Assembly (NCBI GenBank): GCA_021413845.1
Contig: JAIOPP010000084.1
Coordinates: 133,890 to 197,889 of the forward strand
Direction of reading: 5' to 3'
DNA: 64,000 bases
Source of the DNA: Planctomycetia bacterium
GTDB taxonomy: Bacteria > Planctomycetota > Planctomycetia > Pirellulales > PNKZ01
In this document: positions 1 through 64,000 of the stretch, piece after piece
Position numbering within the stretch: position 1 is the first letter of the stretch
Layout: every line of letters starts with the position of its first letter
Position numbers and translations under genes: made by a program
The notes under the pieces: generated by a model
Seen by the model: the letters and a program-made list of their open reading frames with translations, nothing else
The model's database searches: none
What the model was told of the DNA's origin: nothing

Positions 1-1
1 G

Positions 2-715
2 GAACTCGTCGAGCATAAGCGGCTGAAGATGGATGTCGTCGCCTCGGCTCACGGCTTAGTGCCGGATCTGGAAGACTTGATCGATCTCCCAGGCCTCGGC
101 CTGAAGGTATTGAACGTCGACACGCGCGAAGGCTTGAATGTCAGCGAGTTCCATAGCGGCGACGATGGTTTGTACGCAACTTCAGAACGAAACTGGACCA
201 TCGAGCTAGACCCAACGCCGCTCTTGCGCGGAGCCGGTAAGCCCGTCTCGTTCGAGTTTCCTAAAGCCAAGAGCAATGAGTTCGCCGTCGTCTATCGGAC
301 CTATAAAGACATGGATCCGGTCGACGCGGCCGCTCAACTCACGCTCGTCGAAGGGGAAGAAGCCAAGGCGATCGCCAGGTCGAACTACCTGGCGTGGACG
401 ATCGGCGGCATCGTAGCTCTCCTGATCGCCGGCTTGGTTGCGCTGAAGATGTTGCGAAAGAAGCCGGTCGGCGTCGTCGCCGGGCCGCCGGCGTTTGTCA
501 TGCCGCGTGAAGCGACGCCGTTTGCCGTTGTCACGCTGCTGCACCGAATTCAAACGAGCCCGGAAGCGCGACTGACCGAGCCGCAACGCTCCGACTTGCG
601 GCGCGAGATCAAGGCGCTGGAGAAGTCCTCCTTCGCGACGGATGCCGGTTCGCGTTCGGCGCCCGATTTGAAATCGCTCGCCGATCGCTGGATTCGCACG
701 GCCTCGCCTACGTAA
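2..715 (+). CDS. Membrane protein of MoxR operon (5' partial)
   Basis: The reading frame is open to the left edge, so the N-terminus lies outside the window; the ATG at 29 is probably internal. What remains is an extracytoplasmic segment, one membrane span (WTIGGIVALLIAGLVALKML) and a cytoplasmic tail of about 80 residues ending in a predicted helical RWIRTA segment. The tail resembles that of the protein at 2716-3564 in the same operon (LT..Q..DL near its start, RWI near its end). It lies about 100 bp before the MoxR gene and is presumably co-transcribed. No enzymatic motif is visible; a role with the MoxR/vWA proteins at the membrane is inferred from context. Confidence 0.7.
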   Translation, partial: ELVEHKRLKMDVVASAHGLVPDLEDLIDLPGLGLKVLNVDTREGLNVSEFHSGDDGLYATSERNWTIELDPTPLLRGAGKPVSFEFPKAKSNEFAVVYRTYKDMDPVDAAAQLTLVEGEEAKAIARSNYLAWTIGGIVALLIAGLVALKMLRKKPVGVVAGPPAFVMPREATPFAVVTLLHRIQTSPEARLTEPQRSDLRREIKALEKSSFATDAGSRSAPDLKSLADRWIRTASPT

Positions 716-813
716 CGCTAAGAAAGTCGGCCGACCGCGGCTTCTTGAAAATATCGAACGGACGCTAAGAACAACGAACGCTAAGAACTCTGCAAGACAA
801 CGAGAAAGTGTCC

Positions 814-1830
814 ATGAGCATCGCTGAATCGAACCCCCTCGCCTCTTCTCCCAGCGCGTCGTCGCATGCCGCTTCGGCACAGATTCTAGAGATCCGCAAG
901 CGAGTAGCCGACGTCGTCGTCGGGCAAGACGTCGTCGTCGAACGGATTCTCATCGCGCTGCTCACCGGAGGGCATTTGCTGCTCGAAGGAGTGCCGGGGC
1001 TCGCCAAGACGTTGCTGGTCAACACCGTCTCGCGAACGATCGGCATGGGCTTCGGTCGTGTGCAATTTACGATCGACATGCTCCCGTCCGACGTCATCGG
1101 TTCGGAAATCCTCGATCAATCGACGCACCAGTTCCGCATCCACAAGGGTCCGGTCTTTACGAACCTGTTGCTCGCCGACGAAATCAATCGCGCGGCTCCC
1201 AAAGTGCAAGGCTGCTTGCTCGAAGCGATGCAGGAGCGGAAGGTGACGCTCGGCAACAACACGTTCGCACTCCCTGCCCCGTTCCTCGTCATCGCCACGC
1301 AGAACCCGATCGAACAATCCGGCACGTTCGAGTTGCCCGAGGCTCAGCTCGATAGGTTTATGCTCTGTCATCGGTTGAAATATCCCACGGCTGAGCAAGA
1401 GAAAGACGTCTATCGTCGTCAGCTAAACATGGGCCTGAAGCGACAAGAAGGGGGCGGGGCCGTACCGAAGTCGGCGTTCGATATGATCGAAGATCGGCCG
1501 GTTTGCGGAATCTCCGAGCTCGTCGACATGATGGAGCATGTCCAGACGATCCACGTCAGCGATACGTTCACCGAGCATGTCGTGCGCACCGTGCGCCGCA
1601 CGCGCGAGCACTCGGCGCTCGCGGTCGGTTGCAGCCCGCGAGCCGGGCTCGCCTTAGTTCAAGCGGCGCGAGCCCGGGCCTTTCTACACGATCGCGATTA
1701 CGTCGTTCCGGAAGATATGTTTGCGCTGGCCGAAGACGTGATCCTGCACCGCATTCGATTGACCTATGAAAGCGTTGCTCGCGGCATCCACGCTCGCGAC
1801 GTGCTCGAAGAGATCATGCGCGAGTTGTAA
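814..1830 (+). CDS. moxR: MoxR family AAA+ ATPase
   Basis: AAA+ ATPase of the MoxR type, chaperone-like proteins that usually act with vWA-domain partners. Visible motifs are Walker A (GVPGLAKT), Walker B with a following arginine (LLADEINRAAPKVQ) and the family segment ATQNPIEQSGTFELPEAQLD. The C-terminal lid helices include the substrate-region motif GCSPRAGLALVQAARA. Length (338 aa) is normal for the family. I prefer the ATG at 814 over the GTG at 808 because GAGAAAG lies just upstream at suitable spacing. It is followed 22 bp later by a DUF58 gene and then a vWA gene, the usual MoxR-DUF58-vWA order. Confident call; the substrate is unknown. Confidence 0.95.
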   Translation: MSIAESNPLASSPSASSHAASAQILEIRKRVADVVVGQDVVVERILIALLTGGHLLLEGVPGLAKTLLVNTVSRTIGMGFGRVQFTIDMLPSDVIGSEILDQSTHQFRIHKGPVFTNLLLADEINRAAPKVQGCLLEAMQERKVTLGNNTFALPAPFLVIATQNPIEQSGTFELPEAQLDRFMLCHRLKYPTAEQEKDVYRRQLNMGLKRQEGGGAVPKSAFDMIEDRPVCGISELVDMMEHVQTIHVSDTFTEHVVRTVRRTREHSALAVGCSPRAGLALVQAARARAFLHDRDYVVPEDMFALAEDVILHRIRLTYESVARGIHARDVLEEIMREL

Positions 1831-1852
1831 GCCCGCAACCATCGTTAACTCC

Positions 1853-2704
1853 ATGCCCTACCAACTTCCCGTCGCGACGAATCCGCGGCGACAATTCGAA
1901 TTCGAGATCAAGCTGCTCGCCGACAGCTTGAATTTCGGCGGCGATCCGTCGCGGTTTCTCGGCTCCGGGCTGGAGTATGCGCAGTCGCGGCCGTACGAAC
2001 CCGGCGATCCGGTAAAGCTCATCGATTGGCGCGTCACCGCGCGAACCGGCAAGCCGTTCGTCAAGGAATACGAAGCCACGCGGCAAGTGCCGATCCATCT
2101 CGTCGTCGATACTTCGTCGTCGATGTGCGTCGGCTCGCTCGAACGCAACAAATACTATTGGGCCGTGCGGCTGGCGGCGGGCATCGGTTTGGCGGGGCTG
2201 GAAAGAATGAGTCCCGTCGGCGTGATGGCCGGCGGCGAGCGCGCCTTGCGAGTCACGCCGACGTTGTCGTCGCAAACCATTATGCAATGGGCCGAAGGGC
2301 TCCGACTCTACGACTTCCGCGAACGAACCTTGTTGTCGTCGAAGCTTCGTACTCTGGCGGCTTCGTTGAAGCAGCGTTCGATCGTCTTCGTCTTGAGCGA
2401 CTTACATGACCCCGATGCTTTGAACGCGCTGGAGTTGTTGGCGACGAAGCATGAGTTGATCGTGCTTTGGCTGCAAGACCCGGCCGAAGCCAAGCTGCCG
2501 CGCGGCGGCATCTTTCGGGCACGCGAAGCGGAGACGGGAGAAAAAGCGGTGCTGCACGGCCGGTCGCCGTTGAAGACGGCCGATCGAATTCGCGAGTCGC
2601 TCGTGCAGAGTGCGATCGAGTTTCTGCATCTTCCGATCGACGAGCCGATCTTGCCGCGCGTCCGGTACTTTTTGAAGCATCGCAAGTCGCTAGGGCACGA
2701 TTGA
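1853..2704 (+). CDS. DUF58 domain-containing protein
   Basis: 283-residue soluble DUF58 protein. The conserved core is visible as SRPYEPGDPVKLIDWRVTAR followed by a vWA-like fold starting at HLVVDTSSSM, whose DxSxS is a MIDAS-type metal site. DUF58 proteins are standard partners of MoxR ATPases. The open frame extends upstream to 1766 inside moxR, but the sequence becomes family-like only from the ATG at 1853, 22 bp after the moxR stop. The stop codon is 11 bp before the next gene, which fits one operon. Confidence 0.93.
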   Translation: MPYQLPVATNPRRQFEFEIKLLADSLNFGGDPSRFLGSGLEYAQSRPYEPGDPVKLIDWRVTARTGKPFVKEYEATRQVPIHLVVDTSSSMCVGSLERNKYYWAVRLAAGIGLAGLERMSPVGVMAGGERALRVTPTLSSQTIMQWAEGLRLYDFRERTLLSSKLRTLAASLKQRSIVFVLSDLHDPDALNALELLATKHELIVLWLQDPAEAKLPRGGIFRAREAETGEKAVLHGRSPLKTADRIRESLVQSAIEFLHLPIDEPILPRVRYFLKHRKSLGHD

Positions 2705-2715
2705 TCGGACTTACG

Positions 2716-3564
2716 ATGACGAACCCTCTGCCTCCAACAACGAGCAACCGAACGATCGCGATCGCCGCTGCGCTCGCGCCGCTCGTGATCGCCGCGCTGG
2801 TCGCGTTCTTCGTCTTCCGAAGTCGTGCGCACGACGTCACGGTCGGCGTCGAAGGTCGGCGGGTCGTCGAGATCGCCGGGCCACGTCTCGCCGCGCTGCC
2901 GTTTACGCCGGGCGATGCGTTGGCCGTGCGAATCGCCGATGCGGAGCCGACCGCCGGAGGCTTTCGCTACGACCTGCGATACATGGCGTTCGGCCCCGGG
3001 CAGCACGATCTCGCACCCTCGTTGAAGCGCCCCGACAGCACTTCGCCGGAGCCGCGCAGCGAGTTCGCAATCTCCGTCGCGGCGTTGATTCCGGAAGATT
3101 ATTCGGGCGAGCTCTATGCGACTCCGACATCTCCGATCGATCTGCATTCGCGTTACAAGCTTTACATGGGCTTGGCGTGGGGCGCATGGGCCTTGCTGCT
3201 TCTTCCGCTGGCTTGGTTCGGTCATAAGAAACGTCGTCGCGCGGTGCGCGTGCGTCCGCCGCCGAGCATCGTCGATCGCTTGCGGCTTTTGCTCGCTCAG
3301 GCAACTCGCGAGAACCTCACCGTCGAGCAAAAGGCGGATCTCGAAGCATTGTTGCTGGCGTTTTGGTCGAATCGCTTGAAGCTTTCGGAAGAATCGGTGA
3401 GCGCGACGGTCGAACGACTTCGGCTTCATCCTCAGGCCGGGGCGCAATGGAACCGCGTCGAACGCTGGATCCATAGTCCCGCGGCTAGGGCGAACGGATC
3501 CGCTGCGACGACGCAGGGAAACATCGCGAAGCAACTATTAAGCGATTTCGAAAAGTTGAACTGA
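2716..3564 (+). CDS. Two-span membrane protein of the MoxR operon
   Basis: 282-residue protein not assigned to a named family. An N-terminal hydrophobic span (about residues 15-35, AAALAPLVIAALVAFFVF) is followed by an extracytoplasmic domain of about 110 residues, a second span (GLAWGAWALLLLPLAWFG) and a basic cytoplasmic tail. The tail (LTVEQKADLEALL ... RVERWIHSP) resembles the tail of the partial gene at the window start. The frame is open upstream to 2467 within the DUF58 gene; the ATG at 2716 is chosen because it starts right after that gene's stop and gives a normal signal/anchor. It sits 4 bp before the vWA gene, so the three are likely translated together. Confidence 0.85.
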   Translation: MTNPLPPTTSNRTIAIAAALAPLVIAALVAFFVFRSRAHDVTVGVEGRRVVEIAGPRLAALPFTPGDALAVRIADAEPTAGGFRYDLRYMAFGPGQHDLAPSLKRPDSTSPEPRSEFAISVAALIPEDYSGELYATPTSPIDLHSRYKLYMGLAWGAWALLLLPLAWFGHKKRRRAVRVRPPPSIVDRLRLLLAQATRENLTVEQKADLEALLLAFWSNRLKLSEESVSATVERLRLHPQAGAQWNRVERWIHSPAARANGSAATTQGNIAKQLLSDFEKLN

Positions 3565-3568
3565 GCCC

Positions 3569-4510
3569 ATGATTTTCGCACGCCCCGGATTATTGCCGCT
3601 GCTTTGCCTGCCGATCCTGTTCGGCTTTTGGCAATGGTGGCGGCGCGGCCGGCCGGTAGTGCTGCCGTTCGATTTCGGCGAGTTGCGCCGCGGCCGTTGG
3701 TTGGATCTTCTCGTTCGCACCTTAGGTCTGGTTCCGGCGGGGATCTTGGCCGTGGCCCTGTTCTTGCTGGCCGAGCCGCTCATCGAAGGGCCGCCGACGT
3801 ATCCAGCGCAGGTGGCGAATATTCAGATCGCGCTCGACACGTCGGGCAGCATGCGCGACCCGCTCGGCGACAAAGCGAAGAAAGACGGCATGCGGTACAC
3901 GAAATACGACGCCGCGATGGAAGCGATCACCGAGTTTACGACGTTTCGCAAGGGAGACGCCTTCGGGTTCACGATCTTCACCTCGGGCGTGATGCATTGG
4001 GTGCCGCTGACGACGGACCTTTCGGCGATCCGGCTCGCGACGCCGTTCGTCGGTCCGGGCACGTTTCCGCTCAAGTGGTGGGACGGGACGAAAGTCGGCA
4101 ACGCGTTGAAGGAATGCACGAAGGTGCTCGAAGAGCGGCACGACGGCGACCGGATGCTGATCGTGCTCACCGACGGCGAAAGCCCCGACTTGCAGAACGG
4201 CCAAGCGGCGGTGATCGCCCGTGAGTTGAAGGCGAAGAACATCGTGGTCTACATCATTTCGATTCGCAACGGCGTCCCGCCGGAAGAACTGCGTACCGTG
4301 GCGCAAATCACCGGCGGCGAAATCTTCGAGTCGGGCGACATGCCCGCGCTGCGCGGAGTGTTTCAGCGGATCGATAGCCTGCAACGGGCGAAGCTCGTCA
4401 CCGCTCAGACGACTTGGCTCGAGTTCTTTTCGCCGTTCGCTTGGGTCGGCCTGGCGTTGTTGGGGTTGAATCAAATCGCGGCGTTCGGCCTCCGCTTCAC
4501 TCCTTGGTAG
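3569..4510 (+). CDS. Bat-type von Willebrand factor A domain membrane protein
   Basis: 313 residues with two N-terminal hydrophobic stretches (PGLLPLLCLPILFGFWQWW and the GLVPAGILAVALFLLAEPL segment), a vWA domain and a C-terminal span near FAWVGLALLGLNQI. This is the BatA/BatB layout. The MIDAS motif DTSGSMRD is intact and a second metal-site element LTDGES follows. The protein would expose the metal-binding vWA domain next to the membrane, where MoxR is thought to act. It is the last gene of the operon and converges on the next gene 18 bp away. Confidence 0.92.
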   Translation: MIFARPGLLPLLCLPILFGFWQWWRRGRPVVLPFDFGELRRGRWLDLLVRTLGLVPAGILAVALFLLAEPLIEGPPTYPAQVANIQIALDTSGSMRDPLGDKAKKDGMRYTKYDAAMEAITEFTTFRKGDAFGFTIFTSGVMHWVPLTTDLSAIRLATPFVGPGTFPLKWWDGTKVGNALKECTKVLEERHDGDRMLIVLTDGESPDLQNGQAAVIARELKAKNIVVYIISIRNGVPPEELRTVAQITGGEIFESGDMPALRGVFQRIDSLQRAKLVTAQTTWLEFFSPFAWVGLALLGLNQIAAFGLRFTPW

Positions 4511-4528
4511 ACCGCGGAGCGAGCGAGA

Positions 4529-6892
4529 TTACCGCTTGCGAAATAGATCCGACGACACCAAGAGCTCGATCAGCGTACGCAGTCGGTAGCCGTCTTTCTT
4601 GCCGGCTTGGGCAATGGCCTTGATCTGCGCGGCGTCGTCGATCGTCATCACCCGACGCAAGGCGAACGTCGCGAGTTGCTCGACGAACGACTCGGCGAAA
4701 CGGTCGAGATCTTCGATCAATAGTTGTTTGAATTCGTCCGGACCCTGGAAGGCTCGTCCATCGGGCAGCGTGCCGCTTGCGTTTACGACGGGATTGTCTC
4801 CCTGGCCGGTCGTCGCGGTTTCTTCGGTGCGCCAGCGTCCGAGGGCATCGAAGTTGTCGAAGGCGAAACCGAGCGGATCGATCTTACGGTGGCACGAGGC
4901 GCAGACCGCGTGCGTGGCATGCGCTTCGAGTTGCATTCGGATCGTCGCTTTCGGATGATCGCTCGGAGTCGGCGCCAGGGGCTCGACGTTCGGCGGCGGC
5001 GGAGGGGGCGTCTTGCCGAAGATCGCTTCCGAGACCCACACGCCCCGATGCACCGGCCGGTGCCGCGTGCCGTCGGACGTGAGCATCAGCACCGAGGCCT
5101 GCGTGAGCAAGCCGCCTAGATGATCTTCCGGCCGCAGCATTATTCGTTGCAATCCGGTTTCCGCCGGCGGAGGCAAGCGATAATGCAACGCCAAGCGTGG
5201 GTTCATCATCGTCCAGTCGGACGCGAGAAACTCGCGCAGCGGAAGATTTTTTGCGAAGACTTCGCCGAAGAAGCCGGTGGTTTCGAGCACCATGCTCCGC
5301 TCAAGCCATTTGTCGTAGTCGGGATACATTTCGGCGTCGGGAGGAAACATGCCGACTCGATGCAATTGCAGCCATTGTCTGGGAAACGATTCGGTGAACC
5401 GGCTGATTTTCGGATCGGCCAGCATTCGCTTCGTCTGAGCGCGCAAAACGTCGGGAGCGTGCAACGTGCCGGCGCGCGCCGCGGAGAAAAGTTCTTCGTC
5501 CGGCATCGAGCTCCAGAGAAAATACGATAACCGTGACGCAAGCTCCCAATCGTTTACCTCGTTGCGATTTCCGGTCGGCGAGCCTTCTTCGAGATAATAG
5601 AAGTTTTTCGAAGTCAACACGCCGACCAGCGCCGCGAGATATGCCGAACGGAGGTTTTCGCCGGCGGAGACTTCCCCTTGAAAGATCTTCATGTAACGCT
5701 CGAGATCGGCCTCGCTTACCGGACGTCGCCAGGCCCGCTCGGCAAAGCGCTTCAAGCTCGAGCGGGTTTCGACGAGGTTTTTTTCATCGACGGGATACGC
5801 TCCCTCCCGTTTTGCTTGGTCGGCGGCGCTTGTGATCGGGCCCTCGAACTCGATCCAATCGACGATCAACATCGGGAAGATCGGCCGGCCTTCCTCGTCG
5901 AATAGTTTGTAGCCGGTCGGCTTGGCGACGCGGGGTTCCTTCGTGCCGACGAATGTCGCCGGAGTGTTGCTGAGCGTGTGGCCGTCGGACAGCATCCCGG
6001 GCGATTCGTTCATCAAGTTGAAATTCCCCTCAGGCAGGAAGGCTTCGATCTCGACGACGGTCGGCTTGTCTTCCGGAGCCGAGACGTCACGGCCGACGAT
6101 CGAGCGTTTCAGCCCTTGATGCCAGAGCGCCAGATGCGGAAGTCGGCCCTTGAACGACGGCAGCGCGCTGAGTTGAACTCGGATCCGATACAAACCGGGA
6201 GCCGAAGCGGTGACTGCTTGCCGGCCATGCCCCGGCCAGAAAAGCCAGCGCTTGCCGGCCTCGGCTTCCTGTCGTCCCTTTTTCGCCGCCGCCGGCTGCG
6301 CGGGGAAGGCCCGTTGCACGATGATTTCCGCGGCCCGAAAGTATCGATCGACGTGCGAGGGCGAAAGGGACAGCATCGAGCCGATCCGCTCGAACCCATG
6401 CCAGCGGGGCTCTTCAATAAATGCTCCCGGCAATGTGACATCGAAGTAAACGCCGAGTAGATCGTAGATCGTGTTGCCGTATTCTTCGCGGCTCAGTCGA
6501 TAATGCGCAACCGGCCCGCGCCGCGCCATGCGCGCGGCTTCTCCGGCTTTGATCGCCGACGAGATCCAATCGACCGCCTGCCCTAGCTCCGAAGGCTTCG
6601 GTTGCTGTTCTTTCTTCGGGGGCATCTCGCCGGTGTTCATGCGAAACACGACTTCGTCCCAGCGCTGGGCAACCGCTTGATCGGCGAAGTCGCGCGCGAG
6701 CGTATCGAGCCGGAAGTTGCCCTCCTGCTTTTTCGCGTCGTGACAGCGTAGGCAATACGTCGCCAAAAACGGTTGCACGGACTTCTCGAACGACTGCTGC
6801 TCGGGTGGCGCAAGGGTCTCGGCAGCCCGCGCGCTCGAGCCGACGAACACGATCAGCAGCGTCGTAACTAGTCGAAGCATGGTGTGTCTCAC
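4529..6892 (-). CDS. Secreted cytochrome-c/DUF1592-DUF1588 protein
   Basis: 787-residue secreted protein with the multi-domain order typical of planctomycetes: signal peptide (MLRLVTTLLIVFVGSSARA), planctomycete cytochrome C domain with heme motif CLRCH at residues 47-51, DUF1587 (about 130-200, LSREEYGNTIYDLLGV), DUF1595, DUF1592 (about 445-575, WELASRLSYFLW), DUF1588 with a second CxxCH (CASCHRKIDPLGFAFDNFD) and DUF1585 at the C-terminus. Start: the GTG at 6892 overlaps the upstream stop as GTGA; an ATG at 6880 is the alternative. Such proteins are often paired with DUF1552 proteins, as at 9044-10393. The exact reaction is unknown; a periplasmic redox or polysaccharide-related role is only a guess. 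Confidence 0.93.
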   Translation of the reverse strand: MRHTMLRLVTTLLIVFVGSSARAAETLAPPEQQSFEKSVQPFLATYCLRCHDAKKQEGNFRLDTLARDFADQAVAQRWDEVVFRMNTGEMPPKKEQQPKPSELGQAVDWISSAIKAGEAARMARRGPVAHYRLSREEYGNTIYDLLGVYFDVTLPGAFIEEPRWHGFERIGSMLSLSPSHVDRYFRAAEIIVQRAFPAQPAAAKKGRQEAEAGKRWLFWPGHGRQAVTASAPGLYRIRVQLSALPSFKGRLPHLALWHQGLKRSIVGRDVSAPEDKPTVVEIEAFLPEGNFNLMNESPGMLSDGHTLSNTPATFVGTKEPRVAKPTGYKLFDEEGRPIFPMLIVDWIEFEGPITSAADQAKREGAYPVDEKNLVETRSSLKRFAERAWRRPVSEADLERYMKIFQGEVSAGENLRSAYLAALVGVLTSKNFYYLEEGSPTGNRNEVNDWELASRLSYFLWSSMPDEELFSAARAGTLHAPDVLRAQTKRMLADPKISRFTESFPRQWLQLHRVGMFPPDAEMYPDYDKWLERSMVLETTGFFGEVFAKNLPLREFLASDWTMMNPRLALHYRLPPPAETGLQRIMLRPEDHLGGLLTQASVLMLTSDGTRHRPVHRGVWVSEAIFGKTPPPPPPNVEPLAPTPSDHPKATIRMQLEAHATHAVCASCHRKIDPLGFAFDNFDALGRWRTEETATTGQGDNPVVNASGTLPDGRAFQGPDEFKQLLIEDLDRFAESFVEQLATFALRRVMTIDDAAQIKAIAQAGKKDGYRLRTLIELLVSSDLFRKR

Positions 6893-7827
6893 TTCACGCC
6901 GCCGGCTTTTGCGCCCGGCAGCGTCATGCGGACGCTGTAGAGCGAGGTGCGGGCCGTGATGAAGAGCGTGCGGAAATCATCGCCGCCGAAGCAGACATTG
7001 GCCGGCACTTCCGGAACGTCGATCTCTTCGAGTTGCTTGCCGTCGGCATCGAAGATATGCACCTTGCCGGCGTGCGTGGTGTAGAGATTCCCTTTCACGT
7101 CGAGGGTCATCCCGTCGCTTCCTCCGTCGATGTGGAATAGCTTTTTTCCGAGCTTGCCGTCTTTGCTCACTTCGTAGCAATAGACGCGGCCCGGAAGTTT
7201 TCGGATCTCGGGATCGGGGTGTCGCGCGTGGCCGCCGGTGTCGGCGACGTAGAGGCGACTTTCATCCGGCGAGAAGTTGATGCCGTTGGGCATGGCGAGA
7301 TCTTTGATCACGGCTTCGATCGCGCCTGTCGTCGGATCGAGCTTAAACACCCAGTGGCCGGGAAGCTCGGCCGGTCCGGTCAGCCCCCACGGCGGATCGG
7401 TGAACCAGAGCGTGCCGTCGGAACGGACCGCGACATCGTTGGGTGAGTTCAATCGCTTGCCGTCGAACTTATCGACCAAGACTTTAATGCTGCCGTCGGT
7501 CTCCGTCCGTACGAGGTTGCGGGCCGCATGCTGACACGAAATGAGTCGACCTTGCAGATCGAGGATGTTGCCGTTCGATTGTTCGCTCTGCCTGAAAACG
7601 GAGAGCCCATCGGCTTCGCTCCATTGCATCAGCTTGCTGTTGGGAATGTCGGAGAAGATCAGCTTCTTCTCTGCCGGAATCCAGACGGGACCTTCCGTGA
7701 ACTTCATGCCGTCGGCGAGCTTTTTCACTTTCTCCCCGGGCGCGACCAACGTCGTGGTCTTGTCTTCGGCAACCACGGTGGTCGCAAGGCACGTTAGCGC
7801 AATTACAGTCAAAACATATTTCGGCAT
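6889..7827 (-). CDS. SMP-30/gluconolactonase/LRE family protein
   Basis: 312 residues with a cleavable signal peptide (MPKYVLTVIALTCLATTVVA), so periplasmic or secreted. The six-bladed propeller family is recognised from FTEGPVWIP near the N-terminus (metal-ligand Glu), LNSPNDVAVRSDGTLWFTDP (Asn ligand), LAMPNGINFSPDESRLYVADT (Asn) and GGSDGMTLDVKGNLYTTH (Asp ligand). These are the divalent-metal residues of lactone hydrolases. A Shine-Dalgarno-like AAAGGAAC precedes the ATG. The stop overlaps the start of the DUF1592 gene by 4 bp, so the two are coupled. A sugar-lactone hydrolase is likely; substrate unknown. Confidence 0.92.
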   Translation of the reverse strand: MPKYVLTVIALTCLATTVVAEDKTTTLVAPGEKVKKLADGMKFTEGPVWIPAEKKLIFSDIPNSKLMQWSEADGLSVFRQSEQSNGNILDLQGRLISCQHAARNLVRTETDGSIKVLVDKFDGKRLNSPNDVAVRSDGTLWFTDPPWGLTGPAELPGHWVFKLDPTTGAIEAVIKDLAMPNGINFSPDESRLYVADTGGHARHPDPEIRKLPGRVYCYEVSKDGKLGKKLFHIDGGSDGMTLDVKGNLYTTHAGKVHIFDADGKQLEEIDVPEVPANVCFGGDDFRTLFITARTSLYSVRMTLPGAKAGGVK

Positions 7828-7878
7828 CGTCGTTCCTTTGTTTTCAGATCTCTTGCCGGTTGTCTTTCGATTGGCGGA

Positions 7879-8936
7879 TTACGGGCGCACCAGAGTCGAT
7901 GAGCGTTGCTGATCTTCCAGCGACTTCATTCGTTCTTCCGGAGGGACCGTGACGAAAATCCATTTGTCGCTCTTCACGCGAACGCATCGCCCCGGCCGAT
8001 AGCCGTCGAGCAGTTCCGTGAACTTTAGGCGAACCTGAATGCCGCTGCTACCCAGCGGCGGGTTCTCGGTCTCTTTCCACTCCAGCACTTGGCCGATCTT
8101 CTTGTCGGCACGATGAAACCAAGTGCGCAGCGTCTTCTCGGCCGTGGCGACGCCGAACCCTTTGTTTTGCGTCGTCTTGAGGTCTTCGTACGGCGGCGCT
8201 GTTGCAGTTCCGTAGCGAATCGTGCGCTTTCGTCGTCGAGCCAAATATCGGCGACGGTAAATTCCTTATCGCGCGAGCCGGGCGACCAAGTGAGGTTCAG
8301 TTGAACGGGCCGGCCGACGACGATGTCGGCGAGATCGACGAGCTTGCGTTGTTTCCAAACTCGGGTCGCGTCGTTGATGTCGAAGATGTACGGAGTATTG
8401 ATTCCATCTTTGGCCGATTTACCGACAGGCTCGACGTCGATCTTTCCCTTCTCGATGTCCAGTTTCGCCACCTTCCAGCCTTGCCCGCGACGTTGGTAGA
8501 AACTGAAGTCGTCTTCCAGCGTCACGGCATGGTTGTGTTTCACCTCATATAGTTTCTGGTCCGGCGGAAGGGGAGGGATCGTGGCTTCTTCTCCGGTCGG
8601 AGGCAAATAAAAGTAGCCGTGGACATGTGTGCCGATCGCTAGATCGCGCAGCTCGGCAGGAGCGCCGTGAAACCAAATCATGCCGTAGGGAAGCATGGCG
8701 AAGTAGTGGAGCGGGCCGTCTTGGTAACGCTGCCCACCGTCGCCGTCGAGCCGCATGCCCGCCCGACGATTGACGGGATCGATCAGCACTAGCTCACCTG
8801 CGAGGTATGTGCCGGAGCCGTGCGGCGGGAACTCATGGGCCTTCAGAACAAGATCGTCTGCCGACGCCGGACGCGCCGTGACGCAGAGCGCTCCGAATAG
8901 CAGAGCCGTGAAATATCGAAGCGAATTGCGGATCAT
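7879..8936 (-). pseudogene. Secreted planctomycete protein, frameshifted near 8190
   Basis: One gene split over two frames. The upstream part (ATG at 8936, frame closed at 8025) has a signal peptide (LRYFTALLFGALCVTARPASA) and a sound protein sequence up to IWLDDESARFA. After about 8200 that frame turns into Arg/Ser-rich noise, while the other frame (stop at 7879) becomes protein-like (YEDLKTTQNKGFG ... RMKSLEDQQ). Joining them needs a -1 shift within the GC-rich stretch at about 8180-8205, i.e. one base missing. Restored length would be about 350 residues. Family and function are unknown. A sequencing error is as possible as a real mutation. A decayed paralogue lies at about 10500-10810. Confidence 0.65.
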
Positions 8937-9043
8937 GGAAGCAAGACTCGGGTGACATGAAACCCATGTGCCGTGCGGCAAGTGCGCGGGGCGTTCGACA
9001 AGCCCACGGCTCGCGCAGCGCGGGTGGATTCGGAGCGAGGCAT

Positions 9044-10393
9044 TTAGGCCGTGATTTCCGAGATCGTGCCGTTGCTGTCGGCGAACTTTTCCGTGCGGAC
9101 ATCCATCTTCTGCGCCATCGTCAGCAGCACATTGCTGAGATGGGCCTTGCTGTTGACCGGGTTGAAGTAAATACCGGCGTGCTTGTCGTAGCCTTTGAAG
9201 TCGCGAACGAGATTGTAGTCGACATGCGTGCCGTGCTTCAGGCCGAGTTTGCCGCCGCCGGCGAGCACGATCGGCAAGCTCGCGTTGCCGTGGCTATGGC
9301 CGTAGGCCATGCCGCTGCCGTAGAGGGCCATCGTGGAGTCGAGCAGTGGGCCGTCGGCGTCCTTCACTTCGCTGAGCCGGTCGAGGAAGTAGCTGAACTG
9401 CTTGACGTTGAACGCATCGCTGTCCAAAAGGTCTTGCAGCAGTTTCGGGTTGCCGTTGTGGTGCGATAGCGAATGGCGATCTTGTTTCACGCCGATTTCG
9501 GGCACCGAAGGGCCGCTCCCTTCGTTCCCGGTGCTGAACGTGGCGACGCGCGTGAGATCGGTTTGAAACGCGAGCACGATGATGTCGTACATCGTGCGTA
9601 GATACTCGCCGAGGCGTTCCAGCGAGACGTTTTGATTCAAGCGGGCTTGTACGTCGGCCGCGATCTTCGGGCGAGGCGTATCGAGCCAAGTGTCGGCGCG
9701 TTCCGTGCGGACTTCGACTTCACGTACCGATGTCAGGTATTGCTCGAGCCGCCCCCGGTCGTCTTGGCCGAGCTTACCGCCGAGCGTGCGGGCTTCGTCG
9801 AGAACGGCATCCAGGATGCTTCCGCGGCGTTGCAGGCCGCGCCGTTGTTTGGCGATACCCCCCTGCGGCTCTTCGAACAACTCGCGAAATACGACGCTCG
9901 GGTTGCCTTGCGCCGGCAATTGAATGCCGTCGGTGCTATACGCCAACGAATGACCTTGGTTGCTTAACTCCAGCGACGAGTAGCGCGTTTGCGGCGCGGT
10001 GACCTGCGCCATCAGCTGATCGACCGAAATCGTGTTTCGCTCCGACTGCCCGATCTTTCCGCCTGTAAGCCAGATGGTGCAGCAATTGTGATGGTTGCCG
10101 AGGCCATGCGGATGGTGAAGGCCGGAGATCGGCGTGATGTTCTGCCGGTGCTTCTCGAGCGACTCCAACGGCTTCGACAGCTTATAGCCGGCGCCGGAAG
10201 TGGTCATCTGATATTCGATCGTGTTCACGCCGTTGGGCAAGTAGATGAACACGCTTCGCTTAGCGCGCGTCTTCGTCTCGGCAGCGCGAAGCGGACGCAT
10301 GCAGTCGAGCAGCGGCAAGGCCATCGCAACGCCGAGGCCGCGCAGCATGTGGCGACGATTGAGTAGCCAATTCTGCGACAGGAAGTGAGCCAT
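9044..10393 (-). CDS. DUF1552 domain-containing secreted protein
   Basis: 449 residues beginning with a Tat-like leader (NRRHMLRGLGVAMALPLLDC). The DUF1552 family is recognised from FIYLPNGVN near residue 50, SGLHHPHGLGNHHN (a His-rich cluster), and the C-terminal SMALYGSGMAYGHSHGNASLPIVLAGGG. A near-canonical AGGAAAT sits upstream of the ATG. DUF1552 proteins are nearly always found with DUF1592/DUF1588 cytochrome proteins, as here (4529-6892). The His-rich segments suggest a metal site resembling the sulfatase/DUF1501 superfamily, but no activity is established. Export by Tat fits cytoplasmic cofactor loading (inference). Confidence 0.93.
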   Translation of the reverse strand: MAHFLSQNWLLNRRHMLRGLGVAMALPLLDCMRPLRAAETKTRAKRSVFIYLPNGVNTIEYQMTTSGAGYKLSKPLESLEKHRQNITPISGLHHPHGLGNHHNCCTIWLTGGKIGQSERNTISVDQLMAQVTAPQTRYSSLELSNQGHSLAYSTDGIQLPAQGNPSVVFRELFEEPQGGIAKQRRGLQRRGSILDAVLDEARTLGGKLGQDDRGRLEQYLTSVREVEVRTERADTWLDTPRPKIAADVQARLNQNVSLERLGEYLRTMYDIIVLAFQTDLTRVATFSTGNEGSGPSVPEIGVKQDRHSLSHHNGNPKLLQDLLDSDAFNVKQFSYFLDRLSEVKDADGPLLDSTMALYGSGMAYGHSHGNASLPIVLAGGGKLGLKHGTHVDYNLVRDFKGYDKHAGIYFNPVNSKAHLSNVLLTMAQKMDVRTEKFADSNGTISEITA

Positions 10394-10499
10394 CTATGAT
10401 TTCCTAGGTGGGGCAGGCTTCGTGGTCGATTCAAGACTCGATTTTGAAAAACGCGCGAACCGCCGGCTCGCGCGAATGGGTAGTTCATGATACCCGATA

Positions 10500-10810
10500 C
10501 CGCGCGCCGAACCCAAGCGATCTCCTCGTCGACCCAAACATCGGCGACTTGGAATTGGCCGTTCTTCCAGTCGAGTGCCTCAGTGGGGTTCAACTGCACG
10601 AATTGCTCCGGCGCGAGATTTTTCAACTGGCCGATCCGTCGTCCTTTCCAAATTCGAGTGCTCGGATCGAACTCTGAGCGTCTGATCTCCTTGAAGCCCG
10701 TCGACAGTCGTCGGACCGGTCGCGTTTACTTTCAGCTTTCCTTTTTCGATATCGACGGCAATGATTTTCCAGGCTCGTTCGTGACACGAAGAAAAAGCCA
10801 TTCCGCCATC
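10500..10810 (-). pseudogene. Decayed paralogue of the 7879-8936 gene
   Basis: Two minus-strand frames hold fragments that align in order with the middle of the neighbouring 7879-8936 protein. The first (about 10690-10790) reads AWKIIAVDIEKGKLKV, matching GWKVAKLDIEKGKIDV. The second (about 10520-10660) reads TRIWKGRRIGQL and later QFQVADVWVDEE, matching TRVWKQRKLVDL and EFTVADIWLDDE. The frame changes between them and there is no intact start or signal peptide. This is a degraded or partial duplicate upstream of the DUF1552 gene. The rest of 10394-11130 shows no further gene. Confidence 0.6.
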
Positions 10811-11130
10811 CTATTTGCTCATCGTACGGTTGGGGCGAGGGTTCCGCCGGCGATGCCGGCGATTTTGGATTCATTTTTCGCACTGGCGACGTATGTCGGG
10901 CGTTAAATGCAAGAGCTTCGGCTTTGGCGTCTGCAACATCCGCGATACGGAACTGGCGTTGACCCCCATCGCGGCGGCGTCCTAAAATCCCCGCCGCGCC
11001 CCGGTTCGGCAACGACCAACCCAGATCGTTTCCGGCGTCGGCTTTCTTCAGCAACGGACGCTCGGCGAGCGAGTAGTCGGCGGCGGCATGTTCCTAAACG
11101 CGTCGCAGGTGCTAGGTATCGGAGCCGATT

Positions 11131-12240
11131 TTGATTGAGTTCTTCAATGCTCGCGTGGTCGATGCTCCGCTCAGCGAAGAAATCCAAGCGGCGGTCGCGC
11201 GCGTCTTGGCCCGCGGCTGGTATGTCTTAGGGCCGGAAGTCGAGCAGTTCGAGGCCGATTTCGCTCGCTATCACGGTGTCGCGCATGCCATCGGCGTCGC
11301 CAACGGCACCGATGCCATTGAGTTGGCGCTGCGCGCCGCCGGCATCGGTCCGGGCGATGAAGTGATCACGGTCTCGCATACCGCGGTTCCGACCGTGTGT
11401 GCCGTTGAACGCGCCGGCGCGACGCCGGTTTTGGTCGACGTCGACCCGGTGACTTATACCATGTCTCCCGATGCGGCACGCGCCGCCATCACGCCGCGTA
11501 CGAAGGCGTTGTTGCCGGTCCATCTATACGGTCATCCCGCCGAGCTTTCCGAGCTCACCGCGCTGGCGACGCAACATGGATTGCTGCTCGTCGAAGACTG
11601 CGCCCAAGCTCATGGAGCGCGCTACGACGGGCGCCGCGTCGGCACATTCGGCGCAATGGGGGCCTTCAGCTTCTATCCTACGAAAAACTTAGGCGGTTAC
11701 GGCGACGGCGGAGCCATCATTACCGACGACGACGCATTGGCCGCTCGTCTACGACGCCTGCGCAACTACGGCCAGCGCGACCGCTACCATTCCATCGAGC
11801 GGGGCGTAAATAGTCGCCTCGATGATCTGCAAGCCGCGATCTTGGGGGTGAAACTGCAAAGCCTCGATGAGTGGAACGAGCGCCGTCGCCGACTCGCTGA
11901 GCGCTACGACGAACGACTCGAAGGGGTCGATTGTCCGCAGCTACGCGCCGGGCAACTTTCGATCGAGCACGTTTATCATCTGTATGTCGTGCGCAGTCGC
12001 ACGCGTGATGCTCTACGAACCCGCTTGGAAACGGTCGGCGTGAAGACGCAGGTTCATTACCCGATTCCCATCCACCTGCAGCAGGCCTATCACGACCTCG
12101 GGTATCGGCGCGGTTCGCTACCGACGACCGAACGCTTGGCTGAAGAGATCCTTTCGCTGCCGCTCTACCCAGGCCTGACGACGACGCAAGTCGACTTCAT
12201 TTGCGACGCGGTTCGACGAAACGTCAGAGGGGCCGCCTAA
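11131..12240 (+). CDS. DegT/DnrJ/EryC1/StrS family sugar aminotransferase
   Basis: 369-residue PLP-dependent aminotransferase that converts a nucleotide-linked keto-sugar to an amino-sugar. Visible features are the substrate/PLP segment GVANGTDAIELAL (about 55-67), the pyridine-nitrogen aspartate in VEDCAQAHGA (D156) and the Schiff-base lysine K185 in SFYPTKNLG. It starts with TTG at 11131 behind GGAG at 11121; no better start exists. The stop overlaps the next start as TAATG. With the following SDR and acyltransferase genes it fits a route to an N-acylated amino-deoxysugar. Confidence 0.93.
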   Translation: MIEFFNARVVDAPLSEEIQAAVARVLARGWYVLGPEVEQFEADFARYHGVAHAIGVANGTDAIELALRAAGIGPGDEVITVSHTAVPTVCAVERAGATPVLVDVDPVTYTMSPDAARAAITPRTKALLPVHLYGHPAELSELTALATQHGLLLVEDCAQAHGARYDGRRVGTFGAMGAFSFYPTKNLGGYGDGGAIITDDDALAARLRRLRNYGQRDRYHSIERGVNSRLDDLQAAILGVKLQSLDEWNERRRRLAERYDERLEGVDCPQLRAGQLSIEHVYHLYVVRSRTRDALRTRLETVGVKTQVHYPIPIHLQQAYHDLGYRRGSLPTTERLAEEILSLPLYPGLTTTQVDFICDAVRRNVRGAA

Positions 12241-13283
12241 TGCCATCGTTCATCGATCCGACGCATTGGCAAGGCACGAACGTGCTGATCACCGGCGGGC
12301 TCGGCTTCATCGGCTCGAGCTTAGCGATTCGCCTCGCGGACCTCGGTGCCCAAGTGACGCTGCTCGACGCAATGATTCCGGAATACGGCGGCAACCTGTT
12401 CAATATCGAGCCCGTCGCCGAGCGCGTGCGCGTCAACTACGGTAATATCTGCGATGAGCACGCGATGAGCTGCTTGGTCCGCGATCAGCAGTATGTGTTC
12501 CATCTGGCCGGTCAGGTGTCGCATGTCTTGAGCCTCACCAATCCTTATCCCGACATCGAATTCAACATCAAAGGGACGGCGACGGTGATGGAAGCCGTTC
12601 GCCGGCACGCGCCCGACGCGAAGGTCATCTTCACCGGCACGCGCGGGCAATACGGCGCCACGACCGATCTCCCCGTTAATGAAACCGCGTCGACGAACCC
12701 CCGTGGAATCTACGAGGTCTCTAATCTCACGGCCGAGAAGATCATTCTGGTTTATCAGCAAGCGCATGGGATCAACTCCGTGCTCCTGCGGCTGACCAAC
12801 ACTTACGGCCCGCGTGCTCAAATGCGGCACTCGCACTATGGGGTCGCTAATTGGTTCGTCCGTTTGGTGCTCGACGACGGCACGATCAAGGTCTTCGGCG
12901 ACGGAAAGATCAAACGCGACTTCCTCTACGTCGACGATTGCGTCGAAGCGATCTTGATGTCGGCCGTCGCGCCGGAAGCGGTCGGCGAAGTGATGAACGT
13001 CGGCGTCGATCAGCCGACGAACTTCCTCGAACTCGCCGAGTTGCTCGTCGAGCTTTCCGGCCAAGGGCGCTGGGAGTTCGCACCGTTCTCGCCCGAACGT
13101 CGGGCACAAGAACCGGGCGATTTCTATTCGGACATCAGCAAGATTCGCCGTCTGGTCGGCTGGGAACCGCGCTGCTCGCTCACCGACGGCTTGCGAAGCA
13201 CGCTCGACTACTATCGGCTGCATCGCGATCGGTATTGGCAGCCGGAAAAGGTCGTGACGCCGCTGTTGCGCGTGGCGGCTTGA
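12240..13283 (+). CDS. NAD-dependent epimerase/dehydratase (extended SDR)
   Basis: 347-residue extended SDR acting on a nucleotide sugar. The Rossmann motif TGGLGFIG is at residues 18-25; FHLAGQVSH and TGTRGQYG are further family elements, and RDFLYVDDCVEAI marks the substrate domain. The catalytic YxxxK is altered: Y158 is present but the lysine position is N162 (codon 12723-12725, in YEVSN). The ATG overlaps the aminotransferase stop by one base. The open frame continues upstream into that gene but is not used. The exact reaction cannot be assigned. Confidence 0.9.
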   Translation: MPSFIDPTHWQGTNVLITGGLGFIGSSLAIRLADLGAQVTLLDAMIPEYGGNLFNIEPVAERVRVNYGNICDEHAMSCLVRDQQYVFHLAGQVSHVLSLTNPYPDIEFNIKGTATVMEAVRRHAPDAKVIFTGTRGQYGATTDLPVNETASTNPRGIYEVSNLTAEKIILVYQQAHGINSVLLRLTNTYGPRAQMRHSHYGVANWFVRLVLDDGTIKVFGDGKIKRDFLYVDDCVEAILMSAVAPEAVGEVMNVGVDQPTNFLELAELLVELSGQGRWEFAPFSPERRAQEPGDFYSDISKIRRLVGWEPRCSLTDGLRSTLDYYRLHRDRYWQPEKVVTPLLRVAA

Positions 13284-13327
13284 AGTGGAGTTGCGCCGAT
13301 CGAGTTTTCCAGCCCGGATATTTTCGA

Positions 13328-14062
13328 ATGAATGCCGTTGAGTCAACCGCGCAGATCGCCGCCGACGCCGTGATCGGCGAACGCGTGGTCTTCGGCCGTC
13401 ATGTCACCATCTATCCCGGCGTAACCATCGGCGACGATTGCCGAATCTTCGACAATGCCGTGATCGGTCGGCCTCCGATGTCGGCAGGGAATACCACGCG
13501 CGCGGTCGATCGCAGCGCGCGGCCGCTCAGCATCGGGCCCGGCTCGATCATTGGTGCCGGAGCCGTGCTGTACACGGGGATCCAAATCGGCCGGCAAGTG
13601 CTGATCGGCGATTTGGCGAGCATGCGCGAAGGCTGCCTCGTCGAAGACGAGGCAGTGGTCGGACGCGGTGTGCAGGTGATGTACGACACGACGATTAAGG
13701 CCCGCAGCCGAATCATCGACGGCGCGATCCTCACAGGCAACATGCTGATCGAAGAAGACGTCTTCGTCGGGCCCGGAGTGGTGAGCATCAACGATAACGA
13801 CGTTTATCTCAAGCGCTTCGGCTTGGCTCCTTTCTCCGTCCGTGGTCCGATCTTGCGGCGCTTTTGCTTGGTCGGCGCCGGAGCGAATCTTGCGGCGGGG
13901 GTGGAAGTCGGCGAAGGGGCCATCGTGGCTCCGCAAGCGATGGTCACGCGCGATGTTCTGCCGTGGACGATCGTGGCCGGAGTGCCGGCCGCAGTAAAGC
14001 GATCGGTGGAAGAACGAGTACGGCGGCAGATCCTCGAGCACTTTGCGATTCTTGCCGTATAG
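13328..14062 (+). CDS. Hexapeptide-repeat (left-handed beta-helix) acyltransferase
   Basis: 244 residues dominated by hexapeptide repeats (ADAVIGERVVFGRHVTIYPGVTIGDDC, GPGSIIGAGAVLYTGIQIG, GVEVGEGAIVAPQAMVTRDV), forming a left-handed beta-helix. The final VTRDVLPWTIVAGVPA is the usual end of sugar N- or O-acetyltransferases. The reading frame is open far upstream, but the fold starts at the ATG at 13328, 44 bp after the SDR. With the aminotransferase it probably N-acylates the amino-sugar product (inference from neighbours). Confidence 0.88.
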   Translation: MNAVESTAQIAADAVIGERVVFGRHVTIYPGVTIGDDCRIFDNAVIGRPPMSAGNTTRAVDRSARPLSIGPGSIIGAGAVLYTGIQIGRQVLIGDLASMREGCLVEDEAVVGRGVQVMYDTTIKARSRIIDGAILTGNMLIEEDVFVGPGVVSINDNDVYLKRFGLAPFSVRGPILRRFCLVGAGANLAAGVEVGEGAIVAPQAMVTRDVLPWTIVAGVPAAVKRSVEERVRRQILEHFAILAV

Positions 14063-14087
14063 GAGTCCGCTTAAAACCGGAGTACGA

Positions 14088-15050
14088 ATGAGTTTGGTTT
14101 CCATCGTGGTTCCGGTGTTCAACAATTCCGGGAGCCTCGCCGATCTACTAAATCGCTTGGCTCAACTCGCCGGCCGCCATCCGACGGACGAGTTCGAGTT
14201 CATCCTCGTCGACGACGGTTCCAGCGACGATTCTTATCGCGTGATGGAACGGTTGGCGGCGCGCGAAGAGCGGCTGACGCTCGTCAAGCTCTCGCGCAAC
14301 TTCGGTTCGAACGCCGCCATCTTGGCCGGGTTGGAACATGCCGCAGGTGATGCCGTCGGCGTGATCGCCGCCGATCTGCAGGATCCGCCGGAGATGATCG
14401 ATCAGATGCTCGCCAAGTGGCGCGAGGGGCGCAAAGTGGTGCTGGCGGGGCGCGACACGCGCGACGACCCATGGCTTACTTGTTTGATGGCCGACACCTT
14501 CTATAAGTTGTTCCGTCGATTCGCTATCGCGACGATGCCTCCGCGCGGCTTCGACTTCTTTCTGATCGATCGCCAAGTGACCGATCTCGTCGTTGCCACT
14601 CAAGAGCGCAACGCTTACCTCATGGGCCTGATCCTCTGGCTCGGCTTTCAACCCGAGGTGTTGTACTACCATCGCGCGAAGCGCGAAACACGCTACGGCC
14701 AATCCATGTGGACGTTCGCCCGCAAGGTACGCTACTTTGCCGATGCATTCGTAGCTTTCTCTTACGCGCCGATTCGAGCCGCGACTTGCCTCGGCATTCT
14801 CTTTTGCGTGCTCGGTGCGATCTACAGCACCTATATCATCGTCGTGCGGATCGGCTGGGGCATGGCTGTCGATGGTTGGGCCTCGACGATGGTGATGCTG
14901 CTGATGGGCTTCGGCGGTCAGATGCTCATCACGGGAATCCTCGGAGAGTATCTCTGGCGCAGCCTCGATGAAACTCGCGGCCGTCCGCGCTATATTTGCG
15001 AAAGCGTCAAGCAGGGCCAAGCACATCGCAGGCCATTGCGGATCGGTTGA
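14088..15050 (+). CDS. Family 2 glycosyltransferase with C-terminal membrane spans
   Basis: 320-residue GT2 enzyme of the polyprenyl-phosphate sugar synthase (DPM/ArnC/GtrB-like) type. The GT-A fold is seen in SIVVPVFNN, the nucleotide-binding EFILVDDGSSDDS and the DxD-like IAADLQDPP. Two hydrophobic spans follow near residues 235-300 (ATCLGILFCVLGAIYS and MVMLLMGFGGQMLITGI), typical of enzymes charging undecaprenyl phosphate. The ATG at 14088 is chosen over an in-frame upstream start because the catalytic domain begins there; it is 25 bp after the acyltransferase. It may provide a lipid-linked sugar to the next protein. Confidence 0.92.
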   Translation: MSLVSIVVPVFNNSGSLADLLNRLAQLAGRHPTDEFEFILVDDGSSDDSYRVMERLAAREERLTLVKLSRNFGSNAAILAGLEHAAGDAVGVIAADLQDPPEMIDQMLAKWREGRKVVLAGRDTRDDPWLTCLMADTFYKLFRRFAIATMPPRGFDFFLIDRQVTDLVVATQERNAYLMGLILWLGFQPEVLYYHRAKRETRYGQSMWTFARKVRYFADAFVAFSYAPIRAATCLGILFCVLGAIYSTYIIVVRIGWGMAVDGWASTMVMLLMGFGGQMLITGILGEYLWRSLDETRGRPRYICESVKQGQAHRRPLRIG

Positions 15051-15126
15051 ACGATGTCCTCGACCATGCGCGAGGTATCGCACGGGGACGAACTACAAGC
15101 TGCTCCATTCGTAAGAAGTGATTCCT

Positions 15127-16932
15127 ATGTGTGCCGACGCTCTCGCTGTCGCCCGCGATCGCACCACATTTCGCTTCGTGCTGGCGACTTGGCTCCTCTC
15201 GACGGCCTTTGCCCTTTGGTTCGCCGTAGGTCTAGGCTTCCGAATTCCTTACGCCGACGAATGGCGCTGGGCCGGAGAAGTGACCGGTCAACAGTCGGAG
15301 GGGACGGCGTGGTTTCTTAAGTCGGAGAATTCGCATCGTCTGCCGCTACCGAAGTTGATCTACATCGGGCTGACGCAAAGCACCGGCGATTTTCGCTCCA
15401 CCGCCGTCGCGAGTGTATTACTCTTGTCGGCATCGTCGCTGGTGTTGATCTTCTGTATGCGCCGCCGGCGCGGGTCGACGAGCCCGCTGGATATTCTTTT
15501 CCCGTTGCTGGTGTTGCATGGCGGCAATTATCTAAACCTGATGTGGGGCTTGCAGATCTTCTATTGCTTGAGCACGGCTCTCGCGACGCTGTGGCTGGGC
15601 TTAGTGATCGCGAGCGGGCCGCGGCTTTCCTTGCGCGCGGCAGTCGCTGCCGGTGCCTTGCTGCTCGCGTTAGGGTTTTGCGGTGGCCCCGGCATTTGCT
15701 TGTTGCCGGCGCTGGCGCTATGGCTCGTCTATGCCGGAGTCGAGCGCTGGCGCGATCCCGATTCGCACTCGCGACGTGACGCCGTCGTCATCATCGCGCA
15801 GGTCGTTCCGGCCGGCTTGCTCGTCGTCTGGTATTTTAGCGGCTCGGCCGGTGTCGGATTCGAGACGGAGAGCGTTCGCGTTATCGATGCGCTCCGCGGC
15901 GCCGCGCAAGCCGTGACGATCTCTTGCGGCCGCATGGGTCGCGAACTTTGGCCTGTCTCCGGTTTCATCGTCTTCGGCGGGCTCGTCGCTGTATCGTGCT
16001 TTCTCGTGCGGAGTTGGCTCCGCCGGCCGGAGGTACGGCTCGAGGTCGTCGGGATGGCTTGCTTCCTCCTCGCGATGGTCGCGCAAGCGCTGGCGATCGG
16101 CATCGCGCGCGGTGCGCTTAGCCCCGACTATTGCCTCACCGGCCGCTACACCTTGCTGACCGCGCCACTGCTCGCGGCCTGTGCCGTGTGCGCCGGGCTG
16201 TATGCAACACGCAGCGTCGGCCTGAGAGCGCAATGGGTAATGACCGTCGTCGTGTTGGCCGTGGCGATCAGCTATGGCTCCAACGGCGTCCATCACGCGC
16301 GCGAATTGCTGGTAAAGACCGAGCGCGTCGAGCGACTCGTGCAAGAGGGAGTCTCTCCGCGAGTGATCGGCGACCGTTGCAGCGCCGAGATGCAAGACTG
16401 GGCTCGTTCGCTCGAGATGCATCTCACCTGGCTCCAAGCGGCCGGCCTACCGCCGTACGAACGTCATCCGGCCGCTTCTCCGGCCGAGTTCACCGCGGTT
16501 CACAAACTCGCCGACGTAGCTTCGGGCAAGATCCAACGAACCGTGGTCGACGGACGGGTTCGGCTCGAAATCCCGCTACGGATTCCGCAGGATCATCGCG
16601 TGGCCTTGATCACCGTACGGACGAAGAACAACCTCCGGAGCCGAAAGCGGATCAACGGTTTCGATTGGTCGCTGACATCGCAGGGAGTTGCGCCGGCCGG
16701 CAAGTCGTGGTCGCAAAAGTCCGACGTTGGGGACCCACTCTTTGCGACGCTGCAAGTACCGGTGTCGGAAGTCGCAAGTTCCACAAGCGGCATGTCGCTC
16801 GTCTTGCAAGCTTCGGAGCCCGGAATCGATTTTCCGGCCGACACCGATCGAAGCGACATGATCGACGCCTATCTCTACTTCAGCCCGGCTCCGATCACTC
16901 AGGCTGAAGCGAAGCAGTCGATTACGAAGTAA
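15127..16932 (+). CDS. Polytopic GT-C-like membrane protein
   Basis: 601-residue integral membrane protein with about ten hydrophobic segments and a C-terminal extracytoplasmic beta-rich domain (from about residue 440). The first large loop carries YADEWRW and, after a gap, SHRLPLPKLI. A DEW...HR.P loop of this kind occurs in uncharacterised GT-C-like proteins, where an early-loop acidic pair is catalytic. The preceding GT2 gene could supply its polyprenyl-phosphate sugar. I prefer ATG 15127 (AAGAAG upstream) over GTG 15118. It is last in the island; a hairpin follows at 17036. The acceptor is unknown. Confidence 0.8.
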   Translation: MCADALAVARDRTTFRFVLATWLLSTAFALWFAVGLGFRIPYADEWRWAGEVTGQQSEGTAWFLKSENSHRLPLPKLIYIGLTQSTGDFRSTAVASVLLLSASSLVLIFCMRRRRGSTSPLDILFPLLVLHGGNYLNLMWGLQIFYCLSTALATLWLGLVIASGPRLSLRAAVAAGALLLALGFCGGPGICLLPALALWLVYAGVERWRDPDSHSRRDAVVIIAQVVPAGLLVVWYFSGSAGVGFETESVRVIDALRGAAQAVTISCGRMGRELWPVSGFIVFGGLVAVSCFLVRSWLRRPEVRLEVVGMACFLLAMVAQALAIGIARGALSPDYCLTGRYTLLTAPLLAACAVCAGLYATRSVGLRAQWVMTVVVLAVAISYGSNGVHHARELLVKTERVERLVQEGVSPRVIGDRCSAEMQDWARSLEMHLTWLQAAGLPPYERHPAASPAEFTAVHKLADVASGKIQRTVVDGRVRLEIPLRIPQDHRVALITVRTKNNLRSRKRINGFDWSLTSQGVAPAGKSWSQKSDVGDPLFATLQVPVSEVASSTSGMSLVLQASEPGIDFPADTDRSDMIDAYLYFSPAPITQAEAKQSITK

Positions 16933-17035
16933 GCTCCGGCCGGACGTGCAAAACCGCAACGTCGTTCCGCCGCGCGATAGGTGCCTCGTTCGGCCCGTCT
17001 CACGGCGATTTCTCGAAGAGCCGTATAAACGCAAC

Positions 17036-17069
17036 TGCCCGCGCGTCAATAAGTTATGACGCGCGGGCA
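17036..17069. terminator. 13-bp inverted repeat, likely bidirectional terminator
   Basis: TGCCCGCGCGTCA and TGACGCGCGGGCA form a perfect 13-bp stem with an 8-nt AT-rich loop. It lies between the 3' end of the plus-strand glycan island and the 3' end of the minus-strand tRNA-Ser, where a shared terminator would be expected. There is no long T-run on either side, so termination is inferred from position and stability. Confidence 0.55.
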
Positions 17070-17079
17070 ATCGTTCATG

Positions 17080-17169
17080 CGGAGAGGGAGGGATTCGAAC
17101 CCTCGGTACACCTTTTGAGCGTACGACGGTTTAGCAAACCGTTGCCTTCGACCACTCAGCCACCTCCCC
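17080..17169 (-). tRNA. tRNA-Ser(GCU)
   Basis: The 90-nt reverse-strand sequence folds as a class II tRNA: 7-bp acceptor stem (GGGGAGG with CCTCTCC, one G-U pair), D-arm, anticodon arm ACGGTTTGCTAAACCGT with anticodon GCT, a long variable arm, and a canonical T-arm (GAGGG TTCGAAT CCCTC). The discriminator is G and no CCA is encoded. Anticodon and long variable arm identify a serine tRNA reading AGC/AGU. Confidence 0.95.
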
Positions 17170-17473
17170 GATGCTCTTCCAGAAACATCGTCCTTCCCGA
17201 AACGTCGCACCGGCTTGCATTTGCTTTTCGGTACGCTTCATCGGAAGTCGACAATTTTAGGACTTCTTTCGTCATTCGCAAGGGTTTTACATCAAAGGTT
17301 TTGCGGACGACCACTGCATTTGACGCAACCGTGGGTGAGGGTTTTCCCCGCCTCCTAAGCCCTTTCGTCGTTTTTCCGACTAACTTCTAGGTTCTCGTTA
17401 AGGATCGCGTATTATTGCAAGTCTGGGTTTTTGGGCGAACTGCTGCGACTTTTACGAGAAGCTACGGTCTCTA
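17170..17473. other. Intergenic region upstream of the M28 peptidase
   Basis: About 300 bp between the divergent tRNA-Ser and the peptidase gene. It should hold both promoters. A TATTAT at 17410-17415 could be a -10 element for the peptidase but lacks a good -35. No coding sequence with normal protein composition was seen. Confidence 0.4.
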
Positions 17474-19015
17474 ATGCCATGTGCTCGTCGTCTGCTCGGT
17501 GTGTCGATCGGCATTTTCGCAGCGCTCATCGTCGGCAACGGCGGCCTCGTCTCAGGAGCCGAGTTGGCCCTTAGGCTTTCGGCTCGCAACTCCGTGGCGA
17601 TCGAAGATCTTAAGGCGCATGCGTCGGTCTTGGCCGACGACACCTTCGAGGGGCGCGAAGCCGGCAAGCGCGGAAGTCGCGCCGCTGCGGGCTACATCAT
17701 CGAAAAGCTCAAGGCTTGCGGCCTGAAGGGGGGGGCGGCCGACGGCACCTTCATTCAACCTTTCGATCGCGAGCATCGCAACTTGCTCGCCGTGATGCCA
17801 GGGAACGACGCCGCGCTCAGCCACGAAGTCATCATCGTCGGTGCGCATTACGACCACGTCGGCTACGGCAACTCGCGGAACAGCTTCGGCCCGTACGGTT
17901 ACATACACAATGGCGCCGATGACAACGCCAGCGGGGTCGCGGCCGTGTTGGAAACGGCTCAAGCTCTCACTTCGATCGGCGGCTTGCGGCGCACCGTCGT
18001 CTTTGCCTTTTGGGACGCTGAAGAAGCCGGCTTATTCGGCTCGAAACATTGGATCGCGCACCCGACGGTTCCGGTAGAGAACGTCACCTGCTTCCTCAAC
18101 CTCGATATGATCGGCCGCCTGCGAAAGAACACGATCGAAGTTTACGGTACCCGCACCGCTGCGAATTTGAGAAAGATCATCAGCACCGCGAATGCTTCCG
18201 CCGGCATAGCGATGGACTACAAGTGGGAGATCAAAGAAGACAGCGATCATGCGTCGTTCTTCCGCCGCCTCATCCCGACCGTGATGTTCCACACCGGTCG
18301 CCACGGCGACTATCACCGCCCCAGCGACGACGTCGAAAAATTGAACTTCGAAGGGATGCAAAGCATTTGCCGGTTGATGGTCGACGTCGTCATCGATCTC
18401 GCAGATTCCGATCAGCGCACTTGGTTTCGGATGCAATCGGTCAATGAATCGGTTTCGGATGCCGGACGAGATGCGCTAGAGCGGCCGATCGCCGCGCTCG
18501 GACCACGCTTGGGCATTTCTTGGCGGCCCGGGGTCTCGAAAGATGCCGGTGTCTATGTCTCGAGCGTGCGCGCCGCGGGGCCGGCGGGGCGTGCCGGTAT
18601 GAAACAAGGGGATCGGATCACCGCCTGGGACGACATCGTGCCCGCCTCCGATGGAGAGTTCGAGCGATTGGTCTTGCGGCAATCAGGGCCGGTGAAGCTG
18701 ACGATCGTTCGTCCCGGTCTTGCGGATCCGATCGTGGCGACGGTCACGCCGCTCGGCGAGCCCGTGCGCATCGGCCTGAGCTGGGCCCAAGACGATGCCG
18801 AGCCGGAGAGCGTAGTCGTGAAGCGAGTCGTCGCCGGTTCTCCTGCCGCGGCTGCCGGGCTACTGGATGCCGATCGCATCTACGAAGTCGACGGTGTGCA
18901 GTTCCGCTCATCGGCCGAATTCGAAGCGCTGCTCGAAAAAGCAGGCAAGCGGATGACGTTGATCATCGATCGCAAAGGGATCATGCAGACGCTGGTTTGC
19001 GAGCTCGATCGTTAG
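17474..19015 (+). CDS. Secreted M28 family metallopeptidase with two PDZ domains
   Basis: 513 residues: signal peptide (VSIGIFAALIVGNGGLVSGA), an M28 zinc aminopeptidase domain to about residue 310, then two PDZ domains (about 330-405 and 420-510, GPAGRAGMKQGDRI and GSPAAAAGLLDADRI). Predicted di-zinc ligands are present: H125 (GAHYDHVG), D149 (GADDNASG), E183/E184 (DAEEAG), D211 (LDMIG) and the His of YHRPSDD. It should remove amino-terminal residues from peptides outside the cytoplasm; the PDZ repeats may bind substrate tails. It stands alone, followed by a 247-bp gap. Confidence 0.95.
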   Translation: MPCARRLLGVSIGIFAALIVGNGGLVSGAELALRLSARNSVAIEDLKAHASVLADDTFEGREAGKRGSRAAAGYIIEKLKACGLKGGAADGTFIQPFDREHRNLLAVMPGNDAALSHEVIIVGAHYDHVGYGNSRNSFGPYGYIHNGADDNASGVAAVLETAQALTSIGGLRRTVVFAFWDAEEAGLFGSKHWIAHPTVPVENVTCFLNLDMIGRLRKNTIEVYGTRTAANLRKIISTANASAGIAMDYKWEIKEDSDHASFFRRLIPTVMFHTGRHGDYHRPSDDVEKLNFEGMQSICRLMVDVVIDLADSDQRTWFRMQSVNESVSDAGRDALERPIAALGPRLGISWRPGVSKDAGVYVSSVRAAGPAGRAGMKQGDRITAWDDIVPASDGEFERLVLRQSGPVKLTIVRPGLADPIVATVTPLGEPVRIGLSWAQDDAEPESVVVKRVVAGSPAAAAGLLDADRIYEVDGVQFRSSAEFEALLEKAGKRMTLIIDRKGIMQTLVCELDR

Positions 19016-19262
19016 ACCGACGAGCAAGAGCCGATTCAACTGATCGGCCTTCGGCGATGGCCGATTCTTGCCGGCCGAGTGTCCTGCACGCTTGGGTCCG
19101 GTGCTTTAGGTGCCGTGAATTCGCCTGGAACGTGCGATCGCTCTGGCGAACTGGAGGCGCCCTTCGGTATCCTTAGAGAGCGAACGAAGACGGATCGTCG
19201 GCCTGCGCGATTGCGTCGAAAGATTAAACTCTCGCGAGCGGGCAAAAGGTCTTGTCGCGCTT

Positions 19263-21119
19263 TTGGCTATCGAAACGTCTCCCGCCGCCGATCTATCGAA
19301 TCTCGCTCTCACGCGCCGGATGCTGGCCTTGGCGTGGATGTATCGTCGCGGCTGCATTCAGATCATTCTGCTGCAGGGGGTGCTCCTCGGGCTGAGCGTC
19401 TTAGGGCTCAGCTTCTTAGGCCAAGCGATCGACGTGATCCGCCATGCCGCGGTGCCGGGAAGTCCGGAACCGTCGTACTTCGGTGGTTGGCATCCTCCTA
19501 CACATTGGACCGCTTGGCATACTTCGCTGGTTGCCGCCGCGGCGGTGCTGGTGGTCGGCTTGGTCCGAGCCTTGCTGAGCTACGTGCTCGCGGTCGTCGT
19601 GGCGCGGGTCGTGCAGATGGGAATCGTCGTCGCGCTGCGAACGCAGGTGTACGACAAGCTCCAGCGGCTCGCCTTTCGCTTCTTCGATCGGCATACGACC
19701 GGCTCGATCATCAATCGCGTGACCGGCGATGTGCAGTCGGTGCGGCTCTTCGTCGACGGCGTCGTGATTCCGATCATCATGGTGGTCCTGTCGCTAGTCG
19801 TGTATTTCGTCTACATGTTTCGCTTGCATGCCGGGCTGACCCTCGCCTGCTTGTCGACGATGCCGCTCACGTGGTGGCTCTCCGTTCGTTTCTCGCAACG
19901 GGTCCGGCCTGCCTACGAGCGCAATCGCGATCTCGTCGATCGGATGGTCCTCACGCTTACCGAGAACATCCGGGGCGTGCATGTCGTCAAAGGGTTCGGG
20001 CGCGAGCCGGAAGAGATCGCGAAGTTCAATCGCGCGAGCGGGGCCGTGCGCGAACAGCAGCATTGGATCTTCGACCGCATCAGCATCTTCACGCCGACGG
20101 TCGAAATGCTTTCCGCGCTTAATCAAGCCGTTCTGCTCGGCTACGGCGGTTGGCTCGTCATCGAAGGCCGCTTGCCGCTCGGCTCCGGGTTGATCGTGTT
20201 CTCCGGATTGTTGCAACAGTTCTCTTCGCAAGTCACGCGCGTCGCCGGCATCATTAATAGCGTGCAACAAAGCCTTACCGGTGCGCGACGCGTGTTCGAG
20301 ATTCTCGACGCGCCGGTCGAGATCCAATCGCCTGCGCGGCCGGTGCGACGAAAGAAACTGGCAGGCGCGATTCGCTTCGAGCACGTTTCGTTCGGATACG
20401 ACCGAGCGAAGCCGGTACTGCGCAATATCTCTCTGGCGATCGAGCCGGGCGAGTGCATCGCACTCGTCGGCGCCACCGGTTCCGGCAAGACGACGCTTCA
20501 GAGTCTGGTGCCGAGATTCTACGACCCGACGTTCGGACGCGTCAAAATCGACGGGATCGACGTGCGCCGCTACGACCTCGACGACCTGCGACGCAACGTC
20601 GGCGTCGTCTTTCAAGAAAGCTTCTTGTTCAGCGATACCATCGCCGCGAACATCGCGTTCGGACGGCCCGACGCGACGCGCGAGCAGATCGAAACCGCGG
20701 CCAAAATCGCCGCGGCCCACGAGTTCATCGATCGCTATCCGAAGAAATACGACACGCCGCTACGCGAGGCGGGTTCGAATCTTTCCGGCGGACAACGTCA
20801 GCGGCTCGCCATCGCCAGGGCGTTGCTCACGGCACCACCGATTTTATTGATGGACGACCCCACCGCTTCGGTCGACGCTCGCACGGAGCATGAGATTCTC
20901 GATGCGATGGATCGCGCGATGCAGGGCCGCACGACGATCGTCGTAGCGCATCGATTGAGCATGTTGCGCAGGGCCGATCGCATCGTCGTGCTGGAAGACG
21001 GCGCGATCGTAGATATCGGCACTCACGCCGAGTTGCTGCATCGCCCAGGCTCTTATCGCCATGCCGCGCGCATTCAGGCCGATTTCCAAGTCGACGAGCC
21101 CGTCGCGGGGAGTTCGTAA
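19263..21119 (+). CDS. ABC exporter half-transporter, subunit 1 (degenerate catalytic site)
   Basis: 618-residue fused permease/ATPase. Six membrane spans cover about residues 30-320. The ATPase domain has Walker A GATGSGKTT (about 403), a canonical signature LSGGQRQR (about 508) and Walker B LLMDDPTAS. The catalytic glutamate position is aspartate (D532), as in the non-hydrolysing half of heterodimeric exporters. It starts with TTG at 19263; an ATG at 19320 is a less likely option. The stop overlaps the partner's ATG as TAATG. Substrate (lipid, drug or peptide) cannot be told. Confidence 0.93.
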   Translation: MAIETSPAADLSNLALTRRMLALAWMYRRGCIQIILLQGVLLGLSVLGLSFLGQAIDVIRHAAVPGSPEPSYFGGWHPPTHWTAWHTSLVAAAAVLVVGLVRALLSYVLAVVVARVVQMGIVVALRTQVYDKLQRLAFRFFDRHTTGSIINRVTGDVQSVRLFVDGVVIPIIMVVLSLVVYFVYMFRLHAGLTLACLSTMPLTWWLSVRFSQRVRPAYERNRDLVDRMVLTLTENIRGVHVVKGFGREPEEIAKFNRASGAVREQQHWIFDRISIFTPTVEMLSALNQAVLLGYGGWLVIEGRLPLGSGLIVFSGLLQQFSSQVTRVAGIINSVQQSLTGARRVFEILDAPVEIQSPARPVRRKKLAGAIRFEHVSFGYDRAKPVLRNISLAIEPGECIALVGATGSGKTTLQSLVPRFYDPTFGRVKIDGIDVRRYDLDDLRRNVGVVFQESFLFSDTIAANIAFGRPDATREQIETAAKIAAAHEFIDRYPKKYDTPLREAGSNLSGGQRQRLAIARALLTAPPILLMDDPTASVDARTEHEILDAMDRAMQGRTTIVVAHRLSMLRRADRIVVLEDGAIVDIGTHAELLHRPGSYRHAARIQADFQVDEPVAGSS

Positions 21120-22975
21120 TGTCGAACTCGACGACGGATCGCGACGAGCGACGATCGAAGACAAGGCTGCTTGCCAAGAACGTGCCGGTGGTCGATCACG
21201 GCGACGAACCCCGCGACGAAGCGGTGCGCCCCTTGCAGTGGTCGCTCATCGCGTGGATTGCGAGTTTTACGCAGGCACATGCGCGTAAACGAAATAGGTT
21301 GTTGGTGTTCGTCGTCCTGCGCTCGTTGCAGTTGCCGGTCGCCGCTTGGGCGATCGGGCGGATCATCGAAGGGCCGATCTCGCACGGCTCCATACCAGGC
21401 CTGATGTACGGTGTCGGGGCGTATTTAGCGCTCGCGGCGTTCACGAACTTCACGCTTCACTTTCGCCAGCGGTTGGCGCTCGAACTCGGCGAAGCGGTCG
21501 TGCAAGACTTGCGCAACACGATTTTCGATCATCTCCAACGCCAGCGCATGGCGTTCTTCAACCGCACGAAACTCGGCCGCATCATCAGCCGCACCACATC
21601 CGACGTCGAAGCGGTGCGGGCCGGAATTCAAGACGTGTTCTTCGACAGCATCGTCGGCTCGGGACAAATCCTCGGAGCCGCGGCTTTGATGGCGTGGTAC
21701 GACGTGCCGTTGTTCCTCGTCGTCGTGGGGCTCGCGCCTGTGCTGTGGTGCATCAACCTCGTGTTTCGCAAACGGCTCAGCCAAGTGCATCGCGAAGTGC
21801 ATGAGAGCTTCAGCCGCATCACGTCGTCGCTGGCGGAATCGGTCAACGGGATCGAAGTCACGCAAAGCTTCGTGCGGCAAGACGTGAACGCCGAACGCTT
21901 CGCCGACCTGATCGAAGACCATTCGCAATACAATCTCAAGGCGGCTCGCACGGCGGGTAGTTTCTTGCCGCTGTTGGAATTCAACAACCAAATCTTTCTC
22001 GCGCTGTTGCTCGGCTTCGGCGGCTATCGAGTCTTGGATCCTGAAATACGAATGCCGATCGGCGATTTGATTCAGTTCTTCTTTCTCGCGAATATTTTAT
22101 TCCAACCGATCCAGGCACTCGGCGAACAATACAATTCCGCACTCACGGCGATGGCCGGTGCGGAGCGCATTCGTGAATTGCTGCAAACCCCAACCGATTG
22201 GCAAGACCCGCCAGATGTGATCCGCCCGACGGACCTTGCGGGCCGCGTCGAATTCATCGACGTCACCTTCGGATACGATCCGGATGTGCCCGTGCTGCAT
22301 GGCATTTCGTTTACGGCGGAGCCTTGCCGGACGATCGCGTTGGTCGGACATACCGGGAGTGGCAAGACCTCGATCATCAATTTGGTCGCGAAGTTCTATT
22401 TGCCGACGGAAGGCCGGCTGCTGATCGACGGCCTGGATGTCCGCCACCTCGATACCGATGCATTGCATCATCGACTCGGAATCGTGCTCCAGCAGAACTT
22501 TTTGTTCTCCGGCACGGTTATGGAAAATATCCGCACCGGCAAGCCGACGGCCGACGATGACGAAGTGCGACGTGCGGTAGCCCAGATGGATTGCACCGAT
22601 CTGCTCGAATCGCTTCCGGCCGGCTTCGCGACCGAAGTCGGGGAGAACGGCTGCAACTTGTCGTTGGGCCAGCGACAGATCATTTGCTTCGCGCGGGCCA
22701 TGTTGGCCGATCCGAGAATCCTGATCCTCGACGAAGCGACCAGCTCGATCGATGTGCTGACCGAGGCTCGCATCCAGCATGCGCTCGCGAAGTTGCTGGC
22801 CGGTCGAACCGCGTTCGTCGTAGCGCATCGTCTGAGCACGATTCGTAATGCCGATCTGGTGCTCGTGCTCGATCGAGGCCGGATCGCCGAACGAGGGACG
22901 CACGACCAACTCGTGCAAGCCGGCGGACTCTATCGTGATCTTTATCACGAATTCATCCGAGCCACGGCTGCGTAA
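21119..22975 (+). CDS. ABC exporter half-transporter, subunit 2
   Basis: 618-residue permease/ATPase partner of the preceding gene. A hydrophilic N-terminal extension of about 45 residues precedes six membrane spans. The ATPase domain has Walker A GHTGSGKTS, Walker B LILDEATSS with the normal catalytic E539, and a deviating signature NLSLGQRQ (Leu for the first Gly). Subunit 1 lacks the catalytic Glu and subunit 2 has the weak signature, so both defects fall in the same composite site; the other site is intact. This is the known pattern of asymmetric heterodimeric exporters. Confidence 0.94.
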   Translation: MSNSTTDRDERRSKTRLLAKNVPVVDHGDEPRDEAVRPLQWSLIAWIASFTQAHARKRNRLLVFVVLRSLQLPVAAWAIGRIIEGPISHGSIPGLMYGVGAYLALAAFTNFTLHFRQRLALELGEAVVQDLRNTIFDHLQRQRMAFFNRTKLGRIISRTTSDVEAVRAGIQDVFFDSIVGSGQILGAAALMAWYDVPLFLVVVGLAPVLWCINLVFRKRLSQVHREVHESFSRITSSLAESVNGIEVTQSFVRQDVNAERFADLIEDHSQYNLKAARTAGSFLPLLEFNNQIFLALLLGFGGYRVLDPEIRMPIGDLIQFFFLANILFQPIQALGEQYNSALTAMAGAERIRELLQTPTDWQDPPDVIRPTDLAGRVEFIDVTFGYDPDVPVLHGISFTAEPCRTIALVGHTGSGKTSIINLVAKFYLPTEGRLLIDGLDVRHLDTDALHHRLGIVLQQNFLFSGTVMENIRTGKPTADDDEVRRAVAQMDCTDLLESLPAGFATEVGENGCNLSLGQRQIICFARAMLADPRILILDEATSSIDVLTEARIQHALAKLLAGRTAFVVAHRLSTIRNADLVLVLDRGRIAERGTHDQLVQAGGLYRDLYHEFIRATAA

Positions 22976-23326
22976 GCTTCGCAACTCCTGACGCGACGGC
23001 GCGAGTTGCATCAGCCAACTGTTCCGTGAAAATCTCGATGGGTTTGCGCAATGGGCATGGAATAGGTTCGGATCGAAACCGGAAAGTATGCGCCGCTCGG
23101 TTTCAGCCGCTCGCCGACGTTAAATGCTCGGCATACTACGCATTTTAGGTGACGAAGCTCGCAGATTCGTCGAAAACGGCAGCTCCATCGCGAGGCCGCT
23201 TTCGAGTATTTGTGCGGCTCCGAACTGCGGCTCCGACGATTAAAGAGAAAAGCCGGCGAAATCTTCGCGCCACGCCTAGAATGAATTCGAGTAACTCGCG
23301 GAGGCGTTTCGTAGGAGAGTTTCCCC
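22976..23326. other. Intergenic region, no gene seen
   Basis: About 350 bp after the ABC exporter pair. A 7-bp inverted repeat (GCAACTC ... GAGTTGC, about 22980-23008) may be a weak terminator. The rest should include the promoter of the next small gene; GGAG of its ribosome site is at about 23314. No convincing ORF or RNA structure was seen. Confidence 0.4.
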
Positions 23327-23818
23327 ATGTCCGTCAATGAATTGTGGTTCACGGCGATCGTCGTGGCACTCGCGGCTTGCGTCGTCGGAGTGACGGTATG
23401 GCGGCGCCGGCCGACGCGCGCCATGCGCGACGCGCAGAGCTTCGAGCTTTTGCGCCGCAGCTTTCATCGCGAGCGCGAACGGGTCGAAGCGAAATTCGTC
23501 GAGCTCGCCTCGGCGAGCGGCAAGCCGCGCGGACTCCGCTGGAAAGACTGCGATTTCGAGGACGGCGTCGCTTATGCACGCGATCGCAAGAGCGGCGAGC
23601 TCTGCGCCTTCGTCGCCGTCACGGTTGCTTTCGAGGCGATCGAAGGGGGGGGCATGGAGGAGGTCGAAGCGGTGAGCAATCTCCGCGCTGCCACGGCCGT
23701 GTTCCGTCACAAAGAGCACCATTGGTCGACAGACGGGCGAGTGATCTTCAACTTGAAGCCGGTCCAAGCGATCGCTCACTTCCAGGATAGTCTGGTGCTC
23801 GTCGGCGAAGAGGCTTAG
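23327..23818 (+). CDS. Small membrane-anchored protein of unknown function
   Basis: 163 residues with an N-terminal span (WFTAIVVALAACVVGVTVW, about 7-25) followed by RRRPTR (Cin/Cout topology predicted by the positive-inside rule) and a soluble domain of about 130 residues. The soluble part contains a helical ERERVEAKF segment and then a beta-rich stretch (GLRWKDCDFEDGVAYARDRKSG). The start is well supported by GGAG about 10 bp upstream. No family was recognised and it appears monocistronic. Confidence 0.75.
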   Translation: MSVNELWFTAIVVALAACVVGVTVWRRRPTRAMRDAQSFELLRRSFHRERERVEAKFVELASASGKPRGLRWKDCDFEDGVAYARDRKSGELCAFVAVTVAFEAIEGGGMEEVEAVSNLRAATAVFRHKEHHWSTDGRVIFNLKPVQAIAHFQDSLVLVGEEA

Positions 23819-24405
23819 GCCCGCCTCGTCGACGCTCGTCATCGCGCATTCCGACCGGCCTCCTCGTTTGCGCACGTGTTGCAAACGCTTCGCCATGCGC
23901 ATTCGGCTGCCGACGAGTTCTTTACGCAACACGATCTCGCGCCCTGGACGGAAGCCTTGGGGAGTTGCTTTCACCGTGCCTCGATCGATGCAGGCACACA
24001 CAAGCGGCGTCGCAGGCATGTCGGATCGACCGCCTGTAACGACACGACCGTCTTTAACGGACGATCTCGACGTTCATCGATTGCCGAGAAGTCCGATCGG
24101 TCGGGTTCGATTGCGACGATCGTAACGGTGGCGCCGGCCAAGTAGCGGGCCGCAGAATCGTCGGCGATGTCTTAAACCGCATGCGCGGTGCGATGCTCCT
24201 TCATCGTTAAAGAGAGCACGCGCGGTAACGTTTGCAGAGCTTACCTGCGCGATACCTCCGGTATCGCTTGAACAACCGCATCATTGCTCGCAGTGCTTGA
24301 GATTTTCCAAGCTTCTCGTCGATGAGCATCTTGCCCACGACGCCTAAGCGTCAAGCCCTTATTAACCCGTTCCATTCCTGTTTCTTGTGTGGGAGTTCGA
24401 GTACC
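23819..24405. other. Long intergenic region with one small hairpin
   Basis: Nearly 590 bp with no protein-like ORF on either strand; overlapping ORFs here are Arg/Ser-rich and lack ribosome sites. A perfect 8-bp stem with 3-nt loop (GCGATACC TCC GGTATCGC) is at 24249-24267, about 140 bp before the next gene. It could be part of a leader or a protein-binding palindrome. Confidence 0.4.
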
Positions 24406-25026
24406 ATGCGTTCCATCGTTAGTGCCTTTGTTGCCGTCTGTTTGTTGGCTATCGGCGCGTCGACGTCGGAAGCCGGGCTGTGCAAGAAGTCGTGCTGTCC
24501 GAAGCCGACCTGCTGCAAGCCGAAGTGCTGCCCGAAGCCGAAGTGCTGCCCGAAAGTGAAATGCTGCAAGCCTAAGTGCTGCAAACCGAAGTGCTGCCCG
24601 AAGCCGAAGTGCTGCAAGCCAAAGTGCTGCAAGCCGAAGTGCTCGTTGTTCTCGAAGTCGTGCTGCAAGAAGAGCTGCTGCAAGAAGCCGACCTGCTGCC
24701 CAGCCCCGGCTCCTTGCTGTGCCAAGAAGTCGTGCTGCAAGGCTTCGAAGTGCTGCGCTAAGAAGTGCTGCAAGCCGAAGTGCAAGAAGAGCCGTTGCTG
24801 CAAGAAGTCTTGCAAGAAGAGCTGCTGCTCGGCTCCTAGCTGTGCCGCTCCGACCTGTGCCGAACCAGCTTGCGGCGTAGCTGCTCCCGTTGCTCCGGCT
24901 GTGAAGCCTGCCGCTCCGGCCGTGAAGCCGGCTGCTCCGAGCGTTGCTCCTTCGGACGTCAAGCCTGCCGCCCCGAAGCCGATGACGCCACCGGCCCCGA
25001 AGGCCGACAAAGCCGCGAAGATCTAA
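24406..25026 (+). CDS. Secreted Cys/Lys-rich repeat protein
   Basis: 206 residues: a signal peptide (MRSIVSAFVAVCLLAIGASTSEA) followed by about 120 residues made almost wholly of CCKPKCC / CCPKPK / CCKKSCC units, then a Pro/Ala/Lys-rich tail (PAAPAVKPAAP). The mature part has about 43 cysteines, mostly in pairs, and very many lysines. The DNA shows a matching irregular TGCTGCAAGCCGAAG-type repeat (about 24480-24840). GGGAG precedes the ATG and a strong terminator follows. Possible roles are a disulfide-linked cell-wall protein, metal binding or polyanion binding; none is shown. No known family could be assigned. Confidence 0.85.
   Translation: MRSIVSAFVAVCLLAIGASTSEAGLCKKSCCPKPTCCKPKCCPKPKCCPKVKCCKPKCCKPKCCPKPKCCKPKCCKPKCSLFSKSCCKKSCCKKPTCCPAPAPCCAKKSCCKASKCCAKKCCKPKCKKSRCCKKSCKKSCCSAPSCAAPTCAEPACGVAAPVAPAVKPAAPAVKPAAPSVAPSDVKPAAPKPMTPPAPKADKAAKI
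24480..24840 (+). repeat. Irregular short tandem repeat inside the Cys-rich gene
   Basis: Imperfect units of about 12-18 nt (TGCTGCAAGCCGAAG and variants) run head to tail and encode the CCKPK-type motif. All keep the reading frame, so it is a coding repeat prone to expansion or contraction by slippage. Confidence 0.8.
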
Positions 25027-25065
25027 CTCGCTGATTCCTAGCGAATCACGAACGCACTCAAAGCA

Positions 25066-25112
25066 ACAGGCCGGGCCGAGGTTAACCACACCTCGGTCCG
25101 GCTCTGTTTTTT
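25066..25112 (+). terminator. Intrinsic terminator of the Cys-rich gene
   Basis: ACAGGCCGGGCCGAGGT and its near-perfect complement ACCTCGGTCCGGCTCTGT form a long GC-rich stem with a short loop (TAACCAC), followed by TTTTTT. It begins 40 bp after the stop codon. Confidence 0.85.
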
Positions 25113-25210
25113 GGTGTTTGAATCAAGAGCGAACCGGAGACCTTACGAAATAGTAAGCATGCAGTCGAAGTTCGATTGCCGCTTCGCACCTTGATCGACC
25201 TGCACTTGAA

Positions 25211-25834
25211 ATGACTTCTTTGCTTCCCGCTTATTGCACTTCGTTGTTGAATCGTTGTTCCGACTTCGGTTGGGAATCGTGGTTACGAGTTCAGACGACG
25301 CGCAGCGCCCCGAGTCCGCATCGCGATGCGCATCGCTACGGTTACCTTGCGTTCCACACCTACTTTTCCATCTTCGACCATCTGGCTCTGACCGCAAACG
25401 ATACGGTCGTCGATCTCGGTTGCGGCAAGGGGCGTGTCGTCTGCGTAGCGGCGCAATATCGGATTCGTGAGGCGATCGGAGTCGAGATCGACTCCATGCT
25501 CGCCGCGCAAGCCGTGTCGAACGCCGAGCGCATGCGCCGACGCCGTTCGCCGCTAAGGATCGTGTGCGAATCGGCGACGGCGTTCGATTATTCGACGACG
25601 ACCGTGATCGTGATGTTTCATCCTTTCGGCAGCGACACCATGAACGAGGTTCTCGATCGGCTGCACGATTCGCTCGCTCGAAATCCGCGGGTGGTGCGCA
25701 TCGTTTATGCGAATCCCGAGTATTGCTCGGTACTCACCGCGCGCAGTTGGCTCAAGCTCGAAGCCGGCTGGAGCCCGACCGCGTGGGGGCGTGTGAAGTT
25801 TCCGATCCATTTCTATCGCACCATCGTCACATAG
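25211..25834 (+). CDS. Class I SAM-dependent methyltransferase
   Basis: 207 residues. The SAM-binding motif I is DTVVDLGCGKGRV (about residues 64-76) and motif II is GVEIDSMLA. An N-terminal helical segment (HRYGYLAFHTYFSIFDHL) precedes the fold. The motif IV position (VIVMFHPFG) is unusual and lacks the NPPY of nucleic-acid methylases, so a small-molecule or protein substrate is more likely. It stands alone before the tRNA-Arg gene. Confidence 0.85.
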   Translation: MTSLLPAYCTSLLNRCSDFGWESWLRVQTTRSAPSPHRDAHRYGYLAFHTYFSIFDHLALTANDTVVDLGCGKGRVVCVAAQYRIREAIGVEIDSMLAAQAVSNAERMRRRRSPLRIVCESATAFDYSTTTVIVMFHPFGSDTMNEVLDRLHDSLARNPRVVRIVYANPEYCSVLTARSWLKLEAGWSPTAWGRVKFPIHFYRTIVT

Positions 25835-25913
25835 TTGCCGCCGGCCGGTATTTCGCCTACATTCGGCGTAAGGACGGCTGTGCGGAAATCGATCTCGCGA
25901 CCGTCGTCCATTT

Positions 25914-25987
25914 GCCCTCGTAGCTCAGTTGTATAGAGCACGGATTTCCTAAATCCGGGGTCGCCGGTTAGAGTCCGGCCGGGGGTA
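25914..25987 (+). tRNA. tRNA-Arg(CCU) with altered elbow pair
   Basis: 74 nt with acceptor stem GCCCTCG/CGGGGGT (G1:U72 and U5:G68 wobbles), D-stem GCTC/GAGC, anticodon arm CGGAT TTCCTAA ATCCG (anticodon CCT), a 5-nt variable loop and T-stem GCCGG/CCGGC, discriminator A, no encoded CCA. The D-loop reads AGTTGTATA instead of the common AGTTGGATA, and the T-loop TTAGAGT instead of TTCGAGT. Thus G19 is U and C56 is A, which would keep a Watson-Crick tertiary pair. All stems are intact, so this looks functional rather than decayed. Confidence 0.88.
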
Positions 25988-26045
25988 TTTTCCGAGCGAA
26001 ATAAGTAGCAAGAAGTGGGACCTTCGTCGCCGTCGAGAGCCGTTG

Positions 26046-26408
26046 CTACTCGACCGTAGCAACGGCCGTGGCCCGATCGACGACGAGGACCAAGTCGGCC
26101 AGCCGGGGCCGTTCTTGAACGCCGCCGCTGCAGCCTGCGATGAGCTCGTCGAACGTGACGCAGAGTCTGATTCGTAGCGCAACGGCATCGGCGGAAGCTT
26201 CGACGATTCTCAAGCCGGCATTGGTCGGCCAGCCGCCGTCGGCGACGAACCGCTCCAGCGGCAAGCGACTGGTCGGCAATTCAGCTCGCAACGTGGTTTC
26301 CAGATCGTCGTGCCCGAAGGCGCGGAGCGTATTCGGTAGCTTTTGTTTTAGCAGTGATTGCGAATCTATGAACGTCGTTCCAACCGATCTGCCGGGTGTA
26401 GTCATCAT
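26046..26408 (-). CDS. Possible small conserved protein, divergent to rfbC
   Basis: A minus-strand frame of about 120 residues with normal protein composition, unlike the shadow ORFs: QKLPNTLRAFGHDDLETTLR, then LPLERFVADGG, then AGCSGG and a C-terminal VLVVDRATAVATV. The last part resembles the C-terminus of small uncharacterised proteins ending in a ..D(I/V)DRATA.ATV motif (recollection, not a search). The best ATG candidates (26405/26408) overlap the rfbC start by about 40 bp; a rare CTG start near 26360 would avoid this. Reality and start are both uncertain. Confidence 0.42.
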   Translation of the reverse strand: MMTTPGRSVGTTFIDSQSLLKQKLPNTLRAFGHDDLETTLRAELPTSRLPLERFVADGGWPTNAGLRIVEASADAVALRIRLCVTFDELIAGCSGGVQERPRLADLVLVVDRATAVATVE

Positions 26409-26928
26409 CGAGCCGAAAGTGTTCGGCGATGTGCGGGGGTTTTTCATCGAGACATGGCAGCGCGAGCGATACGCGAGCCATGGAATCGGACCCGACTTCG
26501 TGCAAGATAATCTTTCACGATCGAGTCGCGGCGTGCTGCGCGGGCTGCACTACCAGTGGCCGAATCCTCAAGGCAAGCTCGTCTCCGTTCTTGAAGGAGA
26601 AGTGATCGATGTGGCGGTGGATGTGCGGCTCGGTTCGCCGAACTTCGGCCGCTGGACGTCCGTCAGAATCTCCGCCGAGAACAAGCGACAACTGTTCGTT
26701 CCGCCGGGCTTCGCCCACGGTTTTGCCGTGACCTCGGAGACGGCGCTCTTTGCGTACAAATGCACGGACTATTACTATCCGCAGTTCGACCACGGCATCC
26801 GCTACGACGATCCCGCGATCGGCGTCGCGTGGGAGACGGAGAATCCGACACTTTCGGCGAAAGACGGCAAGATGCCGTTGCTCGCCGAGATACCGCAAGA
26901 ATCCTTGCCACGTTACGTGCCCGCTTAA
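26368..26928 (+). CDS. rfbC: dTDP-4-dehydrorhamnose 3,5-epimerase family protein
   Basis: 186 residues, the usual RfbC length. It starts with the family N-terminus LPGVVIIEPKVFGDVRGFF; RGLHYQ carries the catalytic His region, VAVDVRLGSPNFGRW the Asp region and YKCTDYYYP the Tyr. The enzyme inverts C3 and C5 of a 4-keto-6-deoxy nucleotide sugar. No dTDP-glucose genes (rfbA/rfbB) are nearby; instead it converges on an operon for CDP-4-keto-6-deoxyglucose, which may be its real substrate (inference). The upstream in-frame extension to 26140 is not used. Confidence 0.93.
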   Translation: MNVVPTDLPGVVIIEPKVFGDVRGFFIETWQRERYASHGIGPDFVQDNLSRSSRGVLRGLHYQWPNPQGKLVSVLEGEVIDVAVDVRLGSPNFGRWTSVRISAENKRQLFVPPGFAHGFAVTSETALFAYKCTDYYYPQFDHGIRYDDPAIGVAWETENPTLSAKDGKMPLLAEIPQESLPRYVPA

Positions 26929-26939
26929 GCTGGCGCCTA

Positions 26940-27863
26940 TTACGCAACTCGTCGCAGTCGGACGCAACTGCGCGCGAGATTATAGAGATCGCCGCAGCGC
27001 CGACGAAGATACTCTTGCGAGCCGACGTATTGGCGAACTTCATCCGGCACGCCGAACTTGCGGAAGAACCCGAACGGCTTCCCCGATTCTGCCAACAGAT
27101 CGGCGATCGCGGAGCCGAGTCCGCCGACGAGGCTGTGTTCTTCCACCGAAACGATGCCGCCGGTTTGCTTTGCCGCCGCGAGCACCGCTTCGTGATCGAG
27201 CGGTTTCACCGTATGCATGCTCAATACGCGAACCGACAAACCATCGGCTTCCAATCGGGCCGCGGTACGAACGGTTTCCGCGAGCATCGCGCCGGTGCTG
27301 ATCAGCGTAAGATCGGATCCGTCGCGCAACATCAGCGCGCGACCGAGCCTGAACTTCGGCTGCGAAGCATGCACGCTCGGCTCTTTAGCTTTGCCGAGCC
27401 GCAAATAACAAGGCCCGGCCGCTTGCGCCACGGCTTCCGTTGCGCCGCGCGTTTCTTCAGGGTCGCCGGGTGCGACGACCGTCATGCCCGGCAGGCAGCG
27501 CATCACGGCGAGGTCTTCGATGCCGTGGTGCGTGTAGCCTTGCGGCCCGTAAGAGAAGCCGCCGCCGACGGAAACGATCTTCACGTTGGCTTCGTGGTAG
27601 CAGATATCGACTCGGATTTGCTCCAGGCAGCGAAACGTCGGGAAGTTGGCGATGGAAAAAATGAACGGCACTTTGCCGCAGCGCGCTAAGCCCGCGGCGA
27701 TGCCGGCCATGTTTTGTTCGGCGACGCCGACGTTGAGATAGCGCCGCGGGAAGCGATCGCGAAAAGTTTCGAGCACGGAGTAGCCGAGGTCGGCGGTCAG
27801 TAACCAAATCCGTTCGTCGCGGGCCGCAACTTCACAGAGCGTTTCGATAAACGAGGTTCTCAT
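26940..27863 (-). CDS. Transketolase-like C-terminal subunit
   Basis: 307 residues equal to the pyrimidine-binding and C-terminal domains of transketolase. The TPP-activating glutamate lies in NVGVAEQNMAGIAAGLA, and GGGFSYGPQGYTHHGIEDLAVMR is typical of the split type. With the N-terminal subunit gene (4-bp overlap) it should form a heterotetrameric TPP enzyme transferring a two-carbon ketol unit. It is the last gene of the CDP-sugar operon and converges on rfbC 11 bp away. Its location suggests use in branched-sugar synthesis rather than central metabolism (inference). Confidence 0.9.
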   Translation of the reverse strand: MRTSFIETLCEVAARDERIWLLTADLGYSVLETFRDRFPRRYLNVGVAEQNMAGIAAGLARCGKVPFIFSIANFPTFRCLEQIRVDICYHEANVKIVSVGGGFSYGPQGYTHHGIEDLAVMRCLPGMTVVAPGDPEETRGATEAVAQAAGPCYLRLGKAKEPSVHASQPKFRLGRALMLRDGSDLTLISTGAMLAETVRTAARLEADGLSVRVLSMHTVKPLDHEAVLAAAKQTGGIVSVEEHSLVGGLGSAIADLLAESGKPFGFFRKFGVPDEVRQYVGSQEYLRRRCGDLYNLARSCVRLRRVA

Positions 27864-28684
27864 GTGGCGACACCGAGTTCGTGGTAGGCGGTCGCAAGTT
27901 GAGCATCGTCCGGAGATTTATAATGCCACGCCAACTTGTCTTCCATGAAACTAACGCCCTTCCCTTTGACGGTATGAGCGATGACCACGGTCGGGCGTCC
28001 GGCGACGAGCGGCACCTGATCGAACGCGGCCAGCAGCGCTTCGGGATCGTGACCATCGACTTCCAAAACGCTCCAACCGAAAGCTCGCCATTTATCCGCG
28101 AGCGGATCGAGCGGCAAGACCTCGTCGACGGTGCCGAAACTTTGGATCTTGTTGTAATCGACGATCGCGACGAGGTTGTCGAGCTTGTGATGCGGCGCGA
28201 AAAGGATCGCCTCCCAACTCGAGCCTTCATCAAGCTCGCCGTCGCTCAGAAGCGCATACACGCGATACGGACGAGCATCGCTTTTGCCGGCCAAGGCCAT
28301 GCCGGTCGCGGTAGAAAGTCCATGGCCGAGCGAGCCCGACGACATTTCGACGCCCGGTACGCCGTGATGCGTGATATGGCCGGCAAGGTGCGAGCCGTCG
28401 CGACAAAACGTATCGAGCCACGCGAGAGGGAAAAATCCTCGTTCCGCTAAGACCGCATAGATCGCCGCTGCGCCGTGCCCTTTGCTCAGCACGAACCGAT
28501 CGCGATCGTCCCATTCCGGCCGTCGAGGGTTGACGCGTAAGACGCTTCCGTACAGCACGGCCAGAATGTCCGTCATCGAAAAGCAGCTGCCGATGTGCGA
28601 GGCTTTCGTGGCATGCACCATGCGCAGCGTATGCAAGCGGATTCGTCGGGCGAGTTCGCGGATAAAATCAAGATCGCGGGTCAT
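27860..28684 (-). CDS. Transketolase-like N-terminal subunit
   Basis: 274 residues equal to the diphosphate-binding half of transketolase. Visible are the substrate His in KASHIGSCFSMTDIL, LSKGHGAAAIYAVLAERGF, GSLGHGLSTATGMALAGK and the metal/TPP motif SDGELDEGSSWEA with NKIQ. The frame is open upstream to 28927, but homology begins at the ATG at 28684. It is 22 bp after the APH-like kinase gene and overlaps its partner by ATGA. Confidence 0.9.
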   Translation of the reverse strand: MTRDLDFIRELARRIRLHTLRMVHATKASHIGSCFSMTDILAVLYGSVLRVNPRRPEWDDRDRFVLSKGHGAAAIYAVLAERGFFPLAWLDTFCRDGSHLAGHITHHGVPGVEMSSGSLGHGLSTATGMALAGKSDARPYRVYALLSDGELDEGSSWEAILFAPHHKLDNLVAIVDYNKIQSFGTVDEVLPLDPLADKWRAFGWSVLEVDGHDPEALLAAFDQVPLVAGRPTVVIAHTVKGKGVSFMEDKLAWHYKSPDDAQLATAYHELGVAT

Positions 28685-28706
28685 GGAAACATTCTCGGTA
28701 AGAATC

Positions 28707-29846
28707 TCAAGCGGCGTAGAAACTCGACGCGACCTCGGTGCGCAAGGCCGCCAAGGCGAGCTGAATGCGCTGCGCTGCCGGAGTGCGTCCCGGCACATCG
28801 ACGATGCCGAGCCGGCGGCGAAGCACGGTTTTCGCCAGCGCAATGCGAAGGAAATAGATCTGCAAACGGCGCAGGTCGGTCGCGTCGAGCGGCACGTATT
28901 CGCGATAGCCGGCGAGGAGCCAAGCATGCCGGTGCTCGGGATGAAACGTGGCGCAAAAGGCGAGGTCGAAGAGCGGATCGCCGAACAAGCAATCTTCCCA
29001 ATCGATCAACTGCGTGATCCGTCGACCATCGGTAAAGATGTTGTGATTGCCGAGGTCGCCGTGGAGTAAGACCAAGGGGACGGCGGAAGGAAGGGCATCG
29101 GGCGAAGCGAACACCGCTTCGATGCGGCGAACCTCGTTCGAGTCGATCGCACCGAGGTCGCGGCAGATCGCAAGATGGGTATCGAGTTGCGTGAGTACAT
29201 AGTCCGGCCAAGCATCGTGTGCTCCGCGCATCGTCGGCGATGGGTCGGAGTTTCCCGGTTCGACCGTTATCAGCCCGGCACCTCTTCCGCGCACGACATG
29301 AATCTGTGCGAGTTGCCGGCCGAGGTCGATCAAGAGAGGTTGCATCAGCGAGTCGTCGTGATCGAATTCGCGAAGCGAGGCACCGGGCGCTTCCGAAAGC
29401 AACTCATAGGAAAAAGGAACGAGTCGCTGCGAGGTATCGACGCAGTAGACCTCGAGGCCGGACAGGCCGGCCCGTCGTAATCGGTCGTGAGCCCAGGCGT
29501 CGATGAGCAGCGATTGGTTTCCGTAATCGTCGCAGTGCGGTTCGGTGAGCCCCGCAATCGCGATCCTGGCGATAATGCGTCGCCCGTCGTCGAACGCGAT
29601 CCGAAACAGTCGATGAAAGGTTCCTTGTTCGGCGAGCGGTTGGATGTCGAATTGCGCTGCTTCGGCATGGGAACTCGAAAGCCCATCGCGCACGACCAAT
29701 GCGAGACCTTCGCGATAAGCGGCCGTTTGCTCGGCGGTATCGGGCCTGCGGAACGAGCGCAGTCTTTCGTCCGAGAGTCGTAGATCGGCCTTCGGATAAA
29801 ACATCGCCCGTCGCGCGCGACGGTCATGATCGATGTTCTCCGCCAT
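28707..29846 (-). CDS. APH-family phosphotransferase (small-molecule kinase)
   Basis: 379 residues with the aminoglycoside/choline-kinase fold. The catalytic loop is LLHGDLGNHNIF (HxDxxxxN) and the metal motif is LIDWEDCLFGDPLFDLA. The N-terminal lobe ends near SYELLSEAPGASL, which fits the hinge. Located inside a deoxysugar operon, it is more likely a sugar or sugar-alcohol kinase, or a choline/ethanolamine kinase decorating a glycan, than a resistance enzyme. Substrate is unknown. Confidence 0.88.
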   Translation of the reverse strand: MAENIDHDRRARRAMFYPKADLRLSDERLRSFRRPDTAEQTAAYREGLALVVRDGLSSSHAEAAQFDIQPLAEQGTFHRLFRIAFDDGRRIIARIAIAGLTEPHCDDYGNQSLLIDAWAHDRLRRAGLSGLEVYCVDTSQRLVPFSYELLSEAPGASLREFDHDDSLMQPLLIDLGRQLAQIHVVRGRGAGLITVEPGNSDPSPTMRGAHDAWPDYVLTQLDTHLAICRDLGAIDSNEVRRIEAVFASPDALPSAVPLVLLHGDLGNHNIFTDGRRITQLIDWEDCLFGDPLFDLAFCATFHPEHRHAWLLAGYREYVPLDATDLRRLQIYFLRIALAKTVLRRRLGIVDVPGRTPAAQRIQLALAALRTEVASSFYAA

Positions 29847-29891
29847 GGCCCGACTCCGAATTCGCGATGAAAATGCGGCTTGTGGAAAAAT

Positions 29892-30854
29892 CTAAGCGGC
29901 TTTGGAAGTCGAGTTCGTCGTCGAGTCGGCGACCCAAAAGTTTTCGTAGCCGAGCTGACGCTGCATGACGATCGACAACGACTTGATCTCCGCTTTTTGC
30001 GCGTCGGTCAGCAGGTTTGCGGTCGCGAGATTCGTGGCGGGAGTCGGAACGCGGATCGTGCCCCAAGGGTACACCTCCTTCAACTCCGTGCCGTTCCACG
30101 ATGGATAGAGGCACGCTTCCGACCAAGACAATCCCAGCCGCGCGCAGAGTTTGCTCATCGCAACTTTTGGGTCGGCGACGAGATCTTCATAGCGCAGGAT
30201 ATGAAAATTCCGCGGGAAGCGCTCGGCATAGGTGAGCGCTAAGTGTTGGCAATAGTTCCAGGTCCAAGTGTAGCGCTCGATTCCGAGCGGAAACGGACGC
30301 TTACTCGTATCGGCGAATCCGGAATAAGGATTGCGAACGACATGAATGACGTGGGCGTTCGGGAAGTCGGCGAAGATCTTTTCCGAGTCGAGACACAAGA
30401 CCGGGCTGTAGCCGAGATAGGCCTGTTCTTTACCGGTTCGCCGGACGTTCGTCCAAGCATCGAAGGTCGAGCGGAAGAACGCTTCCACGGCGTTCGCTCG
30501 AGTCCTGGGCTTGCCGTTCATGAAATCCAGATAGCTGCGCTTCCGATCCGCTTCGTTGATCTGCATGTCGGCATGCCGGAATTTGCTACGGTCCGGCGTC
30601 CGGAGCATGACCTTCATCTCTTCGTCGAAGAAGAGCTCGTAGTCGTGCGCGGCATTGCCCGACATCGGAAACTCCGGCCAACGATACTTGAAGGGGACGT
30701 AGCTGCTGAGGTAATCGGAAACGAGGCTGGTTCCCAATTGCGATTCGAACGGATACGCGAACAACTCCGGATGGCCGTCGAGCATGCGATGCGTGGTGTT
30801 TCCGCCGTTTTCATACATCGCGGAAATCATGATCAACTTAAATTCAGCGGCCAT
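29892..30854 (-). CDS. Sulfotransferase family protein
   Basis: 320-residue PAPS-dependent sulfotransferase candidate. The N-terminal beta-strand/P-loop region is LIMISAMYENGGNTTHRML, a divergent version of the 5'-phosphosulfate loop, and the 3'-phosphate site is HVVRNPYSGFADTSK. FHILRYEDLVADP is a further family landmark. No signal peptide is present, so it acts in the cytoplasm. Its place in the CDP-sugar operon suggests sulfation of a glycan precursor (inference). Confidence 0.85.
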   Translation of the reverse strand: MAAEFKLIMISAMYENGGNTTHRMLDGHPELFAYPFESQLGTSLVSDYLSSYVPFKYRWPEFPMSGNAAHDYELFFDEEMKVMLRTPDRSKFRHADMQINEADRKRSYLDFMNGKPRTRANAVEAFFRSTFDAWTNVRRTGKEQAYLGYSPVLCLDSEKIFADFPNAHVIHVVRNPYSGFADTSKRPFPLGIERYTWTWNYCQHLALTYAERFPRNFHILRYEDLVADPKVAMSKLCARLGLSWSEACLYPSWNGTELKEVYPWGTIRVPTPATNLATANLLTDAQKAEIKSLSIVMQRQLGYENFWVADSTTNSTSKAA

Positions 30855-30937
30855 CGCGAAGCGTCCTTACGTGGTCATAGGAAACGGAGATATCGGCGCG
30901 GCGGTCTGCCTGTCGTCGTGCGTGCGGAGCGTCGAGG

Positions 30938-31744
30938 TTAGGCGACGGCGCGAAGTCGGGCGGTGTCCCAAGAGTTCCAAGGGGCTTTGCCGTTCGACCA
31001 AAGATCGTTCAAGTATTTGTAATCGCGGCTGCTGTCCATCGGGTGCCAGAAGCCGGAGTGTTCGAAAGCGCCGAGTTGCCCGTCGCGCGCTAGTCGCCGC
31101 AACGGGGCTTGTTCTAGAACTAGCGAGGAGTCGTCGACGAGCCTCGACAAAAACTGCCGCTGAAAGACGAAGAATCCACCGCTGATCAACCCTTTGGAAA
31201 GGGGCGGCTTCTCGGAAAAGTTTTGGACGATTCCCCCTTCGATATCGAGTTCGCCGAATCGGCCGGGAGGCTGCACGGCGGTAACGGTGCCGAGCTTTCC
31301 ATGCGCGTCATGAAATTCGACGAGCTTACGGAGATCGACGTCGGCGACGCCATCGCCGTAAGTCAGACAAAAGCGATTGCCGTGTAAATACTTCTCGACT
31401 CGTTTCAAGCGGCAGCCGGTCATCGCCTCGGCGCCGGTTTCGGCCAGGGTGACTTTCCAGTCTTCGTCGGCCGCGGCGTTGTTATGAATCTCGATCGGCC
31501 CGGAGTCGCCGAGGTCGAGCGTGAAGTCGTTTTGCGCTAGGTGATAATCGAGAAAGAATTGCTTGATGATCCAACTCTTGTAGCCCAGGCACAGCACGAA
31601 ATCCTTGAAACCGTATTGCGCATACGACTTCATGATGTGCCAGAGAATCGGCCGGCCGCCGATCGGGATCATCGGCTTGGGAATGTCTTCGGCGACGTCG
31701 CGAATGCGCGTCCCTTGACCTCCGCAGAGAATAACAACTTGCAT
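30938..31744 (-). CDS. rfbF: Glucose-1-phosphate cytidylyltransferase
   Basis: 268 residues, normal for RfbF. It makes CDP-glucose from CTP and glucose-1-phosphate. The nucleotide loop is VVILCGGQGTRIRD, followed by KPMIPIGGRPILWHIMK; FVLCLGYKSWIIKQFF and LTYGDGVADVD (metal Asp residues) are diagnostic of this subfamily. The open frame extends to 31849 but the ATG at 31744 begins directly at the first strand. The product feeds RfbG at 33872-35095. Confidence 0.95.
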   Translation of the reverse strand: MQVVILCGGQGTRIRDVAEDIPKPMIPIGGRPILWHIMKSYAQYGFKDFVLCLGYKSWIIKQFFLDYHLAQNDFTLDLGDSGPIEIHNNAAADEDWKVTLAETGAEAMTGCRLKRVEKYLHGNRFCLTYGDGVADVDLRKLVEFHDAHGKLGTVTAVQPPGRFGELDIEGGIVQNFSEKPPLSKGLISGGFFVFQRQFLSRLVDDSSLVLEQAPLRRLARDGQLGAFEHSGFWHPMDSSRDYKYLNDLWSNGKAPWNSWDTARLRAVA

Positions 31745-31793
31745 GCCGCCTCCCTTCGCAAACTTTCCGATCCGTTCGGAAGAGGAGGTTATA

Positions 31794-32828
31794 TCAGGCG
31801 GCCGATCTCGTCTCCAATAACGAAATAGAACCGCCGGCATTGCTCGCATCGCTTGCGTGCGGCGTCTTGTTGCGTTCGAAGTTCAACCTGCCGCGCTCGA
31901 TCACCAGCGGCCTGCGGCGCACTTGAAAATGGATGGCGCTGATGTATTCCCCCATGACGCCTAAGAAGAACAGGATCACGCCGGAGAAAAAGAAAATCGC
32001 CGTAATGATCGTGGCGATGCCTGGAGAAGCCAGCGTGCGACCGAAGATCAGATGCGCGACGACGGTGAACGCCGCGTAAACGAAGCTCAAGAGCGACAAT
32101 GTCGTTCCTAAGAACAGGCAAGCGCGCATCGGCAAGTTCGTGAACGAGATCAAGCCGTTCAAGCCTTGATCGACGAGATGATAAAGCCGGTTCTTCGAGA
32201 AGCCCTTGGCCCGTGCTTTCCAGGTATAAGGAACTCCCACGGCGCGAAAGCCGCAAGAAGCGATCATGCCGCGAATATAGGGATAGTAGTCATCGAACTG
32301 ACGCAGCGTGTCGACGACGACTCGATCTACGAGTTGAAACTCGCCGACGTCGTTGGGGATATCGATGCTCGCGAACCGGCTGACCAAGCGATAGTACAAT
32401 CGACGCGTATTACGCATCAGCCAACTCTCTTGCCGATTCGCGCGAATGCCGTAGACGATCTCGTTCCCTTGTTCCCAACTGCGCACGAAGTCGACGATTA
32501 CCTCGGGCGGGTCTTGAAGATCGGCGGCGAGCAACACGACGACGGCATCGCCTGAAGTGCTGAGCAGTCCGTTGAACGTCGAACGAAACGGCCCGAAGTT
32601 GCGAGCGTTGAAGATGACGCGCACGTTCGGATCTTCTTGCGCCAACCGACGCAAGACGGCGACGCTCGCGTCGGTCGAGCGATTGTCGCAAAAGAGATGC
32701 TCGTAGTCGTATTCCGGCAATTGCTCGGCGAAGACGTTGCGCACCGCATCGCGGCAATCGACGAGGTTCGCTTCCTCGTTGTAGCAGGGAGTCACGATGC
32801 TGATCTTTTTACGCACGATCTTATCCAT
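31794..32828 (-). CDS. Family 2 glycosyltransferase with C-terminal membrane spans
   Basis: 344-residue GT2 enzyme. It starts with KISIVTPCYNEEANL; EHLFCDNRSTDAS and LLAADLQDPPEV (DxD-type) form the donor site, and two membrane spans near residues 235-300 (FLGTTLSLLSFVYAAFTVVAHLIF, TIITAIFFFSGVILFFLG) mark a polyprenyl-phosphate glycosyltransferase. The long open frame upstream lies within the next gene's 3' part and is not coding. It is 32 bp downstream of the SDR gene. Confidence 0.92.
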   Translation of the reverse strand: MDKIVRKKISIVTPCYNEEANLVDCRDAVRNVFAEQLPEYDYEHLFCDNRSTDASVAVLRRLAQEDPNVRVIFNARNFGPFRSTFNGLLSTSGDAVVVLLAADLQDPPEVIVDFVRSWEQGNEIVYGIRANRQESWLMRNTRRLYYRLVSRFASIDIPNDVGEFQLVDRVVVDTLRQFDDYYPYIRGMIASCGFRAVGVPYTWKARAKGFSKNRLYHLVDQGLNGLISFTNLPMRACLFLGTTLSLLSFVYAAFTVVAHLIFGRTLASPGIATIITAIFFFSGVILFFLGVMGEYISAIHFQVRRRPLVIERGRLNFERNKTPHASDASNAGGSISLLETRSAA

Positions 32829-32860
32829 GAAACTCTCATTCGGCTCGTAGCGATGTTCTT

Positions 32861-33826
32861 TTAAGCGGCTCTTGCGGCCCGATGGAGCGAAGGATCGGTC
32901 ATCGATCGGTTCTGCAAGCTGCGGCACCAAGCCACGGTCCGACTTAATCCCTCGACGAGCGAAACGCGTGGTTGCCAGCCCGTCGCCGCTCGCAATCGCG
33001 TGATGTTCGCTTCCAATCGCATGACTTGATCGGGTCGGTACGGCACTTCGCCGAAGCCGATCTCCGCGTTGGGATCGATGGCGTCGCGCACTTGCTCGAT
33101 GATTTCGCGAATCGTGGCCGTAGTGCCCGAACCGACGTTGAAAATGCCTTGTGCAGCGGGAGCGGCTAATATCGCGACGATCGCCGCTGCGACATCCTCG
33201 ACGTAGACGTAGTCCCAGCGTTGTTCGCCGGCCGTCGTCGTCGGGCGTTCGCCGCGCAGCAGTTTCAACGCGATGTACGGTATCAGCCACGAGGGATCGT
33301 CGTGCGGTCCGTAAGCTGAGAACAGTCGAAGCCAAGCGTAGCGCATGCCGAGCGTTGCGCACAGCGCTTGCGTCTGTCGGCAGGTCGTCAGTTTGGCGGC
33401 GCCATAGAGTGTGGTCGGGTGAGTCGGCGTCGTTTCGTCGATCCGGTCGGCGCACGGTCCATATTCCGCTTGCGAGCCGAGGCCGATCCAGTGCTTCGCT
33501 CCGGCTCCGTGTGTGAGTCTCACTAGGTCCAGCGCGCGAGAAATGTTGGTCTGCTGCTCGGCTTGATTACGGGCCGAGTTCAACACCCCGTCCCAAGCGA
33601 GATGCACGACGGCATCCGGACGAAACCGTTCCAGCTTCGGGCCCAGGTTCGAGGGCCGATCGAGATCGCTCGTAACGACGCGAACTTGCGAGAGCAAATC
33701 GCGAATGCGGCTCACGTCGGAATCCGGTCGAACGAGAATCGCGACCTCATGATCGCTCGATGCCGTGAGGCAGCGCAGCGTATGCGAGCCGATGAAGCCC
33801 GTCGCACCGGTAAGAAAAATCCGCAT
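32861..33826 (-). CDS. NAD(P)-dependent SDR, nucleotide-sugar reductase/epimerase
   Basis: 321-residue extended SDR. TGATGFIG is at the N-terminus, VVHLAWDGV follows the expected strand, YGAAK is the catalytic YxxxK and YVYVEDVAAAIVAIL lies in the substrate domain. In this operon it is a good candidate for the 4-keto reductase or epimerase acting on the CDP-4-keto-6-deoxy sugar made by RfbG. Exact stereochemistry cannot be read from sequence. Confidence 0.9.
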   Translation of the reverse strand: MRIFLTGATGFIGSHTLRCLTASSDHEVAILVRPDSDVSRIRDLLSQVRVVTSDLDRPSNLGPKLERFRPDAVVHLAWDGVLNSARNQAEQQTNISRALDLVRLTHGAGAKHWIGLGSQAEYGPCADRIDETTPTHPTTLYGAAKLTTCRQTQALCATLGMRYAWLRLFSAYGPHDDPSWLIPYIALKLLRGERPTTTAGEQRWDYVYVEDVAAAIVAILAAPAAQGIFNVGSGTTATIREIIEQVRDAIDPNAEIGFGEVPYRPDQVMRLEANITRLRAATGWQPRVSLVEGLSRTVAWCRSLQNRSMTDPSLHRAARAA

Positions 33827-33871
33827 TCCGTGCTTCCTTGCACCAGCGAAAGATGAATCTGCTTTCGTAAC

Positions 33872-35095
33872 CTAAGCGGCATGCATGCCGACGGCACGCG
33901 ATACGCCGGATTGTTTCGTGAGCGTATCCGTCGTCGTGGCTTGTTCGTAGTCGGCGATTTCATCGGCACAAAGCTCGTCGGTCGCGCCGGCTTCGGAGTA
34001 GAAGCGTCGGTACCAACGAGCCGTGCGTTCGACCGCTTCGCGAATTTGCCACCGCGGCTTCCAACCGAGCCGGCATACCGCCTTATCGATGCACAATCGC
34101 AGCACCGAAGTCTCATGCGGTTGATTCGGCTCTCCGGCATCGTGCCATTTTCCGCAGCCCCACGCCGCGAAGAAGGCATCGGCGAGCTTTCCGACCGGCC
34201 ATTCATCTCCCGGCAGCGGCCCGAAGTTCCACGGTTCGCACCATCGGGCACTCGGCTTGTTCATCATTATCGTCGCCAGCGTGAGGTACCCGCTCAACGG
34301 CTCGAGCACATGCTGCCAAGGGCGAATCGCCTGCGGATTGCGCAAGCGTGCCGGTTCCCCTACAACCGTGCAGCGGACCAATTCCGTAAGCACGCGGTCG
34401 GGTGCCCAATCGCCCCCGCCGATGACATTGCCGGCCCGAGCGCTGGCGAGAGAGATGCCATGTTGCGCGAGTTGCTGAGGAGGAAAGAACGACTGTCGAT
34501 AGGAGCCGACGACGAGCTCGGCAGCTCCCTTGCTGGCGCTATACGGATCGAAGCCGCCGAGCGGATCGGATTCTCGATAGCCCCACGTCTGTTCGCGATT
34601 CTCGTAGCATTTGTCGGTCGTGACGACGACCACGGCGCAGGGGCGCGCGAGCGTGCGCAGACTTTCCAGCAAGTTGACCGTTCCCATCACGTTCACGTCC
34701 ATCGTTTCGCGCGGCGCCGCATAGCTGGTGCGAACCAGCGGTTGCGCCGCGAGATGGAACACGACGTCGGGCTTCGCGGCTCGCAGCGCACCGTGAAGCG
34801 TCTCCCGATCACGGATGTCGGCTTCGTAGTGCGAGGCGAGCGTTTCGACGACACGACTCACCGTAAAGTTGTTCGGAGCCGATTCTCCCGTAGTCGAATC
34901 GCCACGAGGAGGCGCGAGCGCGTAGCCCGTGACGTTCGCGCCGAGGCGGGCCAGCCACAACGAAAGCCATGAGCCCTTGAAGCCCGTATGGCCGGTAACG
35001 AAGACCGATTTTCCGGCGAGTGCGGCGCTGAACTCCGAAGTCATATTCCGGCCCATGCGACGCAGTGATTCGAGAGACCAAGGAGGCGTTTTCAT
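33872..35095 (-). CDS. rfbG: CDP-glucose 4,6-dehydratase
   Basis: Extended SDR converting CDP-glucose to CDP-4-keto-6-deoxyglucose. The Rossmann motif VFVTGHTGFKGSWLSLWL is the RfbG hallmark; VVTTDKCYENREQTWGYRE, GGFDPYSASKGAAELV (YxxxK) and PWQHVLEPLSGYL are further subfamily blocks. The ATG at 35095 gives 407 residues; an internal ATG at 35044 would give 390, nearer the usual N-terminus, so the start is uncertain. It is the first gene of the eight-gene operon down to 26940. Confidence 0.95.
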   Translation of the reverse strand: MKTPPWSLESLRRMGRNMTSEFSAALAGKSVFVTGHTGFKGSWLSLWLARLGANVTGYALAPPRGDSTTGESAPNNFTVSRVVETLASHYEADIRDRETLHGALRAAKPDVVFHLAAQPLVRTSYAAPRETMDVNVMGTVNLLESLRTLARPCAVVVVTTDKCYENREQTWGYRESDPLGGFDPYSASKGAAELVVGSYRQSFFPPQQLAQHGISLASARAGNVIGGGDWAPDRVLTELVRCTVVGEPARLRNPQAIRPWQHVLEPLSGYLTLATIMMNKPSARWCEPWNFGPLPGDEWPVGKLADAFFAAWGCGKWHDAGEPNQPHETSVLRLCIDKAVCRLGWKPRWQIREAVERTARWYRRFYSEAGATDELCADEIADYEQATTTDTLTKQSGVSRAVGMHAA

Positions 35096-35226
35096 AACGG
35101 GAGCCGCTCGAAACGCCGGCAGTGTCTGCTAGCAGCCGCAATTCACGAAGCCATGTTCGCCGTTAGCGGCAAGTACGATATCGCTTGCGTTCTCCATGGT
35201 CAACGACGACTTCGCCATGAGCGCGA

Positions 35227-35811
35227 ATGGGGAGCCGATTTAAGCTGTCGTCGAAGACCGTAGTTGAGGTATGGTTGGGGCGACACGAACGAGCGTTTCG
35301 GAAGCCACTCTTCGTTGTTTGCCGCAACATTCTCTCAGCGCATCGGGTTTGCGAGTTGATCAACCACATAACCTCGGCATTCACGCCTCGTCGCTTGCTG
35401 CATCTGCTATCAGCCGCTTCGCTGTGCTATTGGCTGGTGCTGACGGTCGCAATGCACGTCCCGCTGAAGAAAGTGTCGCCGAGGCTGCAAGAGACTATTC
35501 CGTCGGATAAGACGATTCATTTCGTCCTCTATGCAGGTCTCGCTCTGCTCGCGATCGCGACGATCGAGCAACGAGCGTGGGTCGACCCTGCGCGACGACC
35601 GGTCACCAGACTGGCCCGTTACGGCGCAGCGTTCTTATTCTGCACCGTCAACGGACTCCTCGATGAGGTGACGCAGCCTCTGACGAATCGTGCTTGCGAT
35701 CTCAACGACTTCATTGCGGATTGCATCGGAGCGGCGCTGGCGCTCGTCGGCTTCTATCTCTTGAGCCGAATCGTCGCATTCTTTTGGGATCGCCGAACGC
35801 GCGTCGCATGA
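35227..35811 (+). CDS. VanZ-like family membrane protein
   Basis: About 194 residues with four hydrophobic spans. VanZ-like features are SDKTIHFVLYAGLALLA and, in the second half, NGLLDEVTQPLTNRACDLNDFIADCIG. The first 50 residues are not family-like, so the true start may be later; the coordinate given is the longest ATG frame. It is divergent from rfbG and stands alone. Function in planctomycetes is unknown. Confidence 0.78.
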   Translation: MGSRFKLSSKTVVEVWLGRHERAFRKPLFVVCRNILSAHRVCELINHITSAFTPRRLLHLLSAASLCYWLVLTVAMHVPLKKVSPRLQETIPSDKTIHFVLYAGLALLAIATIEQRAWVDPARRPVTRLARYGAAFLFCTVNGLLDEVTQPLTNRACDLNDFIADCIGAALALVGFYLLSRIVAFFWDRRTRVA

Positions 35812-35831
35812 TCGATGCGCAGGACCTTCGG

Positions 35832-36821
35832 TTAGTATTGCAGCGCGAGCGCCCAAGCTTGGAAGTCGCGATCGATTTGCTGCCAACGCTCGTCGCCGAA
35901 TAGCTCGCGAACGGTCTGGAGGCCCCGTGGATCTTTTTCGTGAGCGGTGCGGAAGCGGCGATAAAATTCCTGCAACAGTTTCCGCTCTTGCAAGTACAAG
36001 CAGAAGTAGCGCGCTTGCGCGTAGTTGAGGCCGACGAGGGGTCCGCGAAAGTCGTCGGAGCGGATGAGGTGTTCGAGCGACCCGAGTCGTTGTTTGCGAA
36101 TCGCCTCTTGTAGGCCGGGGAGTCGCCAATTCGGCAGGCCTTCGATCCCTTGGTCGTTCGGCAGAAATTGCGATTGTTCGTAGAGCGACGCGAGACCTTC
36201 GTTGAACCAGTCGGGCACTTTCGGAAAATCGAAATCAAGCAGCGCATGCGTCAGCTCATGCACGAGCGTTCCGCCGCCGGTGCCGACATTCATCACCAGC
36301 GTCCGGCGATCGGCCTTGTAGTAGCCGTACACGCTGATCCCTTCTTCGTTGAAGAGTTGCTTCGCATAGTGGTTGTAGCTCTTCTCGTTAATGAAGAGCA
36401 GCACCGTGATCGGAGCGTTGGGAGTCTTTTGAAAGTAGTAGGTCGTGAGCGCTCGTGCCGCTGCGGCGATTGTCTTGTCGTGCCATTCGATCAATTCTTT
36501 TTCCGGCATATCGCCGGCGATCAGATACGGCGCACGCACTACGACGGCGCACTCCTTCCCGAGCTTCGTGCGAAGTTGCTCGGCGGCTTGCAGGCAATCC
36601 GCCTCAAGATTACGAACTTCGCCGCCTGCCGTTGTTCCGTTGCCTGCTGTGCCGCTTGCCGCGGCGGTCGGGCGTCGGATGTTCGTGTCCTGCGCGTGCA
36701 GCACATGGTTGCCGGTGATCGGCCCGCTCGCTTCGCGCTTCAGCCAATGCGAGATCGCGAACGACGTCGCGATGATCGGCAACGGCCCAAGCACGAAGAT
36801 GGAGATCCGCCGGCGATCCAC
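35832..36821 (-). CDS. DUF1570 / gluzincin-type metallopeptidase
   Basis: 329 residues with an N-terminal membrane anchor or signal (ISIFVLGPLPIIATSFAI). The zinc site is LVHELTHALLDF (HExxH) with the downstream glutamate in WFNEGLASLYE, the gluzincin pattern of MA-like and DUF1570 proteins. It starts with GTG at 36821; no closer ATG gives a complete leader. Probably extracytoplasmic. It converges on the VanZ-like gene with a 20-bp gap. Confidence 0.85.
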   Translation of the reverse strand: MDRRRISIFVLGPLPIIATSFAISHWLKREASGPITGNHVLHAQDTNIRRPTAAASGTAGNGTTAGGEVRNLEADCLQAAEQLRTKLGKECAVVVRAPYLIAGDMPEKELIEWHDKTIAAAARALTTYYFQKTPNAPITVLLFINEKSYNHYAKQLFNEEGISVYGYYKADRRTLVMNVGTGGGTLVHELTHALLDFDFPKVPDWFNEGLASLYEQSQFLPNDQGIEGLPNWRLPGLQEAIRKQRLGSLEHLIRSDDFRGPLVGLNYAQARYFCLYLQERKLLQEFYRRFRTAHEKDPRGLQTVRELFGDERWQQIDRDFQAWALALQY

Positions 36822-37040
36822 GCTCGAGGCCTTTCGCTTTCGTGATCAAGAATCGAACGACGCGCAGTTATGGAACGGACGCGCAGCTGTGCGACGACTT
36901 TCGATTCTAACCGAGCCGGCGCACGAAAGAAGAATCGGCCGTCGAATCGGCGGGTTTGTCTCGTGGCCGAGGTCGAGAACTAACGATTACGCCGTACTTA
37001 ACGAGTACTTAACGAGCGACGATGCCGGCTTCGACACCGC

Positions 37041-38504
37041 TTAGCTGCCGAAAAACTGCTTCGCCATCTTGGCCGTTTCGGCATACGCCCCCCAGCCGCC
37101 GGCAACGGCGAGCCCGGCCACGGAGAGCCACAGAAAAAAGTCCCAGACCTTCCCAGGCGCGATGCGTGGGTCGCATTTCTTATAGCGAAAGTAAAGTCCG
37201 GCGACACCGAGCATCGGCAACAATACCGCTTGCGCCAACCCGGCGATGATGACCAGCGCGACCGGGTCCTTCGAGATCACATAGACGATCAGATTGGTAA
37301 ACGGAAACGCCGCGCTGAGGATTTTGATCCAGCGCCGCTTCGTCGCTTCCGAAGTGCCGGTGATGCGAAACACGCCGAGCGCATCGGCCGCTACGCGGGC
37401 GTTGCCGGCCGTGGCGACGAACAGCGTCGAGTAGAGCACCGCGAACGCGCCGAGCAGGAAGACATATTCGCCCCAAGGATCGAACACGTCTTTGTACATC
37501 AACGAGAGCGTGTGAATCATGCCCGACCCTTTGGGCGACAATCCTTTCTTGAACAAGACGGCGGCACCGAGCACGTAGAACGCGACCGTGGCGAACGTAT
37601 AGATCAGCATCGAGCACCAAGCGTCGTAGCGCATCACGCGCATCCAACCTCGCGCCCGCTCGGCCCATTCCGGGCTCCGATCGCGCACGCCCGTATAGCG
37701 AGCGTAACCTCGCTCGATGCACCAATAAGGATACGCAATCAGCTCGGAAGCCCCGACGCCGATGATGCCGAACGTCGCCAAAGCCACGGCCAGCGGGTCG
37801 ACGCCGGTCACGGAGTTCTTCGCGGGGAGATAGAACGAAAGCCCATGCTTAATGTTGTTCCAGCCGATGTCGGCGTCGGAAAAGCTCGGCAACGCGAAGA
37901 CGTTGAATATCGTTACCGCGGTGAAGCCCGCGACCAGGATCGTCGACACGTTTTGGATGAGCGAGTAGCGCCCGTTGACGAGCAGAATCGAGGTCACGAT
38001 CGTGATGATGACGCTGTAGGTCACATCGTCGTAAGTTTGCAACGGCACATCGGGATGCTTCAGGTGCTCGAGGAAATCTCCGGTGATTGGGAACGTCATC
38101 GCCAGCGCTTGCCCGACCCCACCGAGAATGCCGCCGAGTTGGCCGATCGCGCTGGTGAGGAACATGAGGAACCAGGCCCACACCAACCAGCTGACGTGCA
38201 AGCGCGGACCGGGGATTTGGTCGAGCGCCTCGATCGTCGGCACTCCTTCGGCCAAGGCATACCGACCGAATTCGATCTGAATGAATACCTTGATGACGCA
38301 GCCGATCAAGATCAGCCACAAGAGCGTATAGCCGGCCTCGGCACCGGTCTTCGTCGTGCCGATCAATTCGCCGGAGCCGACGATCGACGCCGCGATGATC
38401 AGGCCCGGCCCTAAGCGGCGCAGGATCCCGAAAAGAGTCGTCGGCGGAGCGACGGTGCCGGTCGTGGGAGTGCGCGCGGATTCATCGGAGGCGGAGGAAG
38501 TCAT
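37041..38504 (-). CDS. Nramp-related transporter lacking the canonical metal motifs
   Basis: 487 residues with about eleven membrane spans and an Nramp-like LeuT fold (GPGLIIAASIVGSGELIGTT as TM1). Canonical Nramp metal-binding motifs DPGN (TM1) and MPH (TM6) are absent: TM1 reads VGSGEL and TM6 GVGASELIAYPYW. It therefore belongs to the divergent group often annotated as Nramp in planctomycetes, and metal selectivity should not be assumed. It is flanked by unrelated genes, with no regulator next to it. Confidence 0.87.
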   Translation of the reverse strand: MTSSASDESARTPTTGTVAPPTTLFGILRRLGPGLIIAASIVGSGELIGTTKTGAEAGYTLLWLILIGCVIKVFIQIEFGRYALAEGVPTIEALDQIPGPRLHVSWLVWAWFLMFLTSAIGQLGGILGGVGQALAMTFPITGDFLEHLKHPDVPLQTYDDVTYSVIITIVTSILLVNGRYSLIQNVSTILVAGFTAVTIFNVFALPSFSDADIGWNNIKHGLSFYLPAKNSVTGVDPLAVALATFGIIGVGASELIAYPYWCIERGYARYTGVRDRSPEWAERARGWMRVMRYDAWCSMLIYTFATVAFYVLGAAVLFKKGLSPKGSGMIHTLSLMYKDVFDPWGEYVFLLGAFAVLYSTLFVATAGNARVAADALGVFRITGTSEATKRRWIKILSAAFPFTNLIVYVISKDPVALVIIAGLAQAVLLPMLGVAGLYFRYKKCDPRIAPGKVWDFFLWLSVAGLAVAGGWGAYAETAKMAKQFFGS

Positions 38505-38684
38505 TGCAGGGGAACCATGCGATTGCTTGCGAAGACATTACTGCCGGTAATGCTCGCACGATTACAACCGCATCCCGCCTCGCTGTAAAGCGAAAATCAA
38601 GCTTTCCTTCGGGGCGTTCGTCAGTCGGCTCCCCGCGCGCTTCACAGCGCGACCGGTTTCGCGAAACGATTCACCCACCGGCGA

Positions 38685-39011
38685 CTAGCGATTGCGCCGG
38701 GCCGAGTTCACGGTCTTGGACGCGTTGCGGGAGAAACTGGTCGGCTTGTTCGTCGGTTGCGGCTCGGCGACCGGTTGGGGAACCGCCGGAGCCTGCGGGC
38801 TTTCCATGATCGTCTCGCCGGGCACGACCTGCTCGCCCGAGGTCGTGTAGCCCGAGAAAACCGAGCCTCGGCGTTCCTTGCCGCACAATTCGGAATTGCT
38901 TTCGCCCGGATTCGTCGGGCTGCAATAGTCGTACGAAGGGCAGCACATCGTGCAACCGCTCGACAAAATCGTGGCCGCAACGACGACAAGCGAACCGAGT
39001 CGGGTCTTCAT
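38685..39011 (-). CDS. Small Cys-rich lipoprotein
   Basis: 108 residues. The leader MKTRLGSLVVVAATILSSGC ends in a lipobox (LSSGC), giving a lipid-anchored protein of about 89 residues. The mature N-terminus CTMCCPSYDYCSPTNPGES and then CGKERRGSVFSGY are conserved-looking; the C-terminal half is Pro/Gln/Thr-rich and disordered. The open frame runs upstream to 39155, but the lipoprotein leader fixes the ATG at 39011. Function unknown. Confidence 0.78.
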   Translation of the reverse strand: MKTRLGSLVVVAATILSSGCTMCCPSYDYCSPTNPGESNSELCGKERRGSVFSGYTTSGEQVVPGETIMESPQAPAVPQPVAEPQPTNKPTSFSRNASKTVNSARRNR

Positions 39012-39170
39012 GGAAAATCCTTTTCCTGTACCGCATGAGCGAGCGGATTCGGTCGGGCTCTCGAGCGGCGTCAAACCGCTCTGGGACCGATAATCCCGTA
39101 GGAGTATGATCGGCGGAAAAGTCGGCATAACCCGCACCTTTCTCCCAACCTTCAATAAGATTTCCGATTC

Positions 39171-40754
39171 ATGGCGGCCGAATCTTTAACGCCGACCGAG
39201 CTCCGAACCGCAGTCGCGGCATTGCCGGCGGCTCGAACTTCGCCCGGAATTTCGCGAGCGTTCGCCGTCGCATGGAATTCCGTACGCGCAATCGGTGCCA
39301 CGCCGCTGTTTTGCCTGCTGCTCGCTACGTTCGTGGTGCGGATCGGCGGCATCGATCGTCCGATCGTCAGCACGTTTGCCACCAAGAGCGCCGTGTATGC
39401 GATGGTCGCGCGTAATTGGGCACTCGGGCGCGCTCCTGTGTGGCGGCCGACGATCGATTGCGTCGCCGACGGCGAGCGGGCCTGGCATCTCATGGAATGG
39501 CCGGCGCCGGCTTATGCGGCCGGCCTCGGTTGGAGCCTCTTCGGCGGCTCGCTCGACGCTTGGGGGCGCGGCATCTCGATCGTCGCTTCGCTGTTCGCCG
39601 TGTTCTTCGTCTACCGTTTGAGCGAGCGCTGGTTCGGCGCTCGTGCGGCACAAGCGGCGGGCTTCGTGCTCGCGTTCTCGCCCGTGAGCATTATCTACGG
39701 CCAAAGCCTGCTGCTCGAAGCCTCGCTCGCGGCGTTGCTCTTGGCGACGCTTGACTGCTTCGATACTTGGCTCGCGACTCGAAAAGTCGTTTATCTTGCA
39801 GCCTCGGCCCTCGCTTGCGGCCTCGCAGTCCTCACCAAGATCTATCTGCTGCTCGCGGTCGTGCCGCTCGTTGCGATGCTTGTGGTGTCGAGTCGATCGT
39901 CGCGCACAAAACTTGCGCCACGAATGTTGCTTGCAGCGCTCGTCTTCGGTGTCGCGCTGCTGTTGCCTGCCGCTTGGTACTACTACGTCTTCACCGTTTC
40001 GCCGACTTCCGGCCCGGCAGCGGAATACCATCCCCTGAGCCGAGCGACGATTCATGGCTTTCCGCATCCCTTGCTATTCACCCCGTCTTACTACGCGCGA
40101 CTGGGCATCGATCTCTTCACGGTCGTGCTGACGCCGCTGGGTGTATTGCTCGCCGGGGTCGGAATCATCGACGGACGTTTCCGCCGCCACTTGCCGTTGC
40201 TCGCCACGTTCTGCTGTCTTCCGATCCTCTTTCCGTTGAAGTTTCTGGTTGCGAACTATTATTACGTGGTGCTTCTGCCGGCCCTGGCGTTCGCCGTCGG
40301 GCTCGGTTGGCAGCGTTGGAACGAGCGATATGTTCCGAGCTTGCGAACGAAGCAATTCCTAGTGGCTTGCACGCTCTTGATAGCGCTCCGCTATGCGATC
40401 GGTCCCGCCTTTCGCACTCCGACGGAAGATCGCGGAGTCGTGGCCGCCGCCGAGGTCGTACGAAGTGCGACGCACGCCGAAGAACGAATCGTCACGATGC
40501 ACGGTTCGACGCTGGATCTGCTTTACTATTGCGATCGGCCGGGCTGGGCTCTCGACGTCGCCGATCCCCAACTCTCCAAGAAACTAACGACTGCCCGGCA
40601 TGAAGGGGCTCGCAAGCTCATCGTCGTCGGCATGGACTCGGTCGCGCGCCAGCCTGCGACTAGCGAACTTCTAGCGTCTCTCGTGCTCGAGCAGTCGGGC
40701 GACGACTGGCGACTCTACTCGCTGGTTGCTCCGGCGCCGTCTCCCGCGCCGTAG
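39171..40754 (+). CDS. GT39-type (ArnT/PMT-like) integral membrane glycosyltransferase
   Basis: 527 residues with about ten spans. The first periplasmic loop (IGGIDRPIVSTFATKSAVYAMVARNW) holds the catalytic-type Asp, followed by HLMEWPAPAYAAGLGWSLFG and, in the next block, FAFSPVSIIYGQSLLLE. The fold uses polyprenyl-phosphate sugars outside the cytoplasm. The C-terminus is a small extracytoplasmic domain. Its last 95 bp overlap the convergent gene at 40660-41625. Confidence 0.9.
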   Translation: MAAESLTPTELRTAVAALPAARTSPGISRAFAVAWNSVRAIGATPLFCLLLATFVVRIGGIDRPIVSTFATKSAVYAMVARNWALGRAPVWRPTIDCVADGERAWHLMEWPAPAYAAGLGWSLFGGSLDAWGRGISIVASLFAVFFVYRLSERWFGARAAQAAGFVLAFSPVSIIYGQSLLLEASLAALLLATLDCFDTWLATRKVVYLAASALACGLAVLTKIYLLLAVVPLVAMLVVSSRSSRTKLAPRMLLAALVFGVALLLPAAWYYYVFTVSPTSGPAAEYHPLSRATIHGFPHPLLFTPSYYARLGIDLFTVVLTPLGVLLAGVGIIDGRFRRHLPLLATFCCLPILFPLKFLVANYYYVVLLPALAFAVGLGWQRWNERYVPSLRTKQFLVACTLLIALRYAIGPAFRTPTEDRGVVAAAEVVRSATHAEERIVTMHGSTLDLLYYCDRPGWALDVADPQLSKKLTTARHEGARKLIVVGMDSVARQPATSELLASLVLEQSGDDWRLYSLVAPAPSPAP

Positions 40755-41625
40755 CCGGTTGTTTCGCACGCCGCAACGTGAGCAGCATCGGGATGCCGAC
40801 CGCGCCTGGAACGAGATAGCGGAGTGCGGTCAACATGCCGACGATCGCCATCGTCGGAGCCGTAGCGACGTCGGCAAAGAGCCAAACGAGAGCGGCGTCG
40901 CGCGTGCCGATGCCGCAGAACGCCGCCGGTGCCAATCCTGCGAACAGTGCGATCGGCGCTCGTTGCAACGTCGTGGCAAGCGAAACATCGACGCCGCAAG
41001 CGACCACGAAGAAATGAATCTGCGCGAGATGCATGATCCACAGAAGAGCCGTCGCTCCGATCCATGCCGCGTAGTCGAACGAACGAGCTTGAAATCGGTT
41101 TACGACTGCGAGCAAACAGCCGCAGCCAATCGCTAAGCAAGCCCCTTGACCGAACGAGAGTCCTAAGAAGCCGATGCCGATCGCCGTGAGCAACATGCCG
41201 ACATCGCCGAGTTTTTCCAAAAGCGCACGAATCGTGGCCTGCTTGCGCAGCGTCGGTTCGTTCGGCACCATCGCCGCTTTGGAAAAATCGCCGAGCTTGG
41301 CCGGAACGACGAGATTGAGGGCCGAAGCCGCGAGGGTTTGTCGCAACGATTCCGAATAAGCGACGTACGCCAATGGACGCAACAACCGCTGCCAGCGCCA
41401 AGCGGAAACGAGCGTCTGCGGTACGAACAGCAGTAGGCCGCAGATCAGCAACGACAAATCGATCGAGGCCGCGACGACGACGGCCTCGCGCCACGCCACG
41501 GCTCGGTAGAGCATGCCGCACAGAATCGTCGTTCCCACGATCTTCAACGCAAACATCGCCGGACGACGCCAAGCGAAAAGTCGTGCGCGAAGCGATCGGG
41601 GGTCGGCGGCGACAGCGGACGGCAT
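40660..41625 (-). CDS. Lysylphosphatidylglycerol synthase TM-domain (YbhN/UPF0104-like) protein
   Basis: 321 residues with about eight membrane spans. Family landmarks are LVSAWRWQRLLRP, LRQTLAASALNLVVPAKLGDFSKAAMV and PIALFAGLAPAAFCGIGTRDAALVWLFA. Such proteins occur in polysaccharide loci and are possible lipid-linked-sugar transporters or flippases; no catalytic lysyl-transferase domain is present. It is the last gene of the minus-strand glycan operon. The 3' end overlaps the GT39 gene by 95 bp. Confidence 0.87.
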   Translation of the reverse strand: MPSAVAADPRSLRARLFAWRRPAMFALKIVGTTILCGMLYRAVAWREAVVVAASIDLSLLICGLLLFVPQTLVSAWRWQRLLRPLAYVAYSESLRQTLAASALNLVVPAKLGDFSKAAMVPNEPTLRKQATIRALLEKLGDVGMLLTAIGIGFLGLSFGQGACLAIGCGCLLAVVNRFQARSFDYAAWIGATALLWIMHLAQIHFFVVACGVDVSLATTLQRAPIALFAGLAPAAFCGIGTRDAALVWLFADVATAPTMAIVGMLTALRYLVPGAVGIPMLLTLRRAKQPATARETAPEQPASRVASRRPTARARETLEVR

Positions 41626-41644
41626 GACGTTTCCTTCGGAGAAC

Positions 41645-43348
41645 TTAAAACTCGCGCACGATCACGATACGCCGAGCCGTGTTCCATTCGGCGGCGCGGG
41701 AAGTGTAGTCTTGCCACGGTTGACGCAACGACTGCTGATAGGTTTCCGCCGCGGCCGTATAGGCGGCTTGCAAGTCGGAGGCGAACGCAAGACGACGCAC
41801 TCGGATTTTCGGATCCGTGAGTTCGAGCGTGTCGGTCACTCGGAGACGGGACGCAGCGTGAGCAACGTCGGCGTCGAGAAACTCCAAGCCGCGGGTCATG
41901 CGCACGGGAGCCGAAACGCCGCCGGAAATCACGCGGCGTTGTAAGAACTGCCGAATCGCCGTTCGCCCCCAACGGCCGATCGTCCCCATCACCGTATGCA
42001 ACGCGGCTTGTTTCAGCGGAGTGGCGCGCTCGAAGCGTACGAAGTTCAACATGCGCATCGCCGTGATCGTCCGAATCGCTTCGGAATCGGCGGCGGTGAC
42101 GATGTCCGTGGCCGTCGAGAGGTCGTGGGTTTGCGAAACGGCGACGCGACCGTCGTCGAATTCGACGATCAGCCCGGCATCGACGGTAGCTCGTTTGTCT
42201 CGGAAATGTTGAAAGACCCCACCTCGCGCCGTCGAGACAACCGTGTGGCTCGTGCTATCGCGCAGTACGAAGAGTCCGGCTTCGTGAAAAATTTTCTGCC
42301 TGCGATTCGATTCTTCGTGTCGTTCGCGCGGCGCCTGTCGGTGGGGAGCTTGCTCCGCATACGCCTCGAATAGATTGGCGATACGGTGAACATACATCCG
42401 GTCGTCGTCGAAGTGCGCCGCGGTCTCTTGGGCCAGCGATCGCAAATAGCCGTGAACCAAGGTTGCGGCATGCTGATGGTCGCCGGCGAGAATCTCCATG
42501 CCGTGTGGATAGAAATGCCGTGTCCCTCGGCTCCCGTAGCAGCCTGCGTAACTGTCGTCGGGATGCAGAAACCAACGGCAAAACGAGACGGCTCGCCGCA
42601 GCGGCTCTTCCAGCCATTCGAAGCCCGGCTCGCGGAAGAACTTGGCTAAGCAATCGATCGTCACGGTTTGGTAGCCCGGGTCGGCCCCCTCGTATTCGGG
42701 AAACCAACCCTCGGGCGATTGCCAAGCGACGACACGTTCGAGCCGTGAGATCGCCGCTCGTGCGAGGTCGGGTCGTTGCGTCAGTTGGGACGTGCGCCAA
42801 AGTGCGAGTGCCGAGAGAGCATGATGATTCGTGAGTCGGCCCGACTCGTCGTGTTCGGCGATCCATGCGGCGCGGCGCGCGAAGAACTTCAGCAAGTCGC
42901 GATCATCGAGCTCGAGCAGTCGATACGTTTCGGTGGCCGCTTGCAGCGAGAACACCGCGGCACCGAGAGCCCGTTCTTGCGGATAATAATCGTCGCACGA
43001 TCCATCGGCATGCGCGCTTTTCGCAGAGAATCGCAGGATCGCGATCGCCGCTTCGGCGAGCCTTGCTTCGCCATACCAAGTGTTGCCGGGTAGTCGTTGT
43101 GTGTAGGCAAGGGCCAACGGCAAGGCTGCTTCTTGATACATCTCGGACGGAAAGGCCGCCGTGCGATAATGCCAATACTGCCGATCGCAACAGCCATAGC
43201 TCGGCCCGAACGCGTTGCGATCTACCGAGGCGAGTATTCGCGGAATCGCGGGGAGTGCGGCGCTGAGATAGTGTCGGCGAAGACCGTCGTTCTTTAGCGC
43301 CGGAAAGTCGCGAGATTCCGCGATCACGATTCCCAAATCGGTAGCCAT
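41645..43348 (-). CDS. Uncharacterised glycan-locus protein, toroid-like
   Basis: 567 residues, no signal peptide and no membrane span. The N-terminal two-thirds has many alternating helical stretches rich in W/Y/H (QYWHYRTAAFPSEMYQEAAL, NHHALSALALWRT, YEGADPGYQTVTIDCLAKFF), suggesting an alpha/alpha toroid like heparinase or alginate lyase families; the C-terminal third is beta-rich. I do not recognise a specific family and no catalytic residues are assigned. Operon position between a GT2 and a YbhN-like gene suggests glycan modification. Confidence 0.75.
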   Translation of the reverse strand: MATDLGIVIAESRDFPALKNDGLRRHYLSAALPAIPRILASVDRNAFGPSYGCCDRQYWHYRTAAFPSEMYQEAALPLALAYTQRLPGNTWYGEARLAEAAIAILRFSAKSAHADGSCDDYYPQERALGAAVFSLQAATETYRLLELDDRDLLKFFARRAAWIAEHDESGRLTNHHALSALALWRTSQLTQRPDLARAAISRLERVVAWQSPEGWFPEYEGADPGYQTVTIDCLAKFFREPGFEWLEEPLRRAVSFCRWFLHPDDSYAGCYGSRGTRHFYPHGMEILAGDHQHAATLVHGYLRSLAQETAAHFDDDRMYVHRIANLFEAYAEQAPHRQAPRERHEESNRRQKIFHEAGLFVLRDSTSHTVVSTARGGVFQHFRDKRATVDAGLIVEFDDGRVAVSQTHDLSTATDIVTAADSEAIRTITAMRMLNFVRFERATPLKQAALHTVMGTIGRWGRTAIRQFLQRRVISGGVSAPVRMTRGLEFLDADVAHAASRLRVTDTLELTDPKIRVRRLAFASDLQAAYTAAAETYQQSLRQPWQDYTSRAAEWNTARRIVIVREF

Positions 43349-43375
43349 GGTCCACAGCCTCTCGCGTTGCGGGCG

Positions 43376-44317
43376 TTACCGCCGATGATGGGCCACGATG
43401 ATTTCGGCGAGCAGCCCGAACATGCCGGTGAAGAATCCCGCGGTCAACAAGACGATGTCCGATTCTTGCATCGAGCCGGTTGCGTAGAAGCTGTAAATGC
43501 TTTTGGCGATCCCCAGGCCGAGCACCATCGCAGCGGCAGGGAGGAAGACGCGCAACGGTCGGAAATACGACACGATACGAACGACGGTATTCAGGTACGC
43601 CAGCGTATCCTTCAAAGGATGGAACTTACTTTTGCCGATTCGCGGGCGATATTCCGTCGGCACGTATTTCACGGTGTGGTCGTTCGTGAGAAACGCGAGC
43701 GTCATCGTCGTTACGCAGCTAAAACCATCGGGCACGGCCCAGAGCCACGGCAACATCGCTTCGCGCTTGAACGCTTTCAAGCCGGTGTTGAGATCCGGGA
43801 TATTACGGCCGGTGAGGTAGCAGGCGAGCTTGCGAATGAACCACTTGGCAGGCATGCGCAACCAGGGCCAAGTTCCTTGCTCCGAAGTGCGCGCTCCGTT
43901 GACTTGGTCGTATTCCGGAAAGTATTTCAACAGATCGCGAATCGCATGCGCGGGATAGCTCCCATCGGCATCGAGCATCACGACGACATCGCCGCGCGCC
44001 TCGCGCACACCGATCTTGCGAGCAGCCCCGGCACCCCGATTCTCCGGCCTGCGAATCACGCGCACCGGGCAGCGAATGCAACCGGCGGCGAAACGCTCGG
44101 CGTAAGCCGCAGTGCGATCGGTCGAGGCATCGTCGACGACGAGAATCTCGAACTTGAGCGGCTCGTCTTCGAGCGCGACGACGATCTCGGCCAGCACGTG
44201 CTCGATGGCCCGCTCTTCGTTGAAAGCCGGGAGCAAGACGGTGACATCGTAGGCTTGCCGCGCGGTCTGTTCGACCGGCTCGGCTATTAACGCTCGGCGC
44301 GCAAGAATCCCTTCCAT
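43376..44317 (-). CDS. Family 2 glycosyltransferase (DPM1-like) with C-terminal spans
   Basis: About 313 residues. The GT-A fold is shown by VTVLLPAFNEERAI, FEILVVDDASTDRT and VVMLDADGSYP. PENRGAGAARKIGV and NIPDLNTGLKAFKREAM are GT2 dolichyl-phosphate-type blocks, and two C-terminal spans (VFLPAAAMVLGLGIAKSIYSF, IVLLTAGFFTGMFGLLAEII) follow. The start at 44317 is preferred over 44332 because GAAGG sits 8 bp upstream. The donor product is likely a polyprenyl-phosphate sugar for the GT39 enzymes of this locus. Confidence 0.92.
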   Translation of the reverse strand: MEGILARRALIAEPVEQTARQAYDVTVLLPAFNEERAIEHVLAEIVVALEDEPLKFEILVVDDASTDRTAAYAERFAAGCIRCPVRVIRRPENRGAGAARKIGVREARGDVVVMLDADGSYPAHAIRDLLKYFPEYDQVNGARTSEQGTWPWLRMPAKWFIRKLACYLTGRNIPDLNTGLKAFKREAMLPWLWAVPDGFSCVTTMTLAFLTNDHTVKYVPTEYRPRIGKSKFHPLKDTLAYLNTVVRIVSYFRPLRVFLPAAAMVLGLGIAKSIYSFYATGSMQESDIVLLTAGFFTGMFGLLAEIIVAHHRR

Positions 44318-44402
44318 GACGGCTACCTTCATCCATGAAGCGGAAGCATCCGCAACTTTGATAACCGATGCCGGCGTCGTCACCAAGACCACTTACGACG
44401 CA

Positions 44403-45413
44403 TTAAACGGCGTAGCTTCCGGTGCGATAGCGATGCCGGTTCTTTTCGATCCATTCGATCGATTCCCGGAGGCCGGTATCGAGATCGACCGCAGGAGTCC
44501 AGTCGATCAGCCTGCGTGCTTTGTCGGCGGAGCACAGGAGTTGTAAGACTTCGCTTTTTTCCGGTCGGCGGCGATCGTCGTTCGTCGTCACGTGCAGGTT
44601 CTTGCCGAGAATCCGACCGACCCGTTCGACGACTTCGCCGATGGTCACGCCGGTTCCGGTGCCGAGATTGACGACCTCGCCAAGAGCTTCATCCGAGGCT
44701 ACGGCGGCGGCGATGAAGCCGCGCGCCGTGTCGCGTACGAATAGGAAGTCGCGAATCGGCGTAATGCTTCCCAGCCGGAGTTCGTCGCCGGCGAGGGCTT
44801 GCGTGATGATCGTCGGAATCACGGCCCGAGCGCTCTGGCGCGGCCCGAACGTATTGAAGGGGCGAACCGTGACGACCGGAGTCTGAAAGGAAGCGAAGTA
44901 GCTATATGCTAGCTGATCCGCCCCGACCTTCGTCGCCGCATACGGGCTCTGGGCATGAATCGGATGTAGTTCATCGATCGGCGTGTATTGAGCCGTGCCG
45001 TAGACTTCGCTCGTCGAAGTATGCAGCAGACGCCCGATGCCGGCATCGCGGCAGGCTTCCAAAATGTTGAGCGTTCCGACGACGTTGACGTCGACGTAGC
45101 TTTGCGGAGCTTGGTAGCTGTAGGGGATTCCGATCAGAGCCGCGAGATGAAATACCGTGGTGCAGCCTTTCACGGCATGGCACATCGCGGTCCGATCCCG
45201 AACGTCGGAGAAGAGCACCTCGACGTCGAGGAGAACCTCGGCGTCGACGGTCGCGAGGCTCCCTAAATCGCTTCGCCCATTGTAATGGACGACGGCGCGA
45301 ACGGACGCCCCTGAGCGCACGAGGGCCTCGACGAGATGACTGCCGATGAATCCGCCGGCACCGGTGACGAGAACTTTCGTGCCCGCTAGTGATTTCGCGA
45401 TCGTCGAACTCAT
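44403..45413 (-). CDS. NAD-dependent 4,6-dehydratase (LegB-like SDR)
   Basis: 336-residue extended SDR. VLVTGAGGFIGSHLVEALV is the Rossmann start, HLAALIGIPYSYQAPQSYVDVNVVGTLN and TSTSEVYGTAQYTPIDE are strongly conserved blocks, YAATK is the YxxxK and VVNLGTGTGVTIGE closes the substrate domain. The order and spacing resemble LegB/NAD-dependent 4,6-dehydratases making a UDP-4-keto-6-deoxyhexosamine. The start is at 45413 because upstream residues in the longer frame are not family-like. Confidence 0.9.
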   Translation of the reverse strand: MSSTIAKSLAGTKVLVTGAGGFIGSHLVEALVRSGASVRAVVHYNGRSDLGSLATVDAEVLLDVEVLFSDVRDRTAMCHAVKGCTTVFHLAALIGIPYSYQAPQSYVDVNVVGTLNILEACRDAGIGRLLHTSTSEVYGTAQYTPIDELHPIHAQSPYAATKVGADQLAYSYFASFQTPVVTVRPFNTFGPRQSARAVIPTIITQALAGDELRLGSITPIRDFLFVRDTARGFIAAAVASDEALGEVVNLGTGTGVTIGEVVERVGRILGKNLHVTTNDDRRRPEKSEVLQLLCSADKARRLIDWTPAVDLDTGLRESIEWIEKNRHRYRTGSYAV

Positions 45414-45505
45414 GCCCGGCTCCGGTGGTCGAATAGATCGCGCGATTCTACGCGTTTTTCGCAATCGACCGCAAGGCGATCATCCGACCCGAGGTGAGCG
45501 TCGCA

Positions 45506-47161
45506 TTAGCGCGTCGTCGTGCGCGGATCTTGCAGCGCGGTCATCACCGCCGGCCGGCGTTCCGATGTCGTGGGGACATCGAGGCGCGTCATTCCCAGCT
45601 GCGCGGCAGCATCGCTCAGCGTGCGACAGGCGGCAACCGAAAGAGGTGGGTTCGAGACGACGACGATATCGGGCCGGACGTGAACGACCTCGCGTTCGAT
45701 CATCGCCGAATCTCGATTGAACGGCACGCGTACGCAAGTCGAATGCGCGTAGTAGGCGATTAGGTCCAATTGTTCGTCGGCACCGTAAATGACCCGATTT
45801 TCACCGCAGCGTTCGCGAATCCAGGCTCCGAGTTCCGCTTTGTCTTGGCGTCCGCGATAGCTCGTCGTGAAGGCATCGCAGCAACCGTAGATCAACATGG
45901 CCGAGCCTAACAGCGGCGGCGCAAGCCGGCGCCAGGTGGGAGTCGTGGCAGTGGTTGCTAAGTATGAAAGCCAAGTGCCGAATTCCAACAAGCCGAGTGC
46001 GGCTGTTCCGGAAGAGATAATGGCGACCGTGAGGATGTAACGCGAACTTCCCAACGCGGCATACCAAGTGTGAACCCAGATGGCTCCCATGGTCATCGCC
46101 GCCAAGACGACCGCAGGGAGCCGATCGGACTGGAGCGTGCGCCGGAATTGCGTTACCAGCCCGATCAGCAAGAGGATTGCGAAGGGGGGCGTGAGTCCGC
46201 GAAAGATTACTTGGGATGTTTTCTCGATCGTCGCCGGCGAGAGCGGACTCGGCCGAACGCCGAAGTAGTCTAAGTGGTGAGCAACGACGTTCGGATTTTC
46301 GCAGCCGATGAAATTCTTAATGAGGGCCGCAACCCGGTCGATCGGCGCGGAGTAAAGAATTTGCGACAGAGGGAAGTTTTGAAACCACGCGAGTTGAATG
46401 GCGATCAACATGCATGGAGCCGCCGCAATCGCGACGGCCAATCCGATTAACAGGCGACTCCGATTGCTTTGCAGTGCGCGATATCGGGCAGCCGTCCAAA
46501 GAAATAGCGCAACATAGAGGAAGAGCCCTTCGAACCGAGTCAGGACCGCGGCCGGGAACACGATCGCCGTGCAAAAGAAAAAAGAAAGTCTAACTTCCGT
46601 GATCGCTCTCCACGACACGTAGAGTCCTAGCGTGAAGAGAAACCAGAACGTCTGCTCTCGAATCAATTCCGGCGCCCATTCGATAAGCTTCGGATGGGCG
46701 GCGTACAACAGACAAGCAAAGACGGCGATTCGGTCGTTGAATTGCCGGCGTATCCAGCCGAATAACGGCAGCACGACGAGGACGGAGCAAACGACTCCCC
46801 ACGTCTTGCCGGCGATGTCCCAACTCAAGCCGGATCGATGCAGCAGAGCCAAAATCACCGGATATATATTGAGGCGGTGCCCGGAATTCAGATGAATCCC
46901 TTCTCTCTCGATCGATTCCGCGGCGGCAATATAAGTAGTTCCATCGCAGCAGAGCGTCGGGATCAGAAGCGACATGATGAGTCGTGGAACGAGTGCGGCA
47001 AGGATCAACGCGGCGAGAACCGCATACGCCGATGGAAGGCGATCCAGAACCGGCCGGGGATCTGCAATACGGTTCGGAAAGTCCGCGATGCTGCTCTTAA
47101 GGAACTCCATAACCCGACCGACCCGCGACTGAACGCCGGCGTTAAGCGGTGGGTTTTTCAT
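45506..47161 (-). CDS. Polytopic GT39-type glycosyltransferase
   Basis: 551 residues with about ten spans and a small C-terminal extracytoplasmic domain. The first loop after span 1 carries PTLCCDGTTYIAAAESIER, with a catalytic-type Asp, followed by GHRLNIYPVILALL and KLIEWAPELIREQTFWFLF, matching the PMT/ArnT-like layout. The start at 47161 (MKNPPLNAG) avoids a 52-bp overlap with the upstream gene. It would add a sugar from a polyprenyl-phosphate donor on the outer face of the membrane. Confidence 0.85.
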   Translation of the reverse strand: MKNPPLNAGVQSRVGRVMEFLKSSIADFPNRIADPRPVLDRLPSAYAVLAALILAALVPRLIMSLLIPTLCCDGTTYIAAAESIEREGIHLNSGHRLNIYPVILALLHRSGLSWDIAGKTWGVVCSVLVVLPLFGWIRRQFNDRIAVFACLLYAAHPKLIEWAPELIREQTFWFLFTLGLYVSWRAITEVRLSFFFCTAIVFPAAVLTRFEGLFLYVALFLWTAARYRALQSNRSRLLIGLAVAIAAAPCMLIAIQLAWFQNFPLSQILYSAPIDRVAALIKNFIGCENPNVVAHHLDYFGVRPSPLSPATIEKTSQVIFRGLTPPFAILLLIGLVTQFRRTLQSDRLPAVVLAAMTMGAIWVHTWYAALGSSRYILTVAIISSGTAALGLLEFGTWLSYLATTATTPTWRRLAPPLLGSAMLIYGCCDAFTTSYRGRQDKAELGAWIRERCGENRVIYGADEQLDLIAYYAHSTCVRVPFNRDSAMIEREVVHVRPDIVVVSNPPLSVAACRTLSDAAAQLGMTRLDVPTTSERRPAVMTALQDPRTTTR

Positions 47162-47190
47162 GGAGACGACTCCGAGAAGCATTGCAGCGA

Positions 47191-48111
47191 TTAAGCCGCC
47201 GAGCGAACGTTGTTTGCGGAAATGAGATGAGGCAGAGACCACTCGTTCAATAACTGTTGCGGCAATTCGACGTCGCGGCGATTCGTTGCAGCGGCAGGTT
47301 GGAAAAACTCACCCGCGCTTCGAGGTCGGGATCGCCATTTCCATAGCCAGCGAGCATAGGATTGAAGGTGTTTGCGGCCATCGGGCGAGAAGATGCGTTT
47401 GCTGGATCGTTGTTCGGCGTGAAAACAGTAGGTTCCACCGTAGTGAACCACCTGGTATCCCTCGTTATTGAAACGCCCACACCAATCGACATCCTCGTAA
47501 TACTTCTTGAATCCGGCGTCGAGCGGGCCGACTCTATTTACAGCTTCCGAGCGAGCGAAGAAAAGACAACCGGTGAACCAATCGCAAGCGAACGTCGCGT
47601 ACGGGTCTCGATCTCGATACTGGGAGTCGTCGACGTCCTGATGGAACAGTTTGATGTCTTCGAACCGACGGCCTATCGAACCGCGAAGCGAAGGGTATCG
47701 CCGGGGGCCGAAGGCATAAGAATTGTCGTAACGGTAGATCCGGCAGGTGCTCAGGCCGCACTCGGGGTTGGCATCCATGAAGCGCACCAGCTTGGTGAGG
47801 CACGCTTCACGCGGATCGAAGAACATATCGGTGTTTAGAAGCAGTGCGTATTTCGCGATTGAGCGCTCGAGAATGCGATTGAGATTTTCCGCGTAGCCGA
47901 GCCGGCGTTCGTTGCGGATAACGACGGATTTCGGAAACTCCTTAGTCCACGGCTCGGTGCCCCGTTCCGATGCGTTGTCGACCAGCAGCAGGCGCATTCT
48001 CAACCCGGGCCCGGAAGCGGCCAGCGATCGCACGATCGGGAGCATCCAGGCGTCTTCGTAGGTGTAGATAAGACCGATGTCTAAATCGTAATCCGTCGCC
48101 ATTTTCGACAT
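47191..48111 (-). CDS. Family 2 glycosyltransferase (rhamnosyltransferase-like)
   Basis: 306-residue soluble GT2. LLLVDNASERGTEPW is the nucleotide strand, VIRNERRLGYAENLNR and ALLLNTDMFFDP the donor-metal region (NTD), CDWFTGCLFFARSEAV and FKKYYEDVDWCGR the acceptor/catalytic region (EDVDW). This is the O-antigen rhamnosyl- or hexosyltransferase layout. It opens the minus-strand glycan operon and faces away from the wzm/wzt operon across about 500 bp. Confidence 0.92.
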   Translation of the reverse strand: MSKMATDYDLDIGLIYTYEDAWMLPIVRSLAASGPGLRMRLLLVDNASERGTEPWTKEFPKSVVIRNERRLGYAENLNRILERSIAKYALLLNTDMFFDPREACLTKLVRFMDANPECGLSTCRIYRYDNSYAFGPRRYPSLRGSIGRRFEDIKLFHQDVDDSQYRDRDPYATFACDWFTGCLFFARSEAVNRVGPLDAGFKKYYEDVDWCGRFNNEGYQVVHYGGTYCFHAEQRSSKRIFSPDGRKHLQSYARWLWKWRSRPRSAGEFFQPAAATNRRDVELPQQLLNEWSLPHLISANNVRSAA

Positions 48112-48260
48112 AATTCCACGACGCTGCGCAAGTCTGCCGCAAAGCGTCGGGACTGTAGTTCAATCGGCGGGGCAACGTCAAGGCAAGTGAGCGCCGGTTT
48201 GGAGAAATATACTTGGTGAATCCGCCGATATTCGTCTTGATCATGATGCACATTGCTTTT

Positions 48261-48303
48261 CGTATCCGGGCAGAGCCGGCATCGCCGGCTCTGCCCGGAT
48301 ACG
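48261..48303. repeat. Perfect 20-bp hairpin with 3-nt loop
   Basis: CGTATCCGGGCAGAGCCGGC, loop ATC, then its exact reverse complement. It is flanked by direct repeats GGTGAATCCGC at 48215-48225 and 48309-48319. It is not at the 3' end of any gene, so a terminator role is unlikely; a REP-type palindrome, mini-element or regulatory structure is possible. Confidence 0.85.
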
Positions 48304-48329
48304 CATGCGGTGAATCCGCATTACTGTTC

Positions 48330-48358
48330 TTGACGCTATCAGAATGCCTTTTTATAGT
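48330..48358 (+). promoter_or_regulatory. Sigma70-like promoter for wzm-wzt
   Basis: TTGACG (48330-48335), 17-bp spacer, TATAGT (48353-48358). Orientation is towards wzm, giving a leader of about 245 nt. Near-consensus elements with ideal spacing. Confidence 0.6.
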
Positions 48359-48609
48359 CCGTCGCCGAGCAATTTTGCGACCAGCGATAATTGCTTCGCT
48401 ATCGAGTTTCTAGCATCTCTACCGTAGCGGCGCCGACGCCGATGGGGATCGTTGAAATGGCGGTCTTTTCGGCCGTTTAGCTGTTTTTAGCCCGGAAGCC
48501 GCTTGTAATACACTGATTCCCGAAGCGTCGGTTTCGGATGCCGTACGGGTGCCGTAACGAACTTGCCTTGTAGACGCCTCGTGTCGACTCGATCTCAGGA
48601 TGTGTGAGT

Positions 48610-49398
48610 ATGATCGCCGCTCTGTATAACCATTCGATAGAGTTGCACGACAAGAGGTTAGTTCTCTGGCAGTTGGTACGACAGCAACTTATTTTGCGAT
48701 ACCGACGAACCGCCCTGGGCTATTTATGGACGTTGTTGAATCCGTTGCTGATGATGACGGTCTCATCGATCGTATTCGCAAACCTGTTTCAAGCCGACTT
48801 GAAGACATTTGTGATCTATCTATTCGCCGGGATGATTCCTTGGAACTGCTTTAATTCCATCGTCGTGCAGTCGGGCTCCAGTTTCATTTCCAACGAGTCG
48901 CTGATTAAGAAAATATACCTTCCTAAGGTAATATTCCCTTTAAGCACGGCATTGGGATTGTTAATAGACAGTGCCTTGTCTTTCATTGCGCTTTTTATCA
49001 TCGCCCTAGCGGTCGGAGCGCAGATGTCTTGGGCACTTCTTTTTTTGCCGATCGCCTATGCGATGCTTTTCTTTTTTTCGCTCGGCTTCGCTTTGGTCGC
49101 CTCGATTCTGGTTGTTTTCTTTCGAGATATGCAGCATGTGATCGTCGTCGTCATGCAGGCTTGGTTTTATCTCACTCCGATTATGTATAAGCGTGAGGCC
49201 TTGATGGGAAAGGCGGCATGGTTAATGACGATCAATCCACTCGTTCCTTTCATCACGATGTTCCGTGATCCCATTTGCTCAGGAACCTGTCCTGAGTTGA
49301 CGGTGGTCACTCAAGCTTTTTTCTTGGCATGTGCTTCGATGACGTTGGGATTGGCGTTGTTTTTAAATCAAGAGAAAAAGGTCGTTTTTAGACTCTAA
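48610..49398 (+). CDS. wzm: ABC-2 polysaccharide export permease
   Basis: 262 residues with six membrane spans. LVRQQLILRYRRTALGYLWTLLNPLLMM is the typical Wzm/KpsM/TagG N-terminus, and FRDMQHVIVVVMQAWFYLTPIMY lies near the end. It forms the channel for lipid-linked polysaccharide across the inner membrane with Wzt. The ATG at 48610 fits a CAGGA about 10 bp upstream better than GTG at 48604. The gene and its partner have visibly lower GC than the flanks. Confidence 0.95.
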   Translation: MIAALYNHSIELHDKRLVLWQLVRQQLILRYRRTALGYLWTLLNPLLMMTVSSIVFANLFQADLKTFVIYLFAGMIPWNCFNSIVVQSGSSFISNESLIKKIYLPKVIFPLSTALGLLIDSALSFIALFIIALAVGAQMSWALLFLPIAYAMLFFFSLGFALVASILVVFFRDMQHVIVVVMQAWFYLTPIMYKREALMGKAAWLMTINPLVPFITMFRDPICSGTCPELTVVTQAFFLACASMTLGLALFLNQEKKVVFRL

Positions 49399-49403
49399 AA
49401 CTC

Positions 49404-50150
49404 ATGTCGCATATTTCCATCGAAAACGTGTCTGTTAAGTTTCGTTCTTACAGCAATTGCAATCAGTCTCTGAAAGAGTACTTCGCCGGTCTGTTGCATC
49501 CTCGAAAGCTGCAAATATCGCAAGAGTTCTGGGCGCTGCGCGACGTGTCGTTGCAGATCACCGCCGGCGATAGAGTGGGAATCGTCGGTCACAACGGTGC
49601 CGGTAAAAGCACGTTTCTAAAGGCGCTTTGTCGTATTTACGAGCCATCTCAGGGCCAAGTCCATGTCGATGGAAGGTTGGCCCCGTTATTGGAAATCGGT
49701 GCGGGATTTCATCCGGATTTCACAGGCCGCGAGAACATCTACCTCAATGGGGCGATTCTCGGTTATACACAAAATCAATTGCGAAGAATCGAGCCCGAAG
49801 TCATTGAGTTTGCGGAGCTGGAAGATTTCATCGATATGCCGGTGAAATATTACTCGACGGGCATGCATTTAAGATTGGCCTTTTCGCTCGCAACGGCGGT
49901 CGAGCCGGATATTCTCATACTCGACGAGATGTTCGCCGGCGGCGATATGTCGTTCGTTCAACGCGCTACGGATCGAATGAAGCAGATGATCGCTCGCGCT
50001 AATATCATGATTTTCGTCTCTCATGATCCTAGTTTACTTTCGACGCTGTGTAATCGAGTTATTTGGCTCGATCATGGCAAGGTAAAGCAAGATGGCCCAG
50101 CCAAACAGGTCCTGTCGGACTTTGTGGGGGCGAATGCACGTGCGGCATAG
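49404..50150 (+). CDS. wzt: ABC polysaccharide exporter ATPase
   Basis: 248 residues, the ATPase partner of Wzm. Walker A GHNGAGKST, Q-loop region GAGFHPDFTGRENIYLNG, signature YSTGMHLRLAFS (a common Wzt variant) and Walker B ILILDEMFAGGD are intact. There is no C-terminal carbohydrate-binding domain, so it resembles KpsT/TagH-type ATPases that do not read a terminal cap. The gene begins 5 bp after wzm. Confidence 0.95.
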   Translation: MSHISIENVSVKFRSYSNCNQSLKEYFAGLLHPRKLQISQEFWALRDVSLQITAGDRVGIVGHNGAGKSTFLKALCRIYEPSQGQVHVDGRLAPLLEIGAGFHPDFTGRENIYLNGAILGYTQNQLRRIEPEVIEFAELEDFIDMPVKYYSTGMHLRLAFSLATAVEPDILILDEMFAGGDMSFVQRATDRMKQMIARANIMIFVSHDPSLLSTLCNRVIWLDHGKVKQDGPAKQVLSDFVGANARAA

Positions 50151-50210
50151 TCGCAGCGTTTCGGCGGCTTCGCTCGAATCGAATTCTTTGACGGTCGGGC
50201 AGTAAGGTCG

Positions 50211-51293
50211 TTGTTAAGCCGGACTTTCGATCGATGCCGATCGTCTTTTTACAAGCGGTACACTTCCGTAGTTGGATTTAGGACAAATGTCGTGACGAAT
50301 GCGGTCGCCACTGACGACATCGGCGACAACCGAATTGTCGTCGTCCTCGTAAACTACTTCTCGGAGGGGTACCTCCGCGATTGCTTGTCCGCCCTAGCCG
50401 TTCAGACATTACCTGCCGATCGAACGATCGTGGTCGACAACGGTAGCGATTCCTCGCGACTCGACGATACTCTACGGGATTATCCGGAAGTCGAGTTGTT
50501 GCGCATGCCCGGCAACGTAGGTTTCGCGGTCGCCAACAATCGGGCGGTTGCAATGGCGCGCGACTGCCGCTGGGCGGTGTTGCTCAACGTCGATGCGTTC
50601 CCGGATCCCGATTGGCTGGCGACGCTGATGAAGTCGGCCTTGGAGCATCCGGATCTCGCTTTTTTCGGCAGTAAATTAGTCGACGCACGTTCGACGCATC
50701 TGCTCGACGGCACCGGCGACGTTTATCACAGCAGCGGCTGTGCATGGCGTCGGGACCACGGCGAGTCGACGATTCAGGAACAACGCACCACGACCGGAAC
50801 GATCGCTCCCTGTGCAGCGGCCGCGATGTATCGACGCGATTGCTGGGAAGCGGTCGGTGGCTTCGATGAAAAATATTTTTGCTATTTGGAAGATGTCGAT
50901 TTAGCCTTGCGGCTTCATCTCGCCGGTTACAAATATGCGCATGTGCCCGAGGCGGTCGTGCGCCATGTGGGGTCTGCGATCACCGGCCGTCGGAGTGAGT
51001 TCTCCGTGTACCACGGCCATCGCAACTTAGTCTGGACGTATATCAAAAACATGCCCGGTTGGCTGTTTTGGAAATACCTCCCGCAGCATCTGCTGCTCAA
51101 TGCAGTGAGCCTGATTTGGCTAACGTATTGCGGTCGTGGGCGAACCGTGTTGCGTGCGAAGATGCATGCGCTACGCGGCTTGCCGAAGCTCTGGCGGCAA
51201 CGGAAAGCGATTCAGCGCTCGCGACGAATTTCAACTCGTGAGTTCGATGCATTGCTAGCACACGGCGTGCAAAAACTTTTCAGCCGACTCTAG
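50211..51293 (+). CDS. Family 2 glycosyltransferase
   Basis: About 360 residues. IVVVLVNYFSEGYLRDCLSALAVQ, ADRTIVVDNGSDSS and AVLLNVDAFPDPDWL (donor site) followed by GGFDEKYFCYLEDVDLALRLHLAGY (EDVD catalytic region) define a rhamnosyl-type GT2; a C-terminal hydrophobic stretch (PQHLLLNAVSLIWLTY) may touch the membrane. Start is uncertain: TTG at 50211 has TAAGG upstream; GTG at 50291 is an alternative nearer to the domain start. Confidence 0.88.
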   Translation: MLSRTFDRCRSSFYKRYTSVVGFRTNVVTNAVATDDIGDNRIVVVLVNYFSEGYLRDCLSALAVQTLPADRTIVVDNGSDSSRLDDTLRDYPEVELLRMPGNVGFAVANNRAVAMARDCRWAVLLNVDAFPDPDWLATLMKSALEHPDLAFFGSKLVDARSTHLLDGTGDVYHSSGCAWRRDHGESTIQEQRTTTGTIAPCAAAAMYRRDCWEAVGGFDEKYFCYLEDVDLALRLHLAGYKYAHVPEAVVRHVGSAITGRRSEFSVYHGHRNLVWTYIKNMPGWLFWKYLPQHLLLNAVSLIWLTYCGRGRTVLRAKMHALRGLPKLWRQRKAIQRSRRISTREFDALLAHGVQKLFSRL

Positions 51294-51376
51294 TTGCCGA
51301 TGCCGGTTGTCGTGAGAGCGATTACATTGATCGAAGAATTTTGCATCTTCGGATGCCGCATTTTTCGGAATCGTAG

Positions 51377-52336
51377 ATGTCGTTGCGAGTATTAGTCACA
51401 GGCGCGGCAGGTTGCATCGGCCGCAGTTTGTGCCGCGCGCTGCTGAAGCAAGGGCATCAAGTCGGCGCAGTCGTCAGGTCGTCTGCTTCGGTCGATCGAC
51501 TTCCCGTGGGAGTGCGGCTGAGTTGGGTCGGCGAGATCGCGCCTGAGACGACCTGGCCCGGCGAGTTATTCGCTCAAGCGGATGTCGTCGTTCATTTAGC
51601 GGCGAAAGTGCATTGTCGTCATTCCCGAAACGCATCGTCGGAATTTCAGCGAGCGAATTCGGAAGCCTCCGAGACATTGGCACGCGCGATGGCAGCCGCT
51701 CCGAAGTCGCCGCGTCTCGTCTACTGTAGTTCGGCGCATGCCGTCTGCAATTTTTCCGATCAGGTCGTCGACGAATCCAGTCCGTGCCGGCCGCAAACGT
51801 ATTACGGCAAGAGTAAATTCGACGCGGAGCAACGTCTCCGCCGTGTCTCCGAAGATACGGGTCTCAAGGTCGTGATCCTCAGGCCCGCGCCGGTCTATGG
51901 TCCGGAACTCCCCGGCGACCTCATGCGGCTTTTGAAATTCGCGTCGCGAGGTTGGCCGCTGCCGCTCGGGGGTATCGAGAATCGACGCAGTCTCGTTTAC
52001 ATCGAGAACGTCGTCGACGCCTTGATCGCCGCATCGTCGCATCCGGCGGCCGTGGGAGAAACGTTCTTCGTCAGCGACGGCACGGACGTCTCGCTCGCCT
52101 CGCTGCTGCGCATGTTCGCCGCGGCCCTGGGGCGGAGTCCTCGCTTGATCTCCGTAGCGCCGCAGCGACTCCGCAGCATCTTGGGGCTCTTAGGAAAAGC
52201 AGCTGCGGCCGATCGCATGCTCGGCTCGCTGGCAATCGATAGTCGTCGCATCGGCCGCACTCTTGCTTGGCAACCGCCTTACGATTTAACCTCCGGACTT
52301 TCCGCAACCGCTCAATGGATGAAGCGAATCGCATGA
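51377..52336 (+). CDS. WbpV-like NAD-dependent SDR
   Basis: 319-residue extended SDR. VLVTGAAGCIGRSLCRALL, VVVHLAAKVH, YYGKSKFDAE (YxxxK) and RRSLVYIENVVDAL are present. The HLAAKVH block and the direct coupling to a small initiating sugar transferase resemble WbpV/WreQ-type enzymes that reduce a 4-keto-6-deoxy-HexNAc to QuiNAc just before it is loaded on the lipid carrier. CapD-like protein at 52972-55053 would provide the keto-sugar. The stop overlaps the next gene as ATGA. Confidence 0.88.
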   Translation: MSLRVLVTGAAGCIGRSLCRALLKQGHQVGAVVRSSASVDRLPVGVRLSWVGEIAPETTWPGELFAQADVVVHLAAKVHCRHSRNASSEFQRANSEASETLARAMAAAPKSPRLVYCSSAHAVCNFSDQVVDESSPCRPQTYYGKSKFDAEQRLRRVSEDTGLKVVILRPAPVYGPELPGDLMRLLKFASRGWPLPLGGIENRRSLVYIENVVDALIAASSHPAAVGETFFVSDGTDVSLASLLRMFAAALGRSPRLISVAPQRLRSILGLLGKAAAADRMLGSLAIDSRRIGRTLAWQPPYDLTSGLSATAQWMKRIA

Positions 52337-52896
52337 AGCGCATCTTCGATCTTATATTCGGGCTCGCTGTTTTGCTCGTCGTGCTGGTGCCGATGGCGCT
52401 CGTCGCTATTTTAGTCCGGCTGACCTCGCGCGGGCCGATCTTGTATTGGTCCGACCGCGTCGGCCGAAGCAATCGACTTTTCAGCATGCCGAAGTTTCGC
52501 ACGATGCGTATCGATACGCCGCAGGTGGCCGCGCATCTGCTTACCGATCCGAAGCAATGGCTGACTCCCGTCGGCGCATTTCTCCGCGGCACCAGCTTAG
52601 ACGAGCTGCCGCAGATCTGGAGTATTCTCCGTGGCGACATGAGTTTCGTCGGCCCGCGACCGGCCTTGTTCAACCAACACGATCTCGTCGCCGAACGGAC
52701 TCGCTATGGAGTCCACACGCTTGTTCCGGGTCTCACAGGCTGGGCTCAAATCAACGGCCGCGACGAACTGACCATCGTCGATAAGACGGCCTACGATACC
52801 TGGTATGCGCAGCATCGATCGTTCTCGTTAGATCTTCGCATCATTCTCAAAACGACGCTCAAGGCAATCCATTTGCCGGACCGCCGAGAGGCGTGA
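52333..52896 (+). CDS. Initiating sugar-phosphate transferase (PglC/WcaJ C-terminal type)
   Basis: 187-residue monotopic polyprenyl-phosphate phosphoglycosyl transferase. One N-terminal re-entrant hydrophobic helix (IFDLIFGLAVLLVVLVPMAL), then SRGPILYWSDRVGR, PKFRTM, and the catalytic DE dyad in SLDELPQIWSILRGDMSFVGPRP; GWAQINGR follows. Size matches PglC/WbpL-like minimal enzymes. It transfers a sugar-1-phosphate to undecaprenyl phosphate as the first step of glycan assembly. It is translationally coupled to the preceding SDR. Confidence 0.94.
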   Translation: MKRIFDLIFGLAVLLVVLVPMALVAILVRLTSRGPILYWSDRVGRSNRLFSMPKFRTMRIDTPQVAAHLLTDPKQWLTPVGAFLRGTSLDELPQIWSILRGDMSFVGPRPALFNQHDLVAERTRYGVHTLVPGLTGWAQINGRDELTIVDKTAYDTWYAQHRSFSLDLRIILKTTLKAIHLPDRREA

Positions 52897-52971
52897 TCTA
52901 ACGCGACGACGTGCTAGCTTGGCCTCTAATAGCGTTGTTGTCGCACGCAGACTCGCGCGCGAGTCGGTCTC

Positions 52972-55053
52972 ATGATAAATACCTCCGTAGCGTGGTCTGA
53001 TCGGCATGATCAGCAATTGACACGCTTGGAACAGCTGTCTAGAGTTCCGTCGCTTAAAACTCCGTCAGGACGACGGCTCGTCGCAAACGACGATGCAATT
53101 TCAAGAAATTGCGGCGTTGCAATGGATATGCACAACAAAAAGTTTCTTCCGATCGCCGTGCGCGGCGTCGTCACCTTAGGACTCGCGCTGGTTCTAGCGG
53201 CGATTCATTATGGGGTGTACTTTCTGCGCTTCGAGGGGGAGCCGCCGGCTCCGTTCTTGGTCGGGCTGCAAGAGTCGCTCCTGCTTGTCGTCGCGCTGAA
53301 GACCACGGCGCTCGTGTGGTTCGGTTTGCATCGAGGTTGGGGCCGCTTCGTCACGTTTCACGATCTGATCGCGCTGGCCGAAGCGACCACGCTCGGTTCG
53401 CTCTTAATCGTGCTGGCCGATCATCTCTGGCTAACCGATCGCGCGATTCCGCGAGGAATCATCATCCTCGATTGGGGAACATCGGTCATCGTGCTCTGCG
53501 GTTTGCGTAGCGTCGGTCGGTCGATGCGCGATCGCTATCGGTTGCTGTTCGCGCGCGGATCGGTCGCGAAACGAGTGTTGATCGTCGGCGCCAACCATAC
53601 CGGCGAGAACCTATTGCGCTCGATCCATTTCAACGGCCGCATCGCATTCCAAGTCGTCGGCTTCATCGATCACGACGACCATCGGGTCGGTGAGCTTTTA
53701 GCAGGTGTGCCGATCGTCGGCGCGATCGAGCGCGCATGCCAACTCGCACGCAGCTATTCGGCGGAAGAAATCTTGATCACGGCCGGGGAAGTCTCCGGTC
53801 AAACGGTGCGGCGCGTCGTCGACGATTGCCGGCTGCAAGGGATTCGCGTTAAGATGTTGCCGAGTTACGAGCAATTGATCAACGGGCAAGTCGCCGTGAA
53901 GGTGCGCGACGTCGCCATCGACGATCTGCTGCATCGCGACCCCGTCAGCCTCGACACCGCACAAATCCATCAATGGCTCGAAGGCCGGACGCTGATGGTT
54001 ACCGGTAGTGCCGGAAGCATCGGGAGCGAAGTCTGTCGACAGTTGTTGCAGTTCGCGCCGGCGAAGATCGTCTTGGTCGATCGTTCGGAGAACGGTCAGT
54101 TTCATGTCGAGCGACAGATTCGCGAGCTCGCTCCGCATGTTCCGGTGGAAGTACGCATCGCCGATATCGCCGACACGGTTCGCATGGAGCAATTGTTTCA
54201 CGAACTTCGACCGGAGATTTTATTCCATGCGGCGGCCTATAAGCATGTGCCGTTGATGGAGCAAAATCCCGGCGAAGGGGTGAAGAACAACGTCGTGGCG
54301 ACCCGTCGCCTCGCCGACCTCGCCGATGAATTCGGTCTGCAAGCCTTCGTGCTCATCTCGACCGATAAGGCCGTGAACCCGACGAGCGTCATGGGTGCTT
54401 GCAAGCGGACGGCCGAACTCTACGTGCAATCGTTGGCCGAGCGCTCGAGTTGTCGATTCGTCACGGTGCGGTTCGGCAACGTGCTCGATAGCGCGGGGAG
54501 CGTCGTACCGATATTTCGCGAGCAAATCGCGCGCGGCGGTCCGGTAACGATCACCGACGAACGGATGCAGCGCTACTTCATGACGATTCCCGAGGCTGCA
54601 CAGCTGGTCATCCAGGCCGGGGCGATGGGCCAAGGGGGCGAGATCTTCGTGCTGGAAATGGGCGAGCCGGTTCGGATCGTCGACCTCGCGCACGATATGA
54701 TTCGGCTTTCGGGGCTCAACGTCGGGCAGGATATCGAAATCCAAGTGACCGGCCTTCGACCCGGCGAGAAGCTGTTCGAGGAATTGCACATCCACGGTGA
54801 GACGCATCAGCCGACGCGCCATCCGAAGATCCGAGTGGCAAAGTGCGCCACGACGATGAGTGCCGCGGAACTCGCAGACGAGCTTGATCATTTGCAGAGC
54901 CTCGTCGACGCTCCGGCCGATTTGATTCTCGGGCAGCTCCAAAAGCTGGTCGTCCAATATCGACCGGAGATCGTTGTTTCGTCGGGCCCGCGACTCTTTC
55001 ATCCTGAGAAGGAAGAAACCGACCGCGACGGAACTCGGCATCGGGCCGCTTAA
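52972..55053 (+). CDS. CapD/WbpM-type nucleotide-sugar 4,6-dehydratase
   Basis: 693 residues: about four N-terminal membrane spans, a CoA-binding-like domain (KRVLIVGANHTGENLLRSIHF), then a full SDR domain (MVTGSAGSIGSEVCRQLL, FHAAAYKHVPLMEQNP, STDKAVNPTSVMGACKR, VRFGNVLDSAGSVVPIF). Methionine replaces Tyr in the SDR triad, as is normal in PglF/WbpM. It should make UDP-4-keto-6-deoxy-HexNAc, which the WbpV-like SDR could reduce. The start may instead be at 53122 or 53128 (upstream 50 residues are not family-like). Confidence 0.93.
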   Translation: MINTSVAWSDRHDQQLTRLEQLSRVPSLKTPSGRRLVANDDAISRNCGVAMDMHNKKFLPIAVRGVVTLGLALVLAAIHYGVYFLRFEGEPPAPFLVGLQESLLLVVALKTTALVWFGLHRGWGRFVTFHDLIALAEATTLGSLLIVLADHLWLTDRAIPRGIIILDWGTSVIVLCGLRSVGRSMRDRYRLLFARGSVAKRVLIVGANHTGENLLRSIHFNGRIAFQVVGFIDHDDHRVGELLAGVPIVGAIERACQLARSYSAEEILITAGEVSGQTVRRVVDDCRLQGIRVKMLPSYEQLINGQVAVKVRDVAIDDLLHRDPVSLDTAQIHQWLEGRTLMVTGSAGSIGSEVCRQLLQFAPAKIVLVDRSENGQFHVERQIRELAPHVPVEVRIADIADTVRMEQLFHELRPEILFHAAAYKHVPLMEQNPGEGVKNNVVATRRLADLADEFGLQAFVLISTDKAVNPTSVMGACKRTAELYVQSLAERSSCRFVTVRFGNVLDSAGSVVPIFREQIARGGPVTITDERMQRYFMTIPEAAQLVIQAGAMGQGGEIFVLEMGEPVRIVDLAHDMIRLSGLNVGQDIEIQVTGLRPGEKLFEELHIHGETHQPTRHPKIRVAKCATTMSAAELADELDHLQSLVDAPADLILGQLQKLVVQYRPEIVVSSGPRLFHPEKEETDRDGTRHRAA

Positions 55054-55064
55054 GTTGTCGCCGG

Positions 55065-55517
55065 CTACTTCGCGCCCCAAACGCGCGAGTTCCAGAGCGG
55101 CGCTTCGGCTCGAATCATCTCTTGAAACTCCGGCGGGAGATCGACCAAGTCGGTGAGTCGGCGCAGCTCGAGTACTTCATGCCCCCGACCGACGGGGCAG
55201 CGCAGAGCCCATTGGATCGCAACCTCTTTCGAGGGAACATCGATCACGTAGAAGCCGCCGACGAGCTCCTTCGTCTCCGTAAACGGCCCATCGACGAGCA
55301 CTCGTTCGCCGTCGACGACCGAAACCTGCACGGCCGGATCCGCCGGATTCAAACCTTCGGAAGCGACTAACACGCCGGCCTTCGTCATCTCTTCATTGTA
55401 GCGCATGTAGGCCTTGATGAGATTCTCGTCGAACGCTTCATGCGCGGGATCGCAAGAGCCGAGTTCGTGGCCGGAAGAGGGCTGAGGAAGCGGGCGCGGA
55501 ATCATGATGAAGCGCAT
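55065..55517 (-). CDS. YciI-like (DGPF) domain protein
   Basis: 150 residues. DGPFTETKELVGGFYVIDVPSKEVAIQWALRCP is the hallmark of the YCII-related/DGPF family, often encoded with ECF sigma factors. None is present here. The small ferredoxin-like fold has a conserved His/Asp site in some relatives, but function is not established. It converges with capD 11 bp away. Confidence 0.88.
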   Translation of the reverse strand: MRFIMIPRPLPQPSSGHELGSCDPAHEAFDENLIKAYMRYNEEMTKAGVLVASEGLNPADPAVQVSVVDGERVLVDGPFTETKELVGGFYVIDVPSKEVAIQWALRCPVGRGHEVLELRRLTDLVDLPPEFQEMIRAEAPLWNSRVWGAK

Positions 55518-55817
55518 CTGCGTGGTGTCTCCTAAGCGATCTGTTGCGGAAGGCGTTCCGTGGCGAGTGTTGCCGGCGAGTCTTTACCTATCAGACGAAC
55601 GGCTCGGCGGCAAATCGACAAGCCGAACGAAAAAATATGAAAAAGATCGAAATCGTGCTATGTGTCTGCGCTTGGGCTTAGCTCTTGAAGTGAGCAAGGC
55701 GAGCGGTTTTCATGCGGCCCGCATGGCCTCGAGCTCGGTTCGCGCTTACACTGAAGAGACGGCTCCCGTCTCCTCACCGCTTGTTCTGCCGCTGCGTTTA
55801 TCGCCCGTTCATCGCCT
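55518..55817. other. Intergenic region between divergent genes
   Basis: 300 bp between the YciI-like gene (-) and the HlyD-like gene (+). It should contain both promoters, but neither pair is clear. No protein-like ORF or hairpin was found. Confidence 0.35.
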
Positions 55818-57152
55818 ATGTCTGCCGACACCACTCCGCGCTCCCCCTTAGGATCTTCCTCGCGCACACCGTCGGGCCTGCGCGATCAGGTCATGTCGCT
55901 GAGGTTGGGGCAAAAGGCACGCGCGCAACAAGGGATCGCTTGGGCTCGTTGGTTGGCCGCCGCCTTGATCGTCGCCGGATTGGTCGCCATCGTTTGGATT
56001 CAATACTCACCGACGTTCTCGAAGGATGTCGCTCAAAGCGGCGCAGCAGCGAAGACCGGCGCCGATGCAACTTCGTCTTCCGGTGCGACGACCTCGACTC
56101 GCGACTCTTCGGCGCAACGGAATCCGCCCGCCCCGAACACTCCGAACGCCTCTGCAAACTCGTCGGCGAACTCATCGGCAAACCAGCCGCCAGCTTCGCA
56201 GTCGCCGGCCGATGCGAAGGGGAAGATCGTCTTGGAGTCGAAAGGTTATCTTGTGCCGGCGCATCAGATCTTGGTGAGCCCGAAGGTGCAAGGGATGGTC
56301 GTGAAGCTCGATATCGAAGAAGGACGTCGGGTAAAGAAAGGAGACTTGCTCGCGCAGATCGAGAGCATCGAGTTCGAGCGCGACCATGATCGGGCCGTCG
56401 CTCTGCATGAGTTGGCGAAAGCGCGGCTTTTGGAAATGGAAAACGGCAGCCGGCCCGAGGAGATTTCGCAAGCCGAAGCCGAGCTAGGACAGGCCCAGGA
56501 AGAACTCCTCGACTTCGAGCGGACTTGGAAACGGAACGCCGAGCTTTGGAAAAGCCGATCCGTGACGGAGCAAGAACTTCAAAAGTCGGAGAGCCAATAT
56601 CTCTCGACGAAGCGCCGCATAGAGCGTTTGAGCTACGCTTTGCAATTGATGCGCAAGGGCCCGCGCGAAGAGCGGATCGTCGCGGCGCGTGCGGAAGCGA
56701 AGCAGTATGAGGCCGACGCGTTGAAGTCTGCCTGGAAGCTGAGTAACTGCAAAATTCTCGCACCGATCTCCGGCATCATCCTGAAGAAGAACGCCGAAGA
56801 GGGAAACATCGTCAACACGATGGCGATGAACGGTTCGTTCAGCCTTTGCGAGATGGCCGACCTCTCCGATCTCGAAGTCGACCTCGCGATCCAAGAGCGC
56901 GACGTCTCGCGGATCTTCGTCGGTCAGCATGCCCGCATTCGCTCGGAAGCATATCCCGAGCGAGTCTACGAGGGCTATGTTTCTCGCTTGATGCCGATCG
57001 CCGATCGAGCCAAGGGGGCGATTCCGGTGCGGGTCAAAGTGCGAGTGCCGACGAACGAAGAAGGGGTCTACCTGAAACCGGAGATGGGAGCGATCGTTTC
57101 CTTCTACGATTACACAGACCCCGGCAAGCCGGCCACGGCGACACTTCCTTAG
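55818..57152 (+). CDS. HlyD-family periplasmic adaptor (membrane-fusion protein)
   Basis: 444 residues. A hydrophilic N-terminus, a single span at about 45-63 (WLAAALIVAGLVAIVWIQY), a low-complexity Asn/Ser/Ala linker (ASANSSANSSANQ), the first lipoyl half (PKVQGMVVKLDIEEGRRVKKGDLLAQI), a coiled-coil hairpin (about 190-300), then the second lipoyl half (ILAPISGIILKKNAEEG) and the beta-barrel. It should bridge an inner-membrane pump to an outer component, but no transporter gene is adjacent; the partner must be elsewhere. Confidence 0.92.
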   Translation: MSADTTPRSPLGSSSRTPSGLRDQVMSLRLGQKARAQQGIAWARWLAAALIVAGLVAIVWIQYSPTFSKDVAQSGAAAKTGADATSSSGATTSTRDSSAQRNPPAPNTPNASANSSANSSANQPPASQSPADAKGKIVLESKGYLVPAHQILVSPKVQGMVVKLDIEEGRRVKKGDLLAQIESIEFERDHDRAVALHELAKARLLEMENGSRPEEISQAEAELGQAQEELLDFERTWKRNAELWKSRSVTEQELQKSESQYLSTKRRIERLSYALQLMRKGPREERIVAARAEAKQYEADALKSAWKLSNCKILAPISGIILKKNAEEGNIVNTMAMNGSFSLCEMADLSDLEVDLAIQERDVSRIFVGQHARIRSEAYPERVYEGYVSRLMPIADRAKGAIPVRVKVRVPTNEEGVYLKPEMGAIVSFYDYTDPGKPATATLP

Positions 57153-57608
57153 TCCCCTTTGGGGGCGACCGAAGTCCGATTCCCAGGCCGGTTCGCGAGC
57201 GTATTCGCTTTCTAGAACCGCAGGGGAACTATTCCGTCTTCCAATGCCCCTCTTTTCCGCAGTTTTGAGCCTGATTCGGCGTTGCCCTTTGCCGAGTCCG
57301 GATCGCTGCCGTCTTCCTTATATCTAGAGCAGCCGAAATGTCTTGCCGGCTTTCCTATCAGTGGTTCGATTTAGGTTGACTTACGGCACAAGCCGAAGAT
57401 ATAAATAGGGTTGGATGACAAGGCCGCGCGGCACTCCTTATGCGCGGTCTCCTGCCTCGACAAAACAACCCGCCTCCCACGAACGAATACCTGCCTTGCC
57501 GTTGCTAAGGTGCGCCGGCGAACTTCGGAAGATTTACAGATCCGAAATCGCGCGTCGAACCGTTTGCAATCCGCTGCTTTCTTCCCACCGAGATACGAAA
57601 GAGCCTTC
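57153..57608. other. Intergenic/leader region of the DUF1501 gene
   Basis: 456 bp with no convincing ORF (the DUF1501 frame is open back to 57411 but that stretch is Arg/Thr-rich and unlike the family). A promoter-like pair at 57376-57405 implies an untranslated leader of about 200 nt. Confidence 0.5.
57376..57405 (+). promoter_or_regulatory. Sigma70-like promoter for the DUF1501 gene
   Basis: TTGACT (57376-57381), 18-bp spacer, TATAAA (57400-57405), followed by AT-rich sequence in an otherwise GC-rich region. Strong by consensus. Confidence 0.6.
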
Positions 57609-59021
57609 ATGAGCCGCCGATTTTCTCGCTTAGGTTGCGAAGATGCCCGTAGCACGCTGACTCCCTCGCGCCGCAGCTTCTTGCAAATGGGAATGATGGG
57701 CCTCGGCGGATTGTCGCTGGCCGATGTCTTGCGCTCCGAAGCGAGTGCCGCGACCAATGCTTCGGCTTCCGGCCCGAAGGTGATCAATAAGCCGAGCAAC
57801 GTGAAGTCGGTCATCATCTTGTGGATGCGCGGCGGGCCGAGCCACATCGATATGTGGGATCCTAAGCCGGATGCTCCGGTCGAGTTCCGCGGCGAGTTCA
57901 ACACGATCGGCACCAATGTGCCGGGCATCAACCTGACCGATATGCTGCCGAATTCGGCCAAGATCATGGACAAATGGTCGATCGTGCGGAGCTTGCATCA
58001 CGCCGATGCGGGCCACTCGACCGGCGACCAAATGTGCTTCACCGGTTATGCCGCCGGACCGAGCGCCGACCAAAACTATCACCCCAGCTGCGGCTCGATC
58101 GTCGTCGAGCAACTGCAGAAGCGCGACACTTCGCTGCCGGCTTACGTGATGATTCCGAAGATGGTGCCCGGCACCAACTCGGCTTATCTCGGCGTGGCTT
58201 GCAAGCCGTTCGAGACGATCGCCGACCCGGCGGTGGAGGGCGAGTTCAAGGTTCCGAACTTCGCACCTACCGAGGGCCTGACGGTCGAACGTCTCGGCGA
58301 TCGCCGCTCGCTCTTGGCGCACTTCGACAGCTTCAAACGCGAACTCGACAACAGCGGCCACATGGTCGCGATGGATCGCTTCCAAGATCGAGCCTTGGAG
58401 ATTCTGACCTCGACGAAGGCCCAAAAGGCGTTCGATCTCGATAGCGAACCGGCTGCCGTCCGTGAGCGTTACGGCTTCATGCCGGCATTCGATCCGGGTG
58501 CCGCCGACCGCTGCGGCGCTCCGGCTTGGAGCCAGCGCATGTTGTTGGCTCGCCGCCTCGTCGAAGCCGGAGTCCGGCTCGTGACGGTCGACCTCCGCTG
58601 GTGGGACACGCACGTCAAAGGCTTCGAGTCCCTCCGCCAAGGCTTCTTGCCGCGCTGGGACAAGGCCTATCCCGCCCTCATCCACGATCTCGAAGAACGG
58701 GGCCTGTTGGAAACGACGTTGGTCGTCGCCTGGGGCGAGTTCGGCCGTACGCCGCGCGTGAACGCCAACGCCGGCCGCGACCACTACCCGAACGTGTTCA
58801 GTGCGGCCTTGGCCGGTGGTGCGATCAAGGGAGGTCGGGTACTCGGCTCGTCTGATGCGAAGGGTGCCTTCCCGAAAGACAATCCGAAGAGCCCGCAAGA
58901 CGTGCTGGCGACGATCTATCAGCACCTCGGCGTCGATATGGATAAGCACTACCTGAACAGCTCAGGACGTCCGATCAAGACGCTCCCGTTCGGCGACCCG
59001 CTCAAAGAGCTGATGAGCTAA
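57609..59021 (+). CDS. DUF1501 domain-containing secreted protein
   Basis: 470 residues with a Tat signal (RRSFLQMGMMGLGGLSLADVL, RR at residues 21-22). DUF1501 blocks are VIILWMRGGPSHIDMWDPKP, VRSLHHADAGHSTGDQMCFTG, VDLRWWDTHVKGF and VVAWGEFGRTPRVNANAGRDHYPNVFSAALAGG. The DxH/GGxSH-type residues point to a metal-dependent sulfatase/phosphatase-like fold, but its activity is unknown. It stands alone here without a DUF1553/DUF1549 partner. It overlaps the convergent ATP-grasp gene by 4 bp. Confidence 0.94.
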   Translation: MSRRFSRLGCEDARSTLTPSRRSFLQMGMMGLGGLSLADVLRSEASAATNASASGPKVINKPSNVKSVIILWMRGGPSHIDMWDPKPDAPVEFRGEFNTIGTNVPGINLTDMLPNSAKIMDKWSIVRSLHHADAGHSTGDQMCFTGYAAGPSADQNYHPSCGSIVVEQLQKRDTSLPAYVMIPKMVPGTNSAYLGVACKPFETIADPAVEGEFKVPNFAPTEGLTVERLGDRRSLLAHFDSFKRELDNSGHMVAMDRFQDRALEILTSTKAQKAFDLDSEPAAVRERYGFMPAFDPGAADRCGAPAWSQRMLLARRLVEAGVRLVTVDLRWWDTHVKGFESLRQGFLPRWDKAYPALIHDLEERGLLETTLVVAWGEFGRTPRVNANAGRDHYPNVFSAALAGGAIKGGRVLGSSDAKGAFPKDNPKSPQDVLATIYQHLGVDMDKHYLNSSGRPIKTLPFGDPLKELMS

Positions 59022-60316
59022 GCGCTGCTCAGCGTGGAATGCAGCAGTTCGCGAAGCTCTCGCTCCCTGCGGTCGAGTTCGGCCGTGAGCTTGGGTTCGT
59101 GCTCCGCCGCGGCAAACACGGTTGCCAGCGGCTCGTCGCGGCCTACGCTACTGCCAGCCGCCGGAATATCGGCCACGTCGGGCCAAGCCTCGGCCCGGGT
59201 TGTAGCGGCGTCGTTGCGGCGCTTAAGTAACTCACGCGTAAAGCGTTCGGGCACATTCGCGACGTCGACATCCGAATAGACGATCCGCTTCCCATGCGTC
59301 GTCGGTCCTTCCGGATAGAGCGCGAATCGATCTTTCAGTCCCGCTGCCGGCATCGTTTCTCGGCAGGCGGCGATATGGAGCCCGATGAGTGATTCGCCGC
59401 GCGCGCGCTCGATCAGCTCGACGCTTGCCGTGTAGCGCGGGTTGATTTCTAACAGCCAGGGAACCCGCATTTCGTCGATCAAAAAATCGATGGAAAAAAA
59501 TCCGAATAATTCGAATTCCTTGGTCGCTAGTCTTCCTATGTCTCCTAGTTTGTCGTCAAGAGAAGTCGTCACGAGCGACTCGAACGGCAGCGGCCCGACC
59601 GATCCGCCGTAGCGAAACGGTTGCACTTCGCGCGCACCGGGGCTCAACGACTGAAGCGAGAGACCTAATAGATACGTCTCATGATGTGTCGCGAGATAGA
59701 CGGCACCGAACGGCATCCCTTCGATGCGCCGTTGCAGGTAACGGTCGTCGTCGAAGAGATCGCCTTCCGAGCTAAGCGATTGCTCATGGGAGAACGGTAC
59801 GACTCCGAGCCCTCCCGACGATCGACGACGCTTCACCAGCCAGCGCTCGTCGCGCTGAATCGGAGTGCGAGCGGAGTCGTCGCCGGCCTCGCGGGTCGTC
59901 CCCATGAACCGCCGCGCGAACTCGGCCCGACTGAAGATCGACTCCGGAAACGAGACGCCATGCCGGCACGTCGTCTCTCGAACCGTCTCTTGAAGCCGGC
60001 GTGGGTCGCGAACCCGCCGCAAGACCTTGCCGGGGCTGCCGAGCAGTCGGCGCTCGGCGGCCAACTCGTCGACGACCTCGGGATGGTTCTCGAGTCCGCC
60101 GACGTAGAGCCAGTCGCATGCCGGCATCGTACGTGCGAGCGCGACGACGTCGCGCGGGAAGTTCCGGCTCCGGCGAACCTCGGCGACCTCGGCTAAGTCG
60201 GCATCGGCGAACAAGTCGATCGCGTACGGTCGGTATCCGCCACGCAACGCCGACTCGGCCGCGGCTCGCGCCGAGGCTCCGACGATCAGCAGCGGCTCCC
60301 CGGCGGCAGACGTCAT
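59018..60316 (-). CDS. ATP-grasp domain protein, candidate H4MPT-cluster ligase
   Basis: 432 residues. An N-terminal Rossmann-like pre-ATP-grasp domain (LLIVGASARAAAESALRGGY) is followed by an ATP-grasp fold: WLVKRRRSSGGLGVV (phosphate/adenine site), LQRRIEGMPFGAVYL and the metal-binding VPWLLEINPRYTASVEL. It lies close to fae and mtdB. ATP-grasp proteins (orf17 in Methylobacterium) are part of tetrahydromethanopterin C1 gene sets, so it may serve cofactor synthesis; this assignment is from context only. Confidence 0.82.
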   Translation of the reverse strand: MTSAAGEPLLIVGASARAAAESALRGGYRPYAIDLFADADLAEVAEVRRSRNFPRDVVALARTMPACDWLYVGGLENHPEVVDELAAERRLLGSPGKVLRRVRDPRRLQETVRETTCRHGVSFPESIFSRAEFARRFMGTTREAGDDSARTPIQRDERWLVKRRRSSGGLGVVPFSHEQSLSSEGDLFDDDRYLQRRIEGMPFGAVYLATHHETYLLGLSLQSLSPGAREVQPFRYGGSVGPLPFESLVTTSLDDKLGDIGRLATKEFELFGFFSIDFLIDEMRVPWLLEINPRYTASVELIERARGESLIGLHIAACRETMPAAGLKDRFALYPEGPTTHGKRIVYSDVDVANVPERFTRELLKRRNDAATTRAEAWPDVADIPAAGSSVGRDEPLATVFAAAEHEPKLTAELDRRERELRELLHSTLSSA

Positions 60317-60426
60317 AAAAACCCTATAAAGCCCGAGATTGCGGCATTTTTCGCTCGCTGCCGGCAGAGCCGACCGCCGTAGAGTTCACTCCTCCGACGA
60401 GCATGCTCCGGAGGCGTCCGGGCATG

Positions 60427-60463
60427 AAAAAAGCCGTCGCAAGGGCGGGACCTTGCGACGGCT
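60427..60463 (-). terminator. Intrinsic terminator of the CAP-domain gene
   Basis: On the minus strand a 13-bp perfect stem (AGCCGTCGCAAGG with its complement, 6-nt loop) is followed directly by TTTTTT. It lies about 55 bp downstream of the CAP-domain stop codon. Confidence 0.88.
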
Positions 60464-60518
60464 CGGATTCTAACAAGTCATGCCGGTCGGTGAACTAGGC
60501 CACCGAGCCGGCCGACGA

Positions 60519-60971
60519 CTAGCGGAGGAACTGGAGGCACCAGTAGACCCGACCGCTCGGCGAGGTGTAGGCAGCCGCACCGACGCGGTTCCAACCCCCG
60601 AGGATGTTGGCCCGATGGCCCGACGAGTTCATCCACACGTTCAAGACTTCGGTGCAGGTCCGTTGACCCATGGCGATGTTCTCGCCGACCGGCTTCGTGG
60701 TGTGTTGCATCCGGTGCGATGCGGCCATCCAGTTGGCATGCTGGCGGGCCGACTCGACCAAGCTCGGATCGATCACCAGCGGCTTCATCCCGCGGCGAAC
60801 GCGTTCGTTGTTCGTCATCTCCAAAACGGTCGATTCCGTCGACGTCAACTCAAAGACGTCCTTTTCGACCGGCGTCGCGGCGGGCGCTTCCTTGGCAGGC
60901 TCTTCGGCCCGCGCGCTTCCGAATCCGACGAGTACCGCCGCAAGGCACGTCAACATTAGCTGCTTCAACAT
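60519..60971 (-). CDS. Secreted CAP-domain (SCP/PR-1-like) protein
   Basis: 150 residues: signal peptide (MLKQLMLTCLAAVLVGFGSARA), a short acidic/Pro-rich linker, and one CAP domain with the conserved helices and motifs MTNNERVRRGMKPL, SARQHANWMAASHRMQHT, VGENIAMG, NVWMNSSGHRANILGG (GHR.NI) and YWCLQFL. The His pair typical of the CAP cleft is present. GGAGGTGGAG lies just before the ATG at 60971, fixing that start over an ATG 12 bp upstream. Function of bacterial CAP proteins is largely unknown. Confidence 0.92.
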   Translation of the reverse strand: MLKQLMLTCLAAVLVGFGSARAEEPAKEAPAATPVEKDVFELTSTESTVLEMTNNERVRRGMKPLVIDPSLVESARQHANWMAASHRMQHTTKPVGENIAMGQRTCTEVLNVWMNSSGHRANILGGWNRVGAAAYTSPSGRVYWCLQFLR

Positions 60972-61152
60972 CTCCACCTCCATTTGCAGACACTAGAAAC
61001 TTCGCTCGTCAGGCCGACCTGGGTGTCGCGATTCTCGACGAGCGTGTCGGTCGTACCGTCGACCCACGGGTCCTAGGTTGACGGTCGGCGCTTGACTCCG
61101 CAAGGGTCCAGGAAGGGGGGGAAGACTTTGACGCGCCTCTCGGGACGGGTTC

Positions 61153-61180
61153 TTGCAATCCCATTCGGATTTGTTATTGT
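61153..61180 (+). promoter_or_regulatory. fae: Possible promoter of fae
   Basis: TTGCAA (61153-61158), 16-bp spacer and TATTGT (61175-61180), about 57 bp before the fae ATG. Elements are moderate matches to the sigma70 consensus. Confidence 0.4.
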
Positions 61181-61236
61181 TTGGGTCGCAATCCAGCGCA
61201 CCCAGACCTTTCGAGCATGCGGGAGACGGACGAGAT

Positions 61237-61734
61237 ATGTCGATGTACATCGGAGAAGCTTTGGCCGGAGACGGCAATGAAATCGCCCATATCGATCTCT
61301 TGATCGGCGACAAGCAAGGCCCTGTAGGCAACGCTTTCGCAAACGCTTTGGCACGCCAAAGCGAAGGGCATTCGAACCTGTTGGCCGTGTTGACTCCGAA
61401 CGTCGCCGTGAAGCCGGCGACCGTGATGATCACGAAGGTCACGATCAAGGGTGCGAAGCAAGCCGTGCAGATGTTCGGCCCTGCGCAAGCCGCGGTCGCG
61501 AAGGCCGTCGCCGACTCGGTCGCCGAAGAAATCATCCCGAAGAACAAGGCCGAAGACCTTGTCATCGTTTGCGGCGTGTTCATCCACTGGCAAGCCGCCG
61601 ACGACAAGAAGATCTACGACTACAACTACGCCGCCACGAAGCAAGCGATCGCCAGCGCCATGCAAGGCAAGCCGACCGCCGACGAAATGATCGCCCAGAA
61701 GGATAAGGTCAAGCACCCCTTCCAAGGCTTCTAA
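61237..61734 (+). CDS. fae: Formaldehyde-activating enzyme
   Basis: 165 residues, close to the usual ~170 of Fae. It catalyses condensation of formaldehyde with tetrahydromethanopterin. The N-terminal block VGEALxGDGxEIAHIDL-type is present with the catalytic His H18 in NEIAHIDLLIG; GPVGNAFANAL and PATVMITKVTIK are further Fae signatures. GGGAG/GACGAG lies upstream of the ATG at 61237; the longer frame to 61153 is not used. A perfect terminator follows, so it is monocistronic. It supplies methylene-H4MPT to the next gene product. Confidence 0.97.
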   Translation: MSMYIGEALAGDGNEIAHIDLLIGDKQGPVGNAFANALARQSEGHSNLLAVLTPNVAVKPATVMITKVTIKGAKQAVQMFGPAQAAVAKAVADSVAEEIIPKNKAEDLVIVCGVFIHWQAADDKKIYDYNYAATKQAIASAMQGKPTADEMIAQKDKVKHPFQGF

Positions 61735-61763
61735 GCCAAGGCCGGTCGTCGCCAGAGAATCTC

Positions 61764-61805
61764 AATGCCAAGTCCGTCGGCCTGCCCGACGGACTTGGCA
61801 TTTTT
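61764..61805 (+). terminator. Intrinsic terminator of fae
   Basis: A 17-bp perfect inverted repeat (AATGCCAAGTCCGTCGG with its complement) and 5-nt loop CCTGC is followed by T residues, starting 30 bp after the fae stop. Confidence 0.9.
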
Positions 61806-61887
61806 CATAGCCGCATTTCGCCGTATTATCCTCGCTTCTCGTCTGAGCCGACCACTGACCACCGACCCCTGACCACTGCTTGCTCCC

Positions 61888-62754
61888 ATGTCCAAACCGA
61901 AAATCCTCGTCCAACTCGATACCGATTCGCAGGCCAGCGTCTTCGATTCGGTCGTCGCCGTCGATGCCGGGATCGATCACTTGTTTCGCCATTGCGGCAT
62001 CGCGGCGGACAACGTGCGCGATCGGGTTCACGGCGCGATCTTTACGCGCGGAGTCGACGACCTGAAGTCGACCGCGCTCTTCATCGGCGGCTCCGATGTT
62101 TCGCTCGGCGAAGCAGTGCTGAAGGCGGTGAAGAAGTCGTTCTTCGGGCCGATGCGAGTCTCGGTGATGCTCGATTCCTCGGGTGCCAACACCACCGCCG
62201 CCGCGGCCGTCCTCGCGGCTCGCAAACATCTCGACCTTGCGCAGACGACCTCCTTAGTGCTCGGCGGCACCGGACCGGTTGGGCGGCGCGTCGCGCGGTT
62301 GCTCGCGCGCGAAGGAGCCGTGGTGCGCGTCGCCTCGCGCGACCTCGCTCGGGCCGAGGCGGTTTGCCGCGACGTCGCGGCGATCGTCCCGGGCGCGAAG
62401 CTCACGCCGCATGCCGTCGGCAATGGTGCTCAAGCCGCCACGGCTCTGGAAGGCTGCAGCCTCGTGGTTGCGGCCGGAGCGGCAGGGGTCGAACTGCTTG
62501 CCGGCGAGGCTCGCACGAACACGCCGGGCCTCCGGGTCGCGATCGATCTGAACGCGGTTCCGCCGGCAGGAATCGGCGGCATCGAACCGTTCGACAAGGC
62601 CAAGGAGCGCGATGGCGTCGTGTGCTACGGGCCGCTCGGAGTCGGCGGCACGAAGATGAAGATCCACAAAGCGGCGATCGCGAAACTCTTCGAGCGCAAC
62701 GACCTCGTCTACGACGCCGACGAACTCTACGATCTCGGCAAGTCGCTCGCTTAA
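61888..62754 (+). CDS. mtdB: Methylene-tetrahydromethanopterin dehydrogenase
   Basis: 288 residues, the MtdB/MtdC size. It oxidises methylene-H4MPT to methenyl-H4MPT with NAD(P). The N-terminal pterin-binding domain contains DSQASVFDSVVAVDAGID; FGPMRVSVMLDSSGANTTAAAAV is a family block; the NAD(P) loop is LVLGGTGPVGRRVARLLAREG with VRVASRD after it. Whether it is MtdB (NAD and NADP) or MtdC (NADP, often in planctomycetes) cannot be decided from sequence. It directly follows fae; mch and fhc genes are not in the window. Confidence 0.9.
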   Translation: MSKPKILVQLDTDSQASVFDSVVAVDAGIDHLFRHCGIAADNVRDRVHGAIFTRGVDDLKSTALFIGGSDVSLGEAVLKAVKKSFFGPMRVSVMLDSSGANTTAAAAVLAARKHLDLAQTTSLVLGGTGPVGRRVARLLAREGAVVRVASRDLARAEAVCRDVAAIVPGAKLTPHAVGNGAQAATALEGCSLVVAAGAAGVELLAGEARTNTPGLRVAIDLNAVPPAGIGGIEPFDKAKERDGVVCYGPLGVGGTKMKIHKAAIAKLFERNDLVYDADELYDLGKSLA

Positions 62755-62779
62755 GCTTGTGCGTCGCACGCGCAACGGA

Positions 62780-63652
62780 TCATTCCGCCAGCGGCGCTCG
62801 GATAAAGAGATAAGCCACGGACGACATCGCGACCATGCAGCTTGCGACGACGACGAGCATGATCGTCTTCCGCAGCCGCACTTTTCGTAAGCGTTGCTGC
62901 ACTTCCTCGAATTCATCTTCGCCGGCGGCTTCGGTGCTAGACGGGATGTAGGTTGTGCCGAAGCCCGGCATCGCGCTGAGGTCCGCTCCCTTCGAGCCCG
63001 GCGGCGGCAACGGCGGAAGCGGAGACGAAGCAGGCGTGAGCGGTGGATGCTTCGGCGGCGATTTCGACGATGGCGACTTCGATGACGGCGATTTCGCCGG
63101 CGGTAAGTCGAGAGCCACCGACGATCGCTCTCGCTTCGACTTCGACGAACGCTTTTTGCTGCGCTGCTTATCGACTTGCGGCGGAGGCAAGATTTCGATT
63201 TCCGGCAACGGGCTGCGCTGCGGGCCGTGACCGATTTTTCGTTCGCCGCCGATGCGAGGCAAGAACGAGGTCCCTTCCACCGGCGCATCGACCGGCAGCA
63301 TCGCCCGAGCAGGCAAGTCCGATCCCGATGCCGCAGGCAATGGTGGAAGCGGCGGCAAGGGAGCTGACGGCATCGGCATCGACGACATCGGCGCTGACGG
63401 AACCGGTGCCGAAGGCATCCTCGGAAGCGGAGGCTGTGGCGGCGGCGCCGGCGGTAAAGGAACCGGCGGCAGAGGGGCCATCGGCATCGGAGCCGTCTGC
63501 ATGGCGGGCAGCGGCATCGGCCCTGGCATTTCGGGCGGGAGAATCACGTACGCGAGGCCGCACTTGTCGCAAAGCAGGTTTTGCCCGACTAGCACGGTCG
63601 GCACCGTCATGATGCCTGCACACCGCGGACATTTGCTGGGGATCCAACTCAC
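62780..63652 (-). CDS. Zinc-ribbon, Pro-rich, C-terminally anchored protein
   Basis: 290 residues. An N-terminal zinc ribbon (CPRCAGIMTVPTVLVGQNLLCDKCG, two CxxC pairs) is followed by a long Pro/Met/Ala-rich region, a Lys/Arg stretch (KQRSKKRSSKSKRER), direct KSPSSKSPSS repeats, and a C-terminal span (IMLVVVASCMVAMSSVAYLFI). It starts with GTG at 63652. The order suggests a cytoplasmic tail-anchored scaffold or regulator, but no family is recognised. Low complexity limits confidence in details. Confidence 0.75.
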   Translation of the reverse strand: MSWIPSKCPRCAGIMTVPTVLVGQNLLCDKCGLAYVILPPEMPGPMPLPAMQTAPMPMAPLPPVPLPPAPPPQPPLPRMPSAPVPSAPMSSMPMPSAPLPPLPPLPAASGSDLPARAMLPVDAPVEGTSFLPRIGGERKIGHGPQRSPLPEIEILPPPQVDKQRSKKRSSKSKRERSSVALDLPPAKSPSSKSPSSKSPPKHPPLTPASSPLPPLPPPGSKGADLSAMPGFGTTYIPSSTEAAGEDEFEEVQQRLRKVRLRKTIMLVVVASCMVAMSSVAYLFIRAPLAE

Positions 63653-63807
63653 ACGCCTGTTCCTCGCCTGCGACCGATCGCGACCACAACTATATTAACC
63701 GCCGCTGCGACATGCGAAAATCCGTCTCGTGATGATTCTCTTCGCTCTCGAAGCCGCCGCTTGTCGCTGTCTTCCGAGCGGCCTTGCAGCCGTCGCCGGA
63801 ATCAGTT

Positions 63808-64000
63808 TTACGGCTGCGTTCCCGTCGAAGGAGGAATCTCGCGGCCGTGTGGGTCGAGGTCCGACTTCGGCAGGCTCTCCGCGAGTTGTTGTTGCAGCTC
63901 AGGGCCGATGAAGTGCTCGATCCGTTCGGCCGGCGCGTGAAGATGGTCGAGCGGAAGTTGGAAGTTCTTGTCGAGATACGCTTCCCACAAGCGATGCGAG
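63808..64000 (-). CDS. DtxR-domain protein C-terminus (partial)
   Basis: Only the last ~64 residues are inside the window; the frame is open to the right edge. HRLWEAYLDKNFQLPLDHLH, AERIEHFIGPELQQQL and DPHGREIP match the dimerisation/metal-binding part of DtxR/MntR-type iron- or manganese-dependent repressors. In many bacteria this domain is fused to the C-terminus of an ABC metal permease, so either a regulator or such a fusion is possible. Confidence 0.65.
   Translation of the reverse strand, partial: SHRLWEAYLDKNFQLPLDHLHAPAERIEHFIGPELQQQLAESLPKSDLDPHGREIPPSTGTQP

Follow-up and report, generated by a model that had tools for sequence, protein, structure and literature searches.

What is the role of a bacterial protein, predicted to be exported, in which cysteines make up 32% of the repeat domain? 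The question is raised by a gene located on the forward strand of a 64,000-nucleotide stretch of a Planctomycetia genome (the window), which a sequence-only reading had described as a real gene for a secreted, cysteine-rich protein with its own ribosome site and a strong terminator. The coding sequence (24406 to 25026; all features given below are on the + strand) is translated into a cysteine-pair repeat protein of 206 residues and is kept in the three congeners G001, G002 and G003. The initial MRS is common to all four species, which speaks for the start at 24406. A further in-frame ATG lies upstream, at 24322; in G002 an insertion comes after it, and in G003 it lies out of frame. The sequence GGGAG at 24391 to 24395, 10 nucleotides 5′ of the ATG, reads as a ribosome binding site. 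It is found at about the same distance in 3/3 congeners, and [A/G]GGAG precedes most members of the wider family described below. Alignment of the upstream DNA from the four congeneric species delimits a region from 24265 to 24405, probably promoter and leader, with the conserved pieces CTTGAAC.., GCTT.AGATTT, GA.GATGA.CA..TTGCC and ..TCCTGTTTC.TGT. The promoter scan of 23800 to 25300 found no sigma-70 consensus, and only the tRNAs of the window exceeded the threshold when the leader of the gene was searched against Rfam.

Downstream of the stop codon, a stem-loop followed by a T tract (25069 to 25103) has the features of an intrinsic terminator. The stem comprises 14 pairs, and the 76-nucleotide fold around it reaches −41.4 kcal/mol (z −7.5). 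A stem with T's also follows the stop codon, with a differing stem sequence, in both congeners in which the 3′ end is present. The assignment relies on the fold energy and on the conserved position, and not on the pattern scan, which alone was not above chance (1 found versus 2.2 expected from shuffled sequence). Taken at the level of sequence signals, the gene is likely to be transcribed independently, and the ribosome site and terminator claimed beforehand are both borne out.

The gene occupies the same locus in all four genomes of the genus examined, with a shared start and signal peptide. The three full-length copies encode 43, 49 and 50 mature cysteines with varying repeat numbers, the fourth copy being cut by a contig end and excluded from these counts. 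Within the signal-peptide codons, synonymous and replacement changes are about equally frequent, in small numbers. Three upstream genes, encoding two MsbA-like ABC exporters and a 163-residue protein, also precede the gene in the congeners as far as the contigs reach. The 163-residue protein (23327 to 23818), just upstream in all four species, has an N-terminal membrane segment and belongs to no family. In NCBIfam, the ABC pair best matched exporters of the MsbA-like and similar types, in each case with a score short of the cut-off, and a role of this pair as metal-thiol exporter was rejected. On the other side, the downstream genes of the window, including RmlC and a methyltransferase, do not adjoin the gene in the congeners. 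Among them, a small protein of DOT1/methyltransferase fold (25211 to 25834) lies between the cysteine gene and a tRNA (25914 to 25987; anticodon CCT by eye). A similar tRNA is found directly 3′ of the gene in G001.

The protein is divided into three parts. Residues 1 to 23 (MRSIVSAFVAVCLLAIGASTSEA; 24406 to 24474) read as a signal peptide with predicted cleavage after SEA, and the same site, SEA followed by A or G, is present in the congeners. The repeat domain (residues 24 to 157; 24475 to 24876) contains 43 cysteines, 38 lysines and 20 prolines in 134 residues, and accounts for all but one of the 44 cysteines of the full chain. The remainder (residues 158 to 206; 24877 to 25023) is a cysteine-free Ala/Pro/Lys tail, recognized by its composition and resembled by the tails of G001 and G002. 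The protein contains the repeats CCKPK (six copies), CCPKPK (two) and KSCC (five) and a single SLFSK spacer. The PAAPAVK tail is as the earlier reading had described it, and so is its estimate of about 43 mature cysteines mostly in pairs: we count 18 CC doublets, 7 single cysteines and no run of three or more. None of 20,000 shuffles of the domain attained 18 doublets; the means were 6.5 for doublets and 2.9 for longer runs. The gaps between cysteine runs are of three or four residues in 22 of 24 cases (11 of each), the two others being of five and six. CxC and CxxC, the spacings associated with metallothioneins and zinc knuckles, are both absent, while about 13 of each are expected and the minimum in 5,000 shuffles was 3 to 5. 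The spacing is therefore ordered, beyond mere richness in cysteine. The mature chain carries 46 Lys and Arg against 3 Asp and Glu, a charge of about +43; His and Tyr are lacking, and the domain has no aromatic residue save one Phe. AlphaFold returned no fold (mean pLDDT 45, pTM 0.14, from an alignment of only five sequences). Such a pLDDT is expected for a disordered chain, but equally for a five-row alignment, and the model is consistent with a mature protein that is probably intrinsically disordered. As a background, the median cysteine content of host proteins is 1.0% in a rough gene set of 740 kb, from which the codon-scoring caller dropped the cysteine-repeat genes themselves; the sole gene above 5% in this set encodes a YTV protein (13.6%).

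Database searches gave the repeat no bacterial name. The window protein had no match in NCBIfam at E≤1, and none in PHROGs or the PDB; twelve family members searched against NCBIfam yielded no name either, with two weak matches of one member each (E 0.31 and 0.86). In Pfam (E≤1), only keratin high-sulfur profiles were hit by the window protein, all below cut-off: 15.7 bits against a cut-off of 27 for PF13885, and 11.3 against 28.7 for PF01500. The nearest profile, Keratin_B2_2, gave E 0.014 for the window protein and 1.5e-17 for the best of the twelve members, nine of which matched at E up to 1. As a detector of the family this profile was unsuitable: it matched 16 of 199 genomes of the class and none of 14 controls, but missed the host genome. 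Apart from this below-cut-off likeness to keratin profiles, no metallothionein and no named structural family was matched, and neither refutation foreseen by the sequence-only reading came about. Keratin-associated proteins are proteins of mammalian hair, bound through disulfides to keratin filaments. They form a disulfide-linked matrix there and contain repeats such as QTSCCQPT and CEPTC (PMC8143586), which resemble the CCEPTCC of the family. Dense cysteines, short CC repeats with proline and a repeat number that varies among relatives are common to both. The window protein, however, is bacterial, has a Sec signal peptide, and carries Lys in place of Gln, Ser, Thr or Arg. The likeness is probably convergent.

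The protein belongs to a wider family. Profile A1, built from the congeners and one relative, matched 55 of 397 genomes of the order at E≤1e-5; its scores on the window protein and the congeners (E 3.1e-55 and 2.1e-61) are those of sequences from which it was built, as is the 103 bits of the window gene against profile A2, of which it is part. A wider profile had matches in 94 of the 398 class genomes, most of them of the same order, with weaker finds in the rest of the class; such low-complexity searches are likely both to miss members and to group some proteins by composition. All 14 matches in a sample of 392 genomes from across the phylum fell inside the class. The matched loci have a common plan: a signal peptide, CC modules (CCEPxCC, CCEPACC, CCAPEPTCC, CCxPxxCC), basic spacers such as CGLFxxLKxRCC, and sometimes an Ala/Pro tail. 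Two close congeners, like most of the wider members, have basic spacers of the type LF/LL.R.K alternating with the CC modules. The members counted have 34 to 50 mature cysteines, a varying number of modules, and CC gaps of 3 to 5 residues; the window protein, with its signal peptide followed by many CC pairs at such gaps, is built in the same way. The congeners are similarly basic. In relatives from other families, these modules hold Glu and the overall charge is close to neutral. Two members in another family of the class, f22 (L100/L106 and L107), look like genuine short versions. One match (G015) was rejected, since inspection of the DNA showed a Gly/Gln/Arg-rich gene read in the wrong frame.

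The host genome itself contains at least two further members of this style. One, at C148:16960-17397 (L027-L056), represents a sister sub-family whose own signal peptide (MNRALVFGIAIFFAVVGIALVGGEK) is strongly conserved, found in 30 of 40 relatives. Several leaders of this sub-family contain a CCGTC...GACGG inverted repeat and GGTACCTGTTT before GGAGGA, and a conserved tail of the FRxVSFRR type closes many of its distant members; Rfam searches of the paralog leaders gave only three sub-threshold chance matches. The other, at C6:44919-45326 (L102), is a secreted cysteine-rich protein with CAAPSCAAPSC and CGLFSGLRGLLNRGCC modules and a Pro-rich tail.

The sequence-only reading had placed the gene against the background of cysteine-rich planctomycete walls. 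Such proteins are documented, and those published are the YTV proteins (PMC8567305, PMC10632474), which occur in cell-wall preparations (PMC8567305). Like them, the CC-repeat proteins are secreted, cysteine-rich, repetitive and restricted to planctomycetes. The window repeat, however, consists of CC pairs with Lys and Pro and not of YTVCKPVYETHTKNIC; the window protein has no PF07639 match at E≤1 in Pfam, no YTV motif and no Tyr, so that it was ruled out as a YTV protein. Genuine YTV matches are present on three contigs of the host genome (C36, C109 and C160), the largest being a 757-residue protein with 103 cysteines in YTVCKPVYETHTKNIC repeats at C36:43409-45682 (L103). The claim of an unrecognized repeat type is right in that Pfam and NCBIfam hold no curated bacterial name for it, but the repeat is not unique, as it recurs across the class. 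Judged from sequence, the CC-repeat family is a second family of predicted secreted, cysteine-rich planctomycete proteins, distinct from YTV and lacking a curated bacterial name in these two databases. The observation made beforehand is confirmed, and its interpretation is partly supported.

We then considered the wall and disulfide machinery of the host. Neither the transpeptidase PF00905 nor FtsW/RodA (PF01098) had a match in the host genome, which is 99.6% complete; both are present in 10 of 14 control genomes. This agrees with the reported absence of peptidoglycan genes from most Planctomycetales (PMC8567305). In the same genome, no match was obtained for DsbA (PF01323) or VKOR (PF07884). 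Exported proteins with 1 to 10 cysteines showed no bias toward even numbers (45 even versus 47 odd in the rough 740-kb set). A dedicated disulfide-forming pathway is therefore not evident from DsbA, VKOR and the parity of cysteines, and cross-linking would need another oxidase or spontaneous oxidation. Cysteine-rich envelope proteins cross-linked by disulfides are known in Chlamydia as OmcA and OmcB (PMC6752827). These are exported proteins of the same PVC superphylum, but no sequence relation was seen in Pfam, where only keratin profiles matched. Chlamydia possesses a DsbA/DsbB pair, in contrast to the host with no PF01323 match.

Taken together, these data favor, with a probability of about 0.58, a structural protein of the cell envelope or of the extracellular matrix that is exported, intrinsically disordered and networked by disulfides in the manner of keratin-associated proteins. 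The signal peptide would direct export through the Sec pathway. The CC pairs, three to four residues apart with Pro and Lys in between, could then form disulfides between repeats and between chains, giving an insoluble and flexible network as the ultra-high-sulfur keratin-associated proteins do in hair, and the Lys-rich repeats may let this network adhere to acidic partners, for example exopolysaccharide, LPS or the Glu-bearing cysteine proteins of sister lineages. This structural reading is favored because the ordered CC spacing with proline most resembles keratin-associated proteins and because PF00905 and PF01098 are missing. A wall location of the window protein is plausible. Conservation of the cysteine scaffold while the charge between the pairs shifts would fit a matrix with lineage-specific partners. 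Against the structural reading, not all genomes of the order yielded a family member (the 55 of 397 genomes come from a narrow profile and a lossy low-complexity search), and its main weakness is the proposed disulfide cross-linking, given the missing DsbA and VKOR and the lack of an even-cysteine bias.

The main rival is a metallothionein-like protein, extracellular or periplasmic, whose thiolates would sequester soft metals (Cu, Zn, Cd, Hg). High cysteine content, small size and Lys beside Cys are shared with the bacterial metallothioneins SmtA and PmtA, the near lack of aromatics points the same way, and thiols might remain reduced where no DsbA or VKOR pathway is evident. There is also a precedent for a surface location, as PmtA reportedly lies at the surface of the Pseudomonas aeruginosa cell (PMC11237414). 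This rival keeps an appreciable share because the disulfide step is indirect, DsbA and VKOR are absent and no even-cysteine bias exists. It is nevertheless unlikely: bacterial metallothioneins commonly use His (PMC10612145), of which the window protein has none. CxC and CxxC are missing where composition predicts many, the chain has a signal peptide, no metallothionein profile matched in Pfam or NCBIfam at E≤1, and the conserved neighbors are the MsbA-type exporters and the 163-residue protein, among which nothing points to a metal regulator.

If instead the charge were the essential property, the protein would be a cationic adhesive binding acidic capsule or exopolysaccharide, with a secondary role for its cysteines. 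The charge of the mature chain, the signal peptide and the proximity of MsbA-type genes and of the sugar-nucleotide gene RmlC in the window are consistent with this, but the downstream neighbors are not retained in the congeners, and sister members of near neutral or mildly acidic charge keep Cys rather than Lys, which makes it quite unlikely. The very high density of thiols outside the cytoplasm could also serve at the cell surface as a redox buffer, or be sacrificed to scavenge oxidants; such a function does not need regular spacing or a modular architecture, no redox partner gene adjoins, and we consider it highly improbable. Finally, tandem DNA repeats within the gene and long antisense ORFs overlapping it could point to a repeat-expansion product or a functionless chance ORF, the true gene being antisense or none. 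This is scarcely credible given the locus and signal peptide kept in four species, the terminator that comes after the stop codon in each of the three species whose 3′ end is available, and the plan that recurs across the order; for the genus, it is already refuted by the conservation of the gene in relatives.

The structural reading bears on a long-standing question, namely what holds planctomycete cells together where the genes of peptidoglycan synthesis are missing. Early chemical studies, as cited in PMC8567305, pointed to walls made of protein. The YTV proteins are the cysteine-rich candidates described so far, and the CC-repeat family, widespread in the order, with up to a third of residues as cysteine and as many as 50 cysteines counted per mature chain, adds concrete and testable ones. 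A more far-reaching proposal, which we regard as doubtful, is that Planctomycetia devoid of the peptidoglycan-building core build a second, YTV-independent wall of disordered CC-repeat proteins. It would be a bacterial counterpart of the hair keratin matrix, cross-linked extracellularly without classical DsbA or VKOR, in which module number and charge (Lys-rich here, Glu-bearing in sister lineages) would tune the mechanics. More modestly, the family may contribute to a cell wall made of protein in organisms that lack the usual peptidoglycan machinery. These bacterial proteins may also be a case of convergence with hair matrix proteins.
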